Shown here: piece by piece, positions 1 to 64,000 of the stretch
How the letters are laid out: each line of letters begins with the position of its first letter
Position numbering within the stretch: the stretch's first letter is position 1
DNA from: Vampirovibrio chlorellavorus
Lineage (GTDB): Bacteria > Cyanobacteriota > Vampirovibrionia > Vampirovibrionales > Vampirovibrionaceae
DNA: 64,000 nucleotides
Reading direction: 5' to 3'
NCBI RefSeq assembly: GCF_003149375.1
Contig: NZ_QFWH01000004.1
Span: 1 to 64,000, forward strand
Translations under genes and position numbers: made by a program
The notes under the pieces: model-generated
Told to the model about the DNA's origin: nothing
Database searches by the model: none
The model's input: the letters and a program-made list of their open reading frames with translations, nothing else

Positions 1-2
1 CT

Positions 3-116
3 TGGCTGGGCAAATTCAGAAAGCTTGAAATCCGCTACGACTATCACTGGCAGAATTGGGAGGCCTTCTGGCAATTGGGCTGCGCCATGCTCTGCCTTCA
101 GAAAGTTACCGTATGA
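3..116 (+). CDS. Transposase C-terminus (IS5/IS4-type DDE), 5' part outside window
   Basis: Reading frame open from the window edge to a TGA at 114-116. The 38 visible residues run from WLGKFRKLEIRYDYHWQNWE to a short Leu/Cys-rich end. This pattern (basic, LxIRYD, aromatic, then a hydrophobic LGCAM/LCLQK end) resembles the last helix of IS5-group DDE transposases, whose tails commonly read RLxxRYxxxxxxxxAFxxLxCxxICWR. Only the tail is present, so the family is judged by similarity to memory. No terminal inverted repeat was recognised in the short stretch before the next ORF. The neighbouring AT-rich DNA is consistent with a mobile or recently acquired segment. Confidence 0.55.
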   Translation, partial: WLGKFRKLEIRYDYHWQNWEAFWQLGCAMLCLQKVTV

Positions 117-125
117 GTTCTAGCC

Positions 126-1184
126 GTGGTTGAAAAATTACAGCAGCTCTCATACTCCTCTTATCCCAGTATTTCTCAAGTTTTATATAATAAGCAATTG
201 ATGGGGTCAGGATATTCAAAAAGTGTTAAAACAAATCAGCCACTGGTAAATAAGATTTCGTCTCAAGATGTTGATAAATTAATCAAGATTTTTGAGAAGC
301 CGTTGGATATTAATAGTGGTAAAAAGTTACTCATAAAAGCACTGGAAAATCCTGAGATTGCAAAGCTGTGTATGTGTCCTGATCTAAGTCAAATAGTAGC
401 AGGGGGTAGACTTTCTAAGGCCATGCGGAGATATAGTTTATCTGCGCAGGATTTAGATGCAAACCCTTTAGTATTGAAAAATCTTATTGTTGTTTACCGT
501 CAAGCTGCTGAGCTAAAGAACCAGTCAAAATTATTTAAACAGGGTCAAAAGAAAACTCTGGCAGGTGATTTGTTATTCGGTGCTGGTTACAACACGAATA
601 CCGCAGAAAGACGAAGGCAGGCTTTGGGGGTTGTTACTGCATTCTCAGCTGCTAATGGTACTGTGTGTACATTCGCTCCTCCTGTCTTAGACTTTGCAGC
701 TATTGGGCTTGCCTCAATGGCAATGGGTGCCGCTTTGGCTGACATTTATGGAGCGAAAGGTTCTGGCTTTACTGTCACTGGGCTAACTGATATTGCTGCT
801 GGCCTAGCAGTCCATAATGGCTCAGATTATATTATTAGTAAGACCTCAAGTTGGCTTTTGAGCCACGTTCCATTCATGCAGCCTGTGGCAATGGCCATTG
901 AAGGAGGTGCCTCGGCAGCCTCCCAGGCTGCTATCGGCATTGCAACCATATGTATTTTTGAATCACAAATTAAGCGGGGGCAACAACCAAGATTTCCACA
1001 AGGTATGAATGCTCTTGGTATGTTTGCTACTGCAACATATTCTGCTATGTTTGGGATTGGGTTGAAAAATAGTTTAATGATGCTTGTCAATGGACGTGGT
1101 AACCAAATTCTAGATAAGGTTTTAGATAACGGTGGTGATGAGCTTATTCAAAGAGCAATAATAGCAGCTTGCGAGCATTTATAA
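126..1184 (+). CDS. Unknown protein, 352 aa, Gly/Ala-rich hydrophobic middle
   Basis: Not recognised. The GTG start at 126 lies only 10 bases after the transposase stop and has no Shine-Dalgarno, so the true N-terminus may be later or may have been replaced by the insertion. Residues about 25-160 are polar and Lys-rich. From about residue 165 to 330 there are several Gly/Ala-rich hydrophobic stretches (for example AAIGLASMAMGAALADIYG and VPFMQPVAMAIEGGASAASQ) that could insert in a membrane. The DNA is clearly more AT-rich than the rest of the window and uses A/T-ending codons freely, unlike the housekeeping genes. Coding is supported by length and frame consistency only. No function is proposed. 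Confidence 0.6.
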   Translation: MVEKLQQLSYSSYPSISQVLYNKQLMGSGYSKSVKTNQPLVNKISSQDVDKLIKIFEKPLDINSGKKLLIKALENPEIAKLCMCPDLSQIVAGGRLSKAMRRYSLSAQDLDANPLVLKNLIVVYRQAAELKNQSKLFKQGQKKTLAGDLLFGAGYNTNTAERRRQALGVVTAFSAANGTVCTFAPPVLDFAAIGLASMAMGAALADIYGAKGSGFTVTGLTDIAAGLAVHNGSDYIISKTSSWLLSHVPFMQPVAMAIEGGASAASQAAIGIATICIFESQIKRGQQPRFPQGMNALGMFATATYSAMFGIGLKNSLMMLVNGRGNQILDKVLDNGGDELIQRAIIAACEHL

Positions 1185-1207
1185 AAACTTTTATTTAGTT
1201 CATACTG

Positions 1208-1573
1208 CTATTTTTGCTGAAAGTGTTGTAGGTAGGCTTCTAGATTATTTTTTCTTAGATTATAGGATTGTTGATGGCCCGTGAAAATATTTCCAAAAAG
1301 ACTGAATAAGCCAATTCCAACAGTGGTTTTTAATAAATAGTCAAAAAATCTGGGTATGATGGGGAAAATTTTAGGTCTAATTCCTAAGGGTAACAATGCA
1401 GCCAAAGAAGTTAGGAGTACAATATCACTGGTATTTTCTGTTTTATAGACTTTTTTACCCAAAGATGTGATTGTCTCAGTAACTTTTTCAGCATTTGTTT
1501 TGGCTTGCGTACGAACAGGCACTACAGAGCCTGAAGATAGTTGATAATTTGGATAAGCTAAATTGTAAGACAT
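1208..1573 (-). CDS. Unknown small membrane protein, 121 aa
   Basis: Not recognised. It converges on the 352-aa gene with 23 bases between the stops. The N-terminal third is polar (Ser/Thr/Gln/Lys). Residues about 52-65 (VLLTSLAALLPLG) and about 80-98 (LLKTTVGIGLFSLFG) are hydrophobic and could be one or two membrane segments, and the C-terminus is basic and polar. Base composition is AT-rich like its neighbour, so both probably arrived together or evolve under different pressure from the core genes. The ATG at 1573 has no strong ribosome site, and the upstream DNA is a very AT-rich 164-bp gap that could hold its promoter. Confidence 0.5.
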   Translation of the reverse strand: MSYNLAYPNYQLSSGSVVPVRTQAKTNAEKVTETITSLGKKVYKTENTSDIVLLTSLAALLPLGIRPKIFPIIPRFFDYLLKTTVGIGLFSLFGNIFTGHQQSYNLRKNNLEAYLQHFQQK

Positions 1574-1737
1574 TGTTCTAATGCTGATTTAAAGTTTCAT
1601 AACTGAAAAATATAATAAAAAGCAAATCATTTTACAAGATAGATCTTTATTTTTCCATCATTCTAAATAAAGTCAATAGACATCAAAACATGATCTGAAG
1701 TTCGAAATTTTACAAATTGGCAGAACGCAATTTGTCA

Positions 1738-2700
1738 CTATGAATGTATTGTTTTGACCCGCCCACTAAACCCCAGGTAAGCGATTAATCCCACTGCCGA
1801 AGCCAGGGCCACGGCCATGCGGGCCAAGGGCGGCACCGCCTGATTGAGGGACACCATGCCTTCGATAATGCCCGCAATCACCAGCAGGGGCACACAGCCG
1901 GCAATCAGGATAATGGCTTCTTTGGACTTGAGCCGCACCGCCTGCCATCGGGGCAACTCCCCCGGAAAGAGAAGGGCAAAGCCAATCAGCATGCCCGCCC
2001 CCCCGGCAATAAAAATGGTGGTCAGTTCAATAACCCCGTGGGCCAGCATAAAATTGAGCAATCGCCAGCCCATGCCGTGGTTAAAACACACTTGCAAGGG
2101 GCCGCCAAAGGCAAACAATCCGTTGTGAAACAAGAGCAACAGGGTGCCCACCCCAAACAACACCCCGAAGGTAAAGGCGTTAAAGGCCACCCGAATGTTA
2201 TTGGTCATCAGGAAGCTGGATTCCGAGGGGTTGGCCTGCATGTTGTCCGTCCATAGTACCCCTTGATCCAGTTGATCAATGACCGGGCGGGGCAAAAAGT
2301 AGGTCTCCGTGCGGGGATCCAGATGCACAGTCAGCATGGCCAAAACTGATCCGGCGGCAAACAGGGCAAAGGCCAGGGCGATAAGCCCGGCGTTTTTGCG
2401 AAAGCACCGGGGAAACTCCCGCAGAAAAAAATGGGCCACGTCTTTGCCGCTGGCCGGGGGGCGCTCATACACTTTGCCGTGGCAGCGCTGCACCAGGTTA
2501 TTCAGGTAGGGCTCCAGGTGCTGGGCTTCCGGCTGGCTCTGCGCCCGGGAGAGATCCAGAATCACCCCACGGTACAGCAGGCCCAACTCCCGGATTTCCT
2601 CCGGTGGCAGGTTGGCGGTGCTGGGCTGGGCTTTGGATAATAGAACTTCCAGCCTTTGCCAGTGCGGCTCTTGCGCTTGAATCCACCGTTTGTGAGACAT
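1738..2700 (-). CDS. SpoIIM/DUF95 family integral membrane protein
   Basis: 320 aa. The cytoplasmic N-terminal part (about 1-95) is charged and helical. It is followed by about five membrane segments (about 100-122, 172-200, 218-245, 262-285 and 296-312). The stretch HGVIELTTIFIAGGAG near residue 221 is the HGxxExxxxxxxGxxG signature of the SpoIIM family, which in sporulating Firmicutes acts in engulfment but is widespread in non-sporulators with unknown function. A ribosome site AGGAG precedes the ATG at 2700. It is divergent from an RDD-family gene, a partner found beside SpoIIM proteins in many genomes. Family assignment is firm; the role is unknown. Confidence 0.8.
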   Translation of the reverse strand: MSHKRWIQAQEPHWQRLEVLLSKAQPSTANLPPEEIRELGLLYRGVILDLSRAQSQPEAQHLEPYLNNLVQRCHGKVYERPPASGKDVAHFFLREFPRCFRKNAGLIALAFALFAAGSVLAMLTVHLDPRTETYFLPRPVIDQLDQGVLWTDNMQANPSESSFLMTNNIRVAFNAFTFGVLFGVGTLLLLFHNGLFAFGGPLQVCFNHGMGWRLLNFMLAHGVIELTTIFIAGGAGMLIGFALLFPGELPRWQAVRLKSKEAIILIAGCVPLLVIAGIIEGMVSLNQAVPPLARMAVALASAVGLIAYLGFSGRVKTIHS

Positions 2701-2751
2701 AAAACTCCTGTTTTCGTTCGCTTGCCTTCCGGGGCCACATTGCCTACCATC

Positions 2752-2760
2752 ATTATAATG
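2752..2760. promoter_or_regulatory. Symmetric -10 element shared by divergent genes
   Basis: The short palindrome CATTATAATG (2751-2760) contains TATAAT on the plus strand (2754-2759) and, overlapping it, TATAAT on the minus strand (2752-2757). It sits in the 139-bp gap between divergent SpoIIM and RDD genes. No good -35 hexamer was found for either direction. It may drive both genes. Confidence 0.4.
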
Positions 2761-2839
2761 CCCGGCGGAATATCAGGCGCTCGGCGGCATCTGTCATGCC
2801 CGGGCCGGGAGAATTCCCGGAAAAATTTAAGGAGGCGCT

Positions 2840-3574
2840 TTGGACATTCGCTCCATTCACACCATTGAAACGGCTGAAAATATCCACATCAAGGTGGAGT
2901 TGGCCGGTCTGGCTTCCCGGGTGTTCGCCTTTCTGATTGACGGGGCCTTGATGGGGTTGCTCAGCGCCCTGGTGGTGGGGCTGTTTGCTCTGTGGGCCTA
3001 TGTGGCCAAGGTGCCGGAAATCGCCAAAACCGGCATTCCGCTGGGCAGTTTCGCGGTGTTTTTTGGCTACCATTTGTTTCAGGAGTGGCTGTGGAACGGG
3101 CGCACGGTGGGTAAGTTCCTGTTGCACATTCGGGTGGTGCGCAACAATGGGCAGGCCATTGGCTTTTGGGAATCACTGGGGCGCAACCTGATGCGGCTGC
3201 TGGATGTGTACGTGCTGGGGGTGGGCCTGCTGTGCATGATGTTCAATCGGGGAGAGAAGCGCTTTGGGGATTTCATCGGCGGCACTATTGTCATTAATGA
3301 CGCCAAAGTGACGAAGCCCACCTACCAGTTGTCTCCGGCATCGGCCTTACTGGATGCCGGAGAATTTGCGGACGTGCGGCTGACCGCTGAAGAGGCCGAA
3401 TTGCTCAAGACCTACCTAAGGCGTCGCAAGCAGTTTTTAAAGCCTGCCCGGCTGCGTCTGGTGGAACAGTTGTGCGCCTATTTCAGTCAGCGCTGGCACC
3501 GTCCCGTGAGTGGGGAGCCGGATCTGGACGCCGCCTTGGCCGCCTATCAGCAAGCGCAATCAACGTCGAGTTAA
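2840..3574 (+). CDS. RDD family membrane protein
   Basis: 244 aa. The TTG start at 2840 is chosen because a perfect AAGGAGG (2829-2835) lies 4 bases before it. Residues about 24-75 form two hydrophobic segments, beginning with the family's Arg/Asp pattern (LASRVFAFLIDGALMG). Near residue 93 is GRTVGKFLLHIRVV, matching the GxTxGKxxxxIRVV signature of RDD proteins. A third hydrophobic stretch lies near 125-140, and the C-terminal 80 residues are soluble and charged. RDD proteins are poorly understood; some have been linked to ion transport. Divergent pairing with SpoIIM supports joint function with the MoxR/DUF4350/DUF4129 genes at 16.7-19.9 kb. Confidence 0.82.
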   Translation: MDIRSIHTIETAENIHIKVELAGLASRVFAFLIDGALMGLLSALVVGLFALWAYVAKVPEIAKTGIPLGSFAVFFGYHLFQEWLWNGRTVGKFLLHIRVVRNNGQAIGFWESLGRNLMRLLDVYVLGVGLLCMMFNRGEKRFGDFIGGTIVINDAKVTKPTYQLSPASALLDAGEFADVRLTAEEAELLKTYLRRRKQFLKPARLRLVEQLCAYFSQRWHRPVSGEPDLDAALAAYQQAQSTSS

Positions 3575-3595
3575 TTTAAGGCAGTATGGCTCAAT

Positions 3596-5362
3596 TTAAT
3601 CTTCCAGCGTGGAGGTATCCCCTTCCGGCAGGCCCAATTCCCGGGCTTTCAGCAAACGGCGCATGATTTTGCCGCTTCGGGTTTTGGGCAATCCTCCCAG
3701 AAACTCAATCTCTCGGGGGTAGGCGTGAGCGGCCAGACGGGTGCGCACGAAATTCTTGATTTCCCGCTCCAGTTGCGGGGAGGGTTCAAAGCCCTTCTTT
3801 AGGGAGATAAAGGCCTTTACAATCTCCAGACGTTCCGGGTCGGGCTTGCCGATGACCCCGGCCTCAGCCACTGCCGGATGCTCAATGAGGGCGCTTTCCA
3901 CTTCAAATGGCCCCACCAGATGCCCTGCGGTGTTGATGACATCATCGGCCCGGCCAATGAACCAGTAATAGCCGTCGGCATCCATGCGGGCCCGATCTCC
4001 GGTAATGTACCAGCCGTTTTTAAACTTGGACTGGTACATGTCCGCTTTGCCCCAGTAATTCTGGAAGATGGAGGGGGCTTGCGAGCGAATGGCCAAATGG
4101 CCCTCTTCGCCAGCGGGTAGGGGGGTGAATGCGTCATCCAGAATGCCCGCTTCCACCCCGGGGAAGGGCTTGCCCATGGAACCCGGTTTGACCGGCAGGC
4201 ACGGGTAGTTGCAGATGTGCATGGCCCCGGTTTCGGTTTGCCACCAGGTGTCGTGGAACACATGCCCGAACACTTTCTGGCCCCATACCACCGCTTCCGG
4301 GTTCAGGGGTTCGCCCACGCTGCACAAGTGCCGCAGCGATGAAAAATCGTACTGGGCGGCCACGTCTTCCCCGGCTTTCATCAGCATACGAATGGCCGTG
4401 GGGGCGGTGTACCATACGCTGACCTTATAATCCTGAATGAGTTGATACCAGGTTTCGGCGTTAAAGGGCCCTTCATACACCAGCAGGGTGGCCCCCAGGG
4501 CCCAGGGGCCAAACATCCCGTAGGAAGTACCCGTAACCCAGCCGGGATCGGCGGTACACCAGTAAATGTCTTTTTCCGGCTGCAAATCCAGAATGTACTT
4601 GGCCGTGGCCGCCTGAGCAATGACGGCGGCATGGCGATGCACGGCCCCCTTGGGCTTGCCGGTGGTGCCGGAGGTGTAGTGGATGATGGAATAATCATCC
4701 GGATCGGTGTAGGGCACCTCAAACGCTTCCGATGCGTTTTGCATGACGGTTTCATACCGCACTTCGTGACTTTTGAGCGGATGATGATACTCTCCGTCGC
4801 GATCCACCAGAATCACGTGCCGAATGGCGGGAAGCTCCGGCAGCACGCTGTCCAGACGCTCCTTGAGATCGGGGCTGGTGATGACCACCACCGCGCCGCT
4901 GTCCTCCAGGCGATCCTTAATGGCCTCCGGGCCAAAGGCGGAGAACAGAGGGCCGACCACGGCCCCCACTTTCAGGGCCCCGAACAGGGTAATAAAAATT
5001 TCCGGGATGCGCTCCAGATACACAAATACCCGATCACCTTTTTGCACCCCCAACGCTTTCAGGGCATTGGCGAACTGATTGGTTTTCCGCTTCAGTTGCT
5101 CAAATGTATAGGTTTCTTTATGGCCATTGGTGGCTTGCCACAGCAGGGCGGGGCGTTGCATCACTTCCGGCGGGTGCCCATCCAGGCAGATGGACGCTTT
5201 ATTCACCCCATTGGCCCGGGGCAGATTCAAGGTGTCCTTGGCAAAGGCTTCCCAACGAAAGCGCTCATACAGATGCTCGTAATTCTGCATATTCACTGTA
5301 CCGGGAACCACCGATTTCTGGATGGTGGGATAGTGGGATGTTGGCTCTGTGGACTGTGACAT
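3596..5362 (-). CDS. acsA: Acetyl-CoA synthetase (AMP-forming)
   Basis: 588 aa; converts acetate, ATP and CoA to acetyl-CoA, AMP and PPi in the cytoplasm. The adenylate-forming signatures are all present: the P-loop-like YTSGTTGKPKG near residue 229, HDTWWQTETG near 369, WFIGRADDVI near 464, and KTRSGKIMRR near 558-567. The last contains the lysine that protein acetylation switches off in this family. Length matches the Bacillus AcsA type (about 570 aa) rather than the 650-aa Acs type. A purine-rich AGAGGGGA precedes the ATG. It is convergent with the RDD gene, whose stop is only 21 bases away. The upstream gap contains a possible weak minus-strand promoter (TATAGA at 5443-5448). AcsA fits the acyl-CoA metabolism theme of the window. 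Confidence 0.93.
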   Translation of the reverse strand: MSQSTEPTSHYPTIQKSVVPGTVNMQNYEHLYERFRWEAFAKDTLNLPRANGVNKASICLDGHPPEVMQRPALLWQATNGHKETYTFEQLKRKTNQFANALKALGVQKGDRVFVYLERIPEIFITLFGALKVGAVVGPLFSAFGPEAIKDRLEDSGAVVVITSPDLKERLDSVLPELPAIRHVILVDRDGEYHHPLKSHEVRYETVMQNASEAFEVPYTDPDDYSIIHYTSGTTGKPKGAVHRHAAVIAQAATAKYILDLQPEKDIYWCTADPGWVTGTSYGMFGPWALGATLLVYEGPFNAETWYQLIQDYKVSVWYTAPTAIRMLMKAGEDVAAQYDFSSLRHLCSVGEPLNPEAVVWGQKVFGHVFHDTWWQTETGAMHICNYPCLPVKPGSMGKPFPGVEAGILDDAFTPLPAGEEGHLAIRSQAPSIFQNYWGKADMYQSKFKNGWYITGDRARMDADGYYWFIGRADDVINTAGHLVGPFEVESALIEHPAVAEAGVIGKPDPERLEIVKAFISLKKGFEPSPQLEREIKNFVRTRLAAHAYPREIEFLGGLPKTRSGKIMRRLLKARELGLPEGDTSTLED

Positions 5363-5778
5363 CTGCTTTCCCCTCTACTCATCAAATTCGCTACGGGTCC
5401 CTGAAGGTATGCCCGGCACGAGCGGAACACTTGCAGGCGGATTCTATACGACGATGATTGTTCCCTGATGCAACCCGGAGTTTCTTCATTTTAGACAATT
5501 TCGCTTGATTTGTTGAGTCTTGTCCACAAAAAACTTGATTTTCGATTGGGCTTTATCGATATTGATAGAGATGATTGGCGTCACGATCTGGCGAATAGTC
5601 TGGTACTCCAACAGATTGACGTGCGTTCATGGTGATTTTGGGTATTCCGGGTTTATCTCAGTGGGTTGTCCCGGTCGTGATTGAAAAAACGGTTATCCCC
5701 CCAACAACGGGATTCGGTGAACGGGTTATGGAAATTTGGGGTGAAAGCCCACTTTAGCGGCACAAGCAGGACTTCAGC
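5363..5778. other. Divergent intergenic region between acsA and the Clp-like gene
   Basis: 416 bp without a supportable gene. It is more AT-rich than its flanks. It holds a possible minus-strand -10 (TATAGA, 5443-5448) for acsA with only a poorly spaced -35, and isolated DnaA-box-like words (TTGTCCACA near 5519, TTATCCCCC near 5694). Two such words far from dnaA are not enough to call an origin. No tRNA or clear hairpin was seen. Confidence 0.4.
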
Positions 5779-8688
5779 ATGCAAGTGAATGATTGGTATG
5801 GTCAGCAGTTCCTAACCACAACACAGGGGCGGGTGGTCGCTTTTGCCGGACGGGCCAATAAGGGCAAAGCCCCGGTTGTTCAGCAGGTTGCTGGCTCCGA
5901 CAGTTTCCAGCGCAGTGCCTCGGCGATTGGCCCCCTGACGGTTAGGACAGAACCGCCGGATTCCCCGGACAGCTCAGTGGGGTCATCAGAGCTGAATGAC
6001 TTGAAGCCCTTTGCCGACGGGGTGTTGCCCGATGCGGACGCGCTGGTGGATCGGCTGGAGACGGTGTCACCGGTTTTGGCCAAATGGTTTCGTCCCCCGC
6101 ACTATAAACCGGGGGGAACGGTGGCGTTTCTCTCGCTGCCCGATGCCCTGATTAAAGGAATCGAGGCCTCCACGCGGGTCAGCACGCCCCGCAAAAAAGC
6201 CGGTCGTCCCCTGTCGGGAGCGGCCTCTCCCAAGCTGGAAGCGTTTTTGCCCGGAGCGGCCACGCTGGATTTTGATCGGGCCCCGGTCATGCAGGTTTTA
6301 CAGAAAGCCAGGCTGCAATTGCAGCAGTTGGTGGTGTTTGATAATCAGGACGATCCGGTGGCCGCTTCCCGGCTGAGTCGTCAGTTGCTTAGTCGGTTTT
6401 TGGACGAGCCCGGGCGTATCGATTTTTCTACGGCGGCCTTCCTGGAAAGTTTGTGTCAGCCGGAGTCAGCACCCGGTGCGGATGGGGCGACCCCACCTGC
6501 CCTGATACCCGAAATCCGTGCCGTGGTGGGTGACTTGCGGGCCGCTCTGGAAGGGCAGCGTCGTTTGGCCCTGGATCCGTTTGAAAAAGAGTGTCCCACC
6601 CTGTCCCGGTACAGCGATAATCTGATCCGTCGAGCCAAAGAGCGGCAATTACCGGATGTTCTGATGCGCGCGGAGACGGTCGAGCGCTTGTGGGCTCTGA
6701 TTAACGCCGGAGGGGCGCATAATGCCCACTTAATGCTGCAAGCCCCCAACGGTGAAGGCAAAACCTATACCCTGCTGGGTCTGGCCCAGCGGTTGGCCGG
6801 ACAAGAAACATCTTCGGCCGCTGAGGGGGTACACTTGTTGCAGTTGGATATACCGGCTTTACAGGCCGAGGGCTCCTGTAAGGGAGAACTGGCGGAAGAG
6901 GCCCTGTCGCAGTTGCAGCGTTATCTGCAGGGGCATCCCCGGCAAAAGGTGGTTTTGGTGATTGATGACGCGCAAGCCCTGATGCCTGTGGGGGACGGTG
7001 CCCAGAATCTGCCGTTGTTGTTGCGGCAATCGGGGCTGCTCCAGTGCCAGAATTTAACGGTGATAGGCGCCATGACCCCGGAGCATTGGGAACAAACCTC
7101 CCGATCGGAGGATCACAATTTCTGGAGGCAGTTTCAGCCCGTGGTATTGCCCCCCTTCCGGGATGCCCGGCAGTTGAGTCTGTTGGGTCAGAGTGCCCTG
7201 CCGCTAGAAAAACGCTATGGTGTGCGGATTCCGCCGGACATATTGGAAAAAGCCTTGCGTTTGTCCAGAACTGTCTGGCCGCAAGGTTCATTGGAGCGAG
7301 CCACAACGCTGTTACGGGGAGCGGTGGTTGATTTGACCCAGGGACCCGCCTTGCGTCTGGCCACCCTGAATGATGAATTGCAGGAACAGGCCTTGGCGGT
7401 GGCTACTCTGGAGCGACAGGAGCCCGGCGGGCTGGCGGATCGTTATCAAAGACAGTTGCAGGCGGCCCGGCAGCAGGTGGTCCGCCTTAAGCGGGAGATT
7501 GAATCCCGGCTGTGGCAAAAGGACAGCGCAGGCCCGACCCGGGGTGAGCCACCGATTTTGCAGGAGCAGCACCTGCAAAACGCACTGGCCACCATGACCG
7601 GGCGAGCAGCGGAGACCCTGACTCCGGCGGATTTAAAAAAGTTGCGCAATGCGGAAGCGGTCATGGCTCAGCATATCGTGGGGCAACCAGAGGCGTTGCG
7701 GTCGATTGCGCAGGGTTTACGGGAAATCGCCATTCGGCATAAAACGGGTGTGGTGGCCAATCGTCCCATCGTCAGTTTGTTGCTACCGGGCCCCACCGGA
7801 GTCGGCAAAACCGAGGCCGCCCGGGTCATTGCCCGGGAGTTTATGAACGGACATCTCATTCGTCTGGATATGTCGGATTACATGGAAAAACATGCCGCCA
7901 GCCTGCTGACGGGGGCTCCACCCGGATACGTGGGCTATGAGCAGGGTGGATTGGTGGATCAGGTGCGTCGCCATCCCAAATCGGTGGTGGTGTTTGATGA
8001 GATCGAAAAGGCTCACCCGGATGTCTTTAACCTGCTGCTTCAAATTCTGGGAGAGGGGGAGCTGAGAAATAACCGGGGCGAGGTGGTCAGCTTTCGGGAC
8101 ACCGTCGTCATCCTGACCAGTAATCTGAACCATGAGGCCCTGACTGAGCTGGTGACCCGGCATCGCCATGGTGCCACGGCCCGAAAAGATCCCGAATTGG
8201 CGGCCAATGAACTGGAGAAAAAGGTGCGCGCCCTTTTAACGGCCAATGGCGCTACAGGCGGTGCCGGTTTTAAGCCGGAGCATCTGGGCCGGATTGATTA
8301 TGTGATTCCGTTCAACCCTCTGACTGCTGAACATGTGCGGGGCATTGTTGATATTCAGCTGCAGCAGCTCAATGCGCAGTCCTTCCTGAAGGAACGCCAG
8401 CTGAAAGTGGCCTTGTCCCAGACGGCCTTGAATCGACTGGAAACTCTGGCACGGGGGCATGAGTTGGCTGACGTCAGCGGGGCACGGGAGGGGGGCTCGG
8501 TGATTGCTGGCGGGGCCCGGGCCATTGGGGCCCAGTTTGATCGTTATGTGGCCCAGCGGGTTTTATCCGAATTGGCCATGAACCCTGACTGGGACGAACT
8601 GGAAAATGCCTGCATTACCGTGGCGTACGATGCCCAGCGTCAGGGATTTTCCTTGCGAGTTTCGTCTGGACCCGCTTTCACAGGTTGA
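5779..8688 (+). CDS. Divergent Clp/ClpB-like double AAA+ ATPase
   Basis: 969 aa. The first about 300 residues match nothing I recognise and lack the double Clp_N repeat. The first AAA+ ring is eroded: its Walker A reads APNGEGKT (about 321-328; usual GxPGVGKT), the pore-loop region CKGELAEE has Cys in place of the usual Tyr, Walker B reads VIDDAQ (about 393-398; usual IDEIH), and the sensor strand reads IGAMT. A short coiled-coil linker (about 555-575) stands where ClpC/ClpE carry their M domain. The second ring looks fully functional: GPTGVGKT (about 671-678), pore loop GAPPGYVGY, Walker B VFDEIEKAH (about 739), sensor LTSN (about 777) and a C-terminal GAR motif. No ClpP-docking IGF/IGL loop was seen, so it is more likely an unfoldase or disaggregase than a protease partner. 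It stands alone, not in an operon. Confidence 0.8.
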   Translation: MQVNDWYGQQFLTTTQGRVVAFAGRANKGKAPVVQQVAGSDSFQRSASAIGPLTVRTEPPDSPDSSVGSSELNDLKPFADGVLPDADALVDRLETVSPVLAKWFRPPHYKPGGTVAFLSLPDALIKGIEASTRVSTPRKKAGRPLSGAASPKLEAFLPGAATLDFDRAPVMQVLQKARLQLQQLVVFDNQDDPVAASRLSRQLLSRFLDEPGRIDFSTAAFLESLCQPESAPGADGATPPALIPEIRAVVGDLRAALEGQRRLALDPFEKECPTLSRYSDNLIRRAKERQLPDVLMRAETVERLWALINAGGAHNAHLMLQAPNGEGKTYTLLGLAQRLAGQETSSAAEGVHLLQLDIPALQAEGSCKGELAEEALSQLQRYLQGHPRQKVVLVIDDAQALMPVGDGAQNLPLLLRQSGLLQCQNLTVIGAMTPEHWEQTSRSEDHNFWRQFQPVVLPPFRDARQLSLLGQSALPLEKRYGVRIPPDILEKALRLSRTVWPQGSLERATTLLRGAVVDLTQGPALRLATLNDELQEQALAVATLERQEPGGLADRYQRQLQAARQQVVRLKREIESRLWQKDSAGPTRGEPPILQEQHLQNALATMTGRAAETLTPADLKKLRNAEAVMAQHIVGQPEALRSIAQGLREIAIRHKTGVVANRPIVSLLLPGPTGVGKTEAARVIAREFMNGHLIRLDMSDYMEKHAASLLTGAPPGYVGYEQGGLVDQVRRHPKSVVVFDEIEKAHPDVFNLLLQILGEGELRNNRGEVVSFRDTVVILTSNLNHEALTELVTRHRHGATARKDPELAANELEKKVRALLTANGATGGAGFKPEHLGRIDYVIPFNPLTAEHVRGIVDIQLQQLNAQSFLKERQLKVALSQTALNRLETLARGHELADVSGAREGGSVIAGGARAIGAQFDRYVAQRVLSELAMNPDWDELENACITVAYDAQRQGFSLRVSSGPAFTG

Positions 8689-8806
8689 GCCCTGGCACTA
8701 GAAAACTCGGTGGGGGACACATGCCAGCGGCGAAGAAAAGTCGCGGAGCGCTGAGAATCGGAGGGCTTTCAGCGGATTCCCTCCCGGTTTGTTTTCGGAA
8801 ATCGGT

Positions 8807-8812
8807 TAAAAT
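8807..8812 (+). promoter_or_regulatory. -10 element (TAAAAT) six bases before the ATG of the ABC ATPase
   Basis: TAAAAT at 8807-8812, then six bases (AGAGCA), then the ATG at 8819. There is no Shine-Dalgarno, so transcription would be expected to start at the A of the ATG (leaderless mRNA). No good -35 was found. Confidence 0.45.
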
Positions 8813-8818
8813 AGAGCA

Positions 8819-9862
8819 ATGAGCGCACCATCCATTCAATCTGAGCAATCCAGCCCGTCGGTTCCCCCGCAGCCGTTTATCCGGCTTGAGAAAGTGTCCA
8901 AGCATTTTCCCATCCACAAGGGGTTTTTCAACCGCAAGGTGGGTGAAGTGCAAGCGGTGACCGAGATTGATCTGGAGATTTACGCCGGGGAAACGCTGGG
9001 CGTGGTGGGAGAGTCCGGCTGTGGCAAGTCCACGCTGGGGCGCAGTATTTTGCAGTTACTCCGACCCAGTGGGGGCCGGGTACTTCTGGATGGGATCGAT
9101 CTGTGTACCCTCAGCAACCGGCAGTTGCAGCCTTTGCGCCGGGAAATGCAGATTGTCTTTCAGAACCCCTATTCCAGCCTGGATCCCCGCATGACCATTG
9201 GAGAAACCGTGGCTGAGCCCTTGCAGGTTCACCATCTTTACAAGGGGCCAGCCTTAACCCGGCGAGTGGCTGAGTTATTGGATATGGTGGGCTTGCCTCG
9301 GGATGCTTTCCGGCGGTATCCGCATGAATTTTCGGGCGGGCAGCGTCAGCGTGTGGGCATTGCCCGGGCCATTGCCCTGAATCCCCGCTTTATTGTGGCC
9401 GATGAGCCGGTCAGTGCCCTGGATGTCTCCGTGCAGGCCCAGATTTTGAATTTGATGGACGATCTGAAAAAAGAATTCAAACTGACTTACCTGTTCATTG
9501 CCCACAATCTCAGTGTGGTGGAGTATATCAGCGATCGGGTGGCGGTCATGTATCTGGGTAAAATCGTGGAAATCGCCCCGGCGGCTTCTCTGTATCATCA
9601 ACCCTTGCACCCGTATACCAAGGCGTTGTTATCGGCCATTCCGGTGCCTGACCCCACCGTGGATTTGAGCAAGCGGGTGTTGCTGCAAGGGGATTTGCCC
9701 AGTCCGTCCAATCCGCCTAGTGGTTGTCGCTTCCATACCCGTTGTCCCTATGTGGTGGACAAGTGCAAGACCGAAGTTCCCGCCGGGATTGAGTATTTAC
9801 CTGGGCATGTGGCTTACTGCCATCGGGTGCTGGAAATCAATGCGTTACCCCCATCTCTATAA
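8819..9862 (+). CDS. Oligopeptide/dipeptide-type ABC transporter ATP-binding protein
   Basis: 347 aa, of the OppF/DppF group. Motifs seen: Walker [10 protein letters not shown] (about 64-72), Q-loop [16 protein letters not shown] signature SGGQRQRVG (about 172-180), Walker B IVADEP (about 192-197), D-loop SALD, and the switch His in IAHNLSVV. The C-terminal extension contains CRFHTRCP (about 303-310) followed by a further Cys, the conserved tail of oligopeptide-transporter ATPases. Such proteins power import of peptides or nickel together with a second ATPase, two permeases and a binding protein. None of those is adjacent, so this copy is an orphan. It may pair with subunits encoded elsewhere. 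The start follows a -10 element directly. Confidence 0.88.
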
Positions 9863-10002
9863 GCACCGCTGCCCGAGATAAAGGGTGCAGGATCCCGGGG
9901 TGATTGGCTCGTTTTGGGGAAACGGGATTTTGAATTTCTGTAAAAACAAACTGAAAATCATCCATTTGGCACTCAAGTTTCTGCGGGCTTGTCCGATAGC
10001 TG

Positions 10003-10029
10003 GGTTACGGCAAAATTTTGTCGGTAACC
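10003..10029. promoter_or_regulatory. Operator-like imperfect palindrome
   Basis: GGTTAC (10003-10008) and GTAACC (10024-10029) are perfect inverted arms, and the centre CAAAATTTTG (10011-10020) is itself palindromic. It ends 13 bases before the ribosome site of the next small gene, a typical place for a repressor site or a 5'-leader hairpin. Confidence 0.4.
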
Positions 10030-10059
10030 ATCCCACTTGAACAAGAAGGAGTTCGTGTC

Positions 10060-10263
10060 TTGAAATCGCAGAATGGAAAATGGGCCGAGCTTTTTAACTT
10101 TGATGATGACGTACTGGATGATTCCCTGGGTCTGGGCGATGAAGCCGAAGAGGGTATCCTGTTTTTAGAGGAAGCTCACGAAGCGTTGAACAAGCTGAGC
10201 CAAAAGGCCAACACACGGGGCAAATTAATGAGACAACCTCGCAAAGCGGAAAGCTGGCACTGA
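10060..10263 (+). CDS. Small acidic protein of unknown function, 67 aa
   Basis: Not recognised. A start further upstream (TTG 10018) is possible, but the TTG at 10060 is preferred because AAGAAGGAG (10043-10051) lies 8 bases upstream. The protein is acidic in its middle (FDDDVLDDSLGLGDEAEEG), with a predicted helix (about 30-48), and ends in a basic tail (RGKLMRQPRKAE). There is no membrane segment. An operator-like palindrome lies just upstream, and a strong intrinsic terminator follows 28 bases after the stop, so this is a single-gene transcription unit. The charge pattern could suit a protein- or RNA-binding adaptor, but no function can be claimed. Confidence 0.65.
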   Translation: MKSQNGKWAELFNFDDDVLDDSLGLGDEAEEGILFLEEAHEALNKLSQKANTRGKLMRQPRKAESWH

Positions 10264-10291
10264 AACCGTCCATTTTATGTCTATTTCAAGG

Positions 10292-10317
10292 GGGAGCCGT
10301 ATGGGGCTCCCTTTTTT
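10292..10317 (+). terminator. Intrinsic terminator
   Basis: GGGAGCC (10292-10298), a 6-base loop, GGCTCCC (10305-10311), then six T (10312-10317). It terminates the 67-aa gene. Confidence 0.85.
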
Positions 10318-10390
10318 GATTCGCCGCCAGGGCATGCAAATACCGAGACTTGGGCTAAAATAAGCGGGTACTGACCTGAAGGTAACGCTT

Positions 10391-12190
10391 ATGCCCTCGA
10401 TCCTTGGCCATGTGGATGGCGTCAAGAAAAGTCTGGTTCACCGGCTGGAAAAGCTCTATCAGCGTCGGGTGAAGGGGGGCGTCCTTCTTTCCCGCGACCT
10501 GGCAGAGGAATTGTGTGAGCTGAGTTTGTTACTCAAACGTGAAATTTCCGTGTTCATGGACTTTCAGGGACGGGTGGAGCTGGTGGTGGTGGGCCCGCTA
10601 AATGATCTGGATCAGTTGCCCATTGCCCTGCCTGCCAGTACCGATGGTCTGGCCCGTCGGTACTGTTTGCACACCCGTCTGGGCTGGCAAATCCCTGCCT
10701 TGGGAGATCAGGTGATGGTTCTGCAATTTCATCTACCGGTTTTGGGAATCCTGATGGCCGGTTTGTCGCCGCAGCATCCGGGGGGCTTTAGTCGCCAGTT
10801 TGGGGAGCAACCGCAGTTTTGCGATGGTTTTTATCTGCTGAGCCCGGCCAGTGAGGCTTTACCGGGTGGGGAGACCCGGCGTTCCTGCGAGGTGGGCGAC
10901 TTAACCACCGTGGGCAAAGCCGCGGAGGAATCTCTGGAAAAGTGGATTGAGTGGACGGAGCCGGTATTCGCGCGGGGACCGCATCAATTGGCCCAGTCCG
11001 GCGAACGGGCCTTGTTAATGGGTATTCATACCGGGGGAGCGCAGGCGGAGAGTGACTTGCAAGACACCCTGGATGAGTTGAGCCAGCTGGCCAAGTCCGC
11101 CGGGGCGGTGGTGGTGGATCGGGTCACGCAGGCCCGCAAGCATCCCGATCCGGGAACCTACATCGGTTCGGGCAAAGCCGATGAATTTGCCTTCCTGATT
11201 CAGCAACTGCAAATCGATGTGGTGATTGCCGATGACGAGTTGAGTCCGGTTCAGCAGCGCAATTTGGAGCGAATTTTACGCACCAAGGTGATCGATCGCA
11301 CCGAGTTGATTCTGGATATTTTTGCCCAGCGGGCCCAGTCCCGGGAAGGTAAAATTCAGGTGGAACTGGCCCAGTTGCAGTATGAAATGCCCCGCCTGAA
11401 AGGGCGAGGGCGGGCGTTCAGTCAACAGACCGCCGTGGGGGCCAAAGGGGGCATTGCCACCCGGGGGCCGGGTGAAACCCGGCTGGAGACGGATCGGCGG
11501 CTGTTGCGGGAACGGGTCACCCAGTTGGAAAAAGAGGCCCAGCAAGTGGTGCGGCATCGCCAATTTCAGCGCCAGTCCCGCAAGCAGTCTCACATGCCAC
11601 TGATTGCGCTGGTGGGTTACACCAACGCCGGAAAATCAACCCTCATGCGCCGCCTGACGCTAGCCGATGTCTTGGTGGAGGATCGCCTGTTCGCCACGCT
11701 GGACCCCACCATTCGCAAGTTGTACTTACCACCCGATGCCCAGGATGTGGACACGTTGGGGCAAGAGGTGCTGCTGTCCGATACGGTCGGTTTTATTCGT
11801 AAGCTGCCCACCTTTTTGATCAAGGCCTTTCGGGCCACTTTGGAGGAGGCCGCCTCTGCGGATTTGCTGTGGCACGTGTGGGATATCAGCCACCCGGAGC
11901 GTCTCAAGCAGATGGCATCCGTGCAGGAGGTTTTGACTACTTTGTGGGAAGAGTTGGGCATTGAGCCGCCTCCCATGTGGACGGTGTGCAACAAGATGGA
12001 TCGCTGGCAGGCCCTTTCCGTTGAAGAGCTGGCCATGCTGGAGGCTGCCGCCCAGACTCCCGTTTTTCCCATTTCGGCCAAAGCCGGAGATGGTATTTCG
12101 GAACTGTTGCGCGCCACTCGGCACTTTTTACAGGGCCCTGCGTCTTATGCTGATCAACGAACGGATTTTGCAGAACGTCTGGAGCGGTAG
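10391..12190 (+). CDS. hflX: GTPase HflX, ribosome-associated, with long N-terminal extension
   Basis: 599 aa, against about 430 for the Escherichia coli protein. The first about 190 residues are an extra domain of the kind present in cyanobacterial HflX. The HflX core follows: the subdomain with KHPDPGTYIGSGK, the coiled region, the Gly-rich loop GGIATRGPGETRLE, then the GTPase domain with G1 GYTNAGKST (about 408-416), G3 DTVGF (about 463) and G4 NKMD (about 534). HflX binds the 50S subunit and splits or rescues stalled ribosomes, chiefly under heat stress. GAAGG lies 8 bases before the ATG. The gene stands between a terminator and the DUF4112 gene. Confidence 0.93.
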   Translation: MPSILGHVDGVKKSLVHRLEKLYQRRVKGGVLLSRDLAEELCELSLLLKREISVFMDFQGRVELVVVGPLNDLDQLPIALPASTDGLARRYCLHTRLGWQIPALGDQVMVLQFHLPVLGILMAGLSPQHPGGFSRQFGEQPQFCDGFYLLSPASEALPGGETRRSCEVGDLTTVGKAAEESLEKWIEWTEPVFARGPHQLAQSGERALLMGIHTGGAQAESDLQDTLDELSQLAKSAGAVVVDRVTQARKHPDPGTYIGSGKADEFAFLIQQLQIDVVIADDELSPVQQRNLERILRTKVIDRTELILDIFAQRAQSREGKIQVELAQLQYEMPRLKGRGRAFSQQTAVGAKGGIATRGPGETRLETDRRLLRERVTQLEKEAQQVVRHRQFQRQSRKQSHMPLIALVGYTNAGKSTLMRRLTLADVLVEDRLFATLDPTIRKLYLPPDAQDVDTLGQEVLLSDTVGFIRKLPTFLIKAFRATLEEAASADLLWHVWDISHPERLKQMASVQEVLTTLWEELGIEPPPMWTVCNKMDRWQALSVEELAMLEAAAQTPVFPISAKAGDGISELLRATRHFLQGPASYADQRTDFAERLER

Positions 12191-12268
12191 CTTAAAATCC
12201 CCTCAACGTGCTTACCGCCCCTGATGGGGTGAAAGCGGATTTTTGTGAATGGTAAAGGAGCGACCTAC

Positions 12269-12673
12269 GTGAAACCCTCGCACCCTTCTCTGGAGCGCTT
12301 ACGGCGTATCGCCAATTTGATGGATTCCGCCGTGACCATTCCGGTACTTCGCAAGAAGATAGGGTTAGACCCCTTGTTGGGTCTGTTCCCCGGGGGGGGA
12401 GACGCGCTGGGCTTGCTGTTATCCTCTTATGCGGTATGGGTGGCGTTTGAGCTGGGTTTACCCCGCATCGTGATGATGCGGATTGTGATTAACATTGTGC
12501 TGGATTGGCTGATTGGGCTGGTTCCGGTGGTTGGCGATGTGGCTGATATTTTCTGGAAAGCCAACCAGATGAATGTGCGAATTGTGGAAGCGGCTTATCG
12601 GGAAATGCTGGTTCAGGGCCATGGTGCCCAAAGCAAAACGGTCACCATTGATGTGACCGTTGAGCCTGTTTAA
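12269..12673 (+). CDS. DUF4112 family small membrane protein
   Basis: 134 aa. GTG at 12269 is chosen over an in-frame GTG at 12245 because AAAGGAG (12254-12260) is 8 bases before it. The family pattern is visible: an N-terminal helix, DPLLGLFPGGGDALGLLLS (about 34-52), then a hydrophobic segment near 77-98 ending in the second turn LVPVVGDVADIFWKANQMN. DUF4112 proteins are widespread, membrane-associated and functionally uncharacterised. It lies 78 bases after hflX in the same direction, so the two may be cotranscribed. It is convergent with pyk across a long hairpin. Confidence 0.82.
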   Translation: MKPSHPSLERLRRIANLMDSAVTIPVLRKKIGLDPLLGLFPGGGDALGLLLSSYAVWVAFELGLPRIVMMRIVINIVLDWLIGLVPVVGDVADIFWKANQMNVRIVEAAYREMLVQGHGAQSKTVTIDVTVEPV

Positions 12674-12690
12674 AACCAGTATTTATGGGA

Positions 12691-12723
12691 ACCGAATGAG
12701 CCCCTTGTCAGGGGTTATTCGGT
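12691..12723. terminator. Long hairpin between convergent genes, possible bidirectional terminator
   Basis: ACCGAAT (12691-12697) pairs with ATTCGGT (12717-12723), with an inner CCCC/GGGG stem. It covers the pyk stop codon. Neither side has a real T-run, so termination is plausible but not certain. Confidence 0.4.
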
Positions 12724-14229
12724 ATGACCGATGTGGTAGATCTTCAGCATGTTGTCGGCACCCTTCATTTGGGTGTTACCAGCGCAAAAGACCACACCTT
12801 CCCCTTTTTTCAGGAGGTTTTTCTCAAAAATGGCCTTCTCGCCATTTTCCAGCATCACATCGGTCTGTTCGGACTGCGGGATGACCACGGGCACCACGCC
12901 CCACAGCAGGGCCATTTTGTTAGCCACTTCGGCCTTGGGGGTCAGGGCGATGATGGGACGAGTGGGCTTGAGCTTGGAAATGCGTTGGGCCATACTCCCC
13001 GAGTTAGAGAAAACTACTACCGCCTTGATATTGGCTTTTCGTGCGGCATAGCTGGCCGTTTGGGCAATGGCATGGTAGAAGTTGGGTGAGACCGTGCGGT
13101 TCTCTTCCATGGGGCGATCCAGGCTGTTGGCAAAAATGCTTTTTTCCGCTTCGTGGATAATCCGGCCCATCATGGTGACGGTGGCCACCGGATGCTCACC
13201 CACGGAGGTTTCGCCAGAGAGCATCAGAGCATCGGCACCATCAAAGACGGCGTTGGCGATGTCGCTGACATCTGAACGGCTGGGCTGCACGGAGCTAATC
13301 ATGGATTCCAGCATTTGGGTGGCAATAATCACCGGTTTGGCGGCGGCGTTGGCTTTGGCCACCAGCATTTTCTGCGCTACGGGCACTTCTTCAGGACGTA
13401 ACTCCACGCCCAAGTCGCCTCGTGCAACCATTAAGGCATCCGTTTCCTGAATAATATTGTCGATATCCTTGAGTGCCTGGGGTTTTTCGATTTTAGCCAC
13501 CACCGGCGGGCAGGTATAACCCAGCGATTCCACGTACTGGCGCAATTCCACGATATCTTTGGCCTGCTGCACGAAGGACAGGGCAATGTAATCCACTTTG
13601 GCGGCCACGGCGGCGGCCACATCCTCTTTGTCTTTTTCAGTGAGAGACGGGATAGGCAGCGTTGTACCGGGGATGTTGATGCCTTTGCGGGCCTCCAGCA
13701 GTCCGCCCTGAACCACCTGACACTTCAGGGTTTCAGCGTTTACCTTTTCCAGCACTTCCAGACGGATTTTTCCGTCATCCAGCAAAATGAGGGCACCGGG
13801 CTCCAAAACCGCGATGAGTTCGCCGTATTTGGTGGCCACCACACCGGGTGAACTTTCCCGGGTGCGGCTGGTAAATTCCACCACGGAAAAATCTTCCAGA
13901 GGAATGGGCTGGTTGTCTTTCAGAAAGCCGGTACGGAGTTTGGGACCTTGCAAATCGGCCAAAATGGCCAGCGGTTGATTGAGTTCAGCGGCTACGTTTC
14001 GGAGCATTTGCACACGGGCACCCTGTTCATCGGCGTTGCCATGAGACATATTCAGGCGAAAAACACTGACACCGGCTAAAGCCAGTTGCTTGACCATTTC
14101 GGGAGAAGCCGTGGCAGGGCCCAGTGTGGCCACAATTTTGGTACGGTGTAAAAGGCTGATGTCTGCGTGTTGGAGGGCAGGGTTATTCTTCTGAGGTTGG
14201 GGGGAGGCTTGTTGTGTTGCGATGGTCAT
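12715..14229 (-). CDS. pyk: Pyruvate kinase
   Basis: 504 aa; converts phosphoenolpyruvate and ADP to pyruvate and ATP, the last step of glycolysis. Visible hallmarks: RTKIVATLGPA (about 29-39), RLNMSHG, AKIEKPQA (about 243), the catalytic and metal region MVARGDLGVE (about 264-273), and DGADALMLSGETSVG (about 326-340). It lacks the extra C-terminal PEP-utiliser-like domain found in some long bacterial forms. About 28 residues precede the conserved core. The ATG at 14229 lies 47 bases inside the preceding lipoprotein gene, and no later start codon exists before the core, so the overlap is real and suggests translational coupling. Confidence 0.95.
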   Translation of the reverse strand: MTIATQQASPQPQKNNPALQHADISLLHRTKIVATLGPATASPEMVKQLALAGVSVFRLNMSHGNADEQGARVQMLRNVAAELNQPLAILADLQGPKLRTGFLKDNQPIPLEDFSVVEFTSRTRESSPGVVATKYGELIAVLEPGALILLDDGKIRLEVLEKVNAETLKCQVVQGGLLEARKGINIPGTTLPIPSLTEKDKEDVAAAVAAKVDYIALSFVQQAKDIVELRQYVESLGYTCPPVVAKIEKPQALKDIDNIIQETDALMVARGDLGVELRPEEVPVAQKMLVAKANAAAKPVIIATQMLESMISSVQPSRSDVSDIANAVFDGADALMLSGETSVGEHPVATVTMMGRIIHEAEKSIFANSLDRPMEENRTVSPNFYHAIAQTASYAARKANIKAVVVFSNSGSMAQRISKLKPTRPIIALTPKAEVANKMALLWGVVPVVIPQSEQTDVMLENGEKAIFEKNLLKKGEGVVFCAGNTQMKGADNMLKIYHIGHTE

Positions 14230-14761
14230 TGATGATGGTTGTCCCGGTGACGACTAACGGTGCGGAGACTTTTTCGGGCTCATGTGTAATTTGATACCCG
14301 TCAATCTTCGCATTTGAGGGTACCATAAATATAAAATATCGTTCCAGTTCCATGCGGGGGTATAAATTGACGGTGTTGTTTTCCACCAGTTTCTGTTTGA
14401 GGACTTCGCCATAGGTGGTTCCAAAGTCGTTGCCAAGCTGGATTTCTAAAGGCTGAGAATAGCGCTCCTCTTCCTTGTCCGTGATGTTTTGCAACACGAA
14501 TTCCCGGGAGGCCAGCGTCAAAGTTTTATTCGCCTGATTTTTTAAATGCGCTTTTACCACCAGATACTGACCGTCCGGGATCTTTTTACCCAAAGCGTCC
14601 AGTTGATCCACTTGCAGGACTTCCATAGAGAAAGCGGTTTGTTTTTTCTCTGCGTTTTCAGTCTTTTTACCAGCGCAACCAGTTAATAGCACCGGGCTGA
14701 TTGCCAATAAGCCAAAGCAGCTAAGGGCAAACAGCGATTGGGAGAGACAGTTTTTTTTCAT
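14183..14761 (-). CDS. Predicted lipoprotein, DUF4352-like
   Basis: 192 aa. The signal peptide carries a positive start (MKKN), a hydrophobic core and the lipobox LLTGC at about 25-29, so the mature protein should be lipid-anchored at Cys29. The mature part is a beta-rich domain with regular VKAHLKN and LASREFVLQN strands, resembling DUF4352/immunoprotein-like extracellular domains, which often bind other envelope components. The last 47 bases overlap the start of pyk in another frame, giving an odd pairing of an envelope lipoprotein and a glycolytic enzyme in one transcript. The fold guess is moderate; lipoprotein status is strong. Confidence 0.75.
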   Translation of the reverse strand: MKKNCLSQSLFALSCFGLLAISPVLLTGCAGKKTENAEKKQTAFSMEVLQVDQLDALGKKIPDGQYLVVKAHLKNQANKTLTLASREFVLQNITDKEEERYSQPLEIQLGNDFGTTYGEVLKQKLVENNTVNLYPRMELERYFIFMVPSNAKIDGYQITHEPEKVSAPLVVTGTTIINDHRNTTSLPPTSEE

Positions 14762-14857
14762 AGGGCCCTCTAAAATAAAACATCGGACTAAAACGCGATT
14801 AGACTGACAACCTCAGTATCTAGACGTCTCAAAGTGTTCTTTTATTTTACCAATAAA

Positions 14858-15799
14858 CTACTCGCCATGAGCGCAGCCAATCAGCTTATTCAGGCTGTCC
14901 AGATTTTCTGTGCGGCAAAATGCCTGCAAGTCCGACTGAATGGTTTTGAAAATGGTGGGTTGCCGAAAGCAAATGGTGCCCACTTGTACCAGGCTGGCCC
15001 CTGCCATCAGGAATTCCAGAACATCCTGAGCGTTGCTGATGCCTCCCACCCCGATAATGGGCGTTTCCGGGAAGTGTTTGTGCAGATTCCAGATGGCGTG
15101 CAGGGCGATGGGCTTGATGCCGGGGCCGCTGTATCCGGCGGAGACTCGGGGCATTACCGGTTTTTTCTGGTGGATGTCAATGGCCACGCCCAAGACGGTG
15201 TTGATGGCGGTCAGTCCGGCCGCTCCCCCCTCAATGGCCGCTGCTCCAATGGAGACAATATCGCTGACGTTGGGGGTCAGTTTGGCGAACACGGGTTTGG
15301 GGCAAATGCCGGTGACCGCGCTGAGGGCTTCCTTGACCGAATCGGCGGCGCTGCCAAAATGGATGCCCCCCTTGGCCACGTTCGGGCAAGACAGGTTGAG
15401 TTCTATGGCGTCAATCTGGGCGGCGTGAGGATGGCTGAGCGTGGTTTCGATCATCTGGGCAAATTCCGCGCTGCTGTTGGCGGAAATGCTGAGGATCACG
15501 GGCAGGCCCATCGCTTTGAGTTCGGGGATTTCGGTTTCCAGACTGTAGGCCAGCCCCGGATTTTGCAGCCCAATGCTGTTCAGCATGCCGATGCCGGGCA
15601 ACTCGGTGGTGCGGGGTTGCAGGTTCCCGGCCTGCGGGTTTTGGGTCACCGTTTTGGTCACAATGCCGCCCATGACCGCTTTAAGCGGGAAAAGCTGGTT
15701 GAACAAGGGGGCGTTAAAGGTGCCGGAGGCGTTCAGCAAGGGGCTGTGAAACGACAGCCCGGCGGCGGAAATACTCAGAGAAGGCATTACTGTGGACAT
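14858..15799 (-). CDS. pyrD: Dihydroorotate dehydrogenase, catalytic subunit (class 1B)
   Basis: 313 aa; oxidises dihydroorotate to orotate in pyrimidine synthesis using FMN. The class 1 active-site loop ELNLSCPNVAKGG near residue 133 holds the catalytic Cys, and the FMN phosphate site (GVGGISNAQDVLEFLMAGA) is near 245-265. Class 1B is assigned because the partner iron-sulfur flavoprotein PyrK is encoded immediately upstream; the two genes overlap by 13 bases. GAGGAGG stands 4 bases before the ATG. The product transfers electrons through PyrK to NAD+. It closes a five-gene minus-strand run that begins at 19860. Confidence 0.95.
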   Translation of the reverse strand: MSTVMPSLSISAAGLSFHSPLLNASGTFNAPLFNQLFPLKAVMGGIVTKTVTQNPQAGNLQPRTTELPGIGMLNSIGLQNPGLAYSLETEIPELKAMGLPVILSISANSSAEFAQMIETTLSHPHAAQIDAIELNLSCPNVAKGGIHFGSAADSVKEALSAVTGICPKPVFAKLTPNVSDIVSIGAAAIEGGAAGLTAINTVLGVAIDIHQKKPVMPRVSAGYSGPGIKPIALHAIWNLHKHFPETPIIGVGGISNAQDVLEFLMAGASLVQVGTICFRQPTIFKTIQSDLQAFCRTENLDSLNKLIGCAHGE

Positions 15800-16653
15800 G
15801 GGGCCTCCTCACAGAACGCGCTGAGCGGGCGAGGGGGGCCGCCTTGCCAGTCGATCAGGCTGGCCTCAAACACGGGGCCTTCCAGACAGACTTTGGCGGG
15901 CAAATAGCGGTCGGTACGTGGGATGACGCAACCGGTGCAGGCGCCTGTGCCACAGGGCATACGCTCTTCCAGAGAAACTTCTACCCGAATGGCCGGATTG
16001 ATGGACTTGAGCAAAGTGGCGGTGGCCGCCATCATGCGGGTAGGGCCACACACGTAGGCCTCCTGGGCTTGCGACACCAATGCGGTGTGTTGCTCCAGCA
16101 ACTGGCAAACGTTGCCATGAAAGCCCGCAGAGCCGTTGTCGGTGGCAATGTGCAGATTTTTCCCGAATTGTGCTTCCAGCGCGTTTTGCAGGCCAATTTC
16201 CCCGGCGTTACGAACCCCGTAGAAGCAATGGCCTTTTTCTGGCTGGCTTTTGGCCAGAAAATAAGGCGGGGCAATGCCAATGCCGCCGCCAATGTACAAG
16301 GCCGACTCTGGCTGGGTGGGCGGGGTGAATCCTTTGCCCAGCGGCCCCAGACAGTTGATGATCTGCCCGGGCTGAAAGTCCCCCATCATGGCGGTACCCA
16401 CGCCCACCTGCTTGTAATAAATATCCAGCGTTTGGGGATCAGGGGTATCCAGCACACTGAAGGGCCGCCGAAAGTAGAATTGAGAGTCTGGCAGGTCCAG
16501 CATGACAAACTGGCCGGGCAAGCACTGGAATGAACCATCCAGCAGCCGAAGGCGCAGCAATTTGAGCTGGTTTCCGCAAATCTGGTTGGAGATCACCTGA
16601 CAGCGCATATCGGTGAGCAGGCTTGGAAGGGGCGTTTGCAGCGGGGTTTGCAT
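15787..16653 (-). CDS. pyrK: Dihydroorotate dehydrogenase electron-transfer subunit
   Basis: 288 aa. It has a ferredoxin-reductase-like fold: an FAD-binding barrel with RRPFSVLD (about 69-76), an NAD-binding part with YIGGGIGIAPPYFLAK (about 120-135) and YVCGPTRMM, and a C-terminal [2Fe-2S] site CGTGACTGC plus a later Cys. With PyrD it forms the heterotetramer that reduces NAD+. It starts 23 bases after moxR, so pyrimidine synthesis genes are read through from the MoxR module here, an unusual arrangement. The N-terminal about 15 residues (repeated TPLQTPLPS) are low complexity, and a later start is possible. Confidence 0.93.
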   Translation of the reverse strand: MQTPLQTPLPSLLTDMRCQVISNQICGNQLKLLRLRLLDGSFQCLPGQFVMLDLPDSQFYFRRPFSVLDTPDPQTLDIYYKQVGVGTAMMGDFQPGQIINCLGPLGKGFTPPTQPESALYIGGGIGIAPPYFLAKSQPEKGHCFYGVRNAGEIGLQNALEAQFGKNLHIATDNGSAGFHGNVCQLLEQHTALVSQAQEAYVCGPTRMMAATATLLKSINPAIRVEVSLEERMPCGTGACTGCVIPRTDRYLPAKVCLEGPVFEASLIDWQGGPPRPLSAFCEEAPCPQ

Positions 16654-16676
16654 CGAAAAATAGGCCTGTGATGGGT

Positions 16677-17696
16677 TTAACGAGGGACGGCAATCTTACT
16701 GAGGGTTTGCTGCACCATTTGATCGGCGGTCAGCTCATCCAATTCCGCCTCCGCGGTGAGAATCAGTCGGTGGCGGATGATAGGGCCCGCCACGGCTTTG
16801 ACGTTATCCGGTGTGACAAAGCCCTGCCCCTGAATGGCCGCGTGGGCCCGGCTGGCCGCCAGCAGCGATAATGCGGAGCGAGGGCTGCAACCCAGTTCGA
16901 TATTGGGGTTTTGCCGGGTGTCCTGAATAATTTGCAGCATATAATCCCGCATACTGTCTTCCACCAGAATGTGCCCCAGCAGTTTACGGCACGCCAACAC
17001 TTCCTCCCGGCTGACGATGGGGGTGAGTGCTTTTTGATAGAGGTAACGGGTGCCGGCGTGTTTGGCAAATTCGCTTAGCATCTGTTTTTCAGCGGCAGGG
17101 GCCGGGTACTTCATCTGAATTTTCATCATGAAGCGATCCAGCTGGGCTTCCGGCAGGGGGAAGGTGCCCTCAAACTCCACCGGGTTGAGAGTGGCAATGA
17201 CCGTAAACAGGGGAGAGAGCGCATTGCGCTGCCCGTCCATAGTGACCTGTTGCTCTTCCATGGCTTCCAACAAGGCGGATTGGGTTTTGGGCGGGGTGCG
17301 GTTAATTTCATCGGCCAGCAACAAGTCGGTGAAAACGGGCCCTTGTTTAAAGCTGAAGGAGCGGCTGTTCATATCGTAAATGCTGGTGCCGGTGATTTCG
17401 GCCGGTAACATGTCCGGGGTCAGTTGAACCCGATTGAAAGTGAGTCCCAAAAGCTGGGCCAGACTTTTGACCAGCGTGGTTTTGGCCGTGCCCGGCAGGC
17501 CTTCCAGCAACATGTGTCCCTCAGAGAGCAGGCCAATGAGCAGGAGATCAATCACTTCCCCTTGGCCAAAAATGACCGTTTCCAGCTGGTTTTTCAGGGC
17601 TTGGGCAATGCCTGAGATGGTGGTGGCGGCTTGCTGGCCGTGGTTGGGATGATGGTCTGTGTTTTTGCCTGTGTTTTTGCCTGTGTCTGTGTCCAT
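16677..17696 (-). CDS. MoxR-family AAA+ ATPase
   Basis: 339 aa. The MoxR form of Walker A, GLPGTAKT (about 66-73), Walker B LLLADEINR (about 122-130), PPKTQSALLEAMEEQQV, sensor TLNPVEFEGTFPLPEAQLDRF and the C-terminal lid RHRL are present. MoxR ATPases act as chaperones that help assemble or activate partner proteins, often von Willebrand-type or metal-containing ones, and are usually encoded beside DUF58, DUF4350 and DUF4129 proteins. Here DUF4350 and DUF4129 lie upstream but no DUF58 gene is seen. The N-terminus has a short Thr/Asn/Lys repeat (GKNTGKNT). GAGAGG lies 7 bases before the ATG. Confidence 0.92.
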   Translation of the reverse strand: MDTDTGKNTGKNTDHHPNHGQQAATTISGIAQALKNQLETVIFGQGEVIDLLLIGLLSEGHMLLEGLPGTAKTTLVKSLAQLLGLTFNRVQLTPDMLPAEITGTSIYDMNSRSFSFKQGPVFTDLLLADEINRTPPKTQSALLEAMEEQQVTMDGQRNALSPLFTVIATLNPVEFEGTFPLPEAQLDRFMMKIQMKYPAPAAEKQMLSEFAKHAGTRYLYQKALTPIVSREEVLACRKLLGHILVEDSMRDYMLQIIQDTRQNPNIELGCSPRSALSLLAASRAHAAIQGQGFVTPDNVKAVAGPIIRHRLILTAEAELDELTADQMVQQTLSKIAVPR

Positions 17697-17747
17697 TGGG
17701 GAGCCTCTCGGTTCTGGGGCTTTTTCAGGTTCAGAATTTCTGGGTGC

Positions 17748-19073
17748 CTAGAATTTCTTGATGTTGAGAATTTCTTCAATCACGGTAAGCTGTCGGGAGG
17801 TTTTGAGCAGGGTTTGCGGTGTCAGGTGCTGCTTTGTTTCCGTGGCCCTGATGGCCAGTTTAACCGCCGCCATCAGCTCATCTGGTGAGCTTGGAATATC
17901 CCCTTCTCTATGACTCTGGGTACCACTATAGTGGGCAAAACGGGAGAGAAGCAAGTCATGGACTCGGGCCTCCTCGCTCAGGTTGATGCCATGGCGTTGG
18001 TGTAAGGTGGTTTTTAGGCGTTTCAGCTGGGGTGTTAGGGCCAGTGAGGCCGATTTGCTTTTTATGTACAAACCGGCCAGAGAGTCAATATAGGGGCTGT
18101 GAGCCCCTTGGTCGGGGGGTGGGTTCTCCTCCCGCAGGGTGGCGAGCGGTTTCCAGCGCACAAAGCCCAGCCACAGCAACAGGCCGAAAAACAGCATCAA
18201 CTGGGCGAAGATGCCCCCCAAGGGCGTTTTTTTCTGAAAGTAGCTCAGCAAGTCGCCACTTTCGGCGTAGCCATGCACAAACTCATTCACCACAATGGGG
18301 TGGTTGGTTTGCCGCAGCAGGTTGGTTAAAAACTGGTAGTTGTCATTGTCCGGCTGGTTCAGGTAGCGGTTTTCTCCCAAATCCGTCACCGTTCCCAGAA
18401 TCAGCCGACCTTTGCGGTAGGGCAGCCACACCAGCACGGGTTGCTTCTGAACGTCCTGCAAGATGGGCTCGGCGTTCAAAATACCACTGTTTCCGGCCTG
18501 AAGTGTGGCGGTGTTTCGGCTGAGCAGGGGGGCTTTGAGGAAAGCGCCCAGGGGAATTCTGGCTTGCGGAGAGAGAGACAGTGAGCGCAGGGCTGGTTTG
18601 AGTTTGGACGGCTTGAGTTTGGCGGGCGCGGGCAGGCTGACATTCAGCTGAAAGCGCTCCAGTAAAGCGCCAGAGCCCACCCGCCGGAAATCATCCAGCA
18701 GCACCAAGGTGTTGCCTTTGGCCACCCATTGCAGCAGTTTGGCGGTTTCTTTTTGGTCGAAGGCCACACTGTCATTGGTGACCGTGTATGGCTTGACGAT
18801 CAGCATGGTGGTGGGCGTGGGCAATTCATTGAGGGCGTCAAAGCCGTTTTCCCAGCTGGCAATGGCCAGTCCGCTTTTCTGGCTGGCCAAAAACCAGGCC
18901 TTGTAGCCGGAGGGGCCCGCGTTGTGGATGGAGTTTTCCACCAGCGCTTCCGCGCCGGAACGGTTTGAGGGGGGCAACAGGGCGGCCAATCCCACGAAAG
19001 TGATGATGCCGGTGATCAGGAAGGTGAGCCACAGGGCCTCTCTGGAAACCGGTTTGTTTCCGTATTTAGCCAT
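17748..19073 (-). CDS. DUF4350 domain membrane protein
   Basis: 441 aa. An N-terminal membrane anchor (about 14-36) is followed by an extracytoplasmic DUF4350 domain: an SGYKAWF-type start, then the strand LVLLDDF near 124, reminiscent of a glutamine-amidotransferase-like fold without visible catalytic residues. A second membrane segment lies at about 286-305, followed by a cytoplasmic helical tail. This topology and its place between DUF4129 and MoxR match the widespread MoxR module. It overlaps the DUF4129 gene by 8 bases, so the two are coupled. Function is unknown; the family is often guessed to serve envelope or stress-related assembly. Confidence 0.78.
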   Translation of the reverse strand: MAKYGNKPVSREALWLTFLITGIITFVGLAALLPPSNRSGAEALVENSIHNAGPSGYKAWFLASQKSGLAIASWENGFDALNELPTPTTMLIVKPYTVTNDSVAFDQKETAKLLQWVAKGNTLVLLDDFRRVGSGALLERFQLNVSLPAPAKLKPSKLKPALRSLSLSPQARIPLGAFLKAPLLSRNTATLQAGNSGILNAEPILQDVQKQPVLVWLPYRKGRLILGTVTDLGENRYLNQPDNDNYQFLTNLLRQTNHPIVVNEFVHGYAESGDLLSYFQKKTPLGGIFAQLMLFFGLLLWLGFVRWKPLATLREENPPPDQGAHSPYIDSLAGLYIKSKSASLALTPQLKRLKTTLHQRHGINLSEEARVHDLLLSRFAHYSGTQSHREGDIPSSPDELMAAVKLAIRATETKQHLTPQTLLKTSRQLTVIEEILNIKKF

Positions 19074-19860
19074 GCGGCACCTTCAGGTGGGTCTGCAGGG
19101 CCTCAAACCGGGTATGGCTGCTTTGGAACTGCGCCGCTCCGGCGTGCTGTTTTCCGTAGCGGATGCCTTCAAAGGTCTGGGCCATGGCGTGAAAGTCCTG
19201 TTTGAGATCCTCTCGGGCCTGTGCGCTCAGTTGGCGCTGGTACTCCAGGTTAGTGCGCGCGGATTCGTAGGGCACAACGGACTTTTCATCCAGCAGGCAC
19301 AGGCTTGCCATGTACAGTTCCCGGATGGCATTCTGGTAATCGCCATTTTGAGCCGCCTGAAAGGCGTTTCGGTAATGATGCTCCGAGGTGGTGAGCAAGG
19401 ATTCCTCGAAAAAGCGGTCCGCTGCTTTTTGATTACTGATTTGCCTGCCCTCTTGCCAGCGAATGAGTAGGGTTAGCAGTAAGTAGACGCCGTAAAGCCC
19501 TGCCAAAACCAGTATAAAGCTGATAAAAATACTGAACAGATCCCGGATATTCTGGGGGAGATCGGGCATCCAGTGGGGTTGCGCCTTCCCCAGAAAGTTG
19601 ACAATGCCCTTGAGAGCCGCTTCCAAGGCCTGCCCGGCGGCGTCATAGAGTTTTTGGAACCACGGCTGTTTCAGCAATGCGTCCAGTGGCGAGGGCGGCG
19701 GCGGCTGAAATTCGGGCAGTCGCCGGACTTCTTCCAGGGCCGGGTGGATATCCAGGTTGTTCTGGGTAAATTGGTTCAGGGGAAGCCCATGCAGGCGTTC
19801 CAGCGGGGAGGTTCCGTTGGCCGCAGGGGCGGCTGGGTGCTGTAACGCGCCAATGGTCAT
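19066..19860 (-). CDS. DUF4129 domain protein
   Basis: 264 aa. The first about 105 residues are Pro-rich and probably extracytoplasmic, with no clear signal peptide. One membrane segment covers about 108-133. The C-terminal cytoplasmic part (about 150-260) carries the DUF4129 helical pattern: a TPR-like AAQNGDYQNAIRELYMASL near 180, a conserved Arg/Asn region, and a final helix pair. First gene of the run DUF4129-DUF4350-MoxR-pyrK-pyrD. It is divergent from def. No ribosome site is seen at the ATG. The minus-strand -10 may be the mirror of the def TATAAT. Confidence 0.75.
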   Translation of the reverse strand: MTIGALQHPAAPAANGTSPLERLHGLPLNQFTQNNLDIHPALEEVRRLPEFQPPPPSPLDALLKQPWFQKLYDAAGQALEAALKGIVNFLGKAQPHWMPDLPQNIRDLFSIFISFILVLAGLYGVYLLLTLLIRWQEGRQISNQKAADRFFEESLLTTSEHHYRNAFQAAQNGDYQNAIRELYMASLCLLDEKSVVPYESARTNLEYQRQLSAQAREDLKQDFHAMAQTFEGIRYGKQHAGAAQFQSSHTRFEALQTHLKVPHG

Positions 19861-19886
19861 GGGGTAGGAAAATTCCGGGCTTGGGC

Positions 19887-19892
19887 TATAAT
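19887..19892 (+). promoter_or_regulatory. -10 element for def (TATAAT)
   Basis: TATAAT at 19887-19892, about 60 bases before the chosen def start. The minus strand offers TATAGC overlapping it, which could serve the divergent DUF4129 gene. No clear -35 was found. Confidence 0.45.
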
Positions 19893-19953
19893 GCTAGATA
19901 AGAAGGCCTCATTCCTGATTTTACACCATAACCAAGGAGATTTCCCCGAGACC

Positions 19954-20523
19954 ATGGCCGTTTTGAAAGTCATTAACTATGGCGAGCCCGTTTTGAGACA
20001 AGAGGCGGAAAAGGTAACCAAGGTTTCCGCCAAAATTCAAAAGCTGGTGGCCGATATGTTTGACACCATGTACGCCTACAATGGCTGTGGTTTGGCGGCG
20101 CCGCAGGTGGGGGAACTCAAGCGGATTTTTGTGCTGGATTGCTCTACGGATGAAAACCCGATGCCGCAAATGGTGTTTATCAACCCGGTCATCGTGAAGC
20201 GGGACGGGGCCATTATCAGCCGGGAGGGCTGTCTGAGTTTCCCGGGGGTGTACACCGATGTGAAACGCTATGGCTCCGTGACCGTCCGGTACATGGATTT
20301 GAAGGGCAAAACCCAGACCATGACCGCTCAGGAAGGCACCCTGTTGTGCCGGGCCATTCAGCACGAGCTGGATCACCTGAATGGGGTGCTGTTTGTGGAT
20401 CATGTGATCGATCGCTTTAGCACCGATCAATTGCTCTCGGAGCATCAGTTGCCCCCCATTCAGCCGGAAAAAATGATTGAAGAGCCGGAGTTGGATCAGG
20501 CTTTGCAGGGCGTGGCTTTATAG
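19954..20523 (+). CDS. def: Peptide deformylase
   Basis: 189 aa; removes the N-formyl group from new proteins. All three metal/active-site motifs are present: GCGLAAPQVG (about 44-53), EGCLSF (about 90-95) with the Cys metal ligand, and QHELDHLNG (about 135-143) with the two His ligands and catalytic Glu. ATG 19954 is preferred to an in-frame ATG at 19891 because the latter lies inside the TATAAT box and AAGGAG (19934-19939) lies between. The spacing of 14 bases is long. The order def-fmt-protease-rsmB is a common bacterial arrangement and links removal and addition of the formyl group. Confidence 0.93.
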   Translation: MAVLKVINYGEPVLRQEAEKVTKVSAKIQKLVADMFDTMYAYNGCGLAAPQVGELKRIFVLDCSTDENPMPQMVFINPVIVKRDGAIISREGCLSFPGVYTDVKRYGSVTVRYMDLKGKTQTMTAQEGTLLCRAIQHELDHLNGVLFVDHVIDRFSTDQLLSEHQLPPIQPEKMIEEPELDQALQGVAL

Positions 20524-20742
20524 CGTTGAAGCAGTCTCACTCAGTCCGTCTGAAAAATGGGCTGAATCGCTTTGTGGGGGGGGACCTGGTTGATAGACCA
20601 GCTGGTTTGCGTTTTCAGCCTTTCCAGGGCCGGTAAGCATTCGGTCGCGGATGACTGCTCGGCTTTTGCTGGGGCTTTTTGCGGGCGCTGTTTTTTGTTG
20701 TTATGATGGCCGTAGTTTTACCCGTTCCAAGGAAGCATCACC

Positions 20743-21762
20743 ATGACCGCAAACCCCATTCGCATTGTTTTTCTGGGCACACCTGCCTTTTCTATTCCGG
20801 CCTTACAAACCTTGAACGCTGATGCGCGTATTGAAATCGCCGCGGTGGTGACTCAGCCGGATCGTCCGGCGGGCCGGGGGCAAAAGCTGACCCCGCCGCC
20901 CATCAAGAGCCTGGCCGATGAATTGGGGCTCCCGGTGTTTCAGACCGTCTCCATTAAAAAAGATGAGGCCCTGAAAGCGCATTTGAAATCGTTGGCGCCC
21001 GATTTTCTGGTGACCGTAGCCTTTGGGCAAATCTTAACCCAGGAAGTGCTGGACATTCCCAAGGTAGGCACGGTGAACGCCCATGCCTCTCTGCTGCCCG
21101 AATTCCGGGGGGCCAACCCCATTCAACAGGCCATCCTGCAAGGAAAGTCCGAAACGGGCATTACCACCATGCTCACCGAATTGGGTGTGGACACGGGCCC
21201 CATGTTGCTCAAGCATGGGGTTGCCATCGGCCCGGAGACCACCATGGGGTCTCTGACCGAGCAGTTGTCCGTGGCGGCAGGCCCATTGCTGGTAGACACT
21301 TTGGTGGGCATGATGGCAGGCAAAGTCTATCCTGAGGTGCAACCGCACGAGCTGGCCACCCATGCCCCCAAGTGCCAGAAGGAAGACGCTATTTTGAACT
21401 GGCAGGAATCGGCCCATCAGTTACAACTGAAAGTGCGGGCCTTTAACCCGGCACCGGGGGCCGCCACATTTTTGGGCAATGAGCGTATTAAATTGCTGAA
21501 AGCCCGGGAGTATCAGCTCAACCCGGGTAATCAATCTGAAGAAATCCTTAAATCTGACCAACCGGGCCAAATTTTAGCTATTATTGATACAGGGCTTTTA
21601 GTGCGCACCGGGGACGGCATACTGGAAATCCACAGCCTTCAGCCCGCAGGCAAGAAGGAAATGGCCGCTCGCGACTGGGCTCTGGGAGCTTTCAAGGCGA
21701 TCAATAGCAAACGGGAACTGGGCAGTTTTAATGCCAGTCAAGCGGCCCCGCTTCCCGCCTGA
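20743..21762 (+). CDS. fmt: Methionyl-tRNA formyltransferase
   Basis: 339 aa; transfers a formyl group from 10-formyl-tetrahydrofolate to initiator Met-tRNA. Seen: the N-terminal FLGTPAFSIPAL (about 6-17), the catalytic Asn and His in TVNAHASLLPEFRGANP (about 108-124), and the downstream Asp in GVDTGPML (about 148). A C-terminal OB-like tRNA-binding domain follows. AAGGAAG precedes the ATG. A TATGAT at 20702-20707 in the 219-bp gap after def is a possible separate promoter; that gap also has a short hairpin (CTGGT/ACCAG). Confidence 0.95.
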   Translation: MTANPIRIVFLGTPAFSIPALQTLNADARIEIAAVVTQPDRPAGRGQKLTPPPIKSLADELGLPVFQTVSIKKDEALKAHLKSLAPDFLVTVAFGQILTQEVLDIPKVGTVNAHASLLPEFRGANPIQQAILQGKSETGITTMLTELGVDTGPMLLKHGVAIGPETTMGSLTEQLSVAAGPLLVDTLVGMMAGKVYPEVQPHELATHAPKCQKEDAILNWQESAHQLQLKVRAFNPAPGAATFLGNERIKLLKAREYQLNPGNQSEEILKSDQPGQILAIIDTGLLVRTGDGILEIHSLQPAGKKEMAARDWALGAFKAINSKRELGSFNASQAAPLPA

Positions 21763-21833
21763 ACTGGAACTTTTTGCCCCGAAACTCATCTACTATTCAA
21801 GCCGATATTCAAGGCTCAACGAGGTGACTGCAC

Positions 21834-22547
21834 ATGTTTTTTCACGACCCCTTGTACATGGTGATTATGTTGGTGGGTGGGGCCCTGGTATTCTTGCCCC
21901 AGCTTTGGGTTAAAAATACAGTGGCCCGATTTAGCGAAGTCAGAACGGCCCGTGGCAGTTCCGGGCAATCCGTGGCTCGCCGTATTCTGGATGAACACGG
22001 CTTGCGGGATGTGCCCGTGGAAATGGTGGACGGCTTTTTGAGTGATCACTACGATCCGGGCCAGCGGGTGGTGCGTCTCTCCCCGGAGGTGTATCAAGGA
22101 TCTTCCGTGGCCAGTGTGGCCGTGGCCGCCCACGAATGCGGGCACGCCATTCAGCATGTCAAAGGCTTTTACCCGGTGGTGGTTCGCTCCAGTCTGGTGC
22201 CTCTGGCCAATTTGGGCAGTCAAATGGGGCCAATTCTGTTGATGTTGGCCGTGTTTTTGGGGCTGGGTTCCAAAATGGGCGGCATGGGCTTTTATGTGGC
22301 GCTGGCGGGCGTGGTCCTTTATGGCTTGGCGGTGGCCTTTCACTTTGTAACGCTTCCCGTGGAGCTGGATGCCAGCGGTCGGGCCCTGAAGGTGCTGCAG
22401 GGCAACTACTATCTCAATCAGGATGAGCTGTCCGGGGCCAAAAAAGTGCTGACGGCGGCGGCCTTTACCTACGTGGCCACGGCCCTGTATGCCCTGATGG
22501 AACTGCTGTACTGGGTGTTCCGCCTATTGGGCTCCAGGCGTGACTGA
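21834..22547 (+). CDS. Neutral zinc metallopeptidase, YugP-like
   Basis: 237 aa. N-terminal membrane segment (about 3-22), then a soluble stretch ending in the zinc site HECGH (about 100-104). Further hydrophobic segments cover about 125-165 and the C-terminus. This matches the Zn_peptidase_2 (YugP) family of integral membrane proteases with unknown substrates. It lies between fmt and rsmB in the same direction and overlaps rsmB by 8 bases, so it is in the operon. GAGGTG precedes the ATG. It probably acts in membrane protein turnover, by inference only. Confidence 0.85.
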   Translation: MFFHDPLYMVIMLVGGALVFLPQLWVKNTVARFSEVRTARGSSGQSVARRILDEHGLRDVPVEMVDGFLSDHYDPGQRVVRLSPEVYQGSSVASVAVAAHECGHAIQHVKGFYPVVVRSSLVPLANLGSQMGPILLMLAVFLGLGSKMGGMGFYVALAGVVLYGLAVAFHFVTLPVELDASGRALKVLQGNYYLNQDELSGAKKVLTAAAFTYVATALYALMELLYWVFRLLGSRRD

Positions 22548-23895
22548 GAATAAGACCGAGCATAACAGTGTGGTGAAAACCAGGGACTTGCCCCGCAAAC
22601 TGGCGTTGGATGTTTTACTCCGTTTTGAAAAGGCCGGGCTGGAAAAATTAAAGGCCGATAGCCTCCTACAGCAAGCGTTTGGCCCGCATCCGCAGTTGAT
22701 CGATCAGGAGCGCGGCTTTTGTCGGGCCCTGGTCATGGGCACGTTGCGGCGCTGGCTGGTTTACGATGCGTGGATCACGCAGTTGACCGGCCGTCCTTTG
22801 AAGAATGTGGTGCCCATGGTGCGCTGTTTACTCCGTCTGGGCCTGCTTCAGCTGGAGGGTGGCGTACAGGTGCCGGACTACGCGGCCATAGACAGCGTGG
22901 TGCAACTGGCCAAAGGCTTGAAGCAGTCTCCCAATACCATCCGGTTCCTGAACGGGGTGTTGCGTTCGGCCCAGCGGCGTCTGGCGGATCAGGGATTTGA
23001 GTGTCCTCCCCTGGCGTCAGATTTACCCGGTCATTGTCAGGCCCGCTTTGGTTGGCCGTCCTCTTTTACAGAGTCGTTATCGGCGGTCTACACTGCCGGG
23101 CAGATCGAGGCGATGGCCCAGGCGGCCCAGCATCCGGCGGTCTTAAGTATCCGGGTGAACACGTTGAGGACCTCCGTAGAGGCTTATCAACAGGCGTTGA
23201 CGGCGGGTCAAATCGTGTTTGAGGCACTGCCCGATCTGCCGGAAGGTTTTCTTTTGCCGGAATTTTCAGGCTCTCCCCGCCAGTTGCCGGGATACGATGA
23301 GGGCTGGTTTTACGTGCAGGATGCCGCCTCCATGTGGGTTTCCAGATTACTGAATCCGCAGCCGGGTCAGCAGGTGCTGGATTTGTGTGCCGCGCCCGGT
23401 TCTAAAACCACCCATATGGCGGCCTTAATGGACAATCAGGGTGCTATTGTGGCCGTGGAGCCCAAGGAGGCTCGCATCCACTTGTTAAACGAGAACCTGC
23501 AAAGGCTGGGCGTGACATGTGTGACGGTGCAGCAAGGCGATGGCCTCCAGCTCGATTTGGCGGATTCCCCGCGTTTTGATGCCGTGCTGGTGGACGCCCC
23601 CTGCTCTGGTTCGGGCACCTTGCGCCGTCATCCGGAGCAGTTGCTGCAGTGGAAGCGGGTGGATTTAGGGGCCTTGAACGAGATTCAGTTGGCCTTACTC
23701 AAGCAGGGCTTTGCGGCTTTAAAGCCCGGCGGCAGACTGGTGTATAGCACTTGTAGTCTCTTGCCCCAGGAAAATGTTCAGCTGGTTCAGCGCTTTTTGG
23801 CGGAAACGCCTGAAGCTGAACTGGCGCAGGACTCTCAACGTTTGATAGACAAAAAAACGGACGGTTTTTACGCCGCCCGCTTTTTGAAAAAATAG
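22540..23895 (+). CDS. rsmB: 16S rRNA (cytosine-967-C5)-methyltransferase
   Basis: 451 aa. The N-terminal NusB-like RNA-binding domain (about 15-165) is followed by the methyltransferase: SAM site APGSKTTHMAAL (about 285-296), the catalytic loop DAPCSGSGTLRRHPE (about 349-363), and the second Cys loop YSTCSLLPQEN (about 401-411). Both Cys residues of the RsmB mechanism are kept. It methylates C967 of 16S rRNA. GTG start inside the previous gene. It ends only 14 bases before the convergent yidC stop, with no terminator between. Confidence 0.95.
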   Translation: MTENKTEHNSVVKTRDLPRKLALDVLLRFEKAGLEKLKADSLLQQAFGPHPQLIDQERGFCRALVMGTLRRWLVYDAWITQLTGRPLKNVVPMVRCLLRLGLLQLEGGVQVPDYAAIDSVVQLAKGLKQSPNTIRFLNGVLRSAQRRLADQGFECPPLASDLPGHCQARFGWPSSFTESLSAVYTAGQIEAMAQAAQHPAVLSIRVNTLRTSVEAYQQALTAGQIVFEALPDLPEGFLLPEFSGSPRQLPGYDEGWFYVQDAASMWVSRLLNPQPGQQVLDLCAAPGSKTTHMAALMDNQGAIVAVEPKEARIHLLNENLQRLGVTCVTVQQGDGLQLDLADSPRFDAVLVDAPCSGSGTLRRHPEQLLQWKRVDLGALNEIQLALLKQGFAALKPGGRLVYSTCSLLPQENVQLVQRFLAETPEAELAQDSQRLIDKKTDGFYAARFLKK

Positions 23896-23909
23896 TTGGG
23901 ATTTAGAAA

Positions 23910-24992
23910 TCAGACCCGGTTGGCCTTGATGTCCACCACCTGGCTGGAAGGCTTGCTGGGGTTCTGCGCGGCCTTGCGGTCTTCGCTGAAGTTCACCCAC
24001 AGGGTTTGAATGAGCATCAGGGCGGTGGTGACCACCAGATAAATCAGCGCCCCGGCGGGAATGGGGAAGAAGAACATGATCACCACAAACATCAGGGGCA
24101 TGAACTTCATGATCGGAGACTGCATGGCCGCAGCGGCAGGGTCATTTTTATCCGCTTTGGGCTGTTTGGCCGTCATGATTTGCTGATAGAGCAGGGTCAG
24201 TACGCCGTAAATGATGATCAGGGCCAGCACATCCAGATTCATTTTGCTTTCGCCGGGCAGGGTGGGCACTTCCTTGGTCAATACGCCGTTCACATTGGTA
24301 AAAGTAACTTTTTCCAGTTCCCGGCTTTTTTCATTGACCACCAGCACATCGGCGGATTTGACCAGGGTTTTGTAATCGTCGCTCAGGCCCATTTGCTTGA
24401 AGTCCAGCACCATGGTGATGGGCGAGCCGGGCAAAAGCGGCTTGGGGGAGATGGTAATCAGCTTGTGCTGATCGGTTACTTCCTGCTCCTGGGTTTTGCC
24501 GCTCAGCATGTGCAGGGTGACGGTCTTGTCGCTGGAAAAGGCGTCGCTTTTTTCCACGTTGAAGGTGCCATCCAACGATTGACCGGCATGACTTTGCAGG
24601 GTGTGAGACAGGTTTTTGAGGAACAGGAACTTCTCATGGACGGTATCTACCAGGAAGTGGGGACTGCTGAGGGCCCCGTACAGGCCGATGAAAATAGGCA
24701 ATTGCACCAGCATGGGCAAGCATCCGGCCAGCGGGTTGAAGGAGTTCTCGCTGTAGAACTTCATCATGGCTTCCTGCATTTTCTGAGGCTCGTTTTTGTA
24801 CTTCTCTTGCAGGGCTTTGAGCTTGGGTTGCAGTTCTTGCATTTTGCGCATGGAGCGGGTCTGGGCTGAGTTCAAGGGCCATAAAACCAAGCGGATGGCC
24901 ACGGTCAGCAGCACAATGGCCAGGCCATAGTTGCCGACCCACTCATGAAGCTGATGCAAGAGGTAAAACATGGCCTGGGTGATAATGTTCAC
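23910..24992 (-). CDS. yidC: Membrane protein insertase YidC/Oxa1
   Basis: 360 aa; inserts and folds membrane proteins with or without SecYEG. The core segments are recognisable: an amphipathic start, TM1 GLAIVLLTVAIRLVLWPLN with the conserved Arg (near 35), the coiled cytoplasmic hairpin (about 45-75), CLPMLVQLPIFIGLYGAL (about 88-107), and later segments ending with PAGALIYLVVT. Unusually, about 125 residues are inserted between the second and third core segments (about 125-250), forming a soluble beta-rich domain where Gram-negative proteins are short. No large N-terminal P1 domain is present. GTG start with CAGGAGA 7 bases before. Last gene of rpmH-rnpA-yidD-yidC. Confidence 0.93.
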   Translation of the reverse strand: MNIITQAMFYLLHQLHEWVGNYGLAIVLLTVAIRLVLWPLNSAQTRSMRKMQELQPKLKALQEKYKNEPQKMQEAMMKFYSENSFNPLAGCLPMLVQLPIFIGLYGALSSPHFLVDTVHEKFLFLKNLSHTLQSHAGQSLDGTFNVEKSDAFSSDKTVTLHMLSGKTQEQEVTDQHKLITISPKPLLPGSPITMVLDFKQMGLSDDYKTLVKSADVLVVNEKSRELEKVTFTNVNGVLTKEVPTLPGESKMNLDVLALIIIYGVLTLLYQQIMTAKQPKADKNDPAAAAMQSPIMKFMPLMFVVIMFFFPIPAGALIYLVVTTALMLIQTLWVNFSEDRKAAQNPSKPSSQVVDIKANRV

Positions 24993-25011
24993 AGGGGAGT
25001 CTCCTGATTAA

Positions 25012-25251
25012 CTAGTTTGGCATATTGGGGGTTGGCACGGGGTCCAAGCCACCGGGGTGCAATGGATGACATTTGAGTAAGCGTTTGAGGCCCAGCCACA
25101 GTCCTGATTTGACGCCGTATGTTTCAACCGCTTCCTGCGTATACAAGGAACAAGTGGGGTGGAATCGGCAGACCGGGGGTAAAATCCAACGCCGAAACCG
25201 GGCTGTCATTCTATAGCCCTTTATTAAACCAAGAACAAAGGATTTCAGCAT
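25012..25251 (-). CDS. yidD: Membrane protein insertion efficiency factor YidD
   Basis: 79 aa. The family pattern is clear: an N-terminal amphipathic helix with LIKGYR, then [22 protein letters not shown] (three Cys/Pro-rich turns, residues about 26-47), [24 protein letters not shown]. It assists YidC-dependent insertion at the inner face of the membrane. It lies between rnpA (6-base gap) and yidC in the standard order. Confidence 0.95.
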
Positions 25252-25257
25252 TGTTTT

Positions 25258-25698
25258 CTAGGGACTGCCATCAACAGGGGGTAGCGAATGGACGGGAGGA
25301 ACCCGCTTACCCAAAGGACGCACACCTTGCAGGCAGCGTTCCATCTTATCTTGTAAGTCAGTAAAACTGGCGCTAAGGGCATCCGGACGGGCGATGAAAA
25401 CCATAGCCCGATATGGAGAAACCCCAGACAGGGTCCCTTGCTTCAGGGAAAGTCGAACCAGCTCTCGCAGTCGTCTTCGGATGCGATTGCGCTTGGTGGC
25501 CCGCTTGTGGATTTTTTTGCTCACAATAAAGCCAAAGCGCGTGGGATGAACAACGCTTTGAGTCGCGGCTGGCACTGAGCTTACCGGGTTGCGCTCCAGC
25601 CCATAAAGCACGAAAAAAGGGCAACCAAACAAACGCTTGCCTGACAAAGTTCGCTTAAACTCACCCTTGGCTTTCAGGCGGTTTGATTTTGGTAACAC
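25258..25698 (-). CDS. rnpA: Ribonuclease P protein component
   Basis: 146 aa. The RNase P protein binds the catalytic RNA and trims tRNA 5' ends. Seen: N-terminal LPKSNRLKAKGEF, the Arg-rich signature TKRNRIRRRLRELVR near 68-82, and VFIARPDA near 103. GTG start. The C-terminal 25 residues (VPPVHSLPPVDGS) are a Pro-rich extension not needed for the fold. It sits 27 bases downstream of rpmH, the usual arrangement. Confidence 0.95.
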   Translation of the reverse strand: MLPKSNRLKAKGEFKRTLSGKRLFGCPFFVLYGLERNPVSSVPAATQSVVHPTRFGFIVSKKIHKRATKRNRIRRRLRELVRLSLKQGTLSGVSPYRAMVFIARPDALSASFTDLQDKMERCLQGVRPLGKRVPPVHSLPPVDGSP

Positions 25699-25725
25699 AA
25701 AAATCGGCTTCGCTTAACGCAAAAA

Positions 25726-25860
25726 CTAGATGGCGATTTTGTGGCGGCCTTTGGCACGACGACGGTTCAGGGTTTTTTGTCCACCGGGGGTGGCCATCCG
25801 GGCACGGAAGCCGCTAACCCGCAATCTTTTACGCTTTGTTCCTTCCAGAGTGCGTTTCAT
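25726..25860 (-). CDS. rpmH: 50S ribosomal protein L34
   Basis: 44 aa. Translation starts [20 protein letters not shown] and continues with the L34 core [15 protein letters not shown], then [19 protein letters not shown] lies 8 bases before the ATG. First gene of the rpmH-rnpA-yidD-yidC cluster. Confidence 0.97.
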
Positions 25861-26056
25861 GAGGAGATCTCCTTAAAAATTAGAGCGCTTTCATACTTGA
25901 GTGAGATGTATTATCCATGAAAAATCACAGATTGCACGGCCAATTTCCACAAAAAAGAAGGAGCCGCTGGTACACTTGTGCAGTGAGGCGGTTTGGGGCT
26001 TTCCCAGCGTCTCGGCAACAGCACGACACGGCGTTAAAACCTGCAAACGGGATCTG

Positions 26057-26084
26057 ATCATAGCGCAAAAAATCTTTATGTAAA
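26057..26084 (-). promoter_or_regulatory. Promoter of the rpmH cluster
   Basis: On the minus strand TTTACA (26084-26079), 16 bases, TATGAT (26062-26057). It is one of the best -35/-10 pairs in the window and gives a leader of about 190 bases before rpmH. Confidence 0.6.
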
Positions 26085-26120
26085 CGCTTTGATACGCAGG
26101 GCCAATCCGGCTGATGACTA

Positions 26121-26129
26121 TGCTAGACT
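26121..26129 (+). promoter_or_regulatory. Extended -10 promoter, dnaA
   Basis: TGCTAGACT: the TGn extension plus a -10 hexamer TAGACT. Predicted start near 26136, leaving a leader of about 200 bases before dnaA. Confidence 0.45.
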
Positions 26130-26336
26130 AACGATCTCAAGTCAGGGTTTTCTCGTGAGAGAGTCGAGAGGCCCCCACTCACTGGAAAGATAAGAGGCTT
26201 GCGCCAATTTCGGTGCTGGTTTTTGCTTTTTCGTTGCTTGAGTTCGACCTGGCTGGGGGTACCGGCCCGAAGCCACTCACAGTCAATGGTCTGCTCTCTG
26301 GTTTACTTTAGAAAGAAGGGTTAGGGTTCCGCGATT

Positions 26337-27731
26337 ATGGCTCCATCGGTTCTGACCTCTGGCTCCAATGAAAGTGCCCTGCACGCAGACCTTGATCTGG
26401 CGGTGCTGTGGCAAAAAGTACAAGCCGATCTCAAGGGCAAAATGAGCCAGCCCAGCTTTGAGACCTGGATTTCTCCTCTGGAGATTGAAAAACTGACTGA
26501 CAAGTCCGTCACTTTAAAGGCGGAAAGCGAGTTTAACCGGGAATTGATCCTGAAGCGATATCGTACTGAACTCAAGGCGGCTTTCAGCGAGGTGATTGGC
26601 ACCCCTATGGAGGTAGCTGTGGTGGTGGCCGAACCCAAGGAAGAGGAGCCCCTCAGCGAGGAGGCATTTGCCGCCCGGGAGTTGCCCAATCGTCCCTGGA
26701 CGCCCCGGGTGACCCGCAGTAACCTGAATCCCCGTTACACCTTTGAATCGTTCGTGGTGGGCCAGCACAACCGCTTTTGTCACGCGGCGGCCTTAGCCGT
26801 AGCCGAAACCCCGGCTCAAAGTTACAATCCCTTCTTTATTTACGGTGGGGTGGGTCTGGGAAAAACCCACCTGATGCAGGCCATTGGGCACTTTGCCTTG
26901 CAGCATCACACCGATCTGAAGGTGCGCTACGTCACGGCGGAGCAATTTACCAATGACATGATCAACGCCCTGGGGCAGAAGGATATGAAGGGCTTTCAGG
27001 ATCGTTACCGTCGCAATGACATCCTGATTATTGACGATGTGCAGTTTCTGGAAGGGAAGACCCGCACCCAGGAAGAGGTGTTCCATACCTTTAACGCCCT
27101 GCACGAATCGGGCAAGCAAATTATTCTCTCCAGCGATCGTTCGCCCAAGAATTTGTCCCGTCTGGAAGATCGTCTGCGCAGCCGCTTCGAATGGGGGCTG
27201 ATTGCCGATGTGCAGGTTCCTGATCTGGAAACCCGTGTGGCCATTTTGCAGAAAAAGGCCGAGCGGGAGCATTTTCAGGTGGGCATGGATGTGCTGAACT
27301 TTATTGCCGAAAGCTACCCCAATAACATTCGGGAATTAGAAGGCGCACTGAACAAAGTGGCCGCTTACGGCATGCTGACCCGAACCAGCATTGACCTGGT
27401 GGTGGCCCAAACGGTGCTGGGCACCCCGGTGGACAATCGGCGGGTTTCTCTGGAAGACATTCTGGAGACGGTGGCCGGATATTACCATATGCGCTCCTCA
27501 GACTTAAAAAGCCCTTCCCGTGCCAAAGACTTGTCTCACGCCCGTCAGGTGGCCATTTACGTGATTCGGGAGATGACCGAGGCCAGTTTTCCTAAAATCG
27601 GGGAATTGATTGGTGGTCGCAAGCACACCACCATTTTGTACGCCTACGAAAAAATCAAGGAAGAGCTGGAAAGCCACCCGGTGCTAAAGCAGCAAATCGA
27701 GGAAATCCGGGGTCGGGTGAAACCCCGATAA
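26337..27731 (+). CDS. dnaA: Chromosomal replication initiator DnaA
   Basis: 464 aa. Domain I (about 20-95) carries WQKVQADLK and SFETWISPL. The AAA+ domain has the DnaA start NPRYTFESFVVGQHN (about 126-140), Walker A GGVGLGKTHL (about 169-178), Walker B ILIIDDVQF (about 230-238), sensor SSDRSPK and box VII. Domain IV ends with the DNA-binding helices and GGRKHTTILYAYEKI (about 425-439). ATG start without a close ribosome site. It is divergent from the rpmH cluster, the arrangement expected near a replication origin. Confidence 0.96.
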   Translation: MAPSVLTSGSNESALHADLDLAVLWQKVQADLKGKMSQPSFETWISPLEIEKLTDKSVTLKAESEFNRELILKRYRTELKAAFSEVIGTPMEVAVVVAEPKEEEPLSEEAFAARELPNRPWTPRVTRSNLNPRYTFESFVVGQHNRFCHAAALAVAETPAQSYNPFFIYGGVGLGKTHLMQAIGHFALQHHTDLKVRYVTAEQFTNDMINALGQKDMKGFQDRYRRNDILIIDDVQFLEGKTRTQEEVFHTFNALHESGKQIILSSDRSPKNLSRLEDRLRSRFEWGLIADVQVPDLETRVAILQKKAEREHFQVGMDVLNFIAESYPNNIRELEGALNKVAAYGMLTRTSIDLVVAQTVLGTPVDNRRVSLEDILETVAGYYHMRSSDLKSPSRAKDLSHARQVAIYVIREMTEASFPKIGELIGGRKHTTILYAYEKIKEELESHPVLKQQIEEIRGRVKPR

Positions 27732-27910
27732 AGATACCGGTAGAGGCCTTGGTAAACGGGGCAGGGTAGTTAGTCTTTTGATTCTCAACCCGTGGTCGTT
27801 CTATGGGGTTGGTCCGTTAAAACCAGCACTGGAGAGCCCCGCTCGTCGTAGTTTGTGGGCCTGTTTTTGCTAGAAGCAATTGTGGGTACGGGTCAGTCCG
27901 CACTAAAATG

Positions 27911-29212
27911 CTAGTCCAGCCGCTCCAGAATAGACTGAAGGGCCAGCCGGGTATGGGCGTAGGTCAGTCCCCCTTGCAGGTACACGGCATAGGGCGGGCG
28001 CAGGGGGCCATCGGCGGAAAGCTCAATGGTGGAACCATCAATAAACGTGCCGCCGGCCATCACCACTTCATCGGCGTAACCGGGCGGATTGGCCGGAATG
28101 GGCAGGATATGGCTGTTAACGGGGCTGAGGCTTTGCAGCACCTGACAGAATTTGACCAGTTTATCCGCTTCCCGCAGGGTCAAAATCTGGATGATATCGC
28201 TACGGCTGTCCTGCCAATGGGGGGCCGTGTCATAGCCTGCCTGCTCAAACAGTTTGGCCGCCAGACTCATGCCTTTCAGAGCCTCTTTCACCACGCCGGG
28301 GGCCAGGTACAAACCTTGTAGCAGCAGGCGTGTGAGATTAAAGGTATAGCCACCATCGGCACCCACGCCGGGACAGGTTAAAAAGTCGGCGCAGGCTTCC
28401 ACCAAATCGGCCCGTCCGGCTATGTAGCCACCGGCGGGCACAATGCCGCCCCCGGCGTTTTTAATCAGGGAACCCGCAATCAGGTCAGCACCCACGGCAG
28501 TGGGCTCCTGGGTCTGGGTGAATTCCCCGTAACAGTTGTCCACCATCACAATGACTTGCGGATGGATGGCTTTGACGGCCTGAATCAGCGCTGACAGTTG
28601 CGGAATGGTGAGGGAGGGGCGCAAACTGTACCCTCGAGAACGTTGGATGAACACCAGCTTGGCCGCTTTGATTTGCTCCGCTTCCGCTTCGGTAAAGGTG
28701 GTCCGCACGCTATAGCCCACAGCGGTTTCCGCTCCCGTTTCCGTTTGGGGGGGCGGGTTGAAGATGGAGAGTTCGTGATATTGCACCTGCTTGGCGGCCA
28801 GAGAGTGCTTGCTGTGGCCGCGCAAGCCGATCACCTCTTCCAGCGTATCGTAGGGGCGTCCGGTGATGGACAACAGGGTATCGCCCGGTTGCAGGCAGCC
28901 GTTGAGTCCCACGGACAGGGCATGGGTGCCGGATACGATTTGCACCCGTACCAGGGCCGCTTCCGCTTGCAAGGCGTGGGCAAACACGGCATCCGTGACT
29001 TCCCGCCCCAAGTCATCGTGGCCGTAGCCGCTGACCGATAAAAAATGCTCTTCGCCCACCTTGTTCTGGACAAAACCGGTTAAAACCCGCTGGAAGGTTT
29101 CATGGTAAACGGCCTCTTGCTGGGGCCAAATGCTTGCCTGAAGCTCGGCTTCAGCGGATAGAAGCTGTGAGTGGATGGCAGAGGGGGAGGAAAGGCAGTG
29201 CGTGTTCATCAT
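27911..29212 (-). CDS. PLP-dependent lyase, aluminium-resistance/methionine gamma-lyase-like family
   Basis: 433 aa. It resembles the family annotated as 'methionine gamma-lyase family' or 'cystathionine beta-lyase involved in aluminium resistance'. Features: N-terminal GYGHDDLGR near 62, IVSGTHALS near 93, the phosphate-loop region LLSITGRPYDTLEEVIG near 113-129, VMVDNCYGEF near 221, the PLP lysine in GSLIKNAGGG near 247, and the conserved ending GLTYAHTRLALQ. It probably performs a C-S lyase reaction on a sulfur amino acid. The ATG lies six bases after the extended -10 TGCTAAGGT (minus strand 29227-29219) with no ribosome site, suggesting a leaderless mRNA. Confidence 0.85.
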   Translation of the reverse strand: MMNTHCLSSPSAIHSQLLSAEAELQASIWPQQEAVYHETFQRVLTGFVQNKVGEEHFLSVSGYGHDDLGREVTDAVFAHALQAEAALVRVQIVSGTHALSVGLNGCLQPGDTLLSITGRPYDTLEEVIGLRGHSKHSLAAKQVQYHELSIFNPPPQTETGAETAVGYSVRTTFTEAEAEQIKAAKLVFIQRSRGYSLRPSLTIPQLSALIQAVKAIHPQVIVMVDNCYGEFTQTQEPTAVGADLIAGSLIKNAGGGIVPAGGYIAGRADLVEACADFLTCPGVGADGGYTFNLTRLLLQGLYLAPGVVKEALKGMSLAAKLFEQAGYDTAPHWQDSRSDIIQILTLREADKLVKFCQVLQSLSPVNSHILPIPANPPGYADEVVMAGGTFIDGSTIELSADGPLRPPYAVYLQGGLTYAHTRLALQSILERLD

Positions 29213-29218
29213 GCCATC

Positions 29219-29227
29219 ACCTTAGCA
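29219..29227 (-). promoter_or_regulatory. Extended -10 six bases before the lyase ATG
   Basis: Minus strand TGCTAAGGT, then six bases (GATGGC), then ATG at 29212. Same layout as tgt and the PepT-like gene. Confidence 0.45.
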
Positions 29228-29307
29228 GAAAAGTGGATGATTTCTAATTTGTTTTTGGTTTTGGTCTTTAACTTGAAGGTTGAATGGGAGGCCCCAAGAT
29301 CGCTCAA

Positions 29308-29336
29308 ACCCCTTCGATCCGAAAGAACGAAGGGGT
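29308..29336 (-). terminator. Hairpin after the 51-aa gene
   Basis: ACCCCTTCG and CGAAGGGGT form a perfect 9-bp stem with an 11-base loop. On the minus strand it is followed only by TTTGAG, so termination is likely but weak. Confidence 0.5.
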
Positions 29337-29362
29337 CGTAAACGGTTTAAAAATCAGGGGGC

Positions 29363-29518
29363 TTACTTGACGCTGACCAGGTGTGGGGTAACCCCCAGCT
29401 CGTTTTGAAGGATCTTGGCTTTGGCGTAGGCCATGGTGCGACGTTTTTCAGCACCCTTGATGATAAAATGCACTGAAAAAGCGGTATTTTTTTGCGGTTT
29501 GCGAGGTTGTGGGGTCAT
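29363..29518 (-). CDS. Small basic protein, 51 aa, unknown
   Basis: Not recognised. An upstream ATG would give 107 aa, but the ATG at 29518 is preferred because GGTGGAGG lies 11 bases before it; the longer version's first half is low in coding character. The 51-aa product is basic (MTPQPRKPQKN, then EKRRTMAYAKAKILQNELG), with a likely helix at about 25-42, and no membrane segment. It could bind nucleic acid or the ribosome, but nothing proves this. A hairpin follows 27 bases after the stop. Confidence 0.5.
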   Translation of the reverse strand: MTPQPRKPQKNTAFSVHFIIKGAEKRRTMAYAKAKILQNELGVTPHLVSVK

Positions 29519-29775
29519 CAGCGTCGTAGCCTCCACCGTAGCGAATCTATAGTGATTCCTATCGGCGCATTGCCATAAACCTTTAGGATTTTTGGGAATC
29601 CCGTCCAAATGGTTTAACATTTTGTAATATATAAAGGTGACAGTACCAGGGTTGATCGCTTGTAAAAAGTGTAGGAAACCTATCATATATAATGGTAAGG
29701 GCCGTTAAAAGGGTATGGCGTATATCTGCCCCAAATTGGTTCCCCAAAGTTTGATTTCTACTTGCCCGAGGTAAA

Positions 29776-29865
29776 ATGCAGGAATTTTTTCAAAAAAGTG
29801 CCCGTTGGATCGCATTGCTGATGTTGGTATCCTTGCTGGTGACCAGCTACGTATTCTTGTTTTGA
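29776..29865 (+). CDS. Possible 29-aa single-pass membrane peptide
   Basis: MQEFFQKSARWIALLMLVSL and on to a stop: a short amphipathic start, then one hydrophobic segment ending SYVFLF. GAGG (29768-29771) lies 4 bases before the ATG. The stop is 8 bases before the ATG of the EnvC-like gene, which lacks its own ribosome site, so translation of this peptide could feed the next gene. Against it: TAAAAT at 29772-29777 overlaps the ATG and could be a -10, which would place the mRNA start after it. Confidence 0.35.
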   Translation: MQEFFQKSARWIALLMLVSLLVTSYVFLF

Positions 29866-29873
29866 TAGTCACT

Positions 29874-31058
29874 ATGCGCTTTCAGCATTGCTTCTCCCGT
29901 TTTAAAGCCCTGTTTTCAGCACTGTTACTGGGCTGCATTCTGCTGTCTGGTTTTTCTACCGATGTTTTTGCGGATAATCGCCAGAAAATCCAGGAACTCC
30001 AGGGGCAAACCAGTTCTTTAAAATCGCAGGCTGCTTTAATGCGCAAAAAAAAGCTGGAGAAAATGCGGGCGGCTCAGGTGCTGACCCAAAACCTGGCTGC
30101 CAATCAACGTCGTCTGGAGTTGGAACGTCGCTCACTGGAGTTTCATCAGCAGCGCTTGAATGAGACTCGGGATAAGCTGGTTTATTTGAATGGCCGTCTG
30201 GATGCGGTCATGGGAGAGGCGGTTCGGCTGGGACAAAACGCGGGGCGTCGCCTGAGAAACCTGTATATGGGCGAACGCCTGAGCATGATTCAGATGATTC
30301 TGGAGGCCAACGATCTTTCCACCTTGCTGGACCGTATTTACTACAAGAAAAAAATCATGGCCCAGGATAAAAAACTGCTGGAGGATTTTCGGGTCAAAAT
30401 TTCGGAACTGAACTCTTTGAAGGCGGAGTTTGCCCAGCAAAAAACGGTGATCGGCCAGGCCATCGCTACCATTCGGGTGAAAAACGTGGAAATCCAGCGC
30501 TCCATCGAGATTGATCGGAACTTGCGAGAGCGTTACCGTAACGATGCCGCCTTTTACCAGCGGGCTGAGCAGGAACTGTTAGCGGAATCCAACAGCATTA
30601 CCGCGCAAATCCGCTCTTTAATGTCGGCGCGCCGGAAAACCTTTACCGTGGTGCGCAATAGCACGGGCAGCTTTATGTGGCCCATCAGCGGGCGGGTCAG
30701 CTCCGGCTTTGGCTCCCGATTCCACCCCATTCATCGCCGGGTCATCACCCACACCGGGCTGGACATTGCCGGGCCCAACGGCGGGGCCATTCACGCCGCC
30801 GATGGGGGTGAGGTTATTTTTGCCGGCTGGAAAGGCGGCTACGGCAAGGCCATCATGATCAACCATGGCAACCGCAACGGCCAGAACCTGGTGACCCTGT
30901 ACGGGCACTTGTCCGCCATTTCGGTTTCGACCGGGCAGTCTGTGTCCAAGGGGCAGGTCATTGGGGCGGAAGGTTCTACCGGTTATTCCACCGGGCCCCA
31001 CTTGCATTTTGAAGTGCGGGTGAATGGGGCGCCGGTCAACCCACTGGGTTATTTGTAG
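29874..31058 (+). CDS. EnvC-like murein hydrolase/activator (coiled coil plus LytM/M23 domain)
   Basis: 394 aa from the ATG at 29874, chosen because it begins a clean signal peptide (MRFQHCFSRFK, then a hydrophobic run ending near VFA at 33). Residues about 36-240 are a long coiled coil rich in Lys/Gln/Arg (QKIQELQGQ onward). The LytM domain covers about 270-394, with HTGLDIAGP (about 292) and the closing motif GPHLHFEV (about 373-380). His, Asp and HxH ligands are all present, so unlike EnvC it may be an active zinc endopeptidase. Such proteins split septal peptidoglycan in division, usually under FtsEX control. No ftsEX is next to it. Confidence 0.88.
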   Translation: MRFQHCFSRFKALFSALLLGCILLSGFSTDVFADNRQKIQELQGQTSSLKSQAALMRKKKLEKMRAAQVLTQNLAANQRRLELERRSLEFHQQRLNETRDKLVYLNGRLDAVMGEAVRLGQNAGRRLRNLYMGERLSMIQMILEANDLSTLLDRIYYKKKIMAQDKKLLEDFRVKISELNSLKAEFAQQKTVIGQAIATIRVKNVEIQRSIEIDRNLRERYRNDAAFYQRAEQELLAESNSITAQIRSLMSARRKTFTVVRNSTGSFMWPISGRVSSGFGSRFHPIHRRVITHTGLDIAGPNGGAIHAADGGEVIFAGWKGGYGKAIMINHGNRNGQNLVTLYGHLSAISVSTGQSVSKGQVIGAEGSTGYSTGPHLHFEVRVNGAPVNPLGYL

Positions 31059-31113
31059 TTTCTTTGAGGCAATTTGAATTCGGCACGACACTTTATCCAA
31101 TTACCTCAAACTC

Positions 31114-31122
31114 TGGTAAAAT
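31114..31122 (+). promoter_or_regulatory. Extended -10 promoter, lptD
   Basis: TGGTAAAAT: the TGn extension and TAAAAT. Predicted start near 31129, giving a 5' leader of about 215 bases that contains the 18-bp repeats. Confidence 0.45.
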
Positions 31123-31133
31123 GTTGGGGCAAT

Positions 31134-31187
31134 GTTAAGAAAATATTAAAGGTTAAGAAAATACTAAAGGCTCAGAAAGTATTAAAG
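31134..31187. repeat. Three tandem 18-bp repeats in the lptD leader
   Basis: Units at 31134-31151, 31152-31169 and 31170-31187. The first two differ at one base (GTTAAGAAAATATTAAAG against GTTAAGAAAATACTAAAG); the third is diverged. AT-rich and purine-biased on the plus strand. Confidence 0.75.
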
Positions 31188-31346
31188 CGCTGGAAAGTCG
31201 TGAGAACAATTTTGTATTCAGCACTTCATTATGGGTTCGACCCGCCGGGTTGCTCAGGTGAGTCGCCCAAATACTGAACAGTAGCCCTTACAGCTTTTTT
31301 TTGTCCATTGGGCAGGCCAGGCCCCTCCACAGAAGGAATTTCATTT

Positions 31347-33599
31347 ATGACTCAACCGGTAGACGGTTTGCGGATTTCACTCACCACCCAAAGGACTTGC
31401 TCCAAAGCAGGCGCGGCGTGTCTGGCCAAATCTGTGTTGATTGGGTTGGGACTGCTGGCCTGTGCGTCTGACTTCGGGGTGACCCCGGTTCAGGCCCAGA
31501 TGATTAACGATCCGGCGGCCAGTGTGTTGATGATGAGTGCCAACTCCCGTTTTCAGCCGGTGAAAGAGGGTGAGTCAGAGGCGACTAAGCCCGAAGGAAC
31601 GAAAAAGAGGCAGAAAGCATCCGATGTGACTTCCTCGGCAACGCAGCCGGCGCCTGTGGCGGATGCTAATGCAAAAAACACGGATGTGACGGCTCTTCCC
31701 GCCATTTTGGAGTCGGACGCCCCAGAAGGAAAGGCAGATGCGGATAGTGACGCCGGGAGTGTGGGCGCTTCCGGAGAGCCCATTAAGGCCCGTGCGGTCA
31801 TGGTGGATATCAACAGCAACAACCTCAATTATGACCGGGATCATGACGTCTATGTGGCCACGGGCTCGGTCCACATGGTTATTTCGGATCAAAACTCCGA
31901 GTTGTACGCCGATAAGCTGATCTACGACCAGAATCAGGAGCTGGCTATCGCCGAAGGCAACGTGGTCATTGTTAAAGACGGTCAGCGGACGGAAGGCACT
32001 TACGCCAAGATTGACCTGACCCGTCGTTCCGCCCTGATTAACGACCCGGTAACCACGATTTCCGCCGTGCGGGTCAAGGCCAAGGAAGCCATGGTGAACA
32101 AGAACGAGATCATCATGGAGCATGGCCGCTTCATCATCAGCGGTATTGTTTATCAGCAGCTGGCCTCCCAGGGGGGGATTGGCAGTTTGGGGCAAAATAC
32201 GGGTAAAGGCTCCCAGCAGGCCAAGTTGCGCCGGGAATTTTCTAAAAAAGCCTATGAAAACCGCATTATGCGAACCAACACCCTCACCTATGATCAGCAA
32301 AAGCAATACGAGGATTTGGAGAACCTGAAACAGGGCAAGCAAAACTTTGATGACTCGCCCAACAAGGTTTCCCGCTTCAGCATTAAGGCTAAGGAAATTG
32401 AGGTGGTTCGTCACGAGGACGGGTATGACGATGTCATGCTGAAGCGTCCCAGCCTGTATATGGGTAAGTACAAGCTGTTCACCTTCCCCAATACTGACTT
32501 GTCCTACGATGGTCCCACCAAAAACATTCAGTATCTGGGCCCTGATGTTGGCTCTTACCGGGCGTACGGTGGCGCTTACGCCGGGCCCGGCTGGGATTTC
32601 CACGTGGGGAAAGGCTCCCTGCGGGTGTCGCCCTTTGTGAGTTACGGCTCACCCGGTTTCTGGTCTTCCGATGGAAAATCCGGCAAGCAGATCGACGCGG
32701 GCTTTGGTTTGGGCGGACTGGTTCACTATCGGGACGCCAGCACCACCGTGGATTTGGGCTACAACAGCCGGGTGGGCTCTCCGGTTATGTTCGCCGATCG
32801 GCGCATTACCGACAATACGCACTTTATGGCCGCTTACAACGATGGCTACGTCAACGGGTTGCTGGGACAAACGGAACGTCCCAACTATATTGCCCAATTG
32901 ACGGACTACCGGGTGTTAAAAGATTTCAAGAAGTTCCAGCTGACCTCGTTTGAAAGTATCGGGTACGCCCGGGATAACTTCTATCCCAACTTCCGGGAAA
33001 CCTACTTCGTGGAGGCGGATAAAGGAAAATCGCCGCAAATGCTGGGCCGGGCCCAGTTACAGTTGCAACTGCAAAACACGGCGCCCCTACTGACCCTGGG
33101 TAAGTATGCCTCCATGGGCATGCGGGCCCAGCTGATCACCTCAGCTTATTCCTCTGCGGATTTTGTGGCCCTGGGCCGGGTTGGCCCCACCTTGAACCTG
33201 AACCTGTTTGACAGCCGCTTGCAGACCAGTATGGGTTATACGGTCAGCCAGTCCATCGGCAAATCGCCGTTTGTGTTCGACAGTTACTACGGCGGGGCTC
33301 AAAACGTGTCCATGAACAACCTGGTTCGCATCAACAAGTTTTTGAGTCTGGGAAACAGCGGCAGCTTCAGTTTGAACCGGGATAACGCCCGGAACGCTCT
33401 GGCTGTGGGCAATACGTTTTACATGATGGTAGGGCCCACCGATGTGAAGGCCACCATTGGCTACGATTTCATCAACCGTCGCTCTTACTTTGGCTTCAAT
33501 TACTTCCCCGGTGCCAATAACTCGGTGGTCAACTTCGATAAAATGCGCATTATGCAGCCCGCCAATTTTACCCAACAGGCTTCCACTGCCAGATTTTAA
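31347..33599 (+). CDS. LptD/OstA-type outer-membrane assembly protein
   Basis: 750 aa from the ATG at 31347, chosen for AGAAGGA 9 bases upstream. Signal peptide about 1-50 (hydrophobic SVLIGLGLLACA, predicted cut after VQA). A low-complexity acidic/Ala-rich spacer follows (about 55-145), then an OstA/LptA-like jellyroll (about 150-265) with SNNLNYDRDHDVYVATGSVH and LYADKLIYDQNQELAIAEGN. The rest is a beta-barrel-like region of alternating strands, as in LptD C-termini. This places lipopolysaccharide at the outer leaflet in other bacteria. Its presence supports a diderm cell. No lptE or other lpt gene is adjacent. The barrel is divergent, so exact cargo is uncertain. Confidence 0.82.
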   Translation: MTQPVDGLRISLTTQRTCSKAGAACLAKSVLIGLGLLACASDFGVTPVQAQMINDPAASVLMMSANSRFQPVKEGESEATKPEGTKKRQKASDVTSSATQPAPVADANAKNTDVTALPAILESDAPEGKADADSDAGSVGASGEPIKARAVMVDINSNNLNYDRDHDVYVATGSVHMVISDQNSELYADKLIYDQNQELAIAEGNVVIVKDGQRTEGTYAKIDLTRRSALINDPVTTISAVRVKAKEAMVNKNEIIMEHGRFIISGIVYQQLASQGGIGSLGQNTGKGSQQAKLRREFSKKAYENRIMRTNTLTYDQQKQYEDLENLKQGKQNFDDSPNKVSRFSIKAKEIEVVRHEDGYDDVMLKRPSLYMGKYKLFTFPNTDLSYDGPTKNIQYLGPDVGSYRAYGGAYAGPGWDFHVGKGSLRVSPFVSYGSPGFWSSDGKSGKQIDAGFGLGGLVHYRDASTTVDLGYNSRVGSPVMFADRRITDNTHFMAAYNDGYVNGLLGQTERPNYIAQLTDYRVLKDFKKFQLTSFESIGYARDNFYPNFRETYFVEADKGKSPQMLGRAQLQLQLQNTAPLLTLGKYASMGMRAQLITSAYSSADFVALGRVGPTLNLNLFDSRLQTSMGYTVSQSIGKSPFVFDSYYGGAQNVSMNNLVRINKFLSLGNSGSFSLNRDNARNALAVGNTFYMMVGPTDVKATIGYDFINRRSYFGFNYFPGANNSVVNFDKMRIMQPANFTQQASTARF

Positions 33600-33648
33600 C
33601 CGATTTGTCTGACTGGAAACACTTGGGGCACGTGAGCTAGGCAGCAAC

Positions 33649-33676
33649 CATCCCTGACTCTCATGGGATTCTTTTG
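33649..33676 (+). terminator. Weak hairpin after lptD
   Basis: ATCCC and GGGAT arms with TCTTTTGG behind. It is short and overlaps the -35 of the next promoter; a weak terminator at best. Confidence 0.3.
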
Positions 33677-33702
33677 GAAGCTGACCCAAATTATGCTACA
33701 CT
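33674..33702 (+). promoter_or_regulatory. Promoter of accD-accA
   Basis: TTGGAA (33674-33679), 17 bases, TACACT (33697-33702), with TGC before the -10. Best-formed plus-strand promoter in the window; it leaves a leader of about 95 bases. Confidence 0.65.
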
Positions 33703-33803
33703 CTGAACCATTCGCTATCAGAATAAAGCATTGCTCTTCTGCCCTTGCTCATGGGTACAGAGCCTGAGTTGATCCCGTTTCAAGTACTTGCAGGAAAGCG
33801 CGT

Positions 33804-34727
33804 ATGTCTCTCAGAGATTGGTTTGCCTCCAAACGAGATAAGTCCACCCGGCTGGATGTGGCCGCTATGAACAATCGCCTCACCGATGAGGAAATTTGCA
33901 AGTTGTGGACGCAGTGCTTCAACTGCCAAGAAAATTTACCCACCAAGGAACTGGAAAAGAATTTAAACGTTTGTACCCAATGTGGCTATCACTTCCGAAT
34001 TGGCGCTTATGCTCGCATTGAGCAACTGTGCGAAGCGTTTGAGGAGCTGGATGCCGACCTCTCTCCCGCCGATCCCCTGAGCTTTACCGATACCGAGCCT
34101 TACTTAAAGCGCCAAAAGGATGCCCACAAAAAAACCGGCCTGAATGACGCCGTCATTACCGGCGTCGGTCAGATTGAGGGCGAGTCGGTGGCCCTGGCGG
34201 TGATGGATTTCACGTATCTGGGCGGTAGTATGGGCAGCGTGGTGGGCGAAAAGATTACCCGGGTCATTGAACGGGCTTTGGCTGACTGTTTGCCGGTGGT
34301 GATTTTCTCCTCGTCCGGTGGGGCCCGCATGCAGGAGGGGACCTTCTCCCTGATGCAGATGGTGAAAACCGGGGCGGCTCTGGCCCGCTTACACGAAGCT
34401 GGCCTGCTGTACGTATCCGTGTTGACCGAGCCTACCTTTGGGGGCGTGACGGCCAGTTTCGGTACCCTGGGCGATATTAACATCGCCGAAGAAGGGGCCC
34501 GGATCGGCTTTGCCGGTCGCCGGGTCATTGAGCAAACCATTCGTCAAAAGCTGCCCGCCGACTTCCAGACGGCCAACTACCTGTTGAATTACGGTCAGGT
34601 GGATATGGTGCTGCCGCGTCGGGAGCTGGGACCCATGTTGGCCAATCTTATTCGTTTGCACCGGCAATCCTCCGGTTTGAATCCAGCGGCCCAAACGTTC
34701 GCCAGCTCGGCGTCCGGGGCAGTTTGA
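33804..34727 (+). CDS. accD: Acetyl-CoA carboxylase carboxyltransferase subunit beta
   Basis: 307 aa. An N-terminal zinc ribbon with two CxxC pairs (CFNC about 38-41, CTQC about 57-60) is followed by the carboxyltransferase crotonase-like fold: PLSFTDTEPY, GGSMGSVVGEKITR (about 142-155), SSSGGARMQEG (about 172-182). It transfers the carboxyl group from biotin to acetyl-CoA with AccA, making malonyl-CoA for fatty-acid synthesis. The biotin carrier and carboxylase (accB/accC) are not in the window. AGGAAAG precedes the ATG. accA follows after 16 bases. Confidence 0.96.
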   Translation: MSLRDWFASKRDKSTRLDVAAMNNRLTDEEICKLWTQCFNCQENLPTKELEKNLNVCTQCGYHFRIGAYARIEQLCEAFEELDADLSPADPLSFTDTEPYLKRQKDAHKKTGLNDAVITGVGQIEGESVALAVMDFTYLGGSMGSVVGEKITRVIERALADCLPVVIFSSSGGARMQEGTFSLMQMVKTGAALARLHEAGLLYVSVLTEPTFGGVTASFGTLGDINIAEEGARIGFAGRRVIEQTIRQKLPADFQTANYLLNYGQVDMVLPRRELGPMLANLIRLHRQSSGLNPAAQTFASSASGAV

Positions 34728-34743
34728 TAAGGAAACGCAAGCC

Positions 34744-35733
34744 ATGTCCGACAAGATCCTTCCCCTGGAGTTTGAAAAGCCCATAATGGCAATGGAAGAA
34801 AAGATTGAGGAACTGATGCGGTTAAGCCAGGACAGTAAGATCGACTTCTCTGAAGAGATTGATAAACTTCGCGCACAGGCCGATGAGGTCAAAAGTAAGC
34901 TGTATCAAAAGCTGACCCCCGCCCAGAAGCTGCAAATCGCCCGTCATCCCCAGCGGCCCAACTTGCTGGAGACGGTCAAGATGCTTTCTCCCAATATGTG
35001 GATTGAAATGCGGGGCGACCGGGCCGGGACTGATGATCGGGCCATTATTGGTGGCATTATCGAGCTTTCCTCCGGACCAGTGATGGTGGTAGGCACCCAA
35101 AAGGGCCGAGGCATGAAGGAAAACCTGACCCACAATTTTGGCATGGCCAACCCGGAAGGCTATCGCAAAGCCCTGCGTCTGTTCGCTCACGCCGAGAAGT
35201 TCAAGATGCCCGTTCTGACAATCATTGATACCCCTGGTGCTTATCCGGGCATTGATGGGGAGCAGCACGGCATTGGTCAGGCCATTGCCTACAACATTCG
35301 GGAAATGGCTCGCCTGAGAACCCCCATTATTTCTGTGGTCAGCGGAGAGGGTGCCTCTGGGGGCGCGTTGGGGATTGGGGTGGCCAACCGCATTTATATG
35401 CTGGAGCATGCCCTGTACACCGTCATTTCCCCGGAAGGCTGCGCTTCCATTTTGTGGCGCAGCGCCGAGTACGCTTCCAAAGCCGCTGAAGCCCTGAAAA
35501 TTACCGCTCAGGATCTGCTGGCCTTCGATATTGTGGATGGCATTATTCCAGAGCCCCAAGGGGGTGCCCATCAGGAGCCTGCTACTATGGCCCAGCGCAT
35601 TCTGGAAACCGTGGAATCCGCCATTGCCGAGCTGAAGGGCTATGACGCCGAGAAGCTGCTGGTGGATCGCTACGATCGTTTCCGTAAAATCGGGGCTTTC
35701 TGTGAGGCCAAATCCCCGGCCCTGAAGTCCTAA
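34744..35733 (+). CDS. accA: Acetyl-CoA carboxylase carboxyltransferase subunit alpha
   Basis: 329 aa. N-terminal helices (about 1-50), then the conserved region RHPQRPNLLE, MRGDRAGTDDRAIIGG (about 92-107), NFGMANPEGYRKALR (about 131-145), TIIDTPGAYPGIDGEQHGIG (about 160-179) and GEGASGGALGIGVANR (about 201-216). Complete. It forms the carboxyltransferase with AccD. AAGGAAA precedes the ATG. The adjacent D-A order (as one operon) is common in several phyla, unlike the scattered genes of E. coli. Confidence 0.96.
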   Translation: MSDKILPLEFEKPIMAMEEKIEELMRLSQDSKIDFSEEIDKLRAQADEVKSKLYQKLTPAQKLQIARHPQRPNLLETVKMLSPNMWIEMRGDRAGTDDRAIIGGIIELSSGPVMVVGTQKGRGMKENLTHNFGMANPEGYRKALRLFAHAEKFKMPVLTIIDTPGAYPGIDGEQHGIGQAIAYNIREMARLRTPIISVVSGEGASGGALGIGVANRIYMLEHALYTVISPEGCASILWRSAEYASKAAEALKITAQDLLAFDIVDGIIPEPQGGAHQEPATMAQRILETVESAIAELKGYDAEKLLVDRYDRFRKIGAFCEAKSPALKS

Positions 35734-35975
35734 AGCACGCTCCAATACAGGGCGCGCTGAGGACTTATTCTATTGGCGTTCTTCGTGCTGTTTGAGGCTA
35801 CATTGCGCTGCCTTACTTAAAATTATTAACTTTTGTTACGGTTTGGGCGTTTTATTTTCTCTGACTAGCATCACTTTCCATTGACTTCGTTCATATAGAC
35901 AACCCGAATGCAATGAAAGCCACCGACCGGCTGGGACCGACCGCCGGAAGGAGATGATGAGGAAGTTGATTCTTT

Positions 35976-36251
35976 ATGTCCACCGTTTACGACACCATGA
36001 ACACGCAGTTTGATGTGTTGGCTATGCCGGATTATGAGGCGGTGAGTCGACGATTTTTACAAGGGTTTCAGCCGTTTGTGACCGCGAAAAAATATCAGGC
36101 CGTGCGGGCGGTATTGCGGGAAGATGTGCGCCACGAGACTCTGGTGAAAAATCCTGACTTTATTGACGCCATTGTGAAGCAGATGGATGATGAAGCGGTT
36201 CTGGAGAAACGCTATATTTTTCTGTCGGTGAAGCCTCAGTCTGCGGTTTAA
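35976..36251 (+). CDS. Small protein of unknown function, 91 aa
   Basis: Not recognised. Predicted mainly helical, mixed charge, no membrane segment: MSTVYDTMNTQFDVLAMPDY, then SRRFLQGFQPFVTAKKYQ and HETLVKNPDFIDAIVKQ. A GAGGAAG lies 12-18 bases before the ATG, a little far. It is a single gene between accA (242-bp gap) and a strong downstream terminator at 36420. Frame length, start region and charge pattern support coding; function is unknown. Confidence 0.55.
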   Translation: MSTVYDTMNTQFDVLAMPDYEAVSRRFLQGFQPFVTAKKYQAVRAVLREDVRHETLVKNPDFIDAIVKQMDDEAVLEKRYIFLSVKPQSAV

Positions 36252-36566
36252 TTTTTTTCAGCCAACTATCAACGTAGAATGATCCATCCTTCGTGTTTTA
36301 GTGAACTTTTGTTTTTGAAAAGGGTTTCAACCAAACATTTTAATCACGCATAAACGATGTACGCCTTGCTTTTCTCCGAAAGCGCGCTGTGGTCAGTCTT
36401 TCGTAATGAAATCAACCAGACCGGGTTGCCAAATTTGGGCAGCCCGGTTTTTTAATGATGTAAAAAATTGTGAATTTTGCATATCTCCAGGATGTGATCG
36501 GACTGAAGTTTAAGACGAGTCTGCCGAGGGTACTGTACAGATGGTGTTAATTGTACGGTGCGACCG
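36252..36566. other. Intergenic region with a palindrome and terminator, possible small RNA
   Basis: 315 bp. It contains TTGAAA-AGGG-TTTCAA (a perfect 6-bp inverted repeat near 36313-36328) and the strong terminator at 36420-36453. The terminator is 169 bases after the 91-aa gene, leaving room for a long 3' UTR or a short separate RNA. No convincing -10/-35 pair was found for the latter. Confidence 0.35.
36420..36453 (+). terminator. Strong intrinsic terminator
   Basis: ACCGGG and CCCGGT arms with inner GCC/GGC pairing, followed by six T. Ends the transcript of the 91-aa gene or a small RNA. Confidence 0.85.
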
Positions 36567-37877
36567 ATGAGCAGTCTTCCGCCTCTCATTTTTTATCCCC
36601 TGTACCCGGGAGGTCCCCAGGTCAGGGCTACCAACGCCTGGCTGAATGCCAACAGTTCTTTTCGCACCCAGGCCAACCAGTTTGTACCGGCTTACGGGGT
36701 CAATTTACCCACCGATTTAAGGGCTGATGAGGCTGATACTTACTATACGCTGAGCGGTAACCGAACCATTTCTCGCCGTCCGGTCAGTCAGGCCAGTCCA
36801 TTGAGTGCGCCCCTCGGGTTTGACGCCACCGTGGTGGGCGGCTTAAAACGGGCTGCCGTTCCGGCGGTGGCCCCGGTAATTCCCAATGTGTTCAAGGCCG
36901 CTGAGCGGTTGCTGGCGGTCAGTGAGTTAAACATGACGGAATTGCTTGCCTTACCGGAGTTTCGCCTGCCCAATATTGGGCTGGGTTTAAAGGTGACCAC
37001 CGATGGGCAAGGCGGTGTGGATACCGTGGGCATTTCTCCCGGTGTGTATGGCAGCCGTCTTCCGCTGGATGCCACCAATCCGGATTTCGGCGGGCTGAAT
37101 CGGGCGGAAATTACCACGGGCGCTACTTTCAAGGTGACCGATCTTTCCATTGACCCCGGCCCGGCCATGGCGAGCCCCATGAATGCCAGTAAGCCCAGCC
37201 CGGCACCGAACTTGCCCATCGGGGCTGAGGCCTTGAATGTCAATCCCCGGGAGCGCACTGCCGGTATTTTCAAGCTGCAAGAACAGGCCTTACAGGCCTT
37301 ACAGTCCCTTGACCCGGAGGCCGCCAACCTGAACGCCCTGTTGCAGCGTTTGGAGCAGCTGGACCAATTGGCCTCCGTGGACCCTTTGCCGAAGCAAACG
37401 GAACAAGCTCTGGGTAGCGCCACGGAAGGTCAGCAACTGGCCGCCAACCGGGCCGGCTTGGGGGTGAAGCCCAGTCAGGACTTTCAATCAACCGTGGCGG
37501 GACTGATTAACGCTAATAAACAGTCGGAAAGCTATGCCAGCGCTTTTGCCCCCCGTATGGATCAGGTTATGAACGGAAAAATAGCGGGTTCCCCCTGGAT
37601 GGGCGGGCAATCGGCCAATGCCGGAAGCGGTGGTCTGGGCAATGCCGGTGGTTTTGAAATGGGCGCTGCCGTGGCAGATGCCATGAGCCGCAAGGGCAAG
37701 GGCGGCAGTTACGTTCCGTTTCAGCGCTCTAGTGGCGGAGAATCGGGCTTTGCCAACGCTAACCCCTTCATGGGCTCCGGCGGAGGTCTTGGAGCGGGCT
37801 CGGGCTTTAGCGCCTTTGGGGGACAAGCCGATCCCAACGCCTATCGTCCCCGCAAGCCCTTGGCTTTTACGGCCTAG
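36567..37877 (+). CDS. Unknown protein, 436 aa, Gly-rich C-terminus
   Basis: Not recognised. ATG 36567 is preferred to a GTG at 36558; no ribosome site is evident for either. The N-terminus (MSSLPPLIFYPLYPGGPQV) is aromatic and Pro-rich, the middle (about 100-320) is Ala/Leu-rich with a helical stretch (LQEQALQALQSLDPEAANL near 236-254), and the last 90 residues are Gly/Ser/Asn-rich (for example GGLGNAGGFEMG, SGGGLGAGSGFSAFGG). No signal peptide or membrane segment is clear. Composition suggests a secreted, structural or surface-associated protein, or a cytoplasmic scaffold. No function is proposed. It is convergent with queE 20 bases away. Confidence 0.6.
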   Translation: MSSLPPLIFYPLYPGGPQVRATNAWLNANSSFRTQANQFVPAYGVNLPTDLRADEADTYYTLSGNRTISRRPVSQASPLSAPLGFDATVVGGLKRAAVPAVAPVIPNVFKAAERLLAVSELNMTELLALPEFRLPNIGLGLKVTTDGQGGVDTVGISPGVYGSRLPLDATNPDFGGLNRAEITTGATFKVTDLSIDPGPAMASPMNASKPSPAPNLPIGAEALNVNPRERTAGIFKLQEQALQALQSLDPEAANLNALLQRLEQLDQLASVDPLPKQTEQALGSATEGQQLAANRAGLGVKPSQDFQSTVAGLINANKQSESYASAFAPRMDQVMNGKIAGSPWMGGQSANAGSGGLGNAGGFEMGAAVADAMSRKGKGGSYVPFQRSSGGESGFANANPFMGSGGGLGAGSGFSAFGGQADPNAYRPRKPLAFTA

Positions 37878-37897
37878 AGAGCGTTAGCATCCACACG

Positions 37898-38689
37898 CTA
37901 CAGGACGTTCAGCATTTTATGGGTTTGAGGAATGACCCGCACGTCATCGAAGTACTGGGTCAGGTAGTTTTCGGCGGCAAACACCTGACTGGGCAGGATG
38001 GACACGGTGCGGTCGGTCAGGCTGGTTTCCGGTTGCAGAATAATGGGGGTTTGCCGGTTGGTGACAATTCCCCGAACCTCGGCCAGCTCTGCTAAGGTGG
38101 TGTGCTGGTTGAAGACCAGCTTGATGAAGCATTCCGCGGCTGGGTTGCCTTGGGCTTGGGCGTAAAACTGGGCATGATTGTCAAATTGGGGGGCTTCCCC
38201 GGTGGCCGAGGGCAGCTTGATGTCCATGGCGATGATGTCCGTCCAGGGCAGCACGCTCTCCAGAAAATCGGCCTGGGTGCCGCTGGTTTCCAGGTAGGTT
38301 TTGCAGCGTTTCTGGATTTCAGGGAACACCCGTTGCAAAAACTGGTGATAGAGCAGGGGCTCCCCGCCGGTAAAGCTGACGCTGTGGTGCTTCGCGGTTA
38401 TCAGCAAAGACTGGATAATTTCCACCAGCGTTTCTGGGGGCAAAGGGTTGTTATGATATTCAATGTTGCCGCTGCCCGGCGGGGTTTCCACATGGCATTG
38501 TCCGGTGGGTGAGGTCATGGGGGTGTCGCAGTAGGCGCATTTTAAGTGGCAATGGGCAAACCGCACGAACACCTGCCGCTTGCCCACGTAAACGCCTTCG
38601 CCCTGAATGGAGGAAAAAACTTCCTGCACTGGGGCGGTTTTCAGGCTTTCCGGGGTGAGTATGGGATCGGTTGGGGAGTGAAGGGCCAT
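37898..38689 (-). CDS. queE: 7-carboxy-7-deazaguanine synthase
   Basis: 263 aa from the ATG at 38689; a longer in-frame start is possible but adds a basic run with no match to the family. Radical SAM enzyme that contracts carboxytetrahydropterin to the 7-deazaguanine base of queuosine. Seen: FSSIQGEGVYVGKRQVFVRF (about 24-43), the iron-sulfur motif CHLKCAYC (about 46-53; CX3CX2C), and SFTGGEPLL (about 97-105). The later queuosine step enzyme Tgt is encoded at 60.2 kb. Genes queC/queD/queF are not in the window. Confidence 0.93.
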   Translation of the reverse strand: MALHSPTDPILTPESLKTAPVQEVFSSIQGEGVYVGKRQVFVRFAHCHLKCAYCDTPMTSPTGQCHVETPPGSGNIEYHNNPLPPETLVEIIQSLLITAKHHSVSFTGGEPLLYHQFLQRVFPEIQKRCKTYLETSGTQADFLESVLPWTDIIAMDIKLPSATGEAPQFDNHAQFYAQAQGNPAAECFIKLVFNQHTTLAELAEVRGIVTNRQTPIILQPETSLTDRTVSILPSQVFAAENYLTQYFDDVRVIPQTHKMLNVL

Positions 38690-38848
38690 GGCGATTATTC
38701 TGGATTGCGACAGTGTTCGTAGATATTGTAATACGGTCGCCCTGATTCTGGGAGATCGGAAACGCAAATGAACATTTCAGGGCGGTCGATTGGCTGCCGG
38801 ATGAATTGCGCTTTCCGCTGAAACAAGTCGTCAGGAAACGCGTCAGTC

Positions 38849-38857
38849 TGGTATAGT
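38849..38857 (+). promoter_or_regulatory. Extended -10 promoter for the GHL10 gene
   Basis: TGGTATAGT: TGn plus TATAGT. Predicted start near 38864, about 35 bases before the gene. Confidence 0.5.
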
Positions 38858-38897
38858 CAAAGTATGGATAGACTTTAGTGGTTTAAAGGAGACTGTG

Positions 38898-41243
38898 GTG
38901 CAGCGCTGGAAAAAAATGCAGGTCTTTGCCTTGGCGTCCGTGGGAATTCTGGGTAGTTTATGGCTGACGTCCGCCTGGGCCCAGCGTGCTTTGCAAGTGA
39001 TTGGCCCGGATGGGCAGCCGCAGGATATTACGGCCCGGAACGCCGCCAGAGAAGCGGACTCCCTGATTCTCTACGATCCGGCCTTTGGCCCTTCCACCCG
39101 CACCAATGGCTTTGGGGTGGAAGTGATTGCCAAGCCCCTGTCCGTCAATCGGGTTCAGGGACAAGAGGTCAAAACCTATCAGGTGTCCGATGTGATTAGC
39201 GTGTGGGATTGCCAGTCCAACCCCTCGCTCAGTTGCGGCAATGCCGCCATTCCTCAAAACGGGGTGGTGCTATCGGCCATTGGTAGCAAGCGGGACTGGC
39301 TGAAAAATCTGAAACCCGGTGATCTGCTCAAGATTGAAGAGGCCTGGTTCCAGCAGCGGCAAACCCGGCTGGATGTGGTCAACCCGTCGGCCTCTAACAA
39401 CCCCAATGGCTCAGGTTTTCCGGGCTTTCGGGCCTCTAACCAGATTGTGCTGTACGATGCCCGCTATCCCAAGCCCAACACTGGCACCAACGAATTTGGC
39501 TTTGAGGTGACCGTGCGCAACGGGATCGTGGTGGCTCAGGAAGGCTCTGATTCAACCATTCCGGCGGACGGCTATGTCCTGAGCGGTCATGGCAAAGGGC
39601 GTAGCTGGTTAATCGCCAACGCCCCGCTGGGTGCCCACGTGGAAGTAGACCCGGTCGCCGGCACTGTGAGAGCCTACACCGACTTCAACACCTACGTGTA
39701 CCAGTTTGATCAGGAGTGGGCCAAGAGTCCTTGCGCCGATCAGGCCTGGAGCGCTACCGGGAAACTGGACGCCGCCTGCAAGGCCATTCGAGATCAAAAA
39801 GAGGAGGCCCTGCGCCTGAATGCGGAAGGCAAAACCGAGCAGGCCGCCCAGAATATCGCTCAGGCTCTGGAAAGCACCCACCGACGCTTGTGGGCCAGCT
39901 ACAAGGCCTTTCCCGCCGATACCATCCGGGGGGCCTGGCATCGTCCCATTGAAAAGACCCCGGCTGCCATTGGTGAAACGCTGGACCGTCTGAAAGCCGC
40001 CGGGATCAATGCCGTCTTTCTGGAAACCTTTTTCCACGGCTACACCATTTTTCCCTCCCAAACCTATCAGGCTTATGGGCTTCCCGCTGAAAACCCCAAG
40101 TTTCAGGGGGTGGATTTGCTGCAGAACTGGGTGCAGCAGGCCCATCAGCGCAACATGAAAGTACATGTATGGTTCCAGACCTTTTACGGGGGAACCAACG
40201 CCTACCTGCCACCGGGGCCCATCCTCAGCCGTTATCCTTCATGGGCCAACGTGCAGTTCGCGGCGCTCAGTCCGCAGAAACTCCCCGGAACCACCCCGGT
40301 GGTGGGGCAACCTGCGGTGAACGGGGTGAGTCGGGTTTACAGCGCCCCCGCTGGTTCCAGCGCTTCACCTGTCCCCGCTTCAGCGGTTACACCCACCCCC
40401 ACCGTGATTTTGAAAACCCCGGAAAAGCCGGTGGCTTCCAATCTGGAGCTGGGCGCTTATTTCCTGGATCCGGCCAACCCGGAGGTGCAAGGGTTTTTGC
40501 TGAAACTGGTGGATGAAATCGTCACGCGTTACGATGTGGACGGTTTCCAGCTGGATTATATCCGCTATCCGGCCAGCTTCCCCTCGGACCGCTTCAGCTA
40601 CCGCAAGACCACCTGGGGTTACTCGGAAGTGGCCCGGAAGGCCTTCAAGGCCCAGTATGGCATTGATCCAGCAGAGATTGACCCTAAAAATCCTGAGTTT
40701 GAGAATTTGTGGAAGGCCTGGAATGCCTATAAAGTCGCTCAGGTCAACCAGTTTGTGCAAAAAGCCACTGAGTTGGTTCACCAGAAGAAGCCTGCCGTGA
40801 AGATTTCAGCGGCGGTATTCCCCGACGCGGACAGCGCTTTGGCGGTGAAGCATCAGGATTGGGCCGCCTGGGCCCAGAACGGCTGGATTGACTTTTTTGC
40901 TCCCATGACCCTGACTAGTGCCACCAAGGTGGTGGAACGGGATACCCGCACCATGATTGGCCGCACGGCAGGCAAAGTGCCCGTGTACTCCGGGATTTTT
41001 GGACCGTTTAACAACAACGCCGCCGAGCTGGTGCTGAGCCAGATTGACACGGCCAAGCAGGCGGGTGCCAGTGGTTATGTGCTGTTTGATACGGCTCATT
41101 TAACCAGTCGCATGCTGGAGGCGTTGACGGCGGTGCAGGTGCCCCAGCAAACCGTGGTGCCCACCACGCCGACGGTTACTCCCGTTACGGAAGAAGTTCC
41201 TGCCAAGCCCAAAAAGCGGCGCTTTTTATGGTGGCGGAAATAG
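38898..41243 (+). CDS. Secreted GHL10-type glycoside hydrolase family protein
   Basis: 781 aa from the GTG at 38898, 6 bases after AAGGAG (a GTG at 38895 is also possible). Signal peptide about 1-30 (cut near AWA). Two copies of a small domain follow (about 50-155 and 180-270), each with an LYDP/LYDA start, TNxFGxEV, IPxxGxVLSxxGxxRxWL. A helical linker leads to the GHL10 (glycosyl hydrolase-like, PF02638-type) barrel from about 347 (GAWHRPIEKTP) with FLETFFHGY, KVHVWFQTFY, and the acid-residue stretch DGFQLDYIRYP near 547. A Pro/Thr-rich insert sits inside at about 475-515. The tail is Lys/Arg-rich. It probably acts on a polysaccharide in the envelope; substrate unknown. Confidence 0.82.
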   Translation: MQRWKKMQVFALASVGILGSLWLTSAWAQRALQVIGPDGQPQDITARNAAREADSLILYDPAFGPSTRTNGFGVEVIAKPLSVNRVQGQEVKTYQVSDVISVWDCQSNPSLSCGNAAIPQNGVVLSAIGSKRDWLKNLKPGDLLKIEEAWFQQRQTRLDVVNPSASNNPNGSGFPGFRASNQIVLYDARYPKPNTGTNEFGFEVTVRNGIVVAQEGSDSTIPADGYVLSGHGKGRSWLIANAPLGAHVEVDPVAGTVRAYTDFNTYVYQFDQEWAKSPCADQAWSATGKLDAACKAIRDQKEEALRLNAEGKTEQAAQNIAQALESTHRRLWASYKAFPADTIRGAWHRPIEKTPAAIGETLDRLKAAGINAVFLETFFHGYTIFPSQTYQAYGLPAENPKFQGVDLLQNWVQQAHQRNMKVHVWFQTFYGGTNAYLPPGPILSRYPSWANVQFAALSPQKLPGTTPVVGQPAVNGVSRVYSAPAGSSASPVPASAVTPTPTVILKTPEKPVASNLELGAYFLDPANPEVQGFLLKLVDEIVTRYDVDGFQLDYIRYPASFPSDRFSYRKTTWGYSEVARKAFKAQYGIDPAEIDPKNPEFENLWKAWNAYKVAQVNQFVQKATELVHQKKPAVKISAAVFPDADSALAVKHQDWAAWAQNGWIDFFAPMTLTSATKVVERDTRTMIGRTAGKVPVYSGIFGPFNNNAAELVLSQIDTAKQAGASGYVLFDTAHLTSRMLEALTAVQVPQQTVVPTTPTVTPVTEEVPAKPKKRRFLWWRK

Positions 41244-41360
41244 AGGCTTCTTTTCAGGCGTGACGATGAAGGTGGCTTGCGAGGCAGGTCGCCTTCCGAG
41301 TCTTCAAAATTCCGCACTGACCACGATTTGTTTTTTAATACTATACAAACGTGGATGGAG

Positions 41361-41377
41361 TTGCGTATAATACGCAA
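41361..41377. promoter_or_regulatory. Perfect 17-bp palindrome over a -10 box
   Basis: TTGCGTATAATACGCAA: 8-bp perfect arms around one central base, and it contains TATAAT (41366-41371). A further half-site TTGCGTA lies at 41396-41402. A regulator bound here would block the promoter of the next small gene. Confidence 0.5.
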
Positions 41378-41415
41378 ATGCGTTAGCTCTTGTGTTTGCG
41401 TACTAAATGCTGGTT

Positions 41416-41910
41416 CAAAGGATAGAGAGATTGTGAGTTATCAGCCTTGCCGATGGTATGACCCGTATCCACGGTTGGCCTTTGCCCTGAAATTGCTATA
41501 TCTGGCCCCCGGCGCCATGCGCTTGACCGTGGCCCGTCAGATTCAGCGGTTTTTGGTAGAGCAGTGGGACACCCCTCAGGTGCGCAAGGTGTTGCAGGAG
41601 ATTCGGGTAAAGGCCAACGGCAATCGTTGGTACGATCAGGATCAGGAAACGGCTCAAACCGTGGAGCTGCTCAAAAACAGCCCGGACTTTTTAAAAAGCC
41701 GAGTGGCGGAAAACATGCTGCAGCTCTTAATGGTGGAGTCGGCCTGATAGGCGGTACTCTTTGGCAAGTGGGATGCTGGGATGAGTGCTTAAGAGGCTAG
41801 GCCCCAAGTGCTATGAATGTAAAATTTTCTTCAAGCATGCCTGTTTTCGCATGACATTTTCCAGTCTGCGATCATAGAATAATCCAAACTCTAACTCTCT
41901 ATCCTTTGTG
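41416..41910. repeat. 14-bp inverted repeat around the 104-aa gene
   Basis: CAAAGGATAGAGAG at 41416-41429 and its exact reverse complement at 41897-41910. The left copy overlaps the ribosome-binding region of the gene at 41433. The pair spans about 495 bp. Confidence 0.6.
41433..41747 (+). CDS. Unknown protein, 104 aa, with own operator-like promoter
   Basis: Not recognised. GTG at 41433 is chosen: AAAGGA lies about 10 bases upstream, whereas the longer in-frame ORF would run through the promoter. MSYQPCRWYDPYPRLAFALK, then a helix with LYLAPGAMRLTVARQIQRFL (about 21-40) and a C-terminal helix (about 82-100). Three Trp/Tyr-rich turns (CRWYDPYP, EQWDTP, NRWYDQDQE). The hydrophobic/amphipathic first half could touch a membrane. 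It is preceded by a palindrome over the -10 box and flanked by a 14-bp inverted repeat, so it looks independently controlled. Not a known toxin, antitoxin or regulator by eye. Confidence 0.6.
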   Translation: MSYQPCRWYDPYPRLAFALKLLYLAPGAMRLTVARQIQRFLVEQWDTPQVRKVLQEIRVKANGNRWYDQDQETAQTVELLKNSPDFLKSRVAENMLQLLMVESA

Positions 41911-42014
41911 CCTTTGCATGTTTCGACTTGCACAGGCTTTTTTTTCGCCGTAAAACAGCCCTGAAAACGAGGTCAAAGCAGAACCCGCCATCACCTTTTT
42001 CGGTGCTTTTTGGC
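41748..42014. other. Intergenic region after the 104-aa gene
   Basis: 267 bp. Contains the right copy of the 14-bp inverted repeat (41897-41910) and, near 41990-42008, CACC/GGTG arms followed by CTTTTTGG, a weak terminator-like hairpin. No supportable gene. Confidence 0.35.
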
Positions 42015-43544
42015 CTAGTGCTTGGGTTTCAGGGTGGGGAAGGCAATCACATCCCGAATATTGGGCGAATTGGTCAGGATCATAATCAGGCGATCAATGC
42101 CAATGCCCAAGCCGCCACAGGGTGGCATCCCGTATTCCAGGGCCGTAATGTAGTCTTCATCCATCTGGTGGGCTTCATCGTTGCCGGAATCTCGTTGGGC
42201 CATCTGGCTTTCAAACCGCTGGCGCTGATCCAGTGGATCACTGAGTTCTGAAAAGGCGTTGGCGATCTCCCAGCCATACACACGGGTTTCAAAGCGCTCC
42301 ACCAGCCGTGGGTTATCCCGGTGTTCCTTGGCCAGGGGAGAGATTTCACGGGGGTAATCAGTAATGTGGATGGGCTGAATCAGTTTATGCTCAACCTTAT
42401 CTTCAAATACCTTTTCCAGTGCGTAGCCCCAGGTGTCGTATTCTTCCACGAATACCCCTAGCCCTTTGGCGGCGGTGCGAGCGGCCTCATCGGTATCGAT
42501 GGCAGCGAAGTCCACGCCGGTTTCTTCTTTCACGCAGTCAATCATGGACTTGCGGGGCCACGGGCCAGAGAGATCAATTTCTGTGCCCTGAAATTCGATT
42601 TTGGTGGTGCCCAGCACGTTTTGGGCCACGGTGGTCACAATTTCCTCGGTCAGATCCATCATGTCGTTGTAGTCGGCGTAGGCTTGATACAGCTCGATCA
42701 TGGTGAATTCCGGGTTGTGCTTGGGGGAAATCCCTTCGTTGCGGAAGTTCCGGTTCAGCTCAAACACCTTTTCGGAGATGCCACCCACGATCAGCCGCTT
42801 CAGAAATAGTTCCGGGGCGATCCGCAGGTACATGTCAATTTCCAGCGTGTTATGGTGCGTCACAAAGGGACGGGCCGCTGCTCCCCCGGCCAGCGTTTGC
42901 AGCATGGGGGTTTCTACTTCCAAAAAGTCTTTGTCCAACAGCAGTTTACGAATTTCAGCGATGATTTTGCTGCGCTTGACCAGCGTGTCCCGGCTCTCCG
43001 GGTTCATAATGAGATCCAGATAGCGCTGCCGGTAGCGGGTTTCCACATCGGTCAGCCCATGATATTTTTCGGGCAGGGGCAGCAGGGATTTGCCCAGAAT
43101 TTGCAACTGCCGGGTTTTGACACTCAGCTCGCCCCGGGGGGTGCGCCGAATGGTGCCGGTGGCCCCGATGACATCGCCTACATCCACCAGTTTCAGGGCG
43201 TCCATCATCTCGGGCGATAAATTTTCTTTATGGCAAAACACCTGAATTTTGCCGCTGGGGTCTTGCAGGTCAATAAACAGGCCGCTATTGCGCAAGGCCA
43301 TAACCCGACCGGCCACGCAGACCACATCTTCGGTTTCCACGCCATTTTCCAGAGCGGCGTATTTGGCTTGCAGGGTGGCGTTGTCGCTGGTTTTTTCAAA
43401 GTGGTAGGGAAAAGGATTCTGCCCCAGTTTGCGCCAGCTTTCCAGCTTATCAATACGGCCCTGACGGATTTGGGCGGCATGTTCACTGGTGTGCGGGGTG
43501 TTCTCCGTTGGGGTGGTGGATTGGGCGGCTGGCGTTTTGCTCAT
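42015..43544 (-). CDS. lysS: Lysyl-tRNA synthetase (class II)
   Basis: 509 aa from the ATG at 43544; an upstream extension would add 31 unmatched residues and overlap the divergent gene. N-terminal anticodon-binding OB domain (GRVMALRNSGLFIDLQDPSG near 75-94), then class II catalytic motifs: motif 1 around RSKIIAEIRKLL (near 180), motif 2 RNFRNEGISPKHNPEFTMIE (near 264), and motif 3 GIGIDRLIMIL (near 485). Charges tRNA-Lys in the cytoplasm. Divergent from an IlvC-like gene with 95 bases between the starts. No T-box or leader element is visible. Confidence 0.96.
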   Translation of the reverse strand: MSKTPAAQSTTPTENTPHTSEHAAQIRQGRIDKLESWRKLGQNPFPYHFEKTSDNATLQAKYAALENGVETEDVVCVAGRVMALRNSGLFIDLQDPSGKIQVFCHKENLSPEMMDALKLVDVGDVIGATGTIRRTPRGELSVKTRQLQILGKSLLPLPEKYHGLTDVETRYRQRYLDLIMNPESRDTLVKRSKIIAEIRKLLLDKDFLEVETPMLQTLAGGAAARPFVTHHNTLEIDMYLRIAPELFLKRLIVGGISEKVFELNRNFRNEGISPKHNPEFTMIELYQAYADYNDMMDLTEEIVTTVAQNVLGTTKIEFQGTEIDLSGPWPRKSMIDCVKEETGVDFAAIDTDEAARTAAKGLGVFVEEYDTWGYALEKVFEDKVEHKLIQPIHITDYPREISPLAKEHRDNPRLVERFETRVYGWEIANAFSELSDPLDQRQRFESQMAQRDSGNDEAHQMDEDYITALEYGMPPCGGLGIGIDRLIMILTNSPNIRDVIAFPTLKPKH

Positions 43545-43600
43545 GGGGCTTGATCTCTTTGAATCACAATTCGTTTTGAGTTTTTTGATTTTGGAGACTC

Positions 43601-43606
43601 TATAAT
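43601..43606 (+). promoter_or_regulatory. -10 element (TATAAT) for the IlvC-like gene
   Basis: TATAAT at 43601-43606, with a possible TTGAGT (43576-43581) 19 bases upstream. Predicted start about 27 bases before the gene. Confidence 0.45.
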
Positions 43607-43639
43607 AACCGAAAAGGTTTGTCCGTCGTGGGGTCAATT

Positions 43640-44626
43640 ATGTCAAAACCCATTTTACAAGAGAGTGACATCGATCTTCAGCCGATTCTGGATCGGCGGG
43701 TGGTCATTGTGGGCTATGGAAATCAGGGGCGGCCTCACGCCTTGAATCTACGAGATTCTGGGGTGTCCGTGAAAATCGGGGTTCGCCCGGAGAGCCAGAA
43801 ACGAACCGTGGCCCTGGAAGATGGCTTTGAAGTCTTGCCCTTGCCGGAAGCGCTGGCTTGGGCCGATGTGGTGATGCTGGCCCTGCCGGATGAGGTGATG
43901 GGCTCCGTCTATCCCCAAAGCATAGCGCCGCACCTGTCCGCCGGAAAAGCGCTGGGCTTTGTGCATGGGCTGGTCATTCACGAAGGCTGGGTAAAGCCCC
44001 AATCGGATTTAGACGTGTTCATGGTGGCCCCTAAAGCTCAGGGGCTGGGGGTGCGAAACAAGTTTTTGGCGGGTGGCGGTGTGCCCGGTTTGTACGCCGT
44101 GCATCAAAACGCCACCGGGAATGCTGAAAAAATAGCCCTGGCTTACGCCAAAGCCATTGGTTGTGCCCGGGTGGGGGTGATGGAAACTACCTTTGCTGAA
44201 GAGGCCATTTGCGATTTGTTTTCGGAGCAAGCCGTGCTGTGTGGCGGGCTGACCGGCCTGATTAAAGCGGCCTTTGATACCTTGGTGGAGCGCGGCTTTT
44301 CTCCGGAAGTGGCCTATTTTGAGTGCTTGTATGAAGTGAAGCTCATTGCCGACCTGCTGCACGAGCGGGGCATCACCGGGATGCGCCAGGGCATCAGCTC
44401 CACGGCCCTGTATGGGGATATCAGCCAAGGCGAGCGGGTCATTGACGCGCATGTGCGAGAAACCATGCGGCAGGTGCTGGATGAGATTGTGACTGGCCGC
44501 TTCAGTCAGGCCATGCAGGCTGAATTTGCGGAAGGCAAGCCCCGTATTCAGCAGGCGGTGCTTCAGGATGAGCAGCATTTGATTGAAAGAACCCATCGGG
44601 ACCTGCGGGCCCGTCTGAAGTTTTAG
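43640..44626 (+). CDS. Divergent ketol-acid reductoisomerase (IlvC-like)
   Basis: 328 aa, class I length. The NAD(P)-binding loop reads GYGNQGRPHALNLRDSG (about 24-40) where the family has GYGSQGHAHALNL. The His loop reads FVHGLVIHEG (usual FAHGFNIHFG), and VAPKAQGLGVRNKF replaces VAPKGPGHLVR. The metal ligands are still in place: DLFSEQAVLCGG (about 192-203), the two Glu in FECLYEVKL, and the Ser of GISSTALYGD, although the family Glu in STAEYGD is Leu here. So it is either a drifted acetohydroxyacid isomeroreductase for branched-chain amino acids or a relative with a new substrate. No ilvB/ilvN/ilvD neighbours. Confidence 0.8.
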   Translation: MSKPILQESDIDLQPILDRRVVIVGYGNQGRPHALNLRDSGVSVKIGVRPESQKRTVALEDGFEVLPLPEALAWADVVMLALPDEVMGSVYPQSIAPHLSAGKALGFVHGLVIHEGWVKPQSDLDVFMVAPKAQGLGVRNKFLAGGGVPGLYAVHQNATGNAEKIALAYAKAIGCARVGVMETTFAEEAICDLFSEQAVLCGGLTGLIKAAFDTLVERGFSPEVAYFECLYEVKLIADLLHERGITGMRQGISSTALYGDISQGERVIDAHVRETMRQVLDEIVTGRFSQAMQAEFAEGKPRIQQAVLQDEQHLIERTHRDLRARLKF

Positions 44627-44816
44627 GCAGGTTCAAAATAAAAAAGAACGCACTCTACTTTTCCGTAGACTCCCCACAACGGGGCGCTCTCGGTTATGAT
44701 GAGTAGGTGAGTTTTCAAATGTAAAGCTGCACTGTTTGAGGAACCGCAATTTTTTGGATGGATTGTCTTTAATAGAGAGTGAACCGGAAAGTTTTAAAAA
44801 CCGTGAGTTAGGGAAT

Positions 44817-44822
44817 TATAGT
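44817..44822 (+). promoter_or_regulatory. -10 element (TATAGT) for the 55-aa gene
   Basis: TATAGT at 44817-44822. A start near 44829 would leave the 44839 ATG without its AGGAG, favouring the later ATG at 44878. Confidence 0.35.
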
Positions 44823-44877
44823 CAGGAGTCATTGTTCTATGAGCTATCTGTCCATCCTTGAAAGGAAATCTGCCTGC

Positions 44878-45045
44878 ATGAAACGGACTGAGAATGACGA
44901 GATTTTGCAAATTTTAGACCGATTGGAAAAGCTGAGTGTCCGTCCGGAAAATCCGGGTCTGGGCTATCGCAACCTGGAAACCATCAACGCGTTGGTCAAC
45001 ACCCTGCGTGAAAAGCTGGAATCCAAAGCCCACACAGGCACTTAG
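44878..45045 (+). CDS. Small coiled-coil-like protein, 55 aa, unknown
   Basis: Not recognised. ATG 44878 has AAAGGAAA 9 bases upstream; an in-frame ATG at 44839 is also possible, adding 13 residues. The product is short and helical with heptad-like Leu/Ile (ILQILDRLEKL, ETINALVNTLREKLE), charged and soluble. A perfect bidirectional hairpin terminator follows, so it is a single-gene unit. It resembles many small helical adaptor or chaperone-like proteins, but no family can be named. Confidence 0.5.
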   Translation: MKRTENDEILQILDRLEKLSVRPENPGLGYRNLETINALVNTLREKLESKAHTGT

Positions 45046-45072
45046 TACCTTCCTGCTCGAAGCGCTTTATCA

Positions 45073-45105
45073 AATAAGCCCCGGCCATTAGACACGGGGC
45101 TTATT
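45073..45105. terminator. Bidirectional hairpin terminator
   Basis: AATAAGCCCC (45073-45082) and GGGGCTTATT (45096-45105) form a perfect 10-bp stem with a 13-base loop. It serves the 55-aa gene and the convergent mdh, with A/T-rich ends on both sides. Confidence 0.75.
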
Positions 45106-45127
45106 CATTTGATTGGCGTTGTAAAAG

Positions 45128-46069
45128 CTAGGCGGGAACCAGTGCTTTTAAAGAATCCACCAGCTCTTGCACGGCGTTGGCGGACTTGCGCAGCTCTTGC
45201 AATTCGGCTTCGCTGAGTTTCAGCTCGACGACTTGCTCAATGCCGTTTTTGCCCAATTTGACCGGCACACCCACGTACAGGTCTTTAATGCCGTATTGAC
45301 CGGTTAAATACACGGCGCAAGGCAGAATTTTCTTTTTATCCTTGGCGATGGACTCGATCATTTCCAGCACCGAGGCGCTGGGGGCGTAGAAGGCGGAACC
45401 GGTCTTCAGGTAGCCCACGATCTCGGCGCCACCGTTGCGAGCCCGATCCACGATTTTATCGATGGTAGCGGCGTCCAGGAAATCCGACAGCGGAATGCCA
45501 GCCACGGTGGTATAGCGGGGCAGGGGCACCATGGTGTCGCCGTGGCCACCCAGTACAAAGCCTTGCACATCTTCCACGGACACATCCAGCGCTTCGGCAA
45601 TAAAGGTTTTGTAGCGGGCGGAATCCAGAACGCCAGCCATACCGAAGACCCGGTTGGAGGGGAAGCCGCAGGCTTGCAGGGCCACGTGGCACATCACATC
45701 CAAGGGGTTGGACACCACGATGACCAAAGCATTGGGAGCGAATTTTTTGATGTTGTTGCACACATCGGTGACGATTTTGGCGTTGGTGGCCAGCAAATCA
45801 TCCCGACTCATGCCCGGTTTGCGGGCGATACCGGCGGTAACCACCACGATATCGGAATCAGAGATGATATCGTACGTGTTGCTGCCCACCACGCGGGTGT
45901 CGTAGCCATAAATGGGGGAAGATTCCAGAATGTCCAGGGCTTTGCCTTGGGGGATGCCTTCCAGAATGTCCACCACGGCCACGTGCTTGGACAATTCGGC
46001 CTCGGCCAGACGCTGAACCAGCGTAGCGCCTACGTTACCGGCCCCAATGACGGAGATTTTATGAAGCAT
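45128..46069 (-). CDS. mdh: Malate dehydrogenase
   Basis: 313 aa from the ATG at 46069, with AAGGAGAG 5 bases upstream; longer upstream starts add unrelated residues. LDH-like malate dehydrogenase of the NAD type: [17 protein letters not shown] (about 5-21), the Asp of VVDILEG near 35 typical of NAD use, [18 protein letters not shown] (about 75-92), SNPLDVM (about 117) and [10 protein letters not shown] (about 170-179) with the catalytic His. Converts malate and oxaloacetate in the TCA cycle. Divergent from the PepT-like gene. Confidence 0.95.
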
Positions 46070-46196
46070 GCGATCTCTCCTTGAAAAAACGAAACAGCCT
46101 CGATGCTGGTATGCTAACACAACCGCCGCAGGAACCACAAAAGCCCTGTGCCGCTTAACCTGCGCCGCTTAAATTGGGGACAAGTGGGGCCATTTT

Positions 46197-46205
46197 TGCT
46201 AAGAT
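46197..46205 (+). promoter_or_regulatory. Extended -10 seven bases before the PepT-like ATG
   Basis: TGCTAAGAT (46197-46205), then seven bases, then ATG 46213. The 13 bases TTTTTGCTAAGAT are identical to those before tgt, and both genes begin ATGAGTACG. Confidence 0.5.
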
Positions 46206-46212
46206 GCGTTCC

Positions 46213-47346
46213 ATGAGTACGGTGCGAGTTGATAGTGAGCGGCTGCTTCAAACCTTTTTGGAGATGGTTCGCATTGATAGCCCCAGCGGGGATGAGGCCG
46301 CTTTTCGGGCTTATCTGGTTGACCGGTTGGCCGCTGAAGGGATTAGCGGAGTGATCGATGCCGGGGGAAACCTGATTGTCGATCTGCCCGCCCAGCAGTG
46401 TAGCCATGATCGTATCTTGGTGTTGTCCGGGCACATGGACGTGGTGCCGCCCTGTCATAACATTCAGCCCATCGTGCAGGACGTGGACGGCGATCGCATT
46501 ATTACCTCCGATAACACCACCGTGCTAGGGGCCGATGACAAAGCCGGGCTGGCTCCCATGCTGGAAACCGTCTTTTTGTGTCGGAAACACCAGTTACCCA
46601 TGCCTCAGCTGCGCCTGATCTTCACCACCCGTGAGGAGACGTCGCTGGGTGGGGCCAAGGATTTATCCGATGAGAGCTTGGGGGCTGATTTTGCCATCAC
46701 CCTGGATCACACCGGGCGGCAGGGGGTCATTATCAATCAGGCCCCCACTTACATCCAGTTTGAGATCACTTGCCGGGGCAAAAGTGTGCATGCGGGTATT
46801 ATGCCGGAGCAAGGGGTGAACGCCATTGTGTTTGCCAGCAAAGTCATTGAGCGCCTGCCTCTGGGGCGGGTGGATGAGCAGACCACTTGCAACATCGGCT
46901 TTTTGAACGGTGGCAAGGCCACCAACATCGTGCCGGACTTGGCCACCCTTAAAGGAGAACTGCGGGGCCACAATCCCCAGACCTTAGAAGCGGCGTTGGC
47001 CCACCTTGAACAGACTTTGGCTGAGGTCTCGGCGGGGATGCCCGGCACCAGCTATGCGTTTACTCACTTCACCCAGTTTGAAGGGTATCATGTGGATGAG
47101 CAGCATCCCGGGGTGAAAAATCTCTTAAGCGCTGCCCGCAACACCGGGCTGGAGCCCCACTTTATCCGCACCAACGGGGGCAGCGATAACAATATCTTCG
47201 TCCAGCGGGGCTTGCCCGGCGTGGTGCTGAGCGCAGGCTATATCGAGCCGCATTCCCTGAAGGAGCGGGTGCGCCTGAGCGAGATGACCCTGTGCTGCCA
47301 GTTTTTACAAAACATATTGGAAACCTTTGCCCATGAGCCTTTCTGA
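46213..47346 (+). CDS. M20-family peptidase, tripeptidase T-like
   Basis: 377 aa from ATG 46213; the in-frame ATG at 46204 overlaps the end of the -10 element and is less likely. The M20 zinc-ligand set is complete: SGHMDVVPP (about 72-80), GADDKAG (about 106-112), the catalytic Glu pair in TTREETSLGG (about 138-147), LDHTGR (about 165), and EPHSL near 346. The middle holds the dimerisation domain. Cytoplasmic removal of residues from short peptides is the likely role, as in PepT. The Nudix gene begins inside its end, so the two are cotranscribed. Confidence 0.85.
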   Translation: MSTVRVDSERLLQTFLEMVRIDSPSGDEAAFRAYLVDRLAAEGISGVIDAGGNLIVDLPAQQCSHDRILVLSGHMDVVPPCHNIQPIVQDVDGDRIITSDNTTVLGADDKAGLAPMLETVFLCRKHQLPMPQLRLIFTTREETSLGGAKDLSDESLGADFAITLDHTGRQGVIINQAPTYIQFEITCRGKSVHAGIMPEQGVNAIVFASKVIERLPLGRVDEQTTCNIGFLNGGKATNIVPDLATLKGELRGHNPQTLEAALAHLEQTLAEVSAGMPGTSYAFTHFTQFEGYHVDEQHPGVKNLLSAARNTGLEPHFIRTNGGSDNNIFVQRGLPGVVLSAGYIEPHSLKERVRLSEMTLCCQFLQNILETFAHEPF

Positions 47347-47926
47347 ATTTTCCAAGCCGGACTCCTCGCAACCGGTGACACTTGAGGAGAAAACCCTCAG
47401 TTCCCGGGTCATCCACACCGGTCGGGTGGCCAAGTTGCGCATCGATCAGGCCTTACACCCCAGCGGAGCCACCGTGGAGCGGGAAGTGGTGGAGCATCCG
47501 GGTGGGGTGGTGGTCTGTCCCATCCTGGATGATGGTCGTCTGGTGTTTGTGGAGCAATGGCGTTACCCCTTGGGACGCACCTTGCTGGAATTGCCCGCCG
47601 GTAAGCTGGATTGGCACGATGGTATCCCTGAGGACCCGGCGGAGGCCATTCAACGGGAACTGTGGGAAGAGACGGGGTATCAGGCCCATCAATGGGAAGA
47701 ACTGACCTATTTGTTTACCGCCCCCGGTTTTTGCGACGAAAAACTTTGGCTGTACAAAGCCACCGGCTTGTACAACGGGCACAAGGCCCATCAGCCCAGC
47801 GAGCATGAGTGGCTGGATGTAATTCTGCTGACCCCCGAGGAGGCCATGCGGAAAATCCGCGCTCGGGAAATCGTGGACGCCAAGACGGTCTCTCTACTTT
47901 GCCTGTGCTTTCCCGGTTTGTTGTGA
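47333..47926 (+). CDS. Nudix hydrolase, ADP-ribose pyrophosphatase type
   Basis: 197 aa from ATG 47333, overlapping the peptidase gene by 14 bases. The Nudix helix PAEAIQRELWEETGY (near 104-118) is intact, with the upstream ELPAGK lengthened by a short DWHDG-like insert. VFVEQWRYPLGRTLLELPAG and the downstream FTAPGFCDEKLWLY match ADP-ribose pyrophosphatases, which hydrolyse ADP-ribose to AMP and ribose-5-phosphate. Substrate is inferred. Its last 33 bases overlap the convergent membrane gene. Confidence 0.87.
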   Translation: MSLSEFSKPDSSQPVTLEEKTLSSRVIHTGRVAKLRIDQALHPSGATVEREVVEHPGGVVVCPILDDGRLVFVEQWRYPLGRTLLELPAGKLDWHDGIPEDPAEAIQRELWEETGYQAHQWEELTYLFTAPGFCDEKLWLYKATGLYNGHKAHQPSEHEWLDVILLTPEEAMRKIRAREIVDAKTVSLLCLCFPGLL

Positions 47927-48631
47927 GGGCGTTTGTGAGGGCTTGAATCCCTTCCCCGGATTCTCGTAGCCTTCAATGGCTTGCGTTATTCCTCCCCAGG
48001 CGGCAAAGGTGCAAAACAGGCTGGGGATCAGAAGCAATTGAGAACCGGGCAGCCAGCAAGTGGCCAGACAGAGACCGCCGCTGAGTAATGCCTTGAATTG
48101 AAAGTTATCGCGAAATCCGGATATGATTCCTTGCTTCAGCCCTTTCCAGGCGGCGTTGCGCCTGTCTTTACTGCGCCACTGCTTTTGTTTGGGTGTTTGG
48201 GTAGCAGGTTTTTTTGGGGCGTTGGCAGCCGGCTTTTCTGGAAAGTCCTGATAATGTTGGTGCCCCCGCATGGCGGAGAATAGAACATCCATGCCCAGCC
48301 ACAGGGGAATGGTAAACAGTTGAGAGCCCGGTAGCCAACAGGTGGCCAGCGTGACCGCAGTGGCGATGGCCCCGTTTTTGAGCCACCAGTCCTTGCTGGT
48401 TAAATCGTGTTTCACGGAGCGCCAGGCCCCGGTCAAGCGCTCCTTGCTGAAAAAGCCCGCTTCGGGGGAGGGCTTGGCCCCAGATGTTTTCTGTGCTGCT
48501 GTCATGGTATGTCGAATGGCGTCGCTAGTTGACTGGGAGCGCCGGAGTTCAGTTGTCCGAGCGTTAGTGCCCAAGCGGACGCGCGAGCCGGTGCTTGGGG
48601 TGCGGGCTGGGTTGTGCGTTGCAATACTCAT
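47894..48631 (-). CDS. Unknown membrane protein with two WLPGSQL repeats
   Basis: 245 aa. Not recognised. The first 60 residues are Ser/Thr/Arg-rich and disordered-looking. Two matching units follow: AWRSVKHDL...LATCWLPGSQLFTIP (about 69-112) and AWKGLKQGI...LATCWLPGSQLLLIP (about 160-206). Each has an amphipathic helix, then a hydrophobic hairpin with Cys-Trp-Leu-Pro-Gly-Ser-Gln. Between them lies a Lys/Pro/Gln-rich linker, and the tail is polar. It looks like a duplicated reentrant-loop membrane unit. Its end overlaps the Nudix gene by 33 bases (convergent). No function is proposed. Confidence 0.65.
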   Translation of the reverse strand: MSIATHNPARTPSTGSRVRLGTNARTTELRRSQSTSDAIRHTMTAAQKTSGAKPSPEAGFFSKERLTGAWRSVKHDLTSKDWWLKNGAIATAVTLATCWLPGSQLFTIPLWLGMDVLFSAMRGHQHYQDFPEKPAANAPKKPATQTPKQKQWRSKDRRNAAWKGLKQGIISGFRDNFQFKALLSGGLCLATCWLPGSQLLLIPSLFCTFAAWGGITQAIEGYENPGKGFKPSQTPSQQTGKAQAK

Positions 48632-48932
48632 AATGACAAGCAGCGTTCAAGTTTGAAGGCGTAGTAAAAGTAGGCCAAGACCATGGGATTAAACAATACG
48701 GCATTAAATAATACCGAACTATGGGAGAAAACCCGCTGCGCCGATTTTGTTGCGCCTGTTTCTGGTGGGCAATCTGCTTGGCAATGCGTGCGGAATATGC
48801 CTGCACCATTGGACGGGGTAAAATAGAATGTGACTTTTTATTATCCAGCGATGGCCCAGCGACTGTTTGGTGTTTTGGGCCGGCGAATGGCTGGGGAGGG
48901 TTGTTGCAGGTGTTCAGTCGGAGGGCTTATGT
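48632..48932. other. Divergent gap between the repeat membrane gene and pyrF
   Basis: 301 bp. TAAAAT (48819-48824) is a possible -10 for pyrF with no good -35. No other supportable element. Confidence 0.35.
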
Positions 48933-49715
48933 ATGTCCAGTTTGCCAAAAACAATATCAACAATATCAAAAGGGACGCAGACCCCCTTATCCGTGGAGGA
49001 ACGGCTGTTTGTGGCCCTCGATTACCCCGACGCGGCCAGCGCCTTGGCCATGGCGGAGCAGTTGGCCCCGCTGGGCGTCAGCTATAAAATTGGCTTGCAA
49101 CTGTTTTACGCCGAAGGGATGGCCGTGGTGCGTCAATTGCGGCAGTTTGGCAAAACGGTGTTTGTGGATCTCAAGCTGCACGATATCCCTAATACAGTGG
49201 CCGGGGCGGTGGATTCTCTAGTGAGCCAGGGGGTGGACTTTTTAAACCTGCACACTCAGGGCGGCCCAGAGATGATGCGGGCTGCGGTCGCTTCCGCCCA
49301 GCAAGCGGCCACCCGGTTGGGGCAAATGCCGCCCAAGCTGATTGGAGTGACCCTCTTGACCAGTCTTTCCGAGCAGGCCCTGAATGAATTCCTCTTTGTG
49401 GCAGGGGTGTCCCTCGGCGAATATGTTCAGCATCTGGCCTTGCAGGCCCAAAAGGCGGGTCTGGATGGCGTGGTTTGCTCGGCGCAGGAAGCCCCCCTGA
49501 TTCGGGCGGCTTGCGGCTCCGACTTTTTACTGGTGACCCCCGGCATTCGTCCGGCTGGGGCAGGCGATCAGGATCAGGCCCGGGTTATTACCCCCGCTCA
49601 GGCGTTCAAAAACGGCACGGATTATCTGGTGATTGGCCGTCCCATTACCGGGGCCAGCGATCCGGTAGTCGCCACTCAGGCCATTCTGGATGAAATGCGT
49701 GGGGCCTTGGCGTGA
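48933..49715 (+). CDS. pyrF: Orotidine 5'-phosphate decarboxylase
   Basis: 260 aa from ATG 48933, chosen because CGGAGGG (48919-48925) lies 7 bases upstream. Converts OMP to UMP. Seen: LFVALDYPDAASAL (about 28), the catalytic motif VDLKLHDIPNTV (about 76-87) with the Lys/Asp tetrad, and the phosphate loop VTPGIRPAG (about 203-211). It belongs to the same pathway as PyrD/PyrK at 15-16.6 kb. Its stop overlaps the GTG of the amidase gene by four bases. Confidence 0.94.
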   Translation: MSSLPKTISTISKGTQTPLSVEERLFVALDYPDAASALAMAEQLAPLGVSYKIGLQLFYAEGMAVVRQLRQFGKTVFVDLKLHDIPNTVAGAVDSLVSQGVDFLNLHTQGGPEMMRAAVASAQQAATRLGQMPPKLIGVTLLTSLSEQALNEFLFVAGVSLGEYVQHLALQAQKAGLDGVVCSAQEAPLIRAACGSDFLLVTPGIRPAGAGDQDQARVITPAQAFKNGTDYLVIGRPITGASDPVVATQAILDEMRGALA

Positions 49716-51517
49716 CTTCCAGATCCGCCACCGCCACCCAGATTCAGGTGGTCTACCCCCACCCGGAGCATGTGGTGTTCGAGGACAGCACCTTCCTGAT
49801 GGGCTCGGTGCGGTCTGCGCCTGCTGGGGCCAAGCTGTACTTTAACGGGCAGCCGGTGCCCCTGTCTCCCAAAGGCTTTTTCGCCTGGAAAATTCCCATT
49901 CACGCCGGGATGAATCCCATTCAGCTGGAAGTGCGTGTTAATACGGCCACGCCGCCCCTGGCGCAGGCCATTTTTGCCTTAAGGGGGGAGCCGTCGCTGC
50001 CGGTTTTGCCCAAGTCCCCTTTGGCCGTGAATGCGGAAACCTTGCAACCGGCCAATGATCTCTGGCTGATGCCCACGGATACTCTCACGGTGGCTTGTCT
50101 GGCCAGCGAAGGGGCTCAGGTGAGCTTTACCATCCCCGGCTGGGTGGATACCCCCGTTTCGGTACCGCCCTATCTCCACCATGCGCTGTATCTGGATACC
50201 CGAGAAGTTATCTTCTCCCAAAAACACTGGACGGCCCCCCGCATTCCCACCCGTGGCTATTATCAGGCCCGGGTGCCGGTGAAGACTTTGCTGCCAAGCC
50301 ATCCCGAGAGTTTTCCGCAACAGGCGGCCATCGTGCTTCAGGTTCAATCCGGGACGCAGAGCCTGAAAAAGACGGTGCCGGGTCGCCTGACGGTGTTGAC
50401 CTCTGCTAAAGCCGCTGTACTGAAAACGGATCGGGTGGTCACTCGCAAGGTTCCCCCCAACGGCGATCGCTTGACCCCCCAGCGGGCCAACACCGCAGTG
50501 TGGGTGGATGGCTTGCAATCGGCGTGGGCTCGAGTGGTTTTGAGTCCAGAAGAGTACTGTTACGTTCCGCTGGACTCCCTGACTTTTACACCAGCAACCA
50601 CTGTGCCGGAGCCGATGGCACTGGATAGTATCCAAATCGACTCCCTGAGTCCTGTCGACTCCCGGGTGCGGTTACAGTTTCAGCAAAAACCGGCGCAGGC
50701 TTGCCCCATTCAGCTGGAAAGCATCCCCTCCGAGCGCATGGATCGCTTGCAGGTAAGGCTGTACGGGGTATGCGGGCCGTGCGATTTTATCCAGTCTCCG
50801 CCGGATGATGCGGTGGTGCGGCAAATTCACTGGCGCGCGGTGGCCGACACGGTTCTGGAACTGTGGATTGACTTGAAGCGGCCCTTGATTGGCTACGATT
50901 ACACTTGGCAGGCTGGGGAATGGCGCATTCAGGTGCGCACGCTGCCCAGTCGCATTGCGGAAGTGCAAATCCTGATCGACCCCGGCCATGGCGGGGCGGA
51001 ATGGGGTTCTACCGGACTGAATGGTCTGCCGGAGAAACAGTTGAACCTGACCGTGAGTCGTTTGTTGCGGGATGCCTTGTTGCAGGCAGGTTTTCAGGCC
51101 TCACTCACCCGCAATAGCGATCAGGCCCTCTCCTTGCAAGAGCGTGGGGATCAAGTGATCCACATGCAGCCGCATATGGTGCTGAGCCTCCATCACAACG
51201 CCCTGCCCGATGGACGGGATCCCTTAAAGGCGGAAGGGGCCTGCTGCTTTTACTACCACGCTTTTTCCAGACCTCTGGCCGAAAAATTACTGCAAGGCCT
51301 CACCGAGCCGGTGACTGGCTATCAGGCCATTCCCAATTACGGGTTGTTTGATGACAGCCTGTACATGACCCGTATTCATCAGGCGCTGGCCGTGCTGATT
51401 GAAGTGGGCTTTTTTACCAATCCCACCGAATTTGAACGCTTGATCGATCCGGCTTTCCACAAGCAGGTGGTGGCTCGGCTGGTTTCGGCGCTGAGAGCTT
51501 ACTGTTTACCGGCTTAG
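49712..51517 (+). CDS. N-acetylmuramoyl-L-alanine amidase (Amidase_3), with N-terminal beta domains
   Basis: 601 aa. The catalytic domain occupies about 415-600: LIDPGHGG (about 419-426, zinc His), the Glu in GLPEKQLNL, SLHHNA (about 490-495, zinc His) and IEVGFFTNP (about 562-570, catalytic Glu). It cleaves the bond between peptide stem and MurNAc in peptidoglycan. The first 400 residues are Ig-like or bacterial surface beta domains (PAGAKLYFNGQPVPLSPKG). No signal peptide is seen at the GTG start, odd for an enzyme that must reach the wall. It overlaps pyrF by four bases and purD by twelve (convergent). Confidence 0.87.
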   Translation: MTSRSATATQIQVVYPHPEHVVFEDSTFLMGSVRSAPAGAKLYFNGQPVPLSPKGFFAWKIPIHAGMNPIQLEVRVNTATPPLAQAIFALRGEPSLPVLPKSPLAVNAETLQPANDLWLMPTDTLTVACLASEGAQVSFTIPGWVDTPVSVPPYLHHALYLDTREVIFSQKHWTAPRIPTRGYYQARVPVKTLLPSHPESFPQQAAIVLQVQSGTQSLKKTVPGRLTVLTSAKAAVLKTDRVVTRKVPPNGDRLTPQRANTAVWVDGLQSAWARVVLSPEEYCYVPLDSLTFTPATTVPEPMALDSIQIDSLSPVDSRVRLQFQQKPAQACPIQLESIPSERMDRLQVRLYGVCGPCDFIQSPPDDAVVRQIHWRAVADTVLELWIDLKRPLIGYDYTWQAGEWRIQVRTLPSRIAEVQILIDPGHGGAEWGSTGLNGLPEKQLNLTVSRLLRDALLQAGFQASLTRNSDQALSLQERGDQVIHMQPHMVLSLHHNALPDGRDPLKAEGACCFYYHAFSRPLAEKLLQGLTEPVTGYQAIPNYGLFDDSLYMTRIHQALAVLIEVGFFTNPTEFERLIDPAFHKQVVARLVSALRAYCLPA

Positions 51518-52780
51518 GGCCATGGCGGGTTCTGCGGCGATGTCCCGGCGGTAGTATTTGCCTTCAAAGCGGATTTTTCCGGCGATTTCATAGGCTTTAC
51601 GCCGGGCTTCCTCTAGGTTTTCAGCGATTCCAGTCACGTTCAGCACCCGTCCCCCTGCGGTGACCTTGCTTTGATCCGGTAGCACCCTGGTACCGGCGTG
51701 GAAGATATGCACATCGTTGTTCAGGTACTGGGGAAAGAAAATAGGGGTGCCGGTGGGGTAGTCTCCGGGGTAGCCACCTGCGGTCAACACCACAGTCATA
51801 GCCCATTGACCGGGCTTAAAGCGAATGCCGGTAGGAGCGTAGCGGTGTAATTCGCCGTTTACGGTGGCCAGCATCAACTCCACCAGATCATCTGCCAGCA
51901 GGGGAAGCACCACCTGGGTTTCCGGGTCGCCAAAGCGGGCGTTGAATTCAACGACCTTGGCTGCTCCGTCCGGGGTAATCATCAGTCCGGCGTATAGGAT
52001 GCCCTTGTAATCAATGCCTTCCGCTTTCAGGGCCTTCAGGGCCGGTTCCAGCACGGTTTGCTGAACCGTGGCGATCAGCGCAGGGGTGGCTAGCGGCACC
52101 GGAGCGTAGGCGCCCATGCCCCCGGTGTTGGGGCCGGTGTTGTTTTCGCCCACTTTTTTATAATCCTGCGCGGCGATGCAGGGCAAAATGGTTTGCCCAT
52201 CGCAAAAAGCCAGAATCGAGAGTTCCTGCCCCTGCATGAACTCCTCAATGACCACCGGCATTTCCTTTTGGAAGGCCTGCGCAATGGCCTGCTCCGCCTC
52301 GGCCCGGGCTTGGGCGATAGTCACCCCTTTACCCGCCGCCAAGCCGTCTTCTTTAATCACATACGGGGCGGTAAACTCTTGCAGGGCTTGCAGCGCTTCG
52401 GGCTGGGTCTGGCAAAAGCGATATCCGGCAGTGGGGATGTTGGCTTTGGCCATCAGCGCTTTGGCAAAGGCCTTGCTGGATTCTAGTTGGGCCCCGGCCT
52501 GGGTGGGCCCAAAAATGGCCAGTCCTTTTTCCTGAAAGCGATCCACGATGCCCAGAGAAAGCGGCAATTCGGGGCCCACAATGGTGAGATCGATGCCTTC
52601 CCGTTCGGCGAAAATCAGCAGGCCCTGAATGTCGGTGGGCTCAATGTCCAGTCGTTGCCCCAGTTCCTGCATGCCGGGGTTGCCCTGGGCAAAATACAGT
52701 TGGGGTTGGTGTGGGCTTTGGGACAGGGTCCAGGCGATGGCGTGTTCTCGTCCGCCGTTGCCGATGAGGAGAATTTTCAT
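51506..52780 (-). CDS. purD: Phosphoribosylamine-glycine ligase
   Basis: 424 aa from ATG 52780 (AAGGTG 9 bases upstream); a TTG 12 bases earlier is possible. Second step of purine synthesis: phosphoribosylamine, glycine and ATP give GAR. ATP-grasp family signs: ILLIGNGGREHAIAW (about 3-17), KEDGLAAGKGV (about 140-150), EEFMQGQELSILAF (about 180-193), NTGGMGAYAP (about 213-222) and EFNARFGDPETQV (about 274-286). Complete. Convergent with the amidase gene. Confidence 0.95.
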   Translation of the reverse strand: MKILLIGNGGREHAIAWTLSQSPHQPQLYFAQGNPGMQELGQRLDIEPTDIQGLLIFAEREGIDLTIVGPELPLSLGIVDRFQEKGLAIFGPTQAGAQLESSKAFAKALMAKANIPTAGYRFCQTQPEALQALQEFTAPYVIKEDGLAAGKGVTIAQARAEAEQAIAQAFQKEMPVVIEEFMQGQELSILAFCDGQTILPCIAAQDYKKVGENNTGPNTGGMGAYAPVPLATPALIATVQQTVLEPALKALKAEGIDYKGILYAGLMITPDGAAKVVEFNARFGDPETQVVLPLLADDLVELMLATVNGELHRYAPTGIRFKPGQWAMTVVLTAGGYPGDYPTGTPIFFPQYLNNDVHIFHAGTRVLPDQSKVTAGGRVLNVTGIAENLEEARRKAYEIAGKIRFEGKYYRRDIAAEPAMALSR

Positions 52781-52792
52781 GGGCGCTTGCAC

Positions 52793-53185
52793 CTTGTGGA
52801 TTAATAGGGCTATGCCCCCAATAATAGGGCAAACACGGGGGATGCGACAGTTTGACTCTGCAGGCCAGCTTGAACGATTGCACTTGAATGTCTTGGGGCG
52901 TGGAATCGTTCGATAGTTCTGATCTATTGTGCCCAGTGATCGCGCTGTTTCCGATATCGAATGATGGCCATCCCGTATTTTTTGTTTTTTTGAACAACTG
53001 TGTTAATGCTTCTAAATATTCGGGGGTTGCTGGCAATTTTGCGGGTTCAGGTCATTAAATATTAGTTAGGTATCAAGAGCATTGATGCGGACATGACCTC
53101 GAATATACCGTTTTCGACTTTTTGCATCGCTTAACCCTCCCGAATAAACCTCCCGAAGCCCCCTTGTCCAGGAGTTTTACCCAAT
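52793..53185. other. Divergent gap between purD and the repeat-tailed gene
   Basis: 393 bp, no supportable gene. It includes an inverted repeat GAACGATT...AATCGTTC (near 52872-52912) and direct copies of CCTCCCGAA (near 53137 and 53149). Minus-strand TATTAT-like words near purD may be its -10. Confidence 0.35.
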
Positions 53186-54370
53186 ATGTCTATTTTGAGA
53201 GTTTTCAGACCTGGTAATTTATTTCGTAATATAAATACACCTGCCAGCCGTGAGGCCGTGGCTGCGGCAGCCACACCGGTAACCCCAACGGTAGAGAAAG
53301 TCTCAAAAAGGGCGTTTGGTCATATTCATTTGACCGGCTCGTCTGTTCGGAAGTTGAGGCTGGATAAATACGAGGGCTACACTCAGGCCGCCCGGGAATT
53401 AACCGATTCCGGGAAGTTGCAAGGCCTTGAGAACGTGGAAATCAAGCTGAAAGCTGGCCTGAAACGCGAATACGCACAAATTGCCATTCAGATTCAAAAT
53501 CAATTTGAAAAAGTGCAATTTCGCCGTCGGAACAAGGACGAAGGCTTTAAAGAGTATCTGGAGCAGGCGATTGAGACGGCTAGAGAGGAGCTTGCCAAAG
53601 CCAGCAGTAGAAAAGCATACCTGGACGCCCGACCTGGCGCTCAGGGCCTGGCCGGTTCGGAGGGCTCCCTGCTTCACAAGAGTGTGAAGAACAGCAGAAA
53701 TGACACCATTGGCGCTTACCATGAATTAATGGGTAGAACTCAAGAACGTGTAACGCTTCCAGAGGGGGCAAAGATTCAGTTAAAACGGGCCTTAACCGGC
53801 CAGAAAGCCATTCAATTTGACTTGCCCGCTTTGCAGCCAGGTCGCACACACTATCAATTGACGATCACTAAAAACGCCGGTGAAGAGAGAGAGGCGTTTG
53901 TGAACAGGGCTTTCAGGCAGGCTCAGGCTGTGGGTCGGAATGATGCGCGTCAGTTCAGTGACATTGCCACCGTTCCTGCCGCCACTCGTGAAGCAGAAGT
54001 CACTGCCGCTCAGCTTCCCGCTGCTGCTCGTCGTGAAGGAACTGCCCCTGCCGCTCAGGCTTCCGTTGCTCAGCCTGCCGCACCTGCTGTTGTTGAAACT
54101 GTGGCCGCTGATGGTTTAGAAGGCTTGATGCCCAGGCGGCCCGTTCCGCCTCCGCCTGTTGCTTCCACTGGCGCATCTTCAGCCGCTGGTACGAATGCAG
54201 CGATGCCCGCTGCCGCTCAACCTGCCACTGCCGCTCAGCCTGCCACTGTCGCTCAGCCTGCCACTGTCGCTCAACCTGCCGCTGCCGGTATCATTCCTGG
54301 TGTCGCGCGTGGTGCTTTCCCGCTTGCTGCGGCAGGCGGACTGGGTGCTTTTGGTCTCTCAGGTCGCTAG
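53186..54370 (+). CDS. Unknown protein, 394 aa, with Ala/Pro repeat tail
   Basis: Not recognised. AGGAG lies 11 bases before the ATG. Residues about 45-255 form a mixed, Lys/Arg/Glu-rich helical region (for example LKREYAQIAIQIQNQFEKV near 91-109). From about 275 the protein becomes Ala/Pro/Val-rich and ends with four copies of AQPA(T/A)(A/V) (about 344-367) and a Gly/Ala-rich end. No signal peptide or membrane span is clear. The tail may be a flexible linker or a surface spacer. A strong terminator follows 22 bases after the stop, so it is a single-gene unit. Confidence 0.6.
   Translation: MSILRVFRPGNLFRNINTPASREAVAAAATPVTPTVEKVSKRAFGHIHLTGSSVRKLRLDKYEGYTQAARELTDSGKLQGLENVEIKLKAGLKREYAQIAIQIQNQFEKVQFRRRNKDEGFKEYLEQAIETAREELAKASSRKAYLDARPGAQGLAGSEGSLLHKSVKNSRNDTIGAYHELMGRTQERVTLPEGAKIQLKRALTGQKAIQFDLPALQPGRTHYQLTITKNAGEEREAFVNRAFRQAQAVGRNDARQFSDIATVPAATREAEVTAAQLPAAARREGTAPAAQASVAQPAAPAVVETVAADGLEGLMPRRPVPPPPVASTGASSAAGTNAAMPAAAQPATAAQPATVAQPATVAQPAAAGIIPGVARGAFPLAAAGGLGAFGLSGR
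54215..54286 (+). repeat. Four tandem 18-bp coding repeats
   Basis: Units 54215-54232, 54233-54250, 54251-54268 and 54269-54286. Units two and three are identical. Each encodes AQPATA, AQPATV, AQPATV and AQPAAA. Confidence 0.85.
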
Positions 54371-54392
54371 GAAGCCTTCAAGACCTTTATTC

Positions 54393-54424
54393 AAAGCCCG
54401 GTGGAACCCGCCGGGCTTTTGCCT
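54393..54424. terminator. Bidirectional intrinsic terminator
   Basis: AAAGCCCGG (54393-54401) pairs with CCGGGCTTT (54411-54419), and T-rich DNA follows on the plus strand. Serves the repeat-tailed gene and perhaps the convergent kinase. Confidence 0.75.
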
Positions 54425-54447
54425 TTTGGGCGTTCCGGATGTCTTCC

Positions 54448-54987
54448 TTACGGCCTTAGCCGCTCTTGTAGGGCTTGTTCCAAGCCGGCTACCGAGCCAT
54501 TGTTGACCAGTATCCAGTCCCAGTCCGTAATGCCGTCCAGTTCATTTTCCGTAGGGTCATCCTCACTCACAATCTGCCCCCGCTGGGCACGGACATCTCG
54601 GCTGGCCTCTAATCGAATCAAAAAGGCTCCGTAGGCTTTCAGCAACTCATACTCTCGCTTCAAGCGAACATCGGAAATCAACTTTTTGCCCGGCTGGTTC
54701 AAGACCTGCTTTAGCCAGTAATCGGCGTCCTGGGCCCGGCCCCAGTTGCCCAGTTCAATCAGCCCCGGACGGTACTGGGCTTTGTTCGCTTCCACTTCTT
54801 CCACCGTTAACCCATGCTGTTGGGCAAAGGCCATTTTAATGGCCTGAGCGATGGGCACTTGCCGAAAGGCGGGCAGGCGAGCCAGCAGCAACTTGGCCAA
54901 GGTGTCCTTGCCGGAATATTGCTTTCCGGCGATGGCGATAATGTCGCATTGCCCCAAGTCTTGGGGGGGATGTCCAGTTTTAGGCAT
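54448..54987 (-). CDS. P-loop nucleotide kinase, dNMP-kinase-like
   Basis: 179 aa. P-loop IAGKQYSGKDTLAK (about 18-31), then helical LID-like region and ISDVRLKREYELLK (about 104-117), a pattern of deoxynucleoside-monophosphate or phosphomevalonate-type kinases. The exact phosphate acceptor cannot be told from sequence alone. The ATG has no separate ribosome site; GATAAT (minus 54999-54994) stands six bases before it, so the mRNA may be nearly leaderless. It is divergent from the acyl-CoA dehydrogenase. Confidence 0.7.
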   Translation of the reverse strand: MPKTGHPPQDLGQCDIIAIAGKQYSGKDTLAKLLLARLPAFRQVPIAQAIKMAFAQQHGLTVEEVEANKAQYRPGLIELGNWGRAQDADYWLKQVLNQPGKKLISDVRLKREYELLKAYGAFLIRLEASRDVRAQRGQIVSEDDPTENELDGITDWDWILVNNGSVAGLEQALQERLRP

Positions 54988-54993
54988 CTTTCC

Positions 54994-54999
54994 ATTATC
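54994..54999 (-). promoter_or_regulatory. -10 element six bases before the kinase ATG
   Basis: Minus strand GATAAT, six bases (GGAAAG), then ATG 54987. Same layout as four other genes in the window. The overlapping TATGAT is an alternative -10. Confidence 0.35.
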
Positions 55000-55051
55000 A
55001 TAGAGAAGTCGTTTGTTTTACCAGCCAATCTGTTGGGGAGTGGAAGTGTTT

Positions 55052-56191
55052 ATGTTTCTGTCGGATGAGCAACTCAGCATTCGGGACTTGGCCCGGGACT
55101 TTGTGGAGCGGGAATTAAAACCGGTGGTCAAGCAGCTGGAAACCGGCGATCTGCAAATTTTAAAGGCCTTATGGGCCAAAATGGCCGAAACCGGTCTGAC
55201 CAGCCTGCCCTTTGCCGAGGAATTTGGCGGGGCGGCTGTGGATAGCCTTTCCTACTTTTTGGTGCTGGAAGAAATCGCCAAGGTCTCCGCAGCGCTGGCT
55301 ACGTCTTTATCCGTGCATGTCTCTTTGGCTGGGCTGCCCATTCAGTATTACGGTACGACGACCCAAAAAGAGCAGTACTTGCCGGATCTCGTCAGTGGGC
55401 GGAAAATCGGGGCCTTTGCCCTGACCGAGCCGAACGCCGGCAGCGATGCCGGAGCGGGATTGACCACGGCTGATAAAGATGGGGAATCATATATCCTCAA
55501 CGGTTCCAAGTTGTTTATTACCAACGCCCTGATTGGGCATGTGTTTATCGCCACGGCCCGTACCGATGCCAAAACCCCCGGTCCTAAGGGTTTGTCGGCC
55601 TTTATTATCGATCGGGACACGCCGGGCCTGACCATCACCAAGGGCGATGAGAAAATGGGCCTATTGGGCGGCGATTGGGGTGAATTGCACTTTGATAATT
55701 GCCGGATTGCCGCCTCGCAACGCTTATCCGATGAGGGGCAGGGCTTTAAATTGTTTATGCGCAGCCTGAACATCGGGCGCATCAGCATTGGGGCTATTTC
55801 GCTGGGGCTGGCTCAGGCCTGTCTGGAGGCCTCCCTGCAATACGCCAGGGAGCGCCAGCAGTTTGGCAAGCCCATTGCCGACTTTCAGGCCATCCAGTTC
55901 AAGCTGGCCGACATGGCCCTCAAGATTGAAGCGGCCCGAAATCTGGTGTACAATGCCGCTCGGCTGAAGGAAGCTGGGAAGGACTTTGCCCTGGAGGCTT
56001 CCATGGCCAAGCTGTATGCTTCTGAAATTTGTAACCAGTGCGCCAGTGAAGCGGTTCAGATTTTCGGCGGGTATGGCTACACCAAGGATTTTCCGGTGGA
56101 GCGCTATTTCCGGGATGCTCGGGTGATGTCGCTGTTTGAAGGCACCAGCGAGATTCAGCGCACCATTATCGCCAAACAGTTACTGGCCTAG
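55052..56191 (+). CDS. Acyl-CoA dehydrogenase
   Basis: 379 aa from ATG 55052 (GGGGAG 11 bases upstream). FAD enzyme that makes the 2,3-double bond in acyl-CoA. The signatures ALTEPNAGSDAG (about 122-133) and FGGYGYTKDFPVERYFRDAR (about 340-359) are present, and the catalytic Glu lies in LFEGTSEIQR (about 365-374). The length suits short/branched-chain acyl-CoA dehydrogenases; exact chain length is not told. It fits with AcsA, AccDA, thiolase and 3-hydroxyacyl-CoA dehydrogenase. No electron-transfer flavoprotein genes are beside it. Confidence 0.93.
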   Translation: MFLSDEQLSIRDLARDFVERELKPVVKQLETGDLQILKALWAKMAETGLTSLPFAEEFGGAAVDSLSYFLVLEEIAKVSAALATSLSVHVSLAGLPIQYYGTTTQKEQYLPDLVSGRKIGAFALTEPNAGSDAGAGLTTADKDGESYILNGSKLFITNALIGHVFIATARTDAKTPGPKGLSAFIIDRDTPGLTITKGDEKMGLLGGDWGELHFDNCRIAASQRLSDEGQGFKLFMRSLNIGRISIGAISLGLAQACLEASLQYARERQQFGKPIADFQAIQFKLADMALKIEAARNLVYNAARLKEAGKDFALEASMAKLYASEICNQCASEAVQIFGGYGYTKDFPVERYFRDARVMSLFEGTSEIQRTIIAKQLLA

Positions 56192-56268
56192 CCGCTTTTT
56201 GGTTGCTTCTATCACTCATTCCTCAACTTGAAACGAACACTGCATAACCCAACGCAAGGATTTTAGAC

Positions 56269-57333
56269 GTGGAAACCACTCAGAGTCATCTCCGGCAAGA
56301 ACTGGAAACGGTTCGTCAAGAGGCCCAGGCTGCTTTGGAAGCCGCCAACACCAAGGATGCCCTTGAGGCGGTTCGGGTGGAGTATTTGGGGCGTAAGGGC
56401 CGCATTACCGGCATGATGCGGGGATTGAAGGATGTTTCCCCGGAAGAGCGCCCCTTGGTAGGCGCCTTGGCCAACGAGATTCAGGAAGTGCTGGGGCAGG
56501 CGCTGGATGCCAAGCTGAACACCTACCTGCAAGCTGAAATCGCCGAGAAGCTGAAGGCCGAAACCATTGATGTGACCATGCCGGGGGCTTATCGTCCGTC
56601 CGGTAGCCAGCATCCCCTGACCCGCACCATTGAAGAGATTTGCCAGATTTTTGCGGGCATGGGCTTTGAAACCATTGACGACGACTTTTGCCCGGAGATT
56701 GAGACCGATTTTTACAATTTTGACGCCCTGAACTTCCCGGAAAACCACCCGGCCCGGGATATGCAGGACACCTATTACACCGATGTGGCCAATCATGTGC
56801 TGCTGCGCTCCCAAACCTCCAACGCCCAGATTCGTTATATGGAAAACCATCCCTTGCCGATTCGGGTGGTCTCTCCGGGGCGGGTGTACCGGAATGAAGA
56901 GGTTAACAGCCGTAAATTCGTGCTGTTTCATCAGTTGGAAGGCTTGTTGGTGGATGATAACGTGCGCTTTTCTGATCTAAAAGGCATTTTGCACGAATTT
57001 ACCCGCCAGTTCTTCGGGGCAGAGCGTCCCACTCGCTTTCGGGCCAGCTTTTTCCCCTTCACCGAGCCCAGCGCCGAGGTGGATGTGCAGTGCATCTTCT
57101 GCGAAGGCCATGGCTGCCACGTGTGCAGTCAGGCCGGTTGGCTTGAAATTCTGGGGGCGGGCATGGTAGACCCCAACGTATTGCGTAACGTGAATATCGA
57201 TCCCGAAAAATACAACGGCTTCGCCTTTGGTATGGGCATCGAGCGGTTGGCCATGCTCAAGTATTCCATCAACGATATCCGCTTGTTCTTCAACAACGAC
57301 CTGCGGTTTCTGAACCAGTTTAAAGGGCTTTAA
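56269..57333 (+). CDS. pheS: Phenylalanyl-tRNA synthetase alpha subunit
   Basis: 354 aa. N-terminal coiled coil (about 1-90), then the class II core: GSQHPLTRTIEEICQIF (about 110), DDFCPEIETDFYNFDALNFP (about 137-156), motif 2 region SPGRVYRNEEVN (about 203-214), FTEPSAEVDVQC (about 264-275) and motif 3 GMGIERLAMLKY. GTG start with AAGGA about 10 bases upstream. pheT follows 2 bases later. Charges tRNA-Phe as an alpha2beta2 tetramer. Confidence 0.96.
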   Translation: METTQSHLRQELETVRQEAQAALEAANTKDALEAVRVEYLGRKGRITGMMRGLKDVSPEERPLVGALANEIQEVLGQALDAKLNTYLQAEIAEKLKAETIDVTMPGAYRPSGSQHPLTRTIEEICQIFAGMGFETIDDDFCPEIETDFYNFDALNFPENHPARDMQDTYYTDVANHVLLRSQTSNAQIRYMENHPLPIRVVSPGRVYRNEEVNSRKFVLFHQLEGLLVDDNVRFSDLKGILHEFTRQFFGAERPTRFRASFFPFTEPSAEVDVQCIFCEGHGCHVCSQAGWLEILGAGMVDPNVLRNVNIDPEKYNGFAFGMGIERLAMLKYSINDIRLFFNNDLRFLNQFKGL

Positions 57334-57335
57334 TC

Positions 57336-59801
57336 ATGCGTATTTCTCTGGAATGGTTGAAAGATTATGTGGATATCAGCGGGCTGGCCCCGGAAGCAAT
57401 CGCCAGCGCCCTCACCAATTCTGGTCTGGAAGTGGAAGGCATTGAATACAGCGGCCCCAAGTTCAACGGAGTCGTTGTGGGTAAAGTGCTGGCCCTGGCT
57501 CCACACCCCAACGCCGATAAATTGCGTCTGGTGACCGTGGATTTGGGAGCGTCTCAAACCCAGGTGGTCTGCGGGGCTCCCAACGTGCGGGAAGGCATTT
57601 TGATTGCCTTCGCTCAAGAAGGGGCCACTGTCCTCAGCCGCAAGGATAACACCCTGTTTACACTGGGACGGGCTAAAATTCGGGGCGTGGAATCCGCCGG
57701 GATGGTCTGCTCTCTGGATGAGTTGGGCTTAGAGACCCAGTACACCAAGAGCGAAGACGGTATTTGGCCTTTAGACGGTATTGCCACCGAGGCCCAGTTG
57801 GGTCAGGATCTCAAGCAGGTCTTGGGCTTGCAAGGCGATGTGATTCTGGAGATTGCCCCTACGGCCAACCGGGGCGATCAACTGTCCATGCTGGGGGTGG
57901 CCCGCGAAGTGGCTGCCCTGTTCGATCGGGCCTTGTGCTTCCCCTCGGTGAGTGGGTTGCAACCCAGTGGGCAAACCGAACTCTTGGTTCAATTGAGCGA
58001 TCCGTCGGTTTGTCGGTACTATGCCGGTGCTGTCTTGGCCAATGTCAAAGTGGGCCCCTCCCCCGACTGGATGGCCCGTCGCTTGCTGGCCGCTGGGGTA
58101 CGCTCCATCAGCAACGTGGTGGATATTACCAACTACGTCATGCTGGAAATGGGCCAGCCCTTGCACGCCTTTGATCAGCAGAAACTGGGCACTCAGGGCA
58201 CCGTGGATGTGCGTCGGGCCAAGGCGGGGGAAACCCTGACCACGCTGGATGACGTCTCTCGCCCCTTGACCACGGAGTCTCTGGTGATTGCTCTGAACGA
58301 TCAGCCGGTGGCCATGGCGGGCTTAATGGGCGGTGCCAGCACGGAAATGGATGATCAGTCCATCCGTATTTTCCTGGAATCCGCCTGGTTTGAGCCTGCG
58401 GCGGTGCGTAAAAGCGCAAAATCGGTGGGCTTACGCTCGGAGGCCTCGGCTCGTTTTGAGCGAGGCGTGGATATTGAAAACTGCCGAAACGCCATGTTGC
58501 GGGCCATTGAGTTATTGCAGCAGCATGCCGGGGCCGAGTGGGTGGCTGTTACTGAATCGCCCCTGCCCGTGCCGCAAGAGCAGAAGATTTCGCTGGATTA
58601 CGAGCGTATTGAAAAAGTGCTGGGCCTGACTATTCCCTTAGAAGCAATTCACAGCATCCTTGGAAACCTGGGCTTTATGGTTGTATCCCATGAAAAATCT
58701 TCCAGTACCATTGTTTCCGTTCCCTCTTTCCGTCAGACCGATGTGACCCGTGAAATTGACCTGATTGAGGAAATCGTGCGGATTTACGGCTACGATAAAG
58801 TGCCGTACACCTTGCCGCAAAAAACCGGGACGGCCACGCCCACCTTCCGGGCTCGTACGCTGAAGCAGATTGCCGACTCTCTGCGTGGGCAGGGCTTGCA
58901 GGAGGTCATGACCACCTCCCTGATTGGTCAAAGCCTGCTGGATAAAACCGGTTTCAGCGTGAATACCGATCAACTGGTGTCGGTGCTGAATTCGCACTCC
59001 TCTGATCACACCATGATGCGACAGTCTCTGTTGCCCAACATTCTGGAAGTGGCCAAGTTCAATCAGGCCCAAGGCAATGAGGATGTGTGGATTTACGAGC
59101 TGGGTCGTACCTACTTTAAGCTGGGCAAAGCCAATCAGAAAAATTCGGGCGTGGCTGAGCGCTTGTGTCTGGGCGGGCTGGTGACCGGTTCCGCCGCGGT
59201 GGGTGAATGGCACCGCAAGGAGCCCGCTGATTTCTACTTGCTGAAAGGCATTTTGGAGAATCTGTTTGGTACCTTGAGTTTGAGCCCCTTGCTCAGTTTT
59301 GCCCCCGCTCAGGAGGTGCGCTATCTGCATCCGGGTAAGGCTGCCAGTATTTTATTGGGCGAAAAACCCAAGGAAATTGGCCTGATTGGGGAGTTGCACC
59401 CGGAAGTCCGCAAAACGCTGAAGTTCCGCCACCCGGTGTACGTGTTTGAACTGAATGTGGAAGCCATTTACAAGGTTCTCAAACAAACCCGGCAAGTGAC
59501 CAAGGCCACCGAAATTTCCCATTTCCCGGCCATGCGTCGGGATATGGCCTTCCTGGCTCCCAACACGCTTAGCCATCAGCAGATTTTATCGGTATTGCGC
59601 GGGGCTCAAGAACCCTTGCTGCGTCAGGTGGAGCTGTTTGATGAGTACCGTTCCGAGCAATTGGGGGCGGAAAATCGCAGTTTGGCCTATCGCCTGACCT
59701 TCCAGTCGAATGAGGCTACTATGACCGATGCCGAGATTGATCAGCGCCTGAATCAGCTGAAAGAACGGCTCAGTCAGCAGTTGCCCGTCCAGTTCCGTTA
59801 A
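57336..59801 (+). CDS. pheT: Phenylalanyl-tRNA synthetase beta subunit
   Basis: 821 aa, full length. Domains in order: EMAPII-like tRNA-binding (about 40-150, GKVLALAPHPNADKLRL), B3/B4 editing domain (about 210-400), B5 (about 415-490), the catalytic-like domain (about 495-700) and the C-terminal FDX-ACB domain (about 728-821, SHFPAMRRDMAFL). Begins directly after pheS. The last base of the operon lies before a weak hairpin (AGCG/CGCT then TTTT). Confidence 0.96.
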   Translation: MRISLEWLKDYVDISGLAPEAIASALTNSGLEVEGIEYSGPKFNGVVVGKVLALAPHPNADKLRLVTVDLGASQTQVVCGAPNVREGILIAFAQEGATVLSRKDNTLFTLGRAKIRGVESAGMVCSLDELGLETQYTKSEDGIWPLDGIATEAQLGQDLKQVLGLQGDVILEIAPTANRGDQLSMLGVAREVAALFDRALCFPSVSGLQPSGQTELLVQLSDPSVCRYYAGAVLANVKVGPSPDWMARRLLAAGVRSISNVVDITNYVMLEMGQPLHAFDQQKLGTQGTVDVRRAKAGETLTTLDDVSRPLTTESLVIALNDQPVAMAGLMGGASTEMDDQSIRIFLESAWFEPAAVRKSAKSVGLRSEASARFERGVDIENCRNAMLRAIELLQQHAGAEWVAVTESPLPVPQEQKISLDYERIEKVLGLTIPLEAIHSILGNLGFMVVSHEKSSSTIVSVPSFRQTDVTREIDLIEEIVRIYGYDKVPYTLPQKTGTATPTFRARTLKQIADSLRGQGLQEVMTTSLIGQSLLDKTGFSVNTDQLVSVLNSHSSDHTMMRQSLLPNILEVAKFNQAQGNEDVWIYELGRTYFKLGKANQKNSGVAERLCLGGLVTGSAAVGEWHRKEPADFYLLKGILENLFGTLSLSPLLSFAPAQEVRYLHPGKAASILLGEKPKEIGLIGELHPEVRKTLKFRHPVYVFELNVEAIYKVLKQTRQVTKATEISHFPAMRRDMAFLAPNTLSHQQILSVLRGAQEPLLRQVELFDEYRSEQLGAENRSLAYRLTFQSNEATMTDAEIDQRLNQLKERLSQQLPVQFR

Positions 59802-59815
59802 GCGAAACCGCGCTT

Positions 59816-60043
59816 TTAAAAAGCCTGTTCAGAGGATTGAACCGGGACGGGCACGGCCTGAAATTGGAAGGCCTGCTGCAGGTTAAAGCCTGCCGCCTTG
59901 GAGACCAGTTCTTTGACACTGCGAAAATCCGCTGCTGCTTCCGAGCAACGGAGTTGATCCTGCAAAAAATACCGGCTGGTGCGATAGCGTCGGTCACTGG
60001 GCAGGGTAATCTTTTCGGTGAGATGTTCAGATGATTCGCTCAT
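59816..60043 (-). CDS. Small unknown protein, 75 aa
   Basis: Not recognised. ATG 60043 has GGAGGGG 11 bases upstream. MSESSEHLTEKITLPSDRRY, then RYFLQDQLRCSEAAADFRSV and a Gln/Pro/Val-rich end. Predicted soluble with two helices. It converges on pheT with a 14-base gap. A shorter product from internal starts is possible. Low certainty, but ribosome site and orientation favour a real gene. Confidence 0.5.
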   Translation of the reverse strand: MSESSEHLTEKITLPSDRRYRTSRYFLQDQLRCSEAAADFRSVKELVSKAAGFNLQQAFQFQAVPVPVQSSEQAF

Positions 60044-60182
60044 GGCGGTCGCAGCCCCCTCCGTTTCGCAAAAGTATGGATATTTATATAAAGGGGCTCG
60101 GCGGGCCGCTTGGCGCTAGTTTGTAAGGAAATTGTAATAAATCGGCCCGCATTCTCCCAATGCGCAGTTGCCGCCGTCTTTT

Positions 60183-60191
60183 TGCTAAGAT
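60183..60191 (+). promoter_or_regulatory. Extended -10 six bases before the tgt ATG
   Basis: TGCTAAGAT (60183-60191), six bases, then ATG 60198, with no ribosome site. Identical 13-base word to that before the PepT-like gene. Confidence 0.5.
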
Positions 60192-60197
60192 TGTCGA

Positions 60198-61331
60198 ATG
60201 AGTACGTTTTTTTCCTATCAAGTACACGCCACCCAGAATAACGCCCGGGCCGGTTTGCTGCAAACCCCGCACGGGCCGGTACATACCCCCGTGTTTATGC
60301 CGGTGGGCACTCATTCAGCCGTGCGCACCCTGACCTGGCCGCAAGTGGCCGACACCGGGGCGGAAATCGTGCTGTCCAACTCTTACCACCTGTACCTGCG
60401 CCCGGGGCACGAGCTGGTGGAAAAAGCAGGCGGCCTGCACCACTGGATGAATTGGCATAAGCCTATCTTGACCGATTCCGGCGGCTTTCAGGTGTTCAGT
60501 CTGGCCAAGCACCGGGATATTACCCCGGAGGGCGTCTATTTTAAAGACGTGGTGGACGGCAAGAAGCATTTTATGGGCCCCAAGGAGTCCATGCGCATTC
60601 AAAACGCCCTGGGTGCCGATATTATTATGGCCTTTGACGAGTGTCCGCCCGGGGCTGCGGATTACGACTACGCCAAAAAATCTCTGGAGATGACCAACCG
60701 TTGGCTGGAAATCTGTTTCGAGCATCATGCCCGGCCCGATCAGGCGCTTTTCCCCATCGTACAAGGCTCCATTTACGAGGATTTACGGATTCAAAGTCTG
60801 GACTTTGTCTCTCAATTCAATGCGGTGGGCTATGCCATTGGCGGGGTCAGCGTGGGCGAAACCAAAATGCAGATGAATCAGGTGGTTTCCTTCACGGCGC
60901 CCAAGATGCCCGCGGACAAACCCCGATACCTGATGGGGGTGGGGACTCCAGAGGATTTGTTGGAGGGTATTCGCCACGGCATTGATATGTTTGACTGCGT
61001 GATGCCTACCCGGGTGGCCCGCCATGGGTCTTACTTTACGCCCACCGGAAAAAAAATTATCCGCAACGCCGAGCATCAAGAGGCCTTCAGTCCCCTGGTG
61101 GAAGGCTGTGCCTGCTACGCCTGCCAGAATCATACCCGGGCCTACCTGCGCCATATCTTCCGCATGGGGGAAACCACGGCAGCCACTTTGCTCAGTATTC
61201 ATAATATTTACACGCTGGTGCAACTGGCCAAAGAGGCCCGAGCGCACATTGTGGCTGGCACCTTCGAGGACTTTTACCAGCAGCGCATGGCCTTGATGGG
61301 CTTGACACCCAGCCTGCTCTCGGCCCATTGA
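60198..61331 (+). CDS. tgt: tRNA-guanine transglycosylase
   Basis: 377 aa. Exchanges guanine 34 for preQ1 in tRNA. Seen: PVFMPVGTHSAVRTLTW (about 32-48), the Asp in LTDSGGFQVFSL (about 91-102), ALGADIIMAFDECPP (about 136-150, second Asp) and the zinc Cys/His set CACYACQNHTRAYLRH (about 305-320). QueE at 38 kb is from the same pathway. The gene has no Shine-Dalgarno; a leaderless start is proposed. Confidence 0.95.
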   Translation: MSTFFSYQVHATQNNARAGLLQTPHGPVHTPVFMPVGTHSAVRTLTWPQVADTGAEIVLSNSYHLYLRPGHELVEKAGGLHHWMNWHKPILTDSGGFQVFSLAKHRDITPEGVYFKDVVDGKKHFMGPKESMRIQNALGADIIMAFDECPPGAADYDYAKKSLEMTNRWLEICFEHHARPDQALFPIVQGSIYEDLRIQSLDFVSQFNAVGYAIGGVSVGETKMQMNQVVSFTAPKMPADKPRYLMGVGTPEDLLEGIRHGIDMFDCVMPTRVARHGSYFTPTGKKIIRNAEHQEAFSPLVEGCACYACQNHTRAYLRHIFRMGETTAATLLSIHNIYTLVQLAKEARAHIVAGTFEDFYQQRMALMGLTPSLLSAH

Positions 61332-61337
61332 TATAAT
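61329..61337 (+). promoter_or_regulatory. Extended -10 promoter for the Cys-rich gene
   Basis: TGATATAAT: TGn plus a perfect TATAAT, overlapping the tgt stop region. Predicted start near 61344. Confidence 0.55.
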
Positions 61338-61371
61338 AGAATTACCCGAAGGAGTCAGCCGGATTACAGCC

Positions 61372-61662
61372 ATGCGGGACCAAGACCCAGTGGAACTCAA
61401 CCCGTTAATCGCCCCCTTTTGCGAATTGCCCCCCATTGCCGGGGATCGTCGCCGGGAGCAGGATCGACGCTCTGCGGAGCGTCAGGGGAAGTTCGATCGG
61501 CGGCGCAACCGCTGCATGCACTGCCTGCATTTTCAGGAACCTTCGGAGGGGGATAAGGGCTTATGCTTATTGCATCAGGCTGCCGTGGCTTCTGACGCTT
61601 TTGCCTGCCCCAATTTCGATCCGCATTTATCCGGGGAGGCCCGCAAGCCGATCCGTTCCTGA
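61372..61662 (+). CDS. Small Cys/His-rich protein, 96 aa, possible metal binder
   Basis: Not recognised. AAGGAG lies about 16 bases before the ATG, a little far. The N-terminal half is Arg-rich (RRREQDRRSAER, DRRRNR). Then comes CMHCLHF, GLCLLH and ACPNF: four Cys and two His in about 40 residues (about 48-83). The CxxC...C...C spacing suits zinc or an iron-sulfur cluster. Promoter and ribosome site support expression. It lies between tgt and thiolase in the same direction. Role unknown. Confidence 0.65.
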   Translation: MRDQDPVELNPLIAPFCELPPIAGDRRREQDRRSAERQGKFDRRRNRCMHCLHFQEPSEGDKGLCLLHQAAVASDAFACPNFDPHLSGEARKPIRS

Positions 61663-61773
61663 TTTCCTGGCTGGTGGATTCCATCGCAGACAGTCCACTT
61701 TTGTTGAGGCCTTGACTGCGATACAACTACAAGCAACAGGTTGATAGATAGTAACAACAGAAATGGGGGAACC

Positions 61774-62952
61774 GTGACAGACGTTTTTATCGTGGACAGT
61801 GCCCGTACGCCCATCGGCAGTTTTTTGGGCAGTTTGTCTTCTGTATCCGCGCCGGACTTGGGCGCTGTGGCTCTGCAAGCCGCGCTCAAGCGTAGCGGGG
61901 TGCCTGCGGAAGCCATTGAGGAAGTGATTTTGGGGTGTGTCTTGGCCGCTGGGGTGGGTCAGGCGCCAGCTCGACAAGCCCTGCGAAAAGCGGGCTTGTC
62001 CGATTCCGTGGGGGCTTTGACCATCAACAAAGTGTGCGGTTCCGGGATGAAAGCGGTCATGTTGGCCGCCAGCGCTATTAAAGCGGCGGAAGCCCAGTTG
62101 GTGCTGGCCGGTGGTATGGAATCCATGTCCAACGCCCCTCACTACCTGAACGGTCTGCGTAACGGGGTCAAAATGGGCCATCAGCAGATGATTGACGGCA
62201 TGATCCACGATGGCTTGTGGGACCCTTACAACAATTTGCACATGGGCAATTGCGCCGAGCAATGCGTCAGCAAATACCAGCTCACTCGGCAGGCTCAGGA
62301 CGAGTTTGCCAGGCAGAGCTATCTGAAGGCCCAGCAGGCGGTGCAAAGCGGGGCTTTCAAGGCGGAAATCGAGCCGGTCAGTATTCCCCAGCGCAAAGGT
62401 GATCCCAAAGTGGTGGATGCCGATGAGGAACCCTTCAAGGGCGATCCCGAGAAGCTGGCGGGCTTGCGTCCGGCGTTTGATAAGAGTGGGGCCATTACCG
62501 CAGGCAACGCCTCCACCCTGAATGACGGGGCGGCTGCCTTGTTATTGGCTTCTGCGGAAGCTGTCAAAACGCATGGGCTCAAGCCGGTAGCAAAAATTGT
62601 GGCCTCGGCCACCCACAGTCAGGAGCCGGTCTGGTTTACCACCGCTCCGGTGGGGGCCATGCAAAAGGCCCTGAACAAGGCCAGCTTGTTGGTGGGCGAT
62701 ATTGATTTGTTCGAGGTGAATGAGGCCTTTGCCGCCGTGGCCATGGTGGCCCAGCAGGAATTAGCCATTCCGGCGGATCGCCTGAATATTCACGGCGGGG
62801 CGGTGGCCTTGGGGCATCCCATTGGGGCCAGCGGAGCCCGCATTCTGGTCACACTGCTGCATGCCTTGCAGCAGCAGGGCAAAAAGCGGGGCATGGCTTC
62901 CCTGTGTATTGGCGGCGGCGAAGCCACGGCCATGATTGTGGAATTGGTTTAG
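61774..62952 (+). CDS. Acetyl-CoA acetyltransferase (thiolase)
   Basis: 392 aa from GTG 61774, with GGGGGA 3 bases upstream; a TTG 33 bases earlier adds only polar residues. Condenses two acetyl-CoA to acetoacetyl-CoA or runs in reverse. Seen: the first catalytic Cys in NKVCGSGMK (about 86-94), GGMESMSNAP (about 113), GHPIGASGAR (about 347-356) with the His, and the second Cys in CIGGGEA (about 377-383). Thirteen bases separate it from the 3-hydroxyacyl-CoA dehydrogenase ATG, so the two form an operon in the acyl-CoA theme. Confidence 0.95.
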   Translation: MTDVFIVDSARTPIGSFLGSLSSVSAPDLGAVALQAALKRSGVPAEAIEEVILGCVLAAGVGQAPARQALRKAGLSDSVGALTINKVCGSGMKAVMLAASAIKAAEAQLVLAGGMESMSNAPHYLNGLRNGVKMGHQQMIDGMIHDGLWDPYNNLHMGNCAEQCVSKYQLTRQAQDEFARQSYLKAQQAVQSGAFKAEIEPVSIPQRKGDPKVVDADEEPFKGDPEKLAGLRPAFDKSGAITAGNASTLNDGAAALLLASAEAVKTHGLKPVAKIVASATHSQEPVWFTTAPVGAMQKALNKASLLVGDIDLFEVNEAFAAVAMVAQQELAIPADRLNIHGGAVALGHPIGASGARILVTLLHALQQQGKKRGMASLCIGGGEATAMIVELV

Positions 62953-62965
62953 GAGAGGCTTTGTG

Positions 62966-63871
62966 ATGCTAGATACATGCCAAGTGACGGAATCGGCCAC
63001 TGTAGCCGGAAAATCGGCTTCCCTGCAAACCGTTGGCGTGGTGGGCGCCGGACAAATGGGCAACGGCATCGCCCAGGTCATGGCCCATCATGCCGGGCTT
63101 TCGGTGGTGGTGCAGGATGTCAACACCGCAGCGCTGGAAAAGGCCTTGGCGATCATTGAAAAAAGCCTGTCCAAGTTCGTGGAGAAGGCGCAAATTAGTG
63201 GCGAGCAAAAAGCGGAGATTCTGGGCCGGATTCGCTTTGAAACCGCTTTAGAGGCGTTGAAAGACGCCGACTTGGTGGTGGAAGCCATCGTGGAGAAGGA
63301 GGCCATCAAGCGGGAGATTTTCCTAACGCTGGACAGCCTCACCAAACCGACCGCCATTCTGGCCAGTAACACATCCAGCATTTCCATTACCCGCTTGGCG
63401 GCGGCCACCCAGCGCCCTGCACAGGTCATTGGCATGCACTTTATGAACCCGGTGCCGCTGATGAAGCTGGTGGAAATCATTCGGGGGGCCCAAACCAGCG
63501 ATGCTACCTATGCCGTGGTGGCCGATTTAACCGCTCGACTGAACAAAACCGGGGTGGTTAGCCGGGATTTTCCGGGCTTCATCTCCAACCGGGTGCTGAT
63601 GCCGCTGATTAATGAGGCCATTTTTACCTTATACGAGGGTATTGCCTCCGCTGAGGACATTGATACGGTGCTGAAATTGGGGATGAATCACCCCATGGGA
63701 CCGCTGACCCTTGCCGATTTCATTGGGCTGGATACCTGTCTGGCCATTATGAATGTACTGCATGATGGCTTTCAAGACCCCCGCTTCCGCCCCTGTCCCC
63801 TGCTGAAACAGTATGTGGATGCCGGGTATCTGGGACGCAAGAGTGGCCGTGGCTTTTTTAGCTACAGTTGA
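62966..63871 (+). CDS. hbd: 3-hydroxyacyl-CoA dehydrogenase, 3-hydroxybutyryl-CoA type
   Basis: 301 aa from ATG 62966, AGGAGAGG 7 bases upstream. NAD(P)-dependent, converts acetoacetyl-CoA and 3-hydroxybutyryl-CoA. Seen: GVVGAGQMGNGIAQV (about 24-38), SNTSSISITRLA (about 136), HFMNPVPLMKLVEII (about 157-171), DFPGFISNRVLMPLINEA (about 207-224). The length without a second domain fits the short 3-hydroxybutyryl-CoA form. With the upstream thiolase and the acyl-CoA dehydrogenase at 55 kb this gives most of a C4 acyl-CoA route; crotonase is not in the window. Confidence 0.92.
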   Translation: MLDTCQVTESATVAGKSASLQTVGVVGAGQMGNGIAQVMAHHAGLSVVVQDVNTAALEKALAIIEKSLSKFVEKAQISGEQKAEILGRIRFETALEALKDADLVVEAIVEKEAIKREIFLTLDSLTKPTAILASNTSSISITRLAAATQRPAQVIGMHFMNPVPLMKLVEIIRGAQTSDATYAVVADLTARLNKTGVVSRDFPGFISNRVLMPLINEAIFTLYEGIASAEDIDTVLKLGMNHPMGPLTLADFIGLDTCLAIMNVLHDGFQDPRFRPCPLLKQYVDAGYLGRKSGRGFFSYS

Positions 63872-63891
63872 TTGAGACGAGGCGGTCGGGT

Positions 63892-64000
63892 ATGCGGTTT
63901 CGCTTCCGGGTGAATGAAAAATGGCTGGGCATTGGCTTGACCGTGTTGGGCGTGGCTGGTTTGGCTCTGGGCTTATGGTTGCCCCGCAGGCCCGAAGGGC
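63892..64000 (+). CDS. Partial gene, N-terminal membrane anchor, truncated by window end
   Basis: ATG 63892, with GAGG and GGTCGGG upstream, opens a frame that runs to the window end (36 residues). MRFRFRVNEKWLGIGLTVLG and onwards is a basic start followed by one hydrophobic segment, then LPRRPEG. It is probably a signal anchor or lipid-independent membrane protein downstream of the acyl-CoA genes. Product cannot be named. Confidence 0.5.
   Translation, partial: MRFRFRVNEKWLGIGLTVLGVAGLALGLWLPRRPEG

Follow-up and report, generated by a model that had tools for sequence, protein, structure and literature searches.

How the two rings of Clp machines share the work has so far been studied mostly with artificial mutants. 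In ClpB, hexamers are stabilised by nucleotide binding at NBD1 (PMC5540906). Exchange of either of two NBD1 arginines (R322A or R323A) lowers the ATPase activity about 1000-fold and keeps nucleotide binding, each arginine being essential on its own, and arginine loss also weakened nucleotide-induced oligomerisation (PMC4239642). A natural case is known from Pex1/Pex6, with an ATP-bound, catalytically dead D1 ring and a D2 ring that threads the substrate (PMC10518020). NBD1 of this complex is expected to bind nucleotide and not to hydrolyse it; human Pex1 NBD1 has the same Glu-to-Asp change as the protein described here, and the Pex1 NBD1 arginine fingers are missing in most model organisms (PMC5447069).

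We analysed a gene in a stretch of 64,000 nucleotides (the window) from a Vampirovibrio-type genome, which would provide this predatory cyanobacterial relative with a lineage-private Clp-type unfolding machine. The initial annotation read its product as a Clp-family double AAA+ protein, and both the reading frame and its motifs were borne out (Table 1). The double-ring Clp is real, as the protein matched ClpB/ClpC-type HMMs with E-values down to 7e-87, far beyond chance, ring 2 matched Pfam AAA_2 at 1e-46, and full-length orthologues are present in four other genomes. Two Clp-type AAA+ modules lie in one chain, the second of the AAA_2 kind, which places it broadly among the double-ring Clp/Hsp100 proteins. 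A structure predicted for the monomer, not the hexamer (pTM 0.47), modelled both modules confidently, with folds matching ClpC/ClpB and closest to ClpC. Since ClpC and ClpB of the ordinary kind are both encoded elsewhere in the same genome, the window protein, about 30 % identical to either, is a third Clp and no stand-in.

Table 1. Features of the locus (window coordinates; aa, residues of the window protein).
Feature	Position	Strand	Basis or remark
Whole ORF, double-ring Clp/Hsp100 ATPase, 969 aa, ATG start	5779..8688	+	HMM/Pfam matches, predicted structure, orthologues
N-terminal leader, aa 1-83, predicted disordered, AFAGR motif at aa 21-25	5779..6027	+	pLDDT < 35; motif in sequence
Helical N-region, aa 84-270, low confidence, Clp_N remnant or replacement	6028..6588	+	predicted structure; diverged Clp_N in L006/L007
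Ring 1, AAA+ module 1, about aa 271-520	6589..7338	+	HMM/Pfam, alignment, predicted structure
Ring-1 Walker A, aa 322-329, APNGEGKT, conforms to the P-loop pattern	6742..6765	+	sequence, alignment
C367 at the ring-1 pore-loop Tyr position	6877..6879	+	alignment
Ring-1 Walker B D396-D397 (canonical DE), in VIDDAQ	6964..6969	+	sequence, alignment
Ring-1 trans-acting pair R450-Q451 (canonical RR), in W449-R450-Q451-F452-QPV	7126..7131	+	sequence, alignment
Middle domain, short coiled coil of ClpC size (aa 504-583), without the long ClpB propeller	7288..7527	+	two long helices in model; alignment with own ClpB/ClpC
Ring 2, AAA+ module 2, about aa 601-890	7579..8448	+	Pfam AAA_2 1e-46, alignment, predicted structure
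Ring-2 Walker A GPTGVGKT, aa 671-678	7789..7812	+	sequence, alignment
Ring-2 pore loop GYVGY, aa 716-720	7924..7938	+	sequence, alignment
Ring-2 Walker B D740-E741, in FDEIEKAH	7996..8001	+	sequence, alignment
Ring-2 Arg finger R838	8290..8292	+	alignment
Ring-2 sensor-2 Arg R914 (GAR)	8518..8520	+	alignment
Divergent acetyl-CoA-synthetase-like gene, upstream neighbour	3596-5362		kept within genus
Oligopeptide-type ABC ATPase gene, downstream after ~90-135 bp	8819-9862	co-directional	kept within genus

Ring 2 had been called canonical from GPTGVGKT, GYVGY and FDEIEKAH. All three are present, as are a TSN at sensor 1, the Arg finger and the sensor-2 GAR. We scored the motif residues by alignment of 132 distinct double-ring Clp proteins, a non-random set of relatives fetched with the window protein, many of them from Spirochaetes and Vampirovibrionia. 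In ring 2, the Walker A Lys, the Walker B Asp and Glu, the sensor-1 Asn and the Arg finger were invariant (132/132), and the pore residue was Tyr or Phe. The catalytic Glu of ring 1 was absent in four of the 132: the window protein, its orthologue in Vampirovibrio chlorellavorus, and two paralogues of the class, L145 and L156.

Ring 1 had been described as eroded. This does not apply to its Walker A, because A-x4-G-K-T fits the P-loop pattern [AG]xxxxGK[ST] and the same Ala is found in all five members of the family (AxxxxGK[T/N]); with an intact P-loop, nucleotide binding by ring 1 is still to be expected. The P-loop Lys and Thr, the sensor-1 Thr and the first Walker B Asp are also kept. The replacement of DE by DDA in Walker B and of one of the two Arg before FQPV by Gln was confirmed. 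The pore Tyr is missing in the window protein but present in the 74 %-identical V. chlorellavorus protein (LYKGG), so even these sisters differ in it; the position is Cys in the window, Tyr in V. chlorellavorus, Phe in the orthologue L006, Gln in L008 and uncertain in L007.

The orthologues form a natural series. L006, L007 and L008 still have DE and the second Arg, with Gly or Gln in place of the first; the window and V. chlorellavorus proteins have DD and Gln at the second Arg, the first position being Arg in the window and Gly in V. chlorellavorus, where both Arg are thus lost. As three members retain DE and the second Arg, and DD is common within the family only to the other two, the ring-1 changes are, judged from the aligned proteins, derived. 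The clade thus holds stages, the first Arg gone with DE kept, then the Glu and the second Arg lost, with ring 2 perfect throughout. The role of ring-1 hydrolysis becomes testable on natural proteins, as evolution has supplied the mutants.

We compared the window and V. chlorellavorus genes by a counting method, which is rough here as dS exceeds 1. The dN/dS was 0.145 overall, 0.141 in the N-terminal part, 0.131 in ring 1 and 0.103 in ring 2. Protein identity is lower in the first ring (72.7 %) than in the second (84.5 %). In the ClpC (100 % and 98.3 %) and ClpB (97.1 % and 92.2 %) of these two species the order is reversed, ring 1 being the better conserved. On these values the gene is not in decay and no pseudogene, and ring 1 is relaxed yet not free to drift.

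The purifying selection on ring 1, together with the retained P-loop, sensor-1 Thr, first Walker B Asp and one Arg, would also suit an ordinary two-motor Clp with tuned kinetics, in which Asp397 and Arg450 give a slow but real ring-1 ATPase. We consider this unlikely, if the most serious of the alternatives: the second Arg is gone, V. chlorellavorus lacks both, each is essential in ClpB NBD1 (PMC4239642), the window protein has lost its pore Tyr, and ring 1 is the less conserved ring.

The family is narrowly distributed. A profile of the five orthologues scored its members at 1229-1630 bits and ClpB/ClpC at no more than 385 bits. A search for homologues in the same clade, as proposed in the initial annotation, recovered it in five of the 382 genomes of the class, all within one family, namely four of five members of the genus (the fifth genome is 76 % complete) and one sister genus. 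Among named relatives V. chlorellavorus NCIMB 11383 is the closest; its orthologue is 73-74 % identical to the window protein. No well-known close homologue that combines this N-terminus with a known client was found. A scan of contigs for relatives in other phyla gave V. chlorellavorus and otherwise mainly Clp proteins from Spirochaetes (about 30-34 % identity), which lie on another branch of the tree and were discarded.

In the D2 tree the family is a clade of its own (100/98) on a long branch, outside both the ClpB clade (100/99) and the ClpC clade (98/97); the deeper branching has weak support (78/52), and L008 is on a long branch too. The window protein is neither ClpB nor ClpC, both of which its genome also has, and the tree sets it in a separate, fast-evolving clade. 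The long separate branch and the low identity to the genome's own ClpC and ClpB also speak against mixed hexamers, in which the Arg pair of those proteins would serve the defective ring-1 interfaces and the window protein would regulate their machines. The residues lost by the family do lie at the subunit interface, and both potential partners are encoded in the genome, but we regard such hexamers as improbable.

A hydrophobic-Gly-Phe/Leu tripeptide for ClpP binding was absent by inspection from D2 (region from sensor 1 to R838) in all five members, whereas the genome's own ClpC carries PFGF as its ClpP loop, so the machine is most likely ClpP-independent. An unfoldase that partners ClpP through a novel docking loop would agree with the ClpC-like nearest fold and middle-domain size, but given the missing tripeptide it is very improbable. 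That the gene is decaying and will be lost, as the ring-1 motif losses, the loss of the N-domain and the absence from most of the family could suggest, is hardly credible for a full-length frame without stops in five genomes, with dN/dS near 0.145 and a perfect ring 2.

The situation was less simple for the N-terminus, where 300 residues had been thought to replace Clp_N. The suggested profile search was empty for the window protein: Pfam had no match in this region, and no Clp_N in any of the five members. L006 has nearly 200 extra residues ahead of ring 1. We built a Clp_N profile from 119 N-terminal regions. It matched L006 and L007 weakly (HMMER E-values of 0.002 and 8e-5, ten sequences searched), and hhalign gave P 2.7e-6, the best of 40 column shuffles reaching 0.046; the N-terminus of L008 had no significant match. 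The AlphaFold model of the L006 N-domain had a pLDDT of 51, and its Foldseek matches were individually non-significant (best E 0.5), more than half of the 50 shown being Clp N-type domains, which lends weak support only. For the window protein itself a Clp_N assignment was rejected, with no support from Pfam, HMM or hhalign. By eye, its predicted helices at aa 168-263 resemble one Clp_N repeat. Simple replacement is therefore not the case, as a diverged Clp_N is found at the same place in L006 and L007, but the window protein is mostly without it. From these matches, Clp_N was probably ancestral and has mostly disappeared from the lineage of the window and V. chlorellavorus proteins, whose private N-terminus would then be the remainder of Clp_N together with a disordered leader. 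The loss may have occurred more than once, as L008 likewise has no significant match.

The gene had been regarded as a lone gene, which is nearly right. The acetyl-CoA-synthetase-like and ABC ATPase genes adjoin it within the genus wherever contigs reach, but neither is conserved as a neighbour in the sister genus, and the ABC ATPase gene was accordingly dismissed as an operon partner. Promoter and terminator scans at the gene were near chance level. The PADLOC matches were to generic AAA, mostly in ring 2, and we discarded a reading as a defence system.

Taken together, we favour, with a probability of roughly 0.6, a Vampirovibrio-specific, ClpP-independent Clp/Hsp100 unfoldase or remodeller in which ring 1 binds ATP and serves as scaffold, ring 2 is the motor and the N-region picks the client. 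Ring 1 would hold a hexamer together and bind ATP with little or no hydrolysis. As in Pex1/Pex6, the threading of substrates, driven by ATP and without ClpP, would fall to ring 2, in which the Walker motifs, the Arg finger, sensor 2 and the aromatic pore loop are intact. The diverged helical N-region and disordered leader may choose the client. The idea of one structural and one working ring thus stands as the best reading, backed by the orthologue series, the ring conservation and the ClpB and Pex1 literature, with its P-loop and N-terminus parts revised. Against it, Asp397 is still acidic and one Arg is left, so slow ring-1 hydrolysis is possible. The oligomerisation defect of the ClpB Arg mutants would also sit badly with a scaffold role of ring 1, unless other contacts compensate. 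A role in predation is possible.

Other unusual Clp proteins were seen in the class. L145:1105-3693 (+) encodes 862 aa with an intact ring 2, a ring-1 Walker B of LQNAP and no Arg pair; it is in tandem with a ClpB at 4628-7324, and its N-terminus has FQG and RFG motifs and no Clp_N. L156:1027-3414 (+), from another family of the class, is ClpC-like, with ED for DE in its ring-1 Walker B (IED) and without the trans-acting Arg pair. Clp D2-like proteins with a single ring (458-556 aa) occur in the order at L141:2192-3829 (-), L144:778-2448 (+), L142:272-1648 (-) and L143:144-1640 (+). Next to those of L141 and L144 are coiled-coil-like proteins of 308 and 322 aa whose N-termini carry F.G/FG motifs of the same kind. 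The position of L145, L156 and L141-L144 at several places of the D2 tree suggests that ring 1 was lost more than once in the class, the long branches making this unsure. It is a doubtful conjecture that Vampirovibrionia repeatedly made single-motor Clp proteins by silencing ring 1 (the window family, L145, L156) or dropping it (L141/L144, L142/L143) and by swapping Clp_N for lineage-specific N-termini, which would give a set of specialised remodellers that act without ClpP and perhaps serve surface or predation structures.

A short motif of the form hydrophobic-x-F-small-G-basic or xFG recurs in the polar extensions at the N-termini of many proteins of the lineage that are otherwise unrelated, one of them PRPP synthetase-like. 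Carriers include the window protein (aa 21-25), L183:7568-8752 (-), L168:4505-5602 (-), L174:2528-3586 (-) and L163:12750-13601 (-). The motif was found in 21 of 434 N-terminal windows versus 31 of 1700 internal ones (p 6.5e-4, for a pattern picked post hoc). A lineage-specific tag is possible, but we did not accept the motif as a real signal tag, as the enrichment is weak and the pattern was picked after it had been seen.

Among known systems, the protein shares with ClpC two AAA+ rings, a short middle domain, the best fold match and, in the orthologues L006 and L007, a Clp_N remnant. It differs in its position outside the ClpC clade and in lacking the ring-1 Glu, the second Arg, the ClpP tripeptide and most of Clp_N, the double repeat at the ClpC N-terminus. 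With ClpB/Hsp104 it has in common two rings, the absence of a ClpP loop and the best NCBIfam match (7e-87), but it stays far below the equivalog cut-off (TIGR03346, 292.6 bits versus 1232) and lacks the long M-domain, the second half of which is a gap in all five members; it is outside the ClpB clade, and its genome has a true ClpB. It also scores below the cut-off for ClpV of type VI secretion (TIGR03345, 261 bits versus 885). L145 and L156 are likewise double-ring proteins with a lost ring-1 Walker B, but belong to other branches of the D2 tree, so that their losses are probably independent. In its working, the protein resembles Pex1/Pex6, where D1, its Walker B changed from E to D/N and its Arg fingers missing, is an ATP-binding scaffold and D2 the motor (PMC5447069, PMC10518020). 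The sequence pattern is alike, with D1 Walker A kept, Glu and Arg fingers lost and D2 complete; the window protein keeps one ring-1 Arg and V. chlorellavorus none. Pex1/Pex6 is a eukaryotic type II peroxisomal heterohexamer of another AAA+ clade and no family-level homologue; if our reading is true, the window protein would be a bacterial Clp counterpart to its dead-D1 design.
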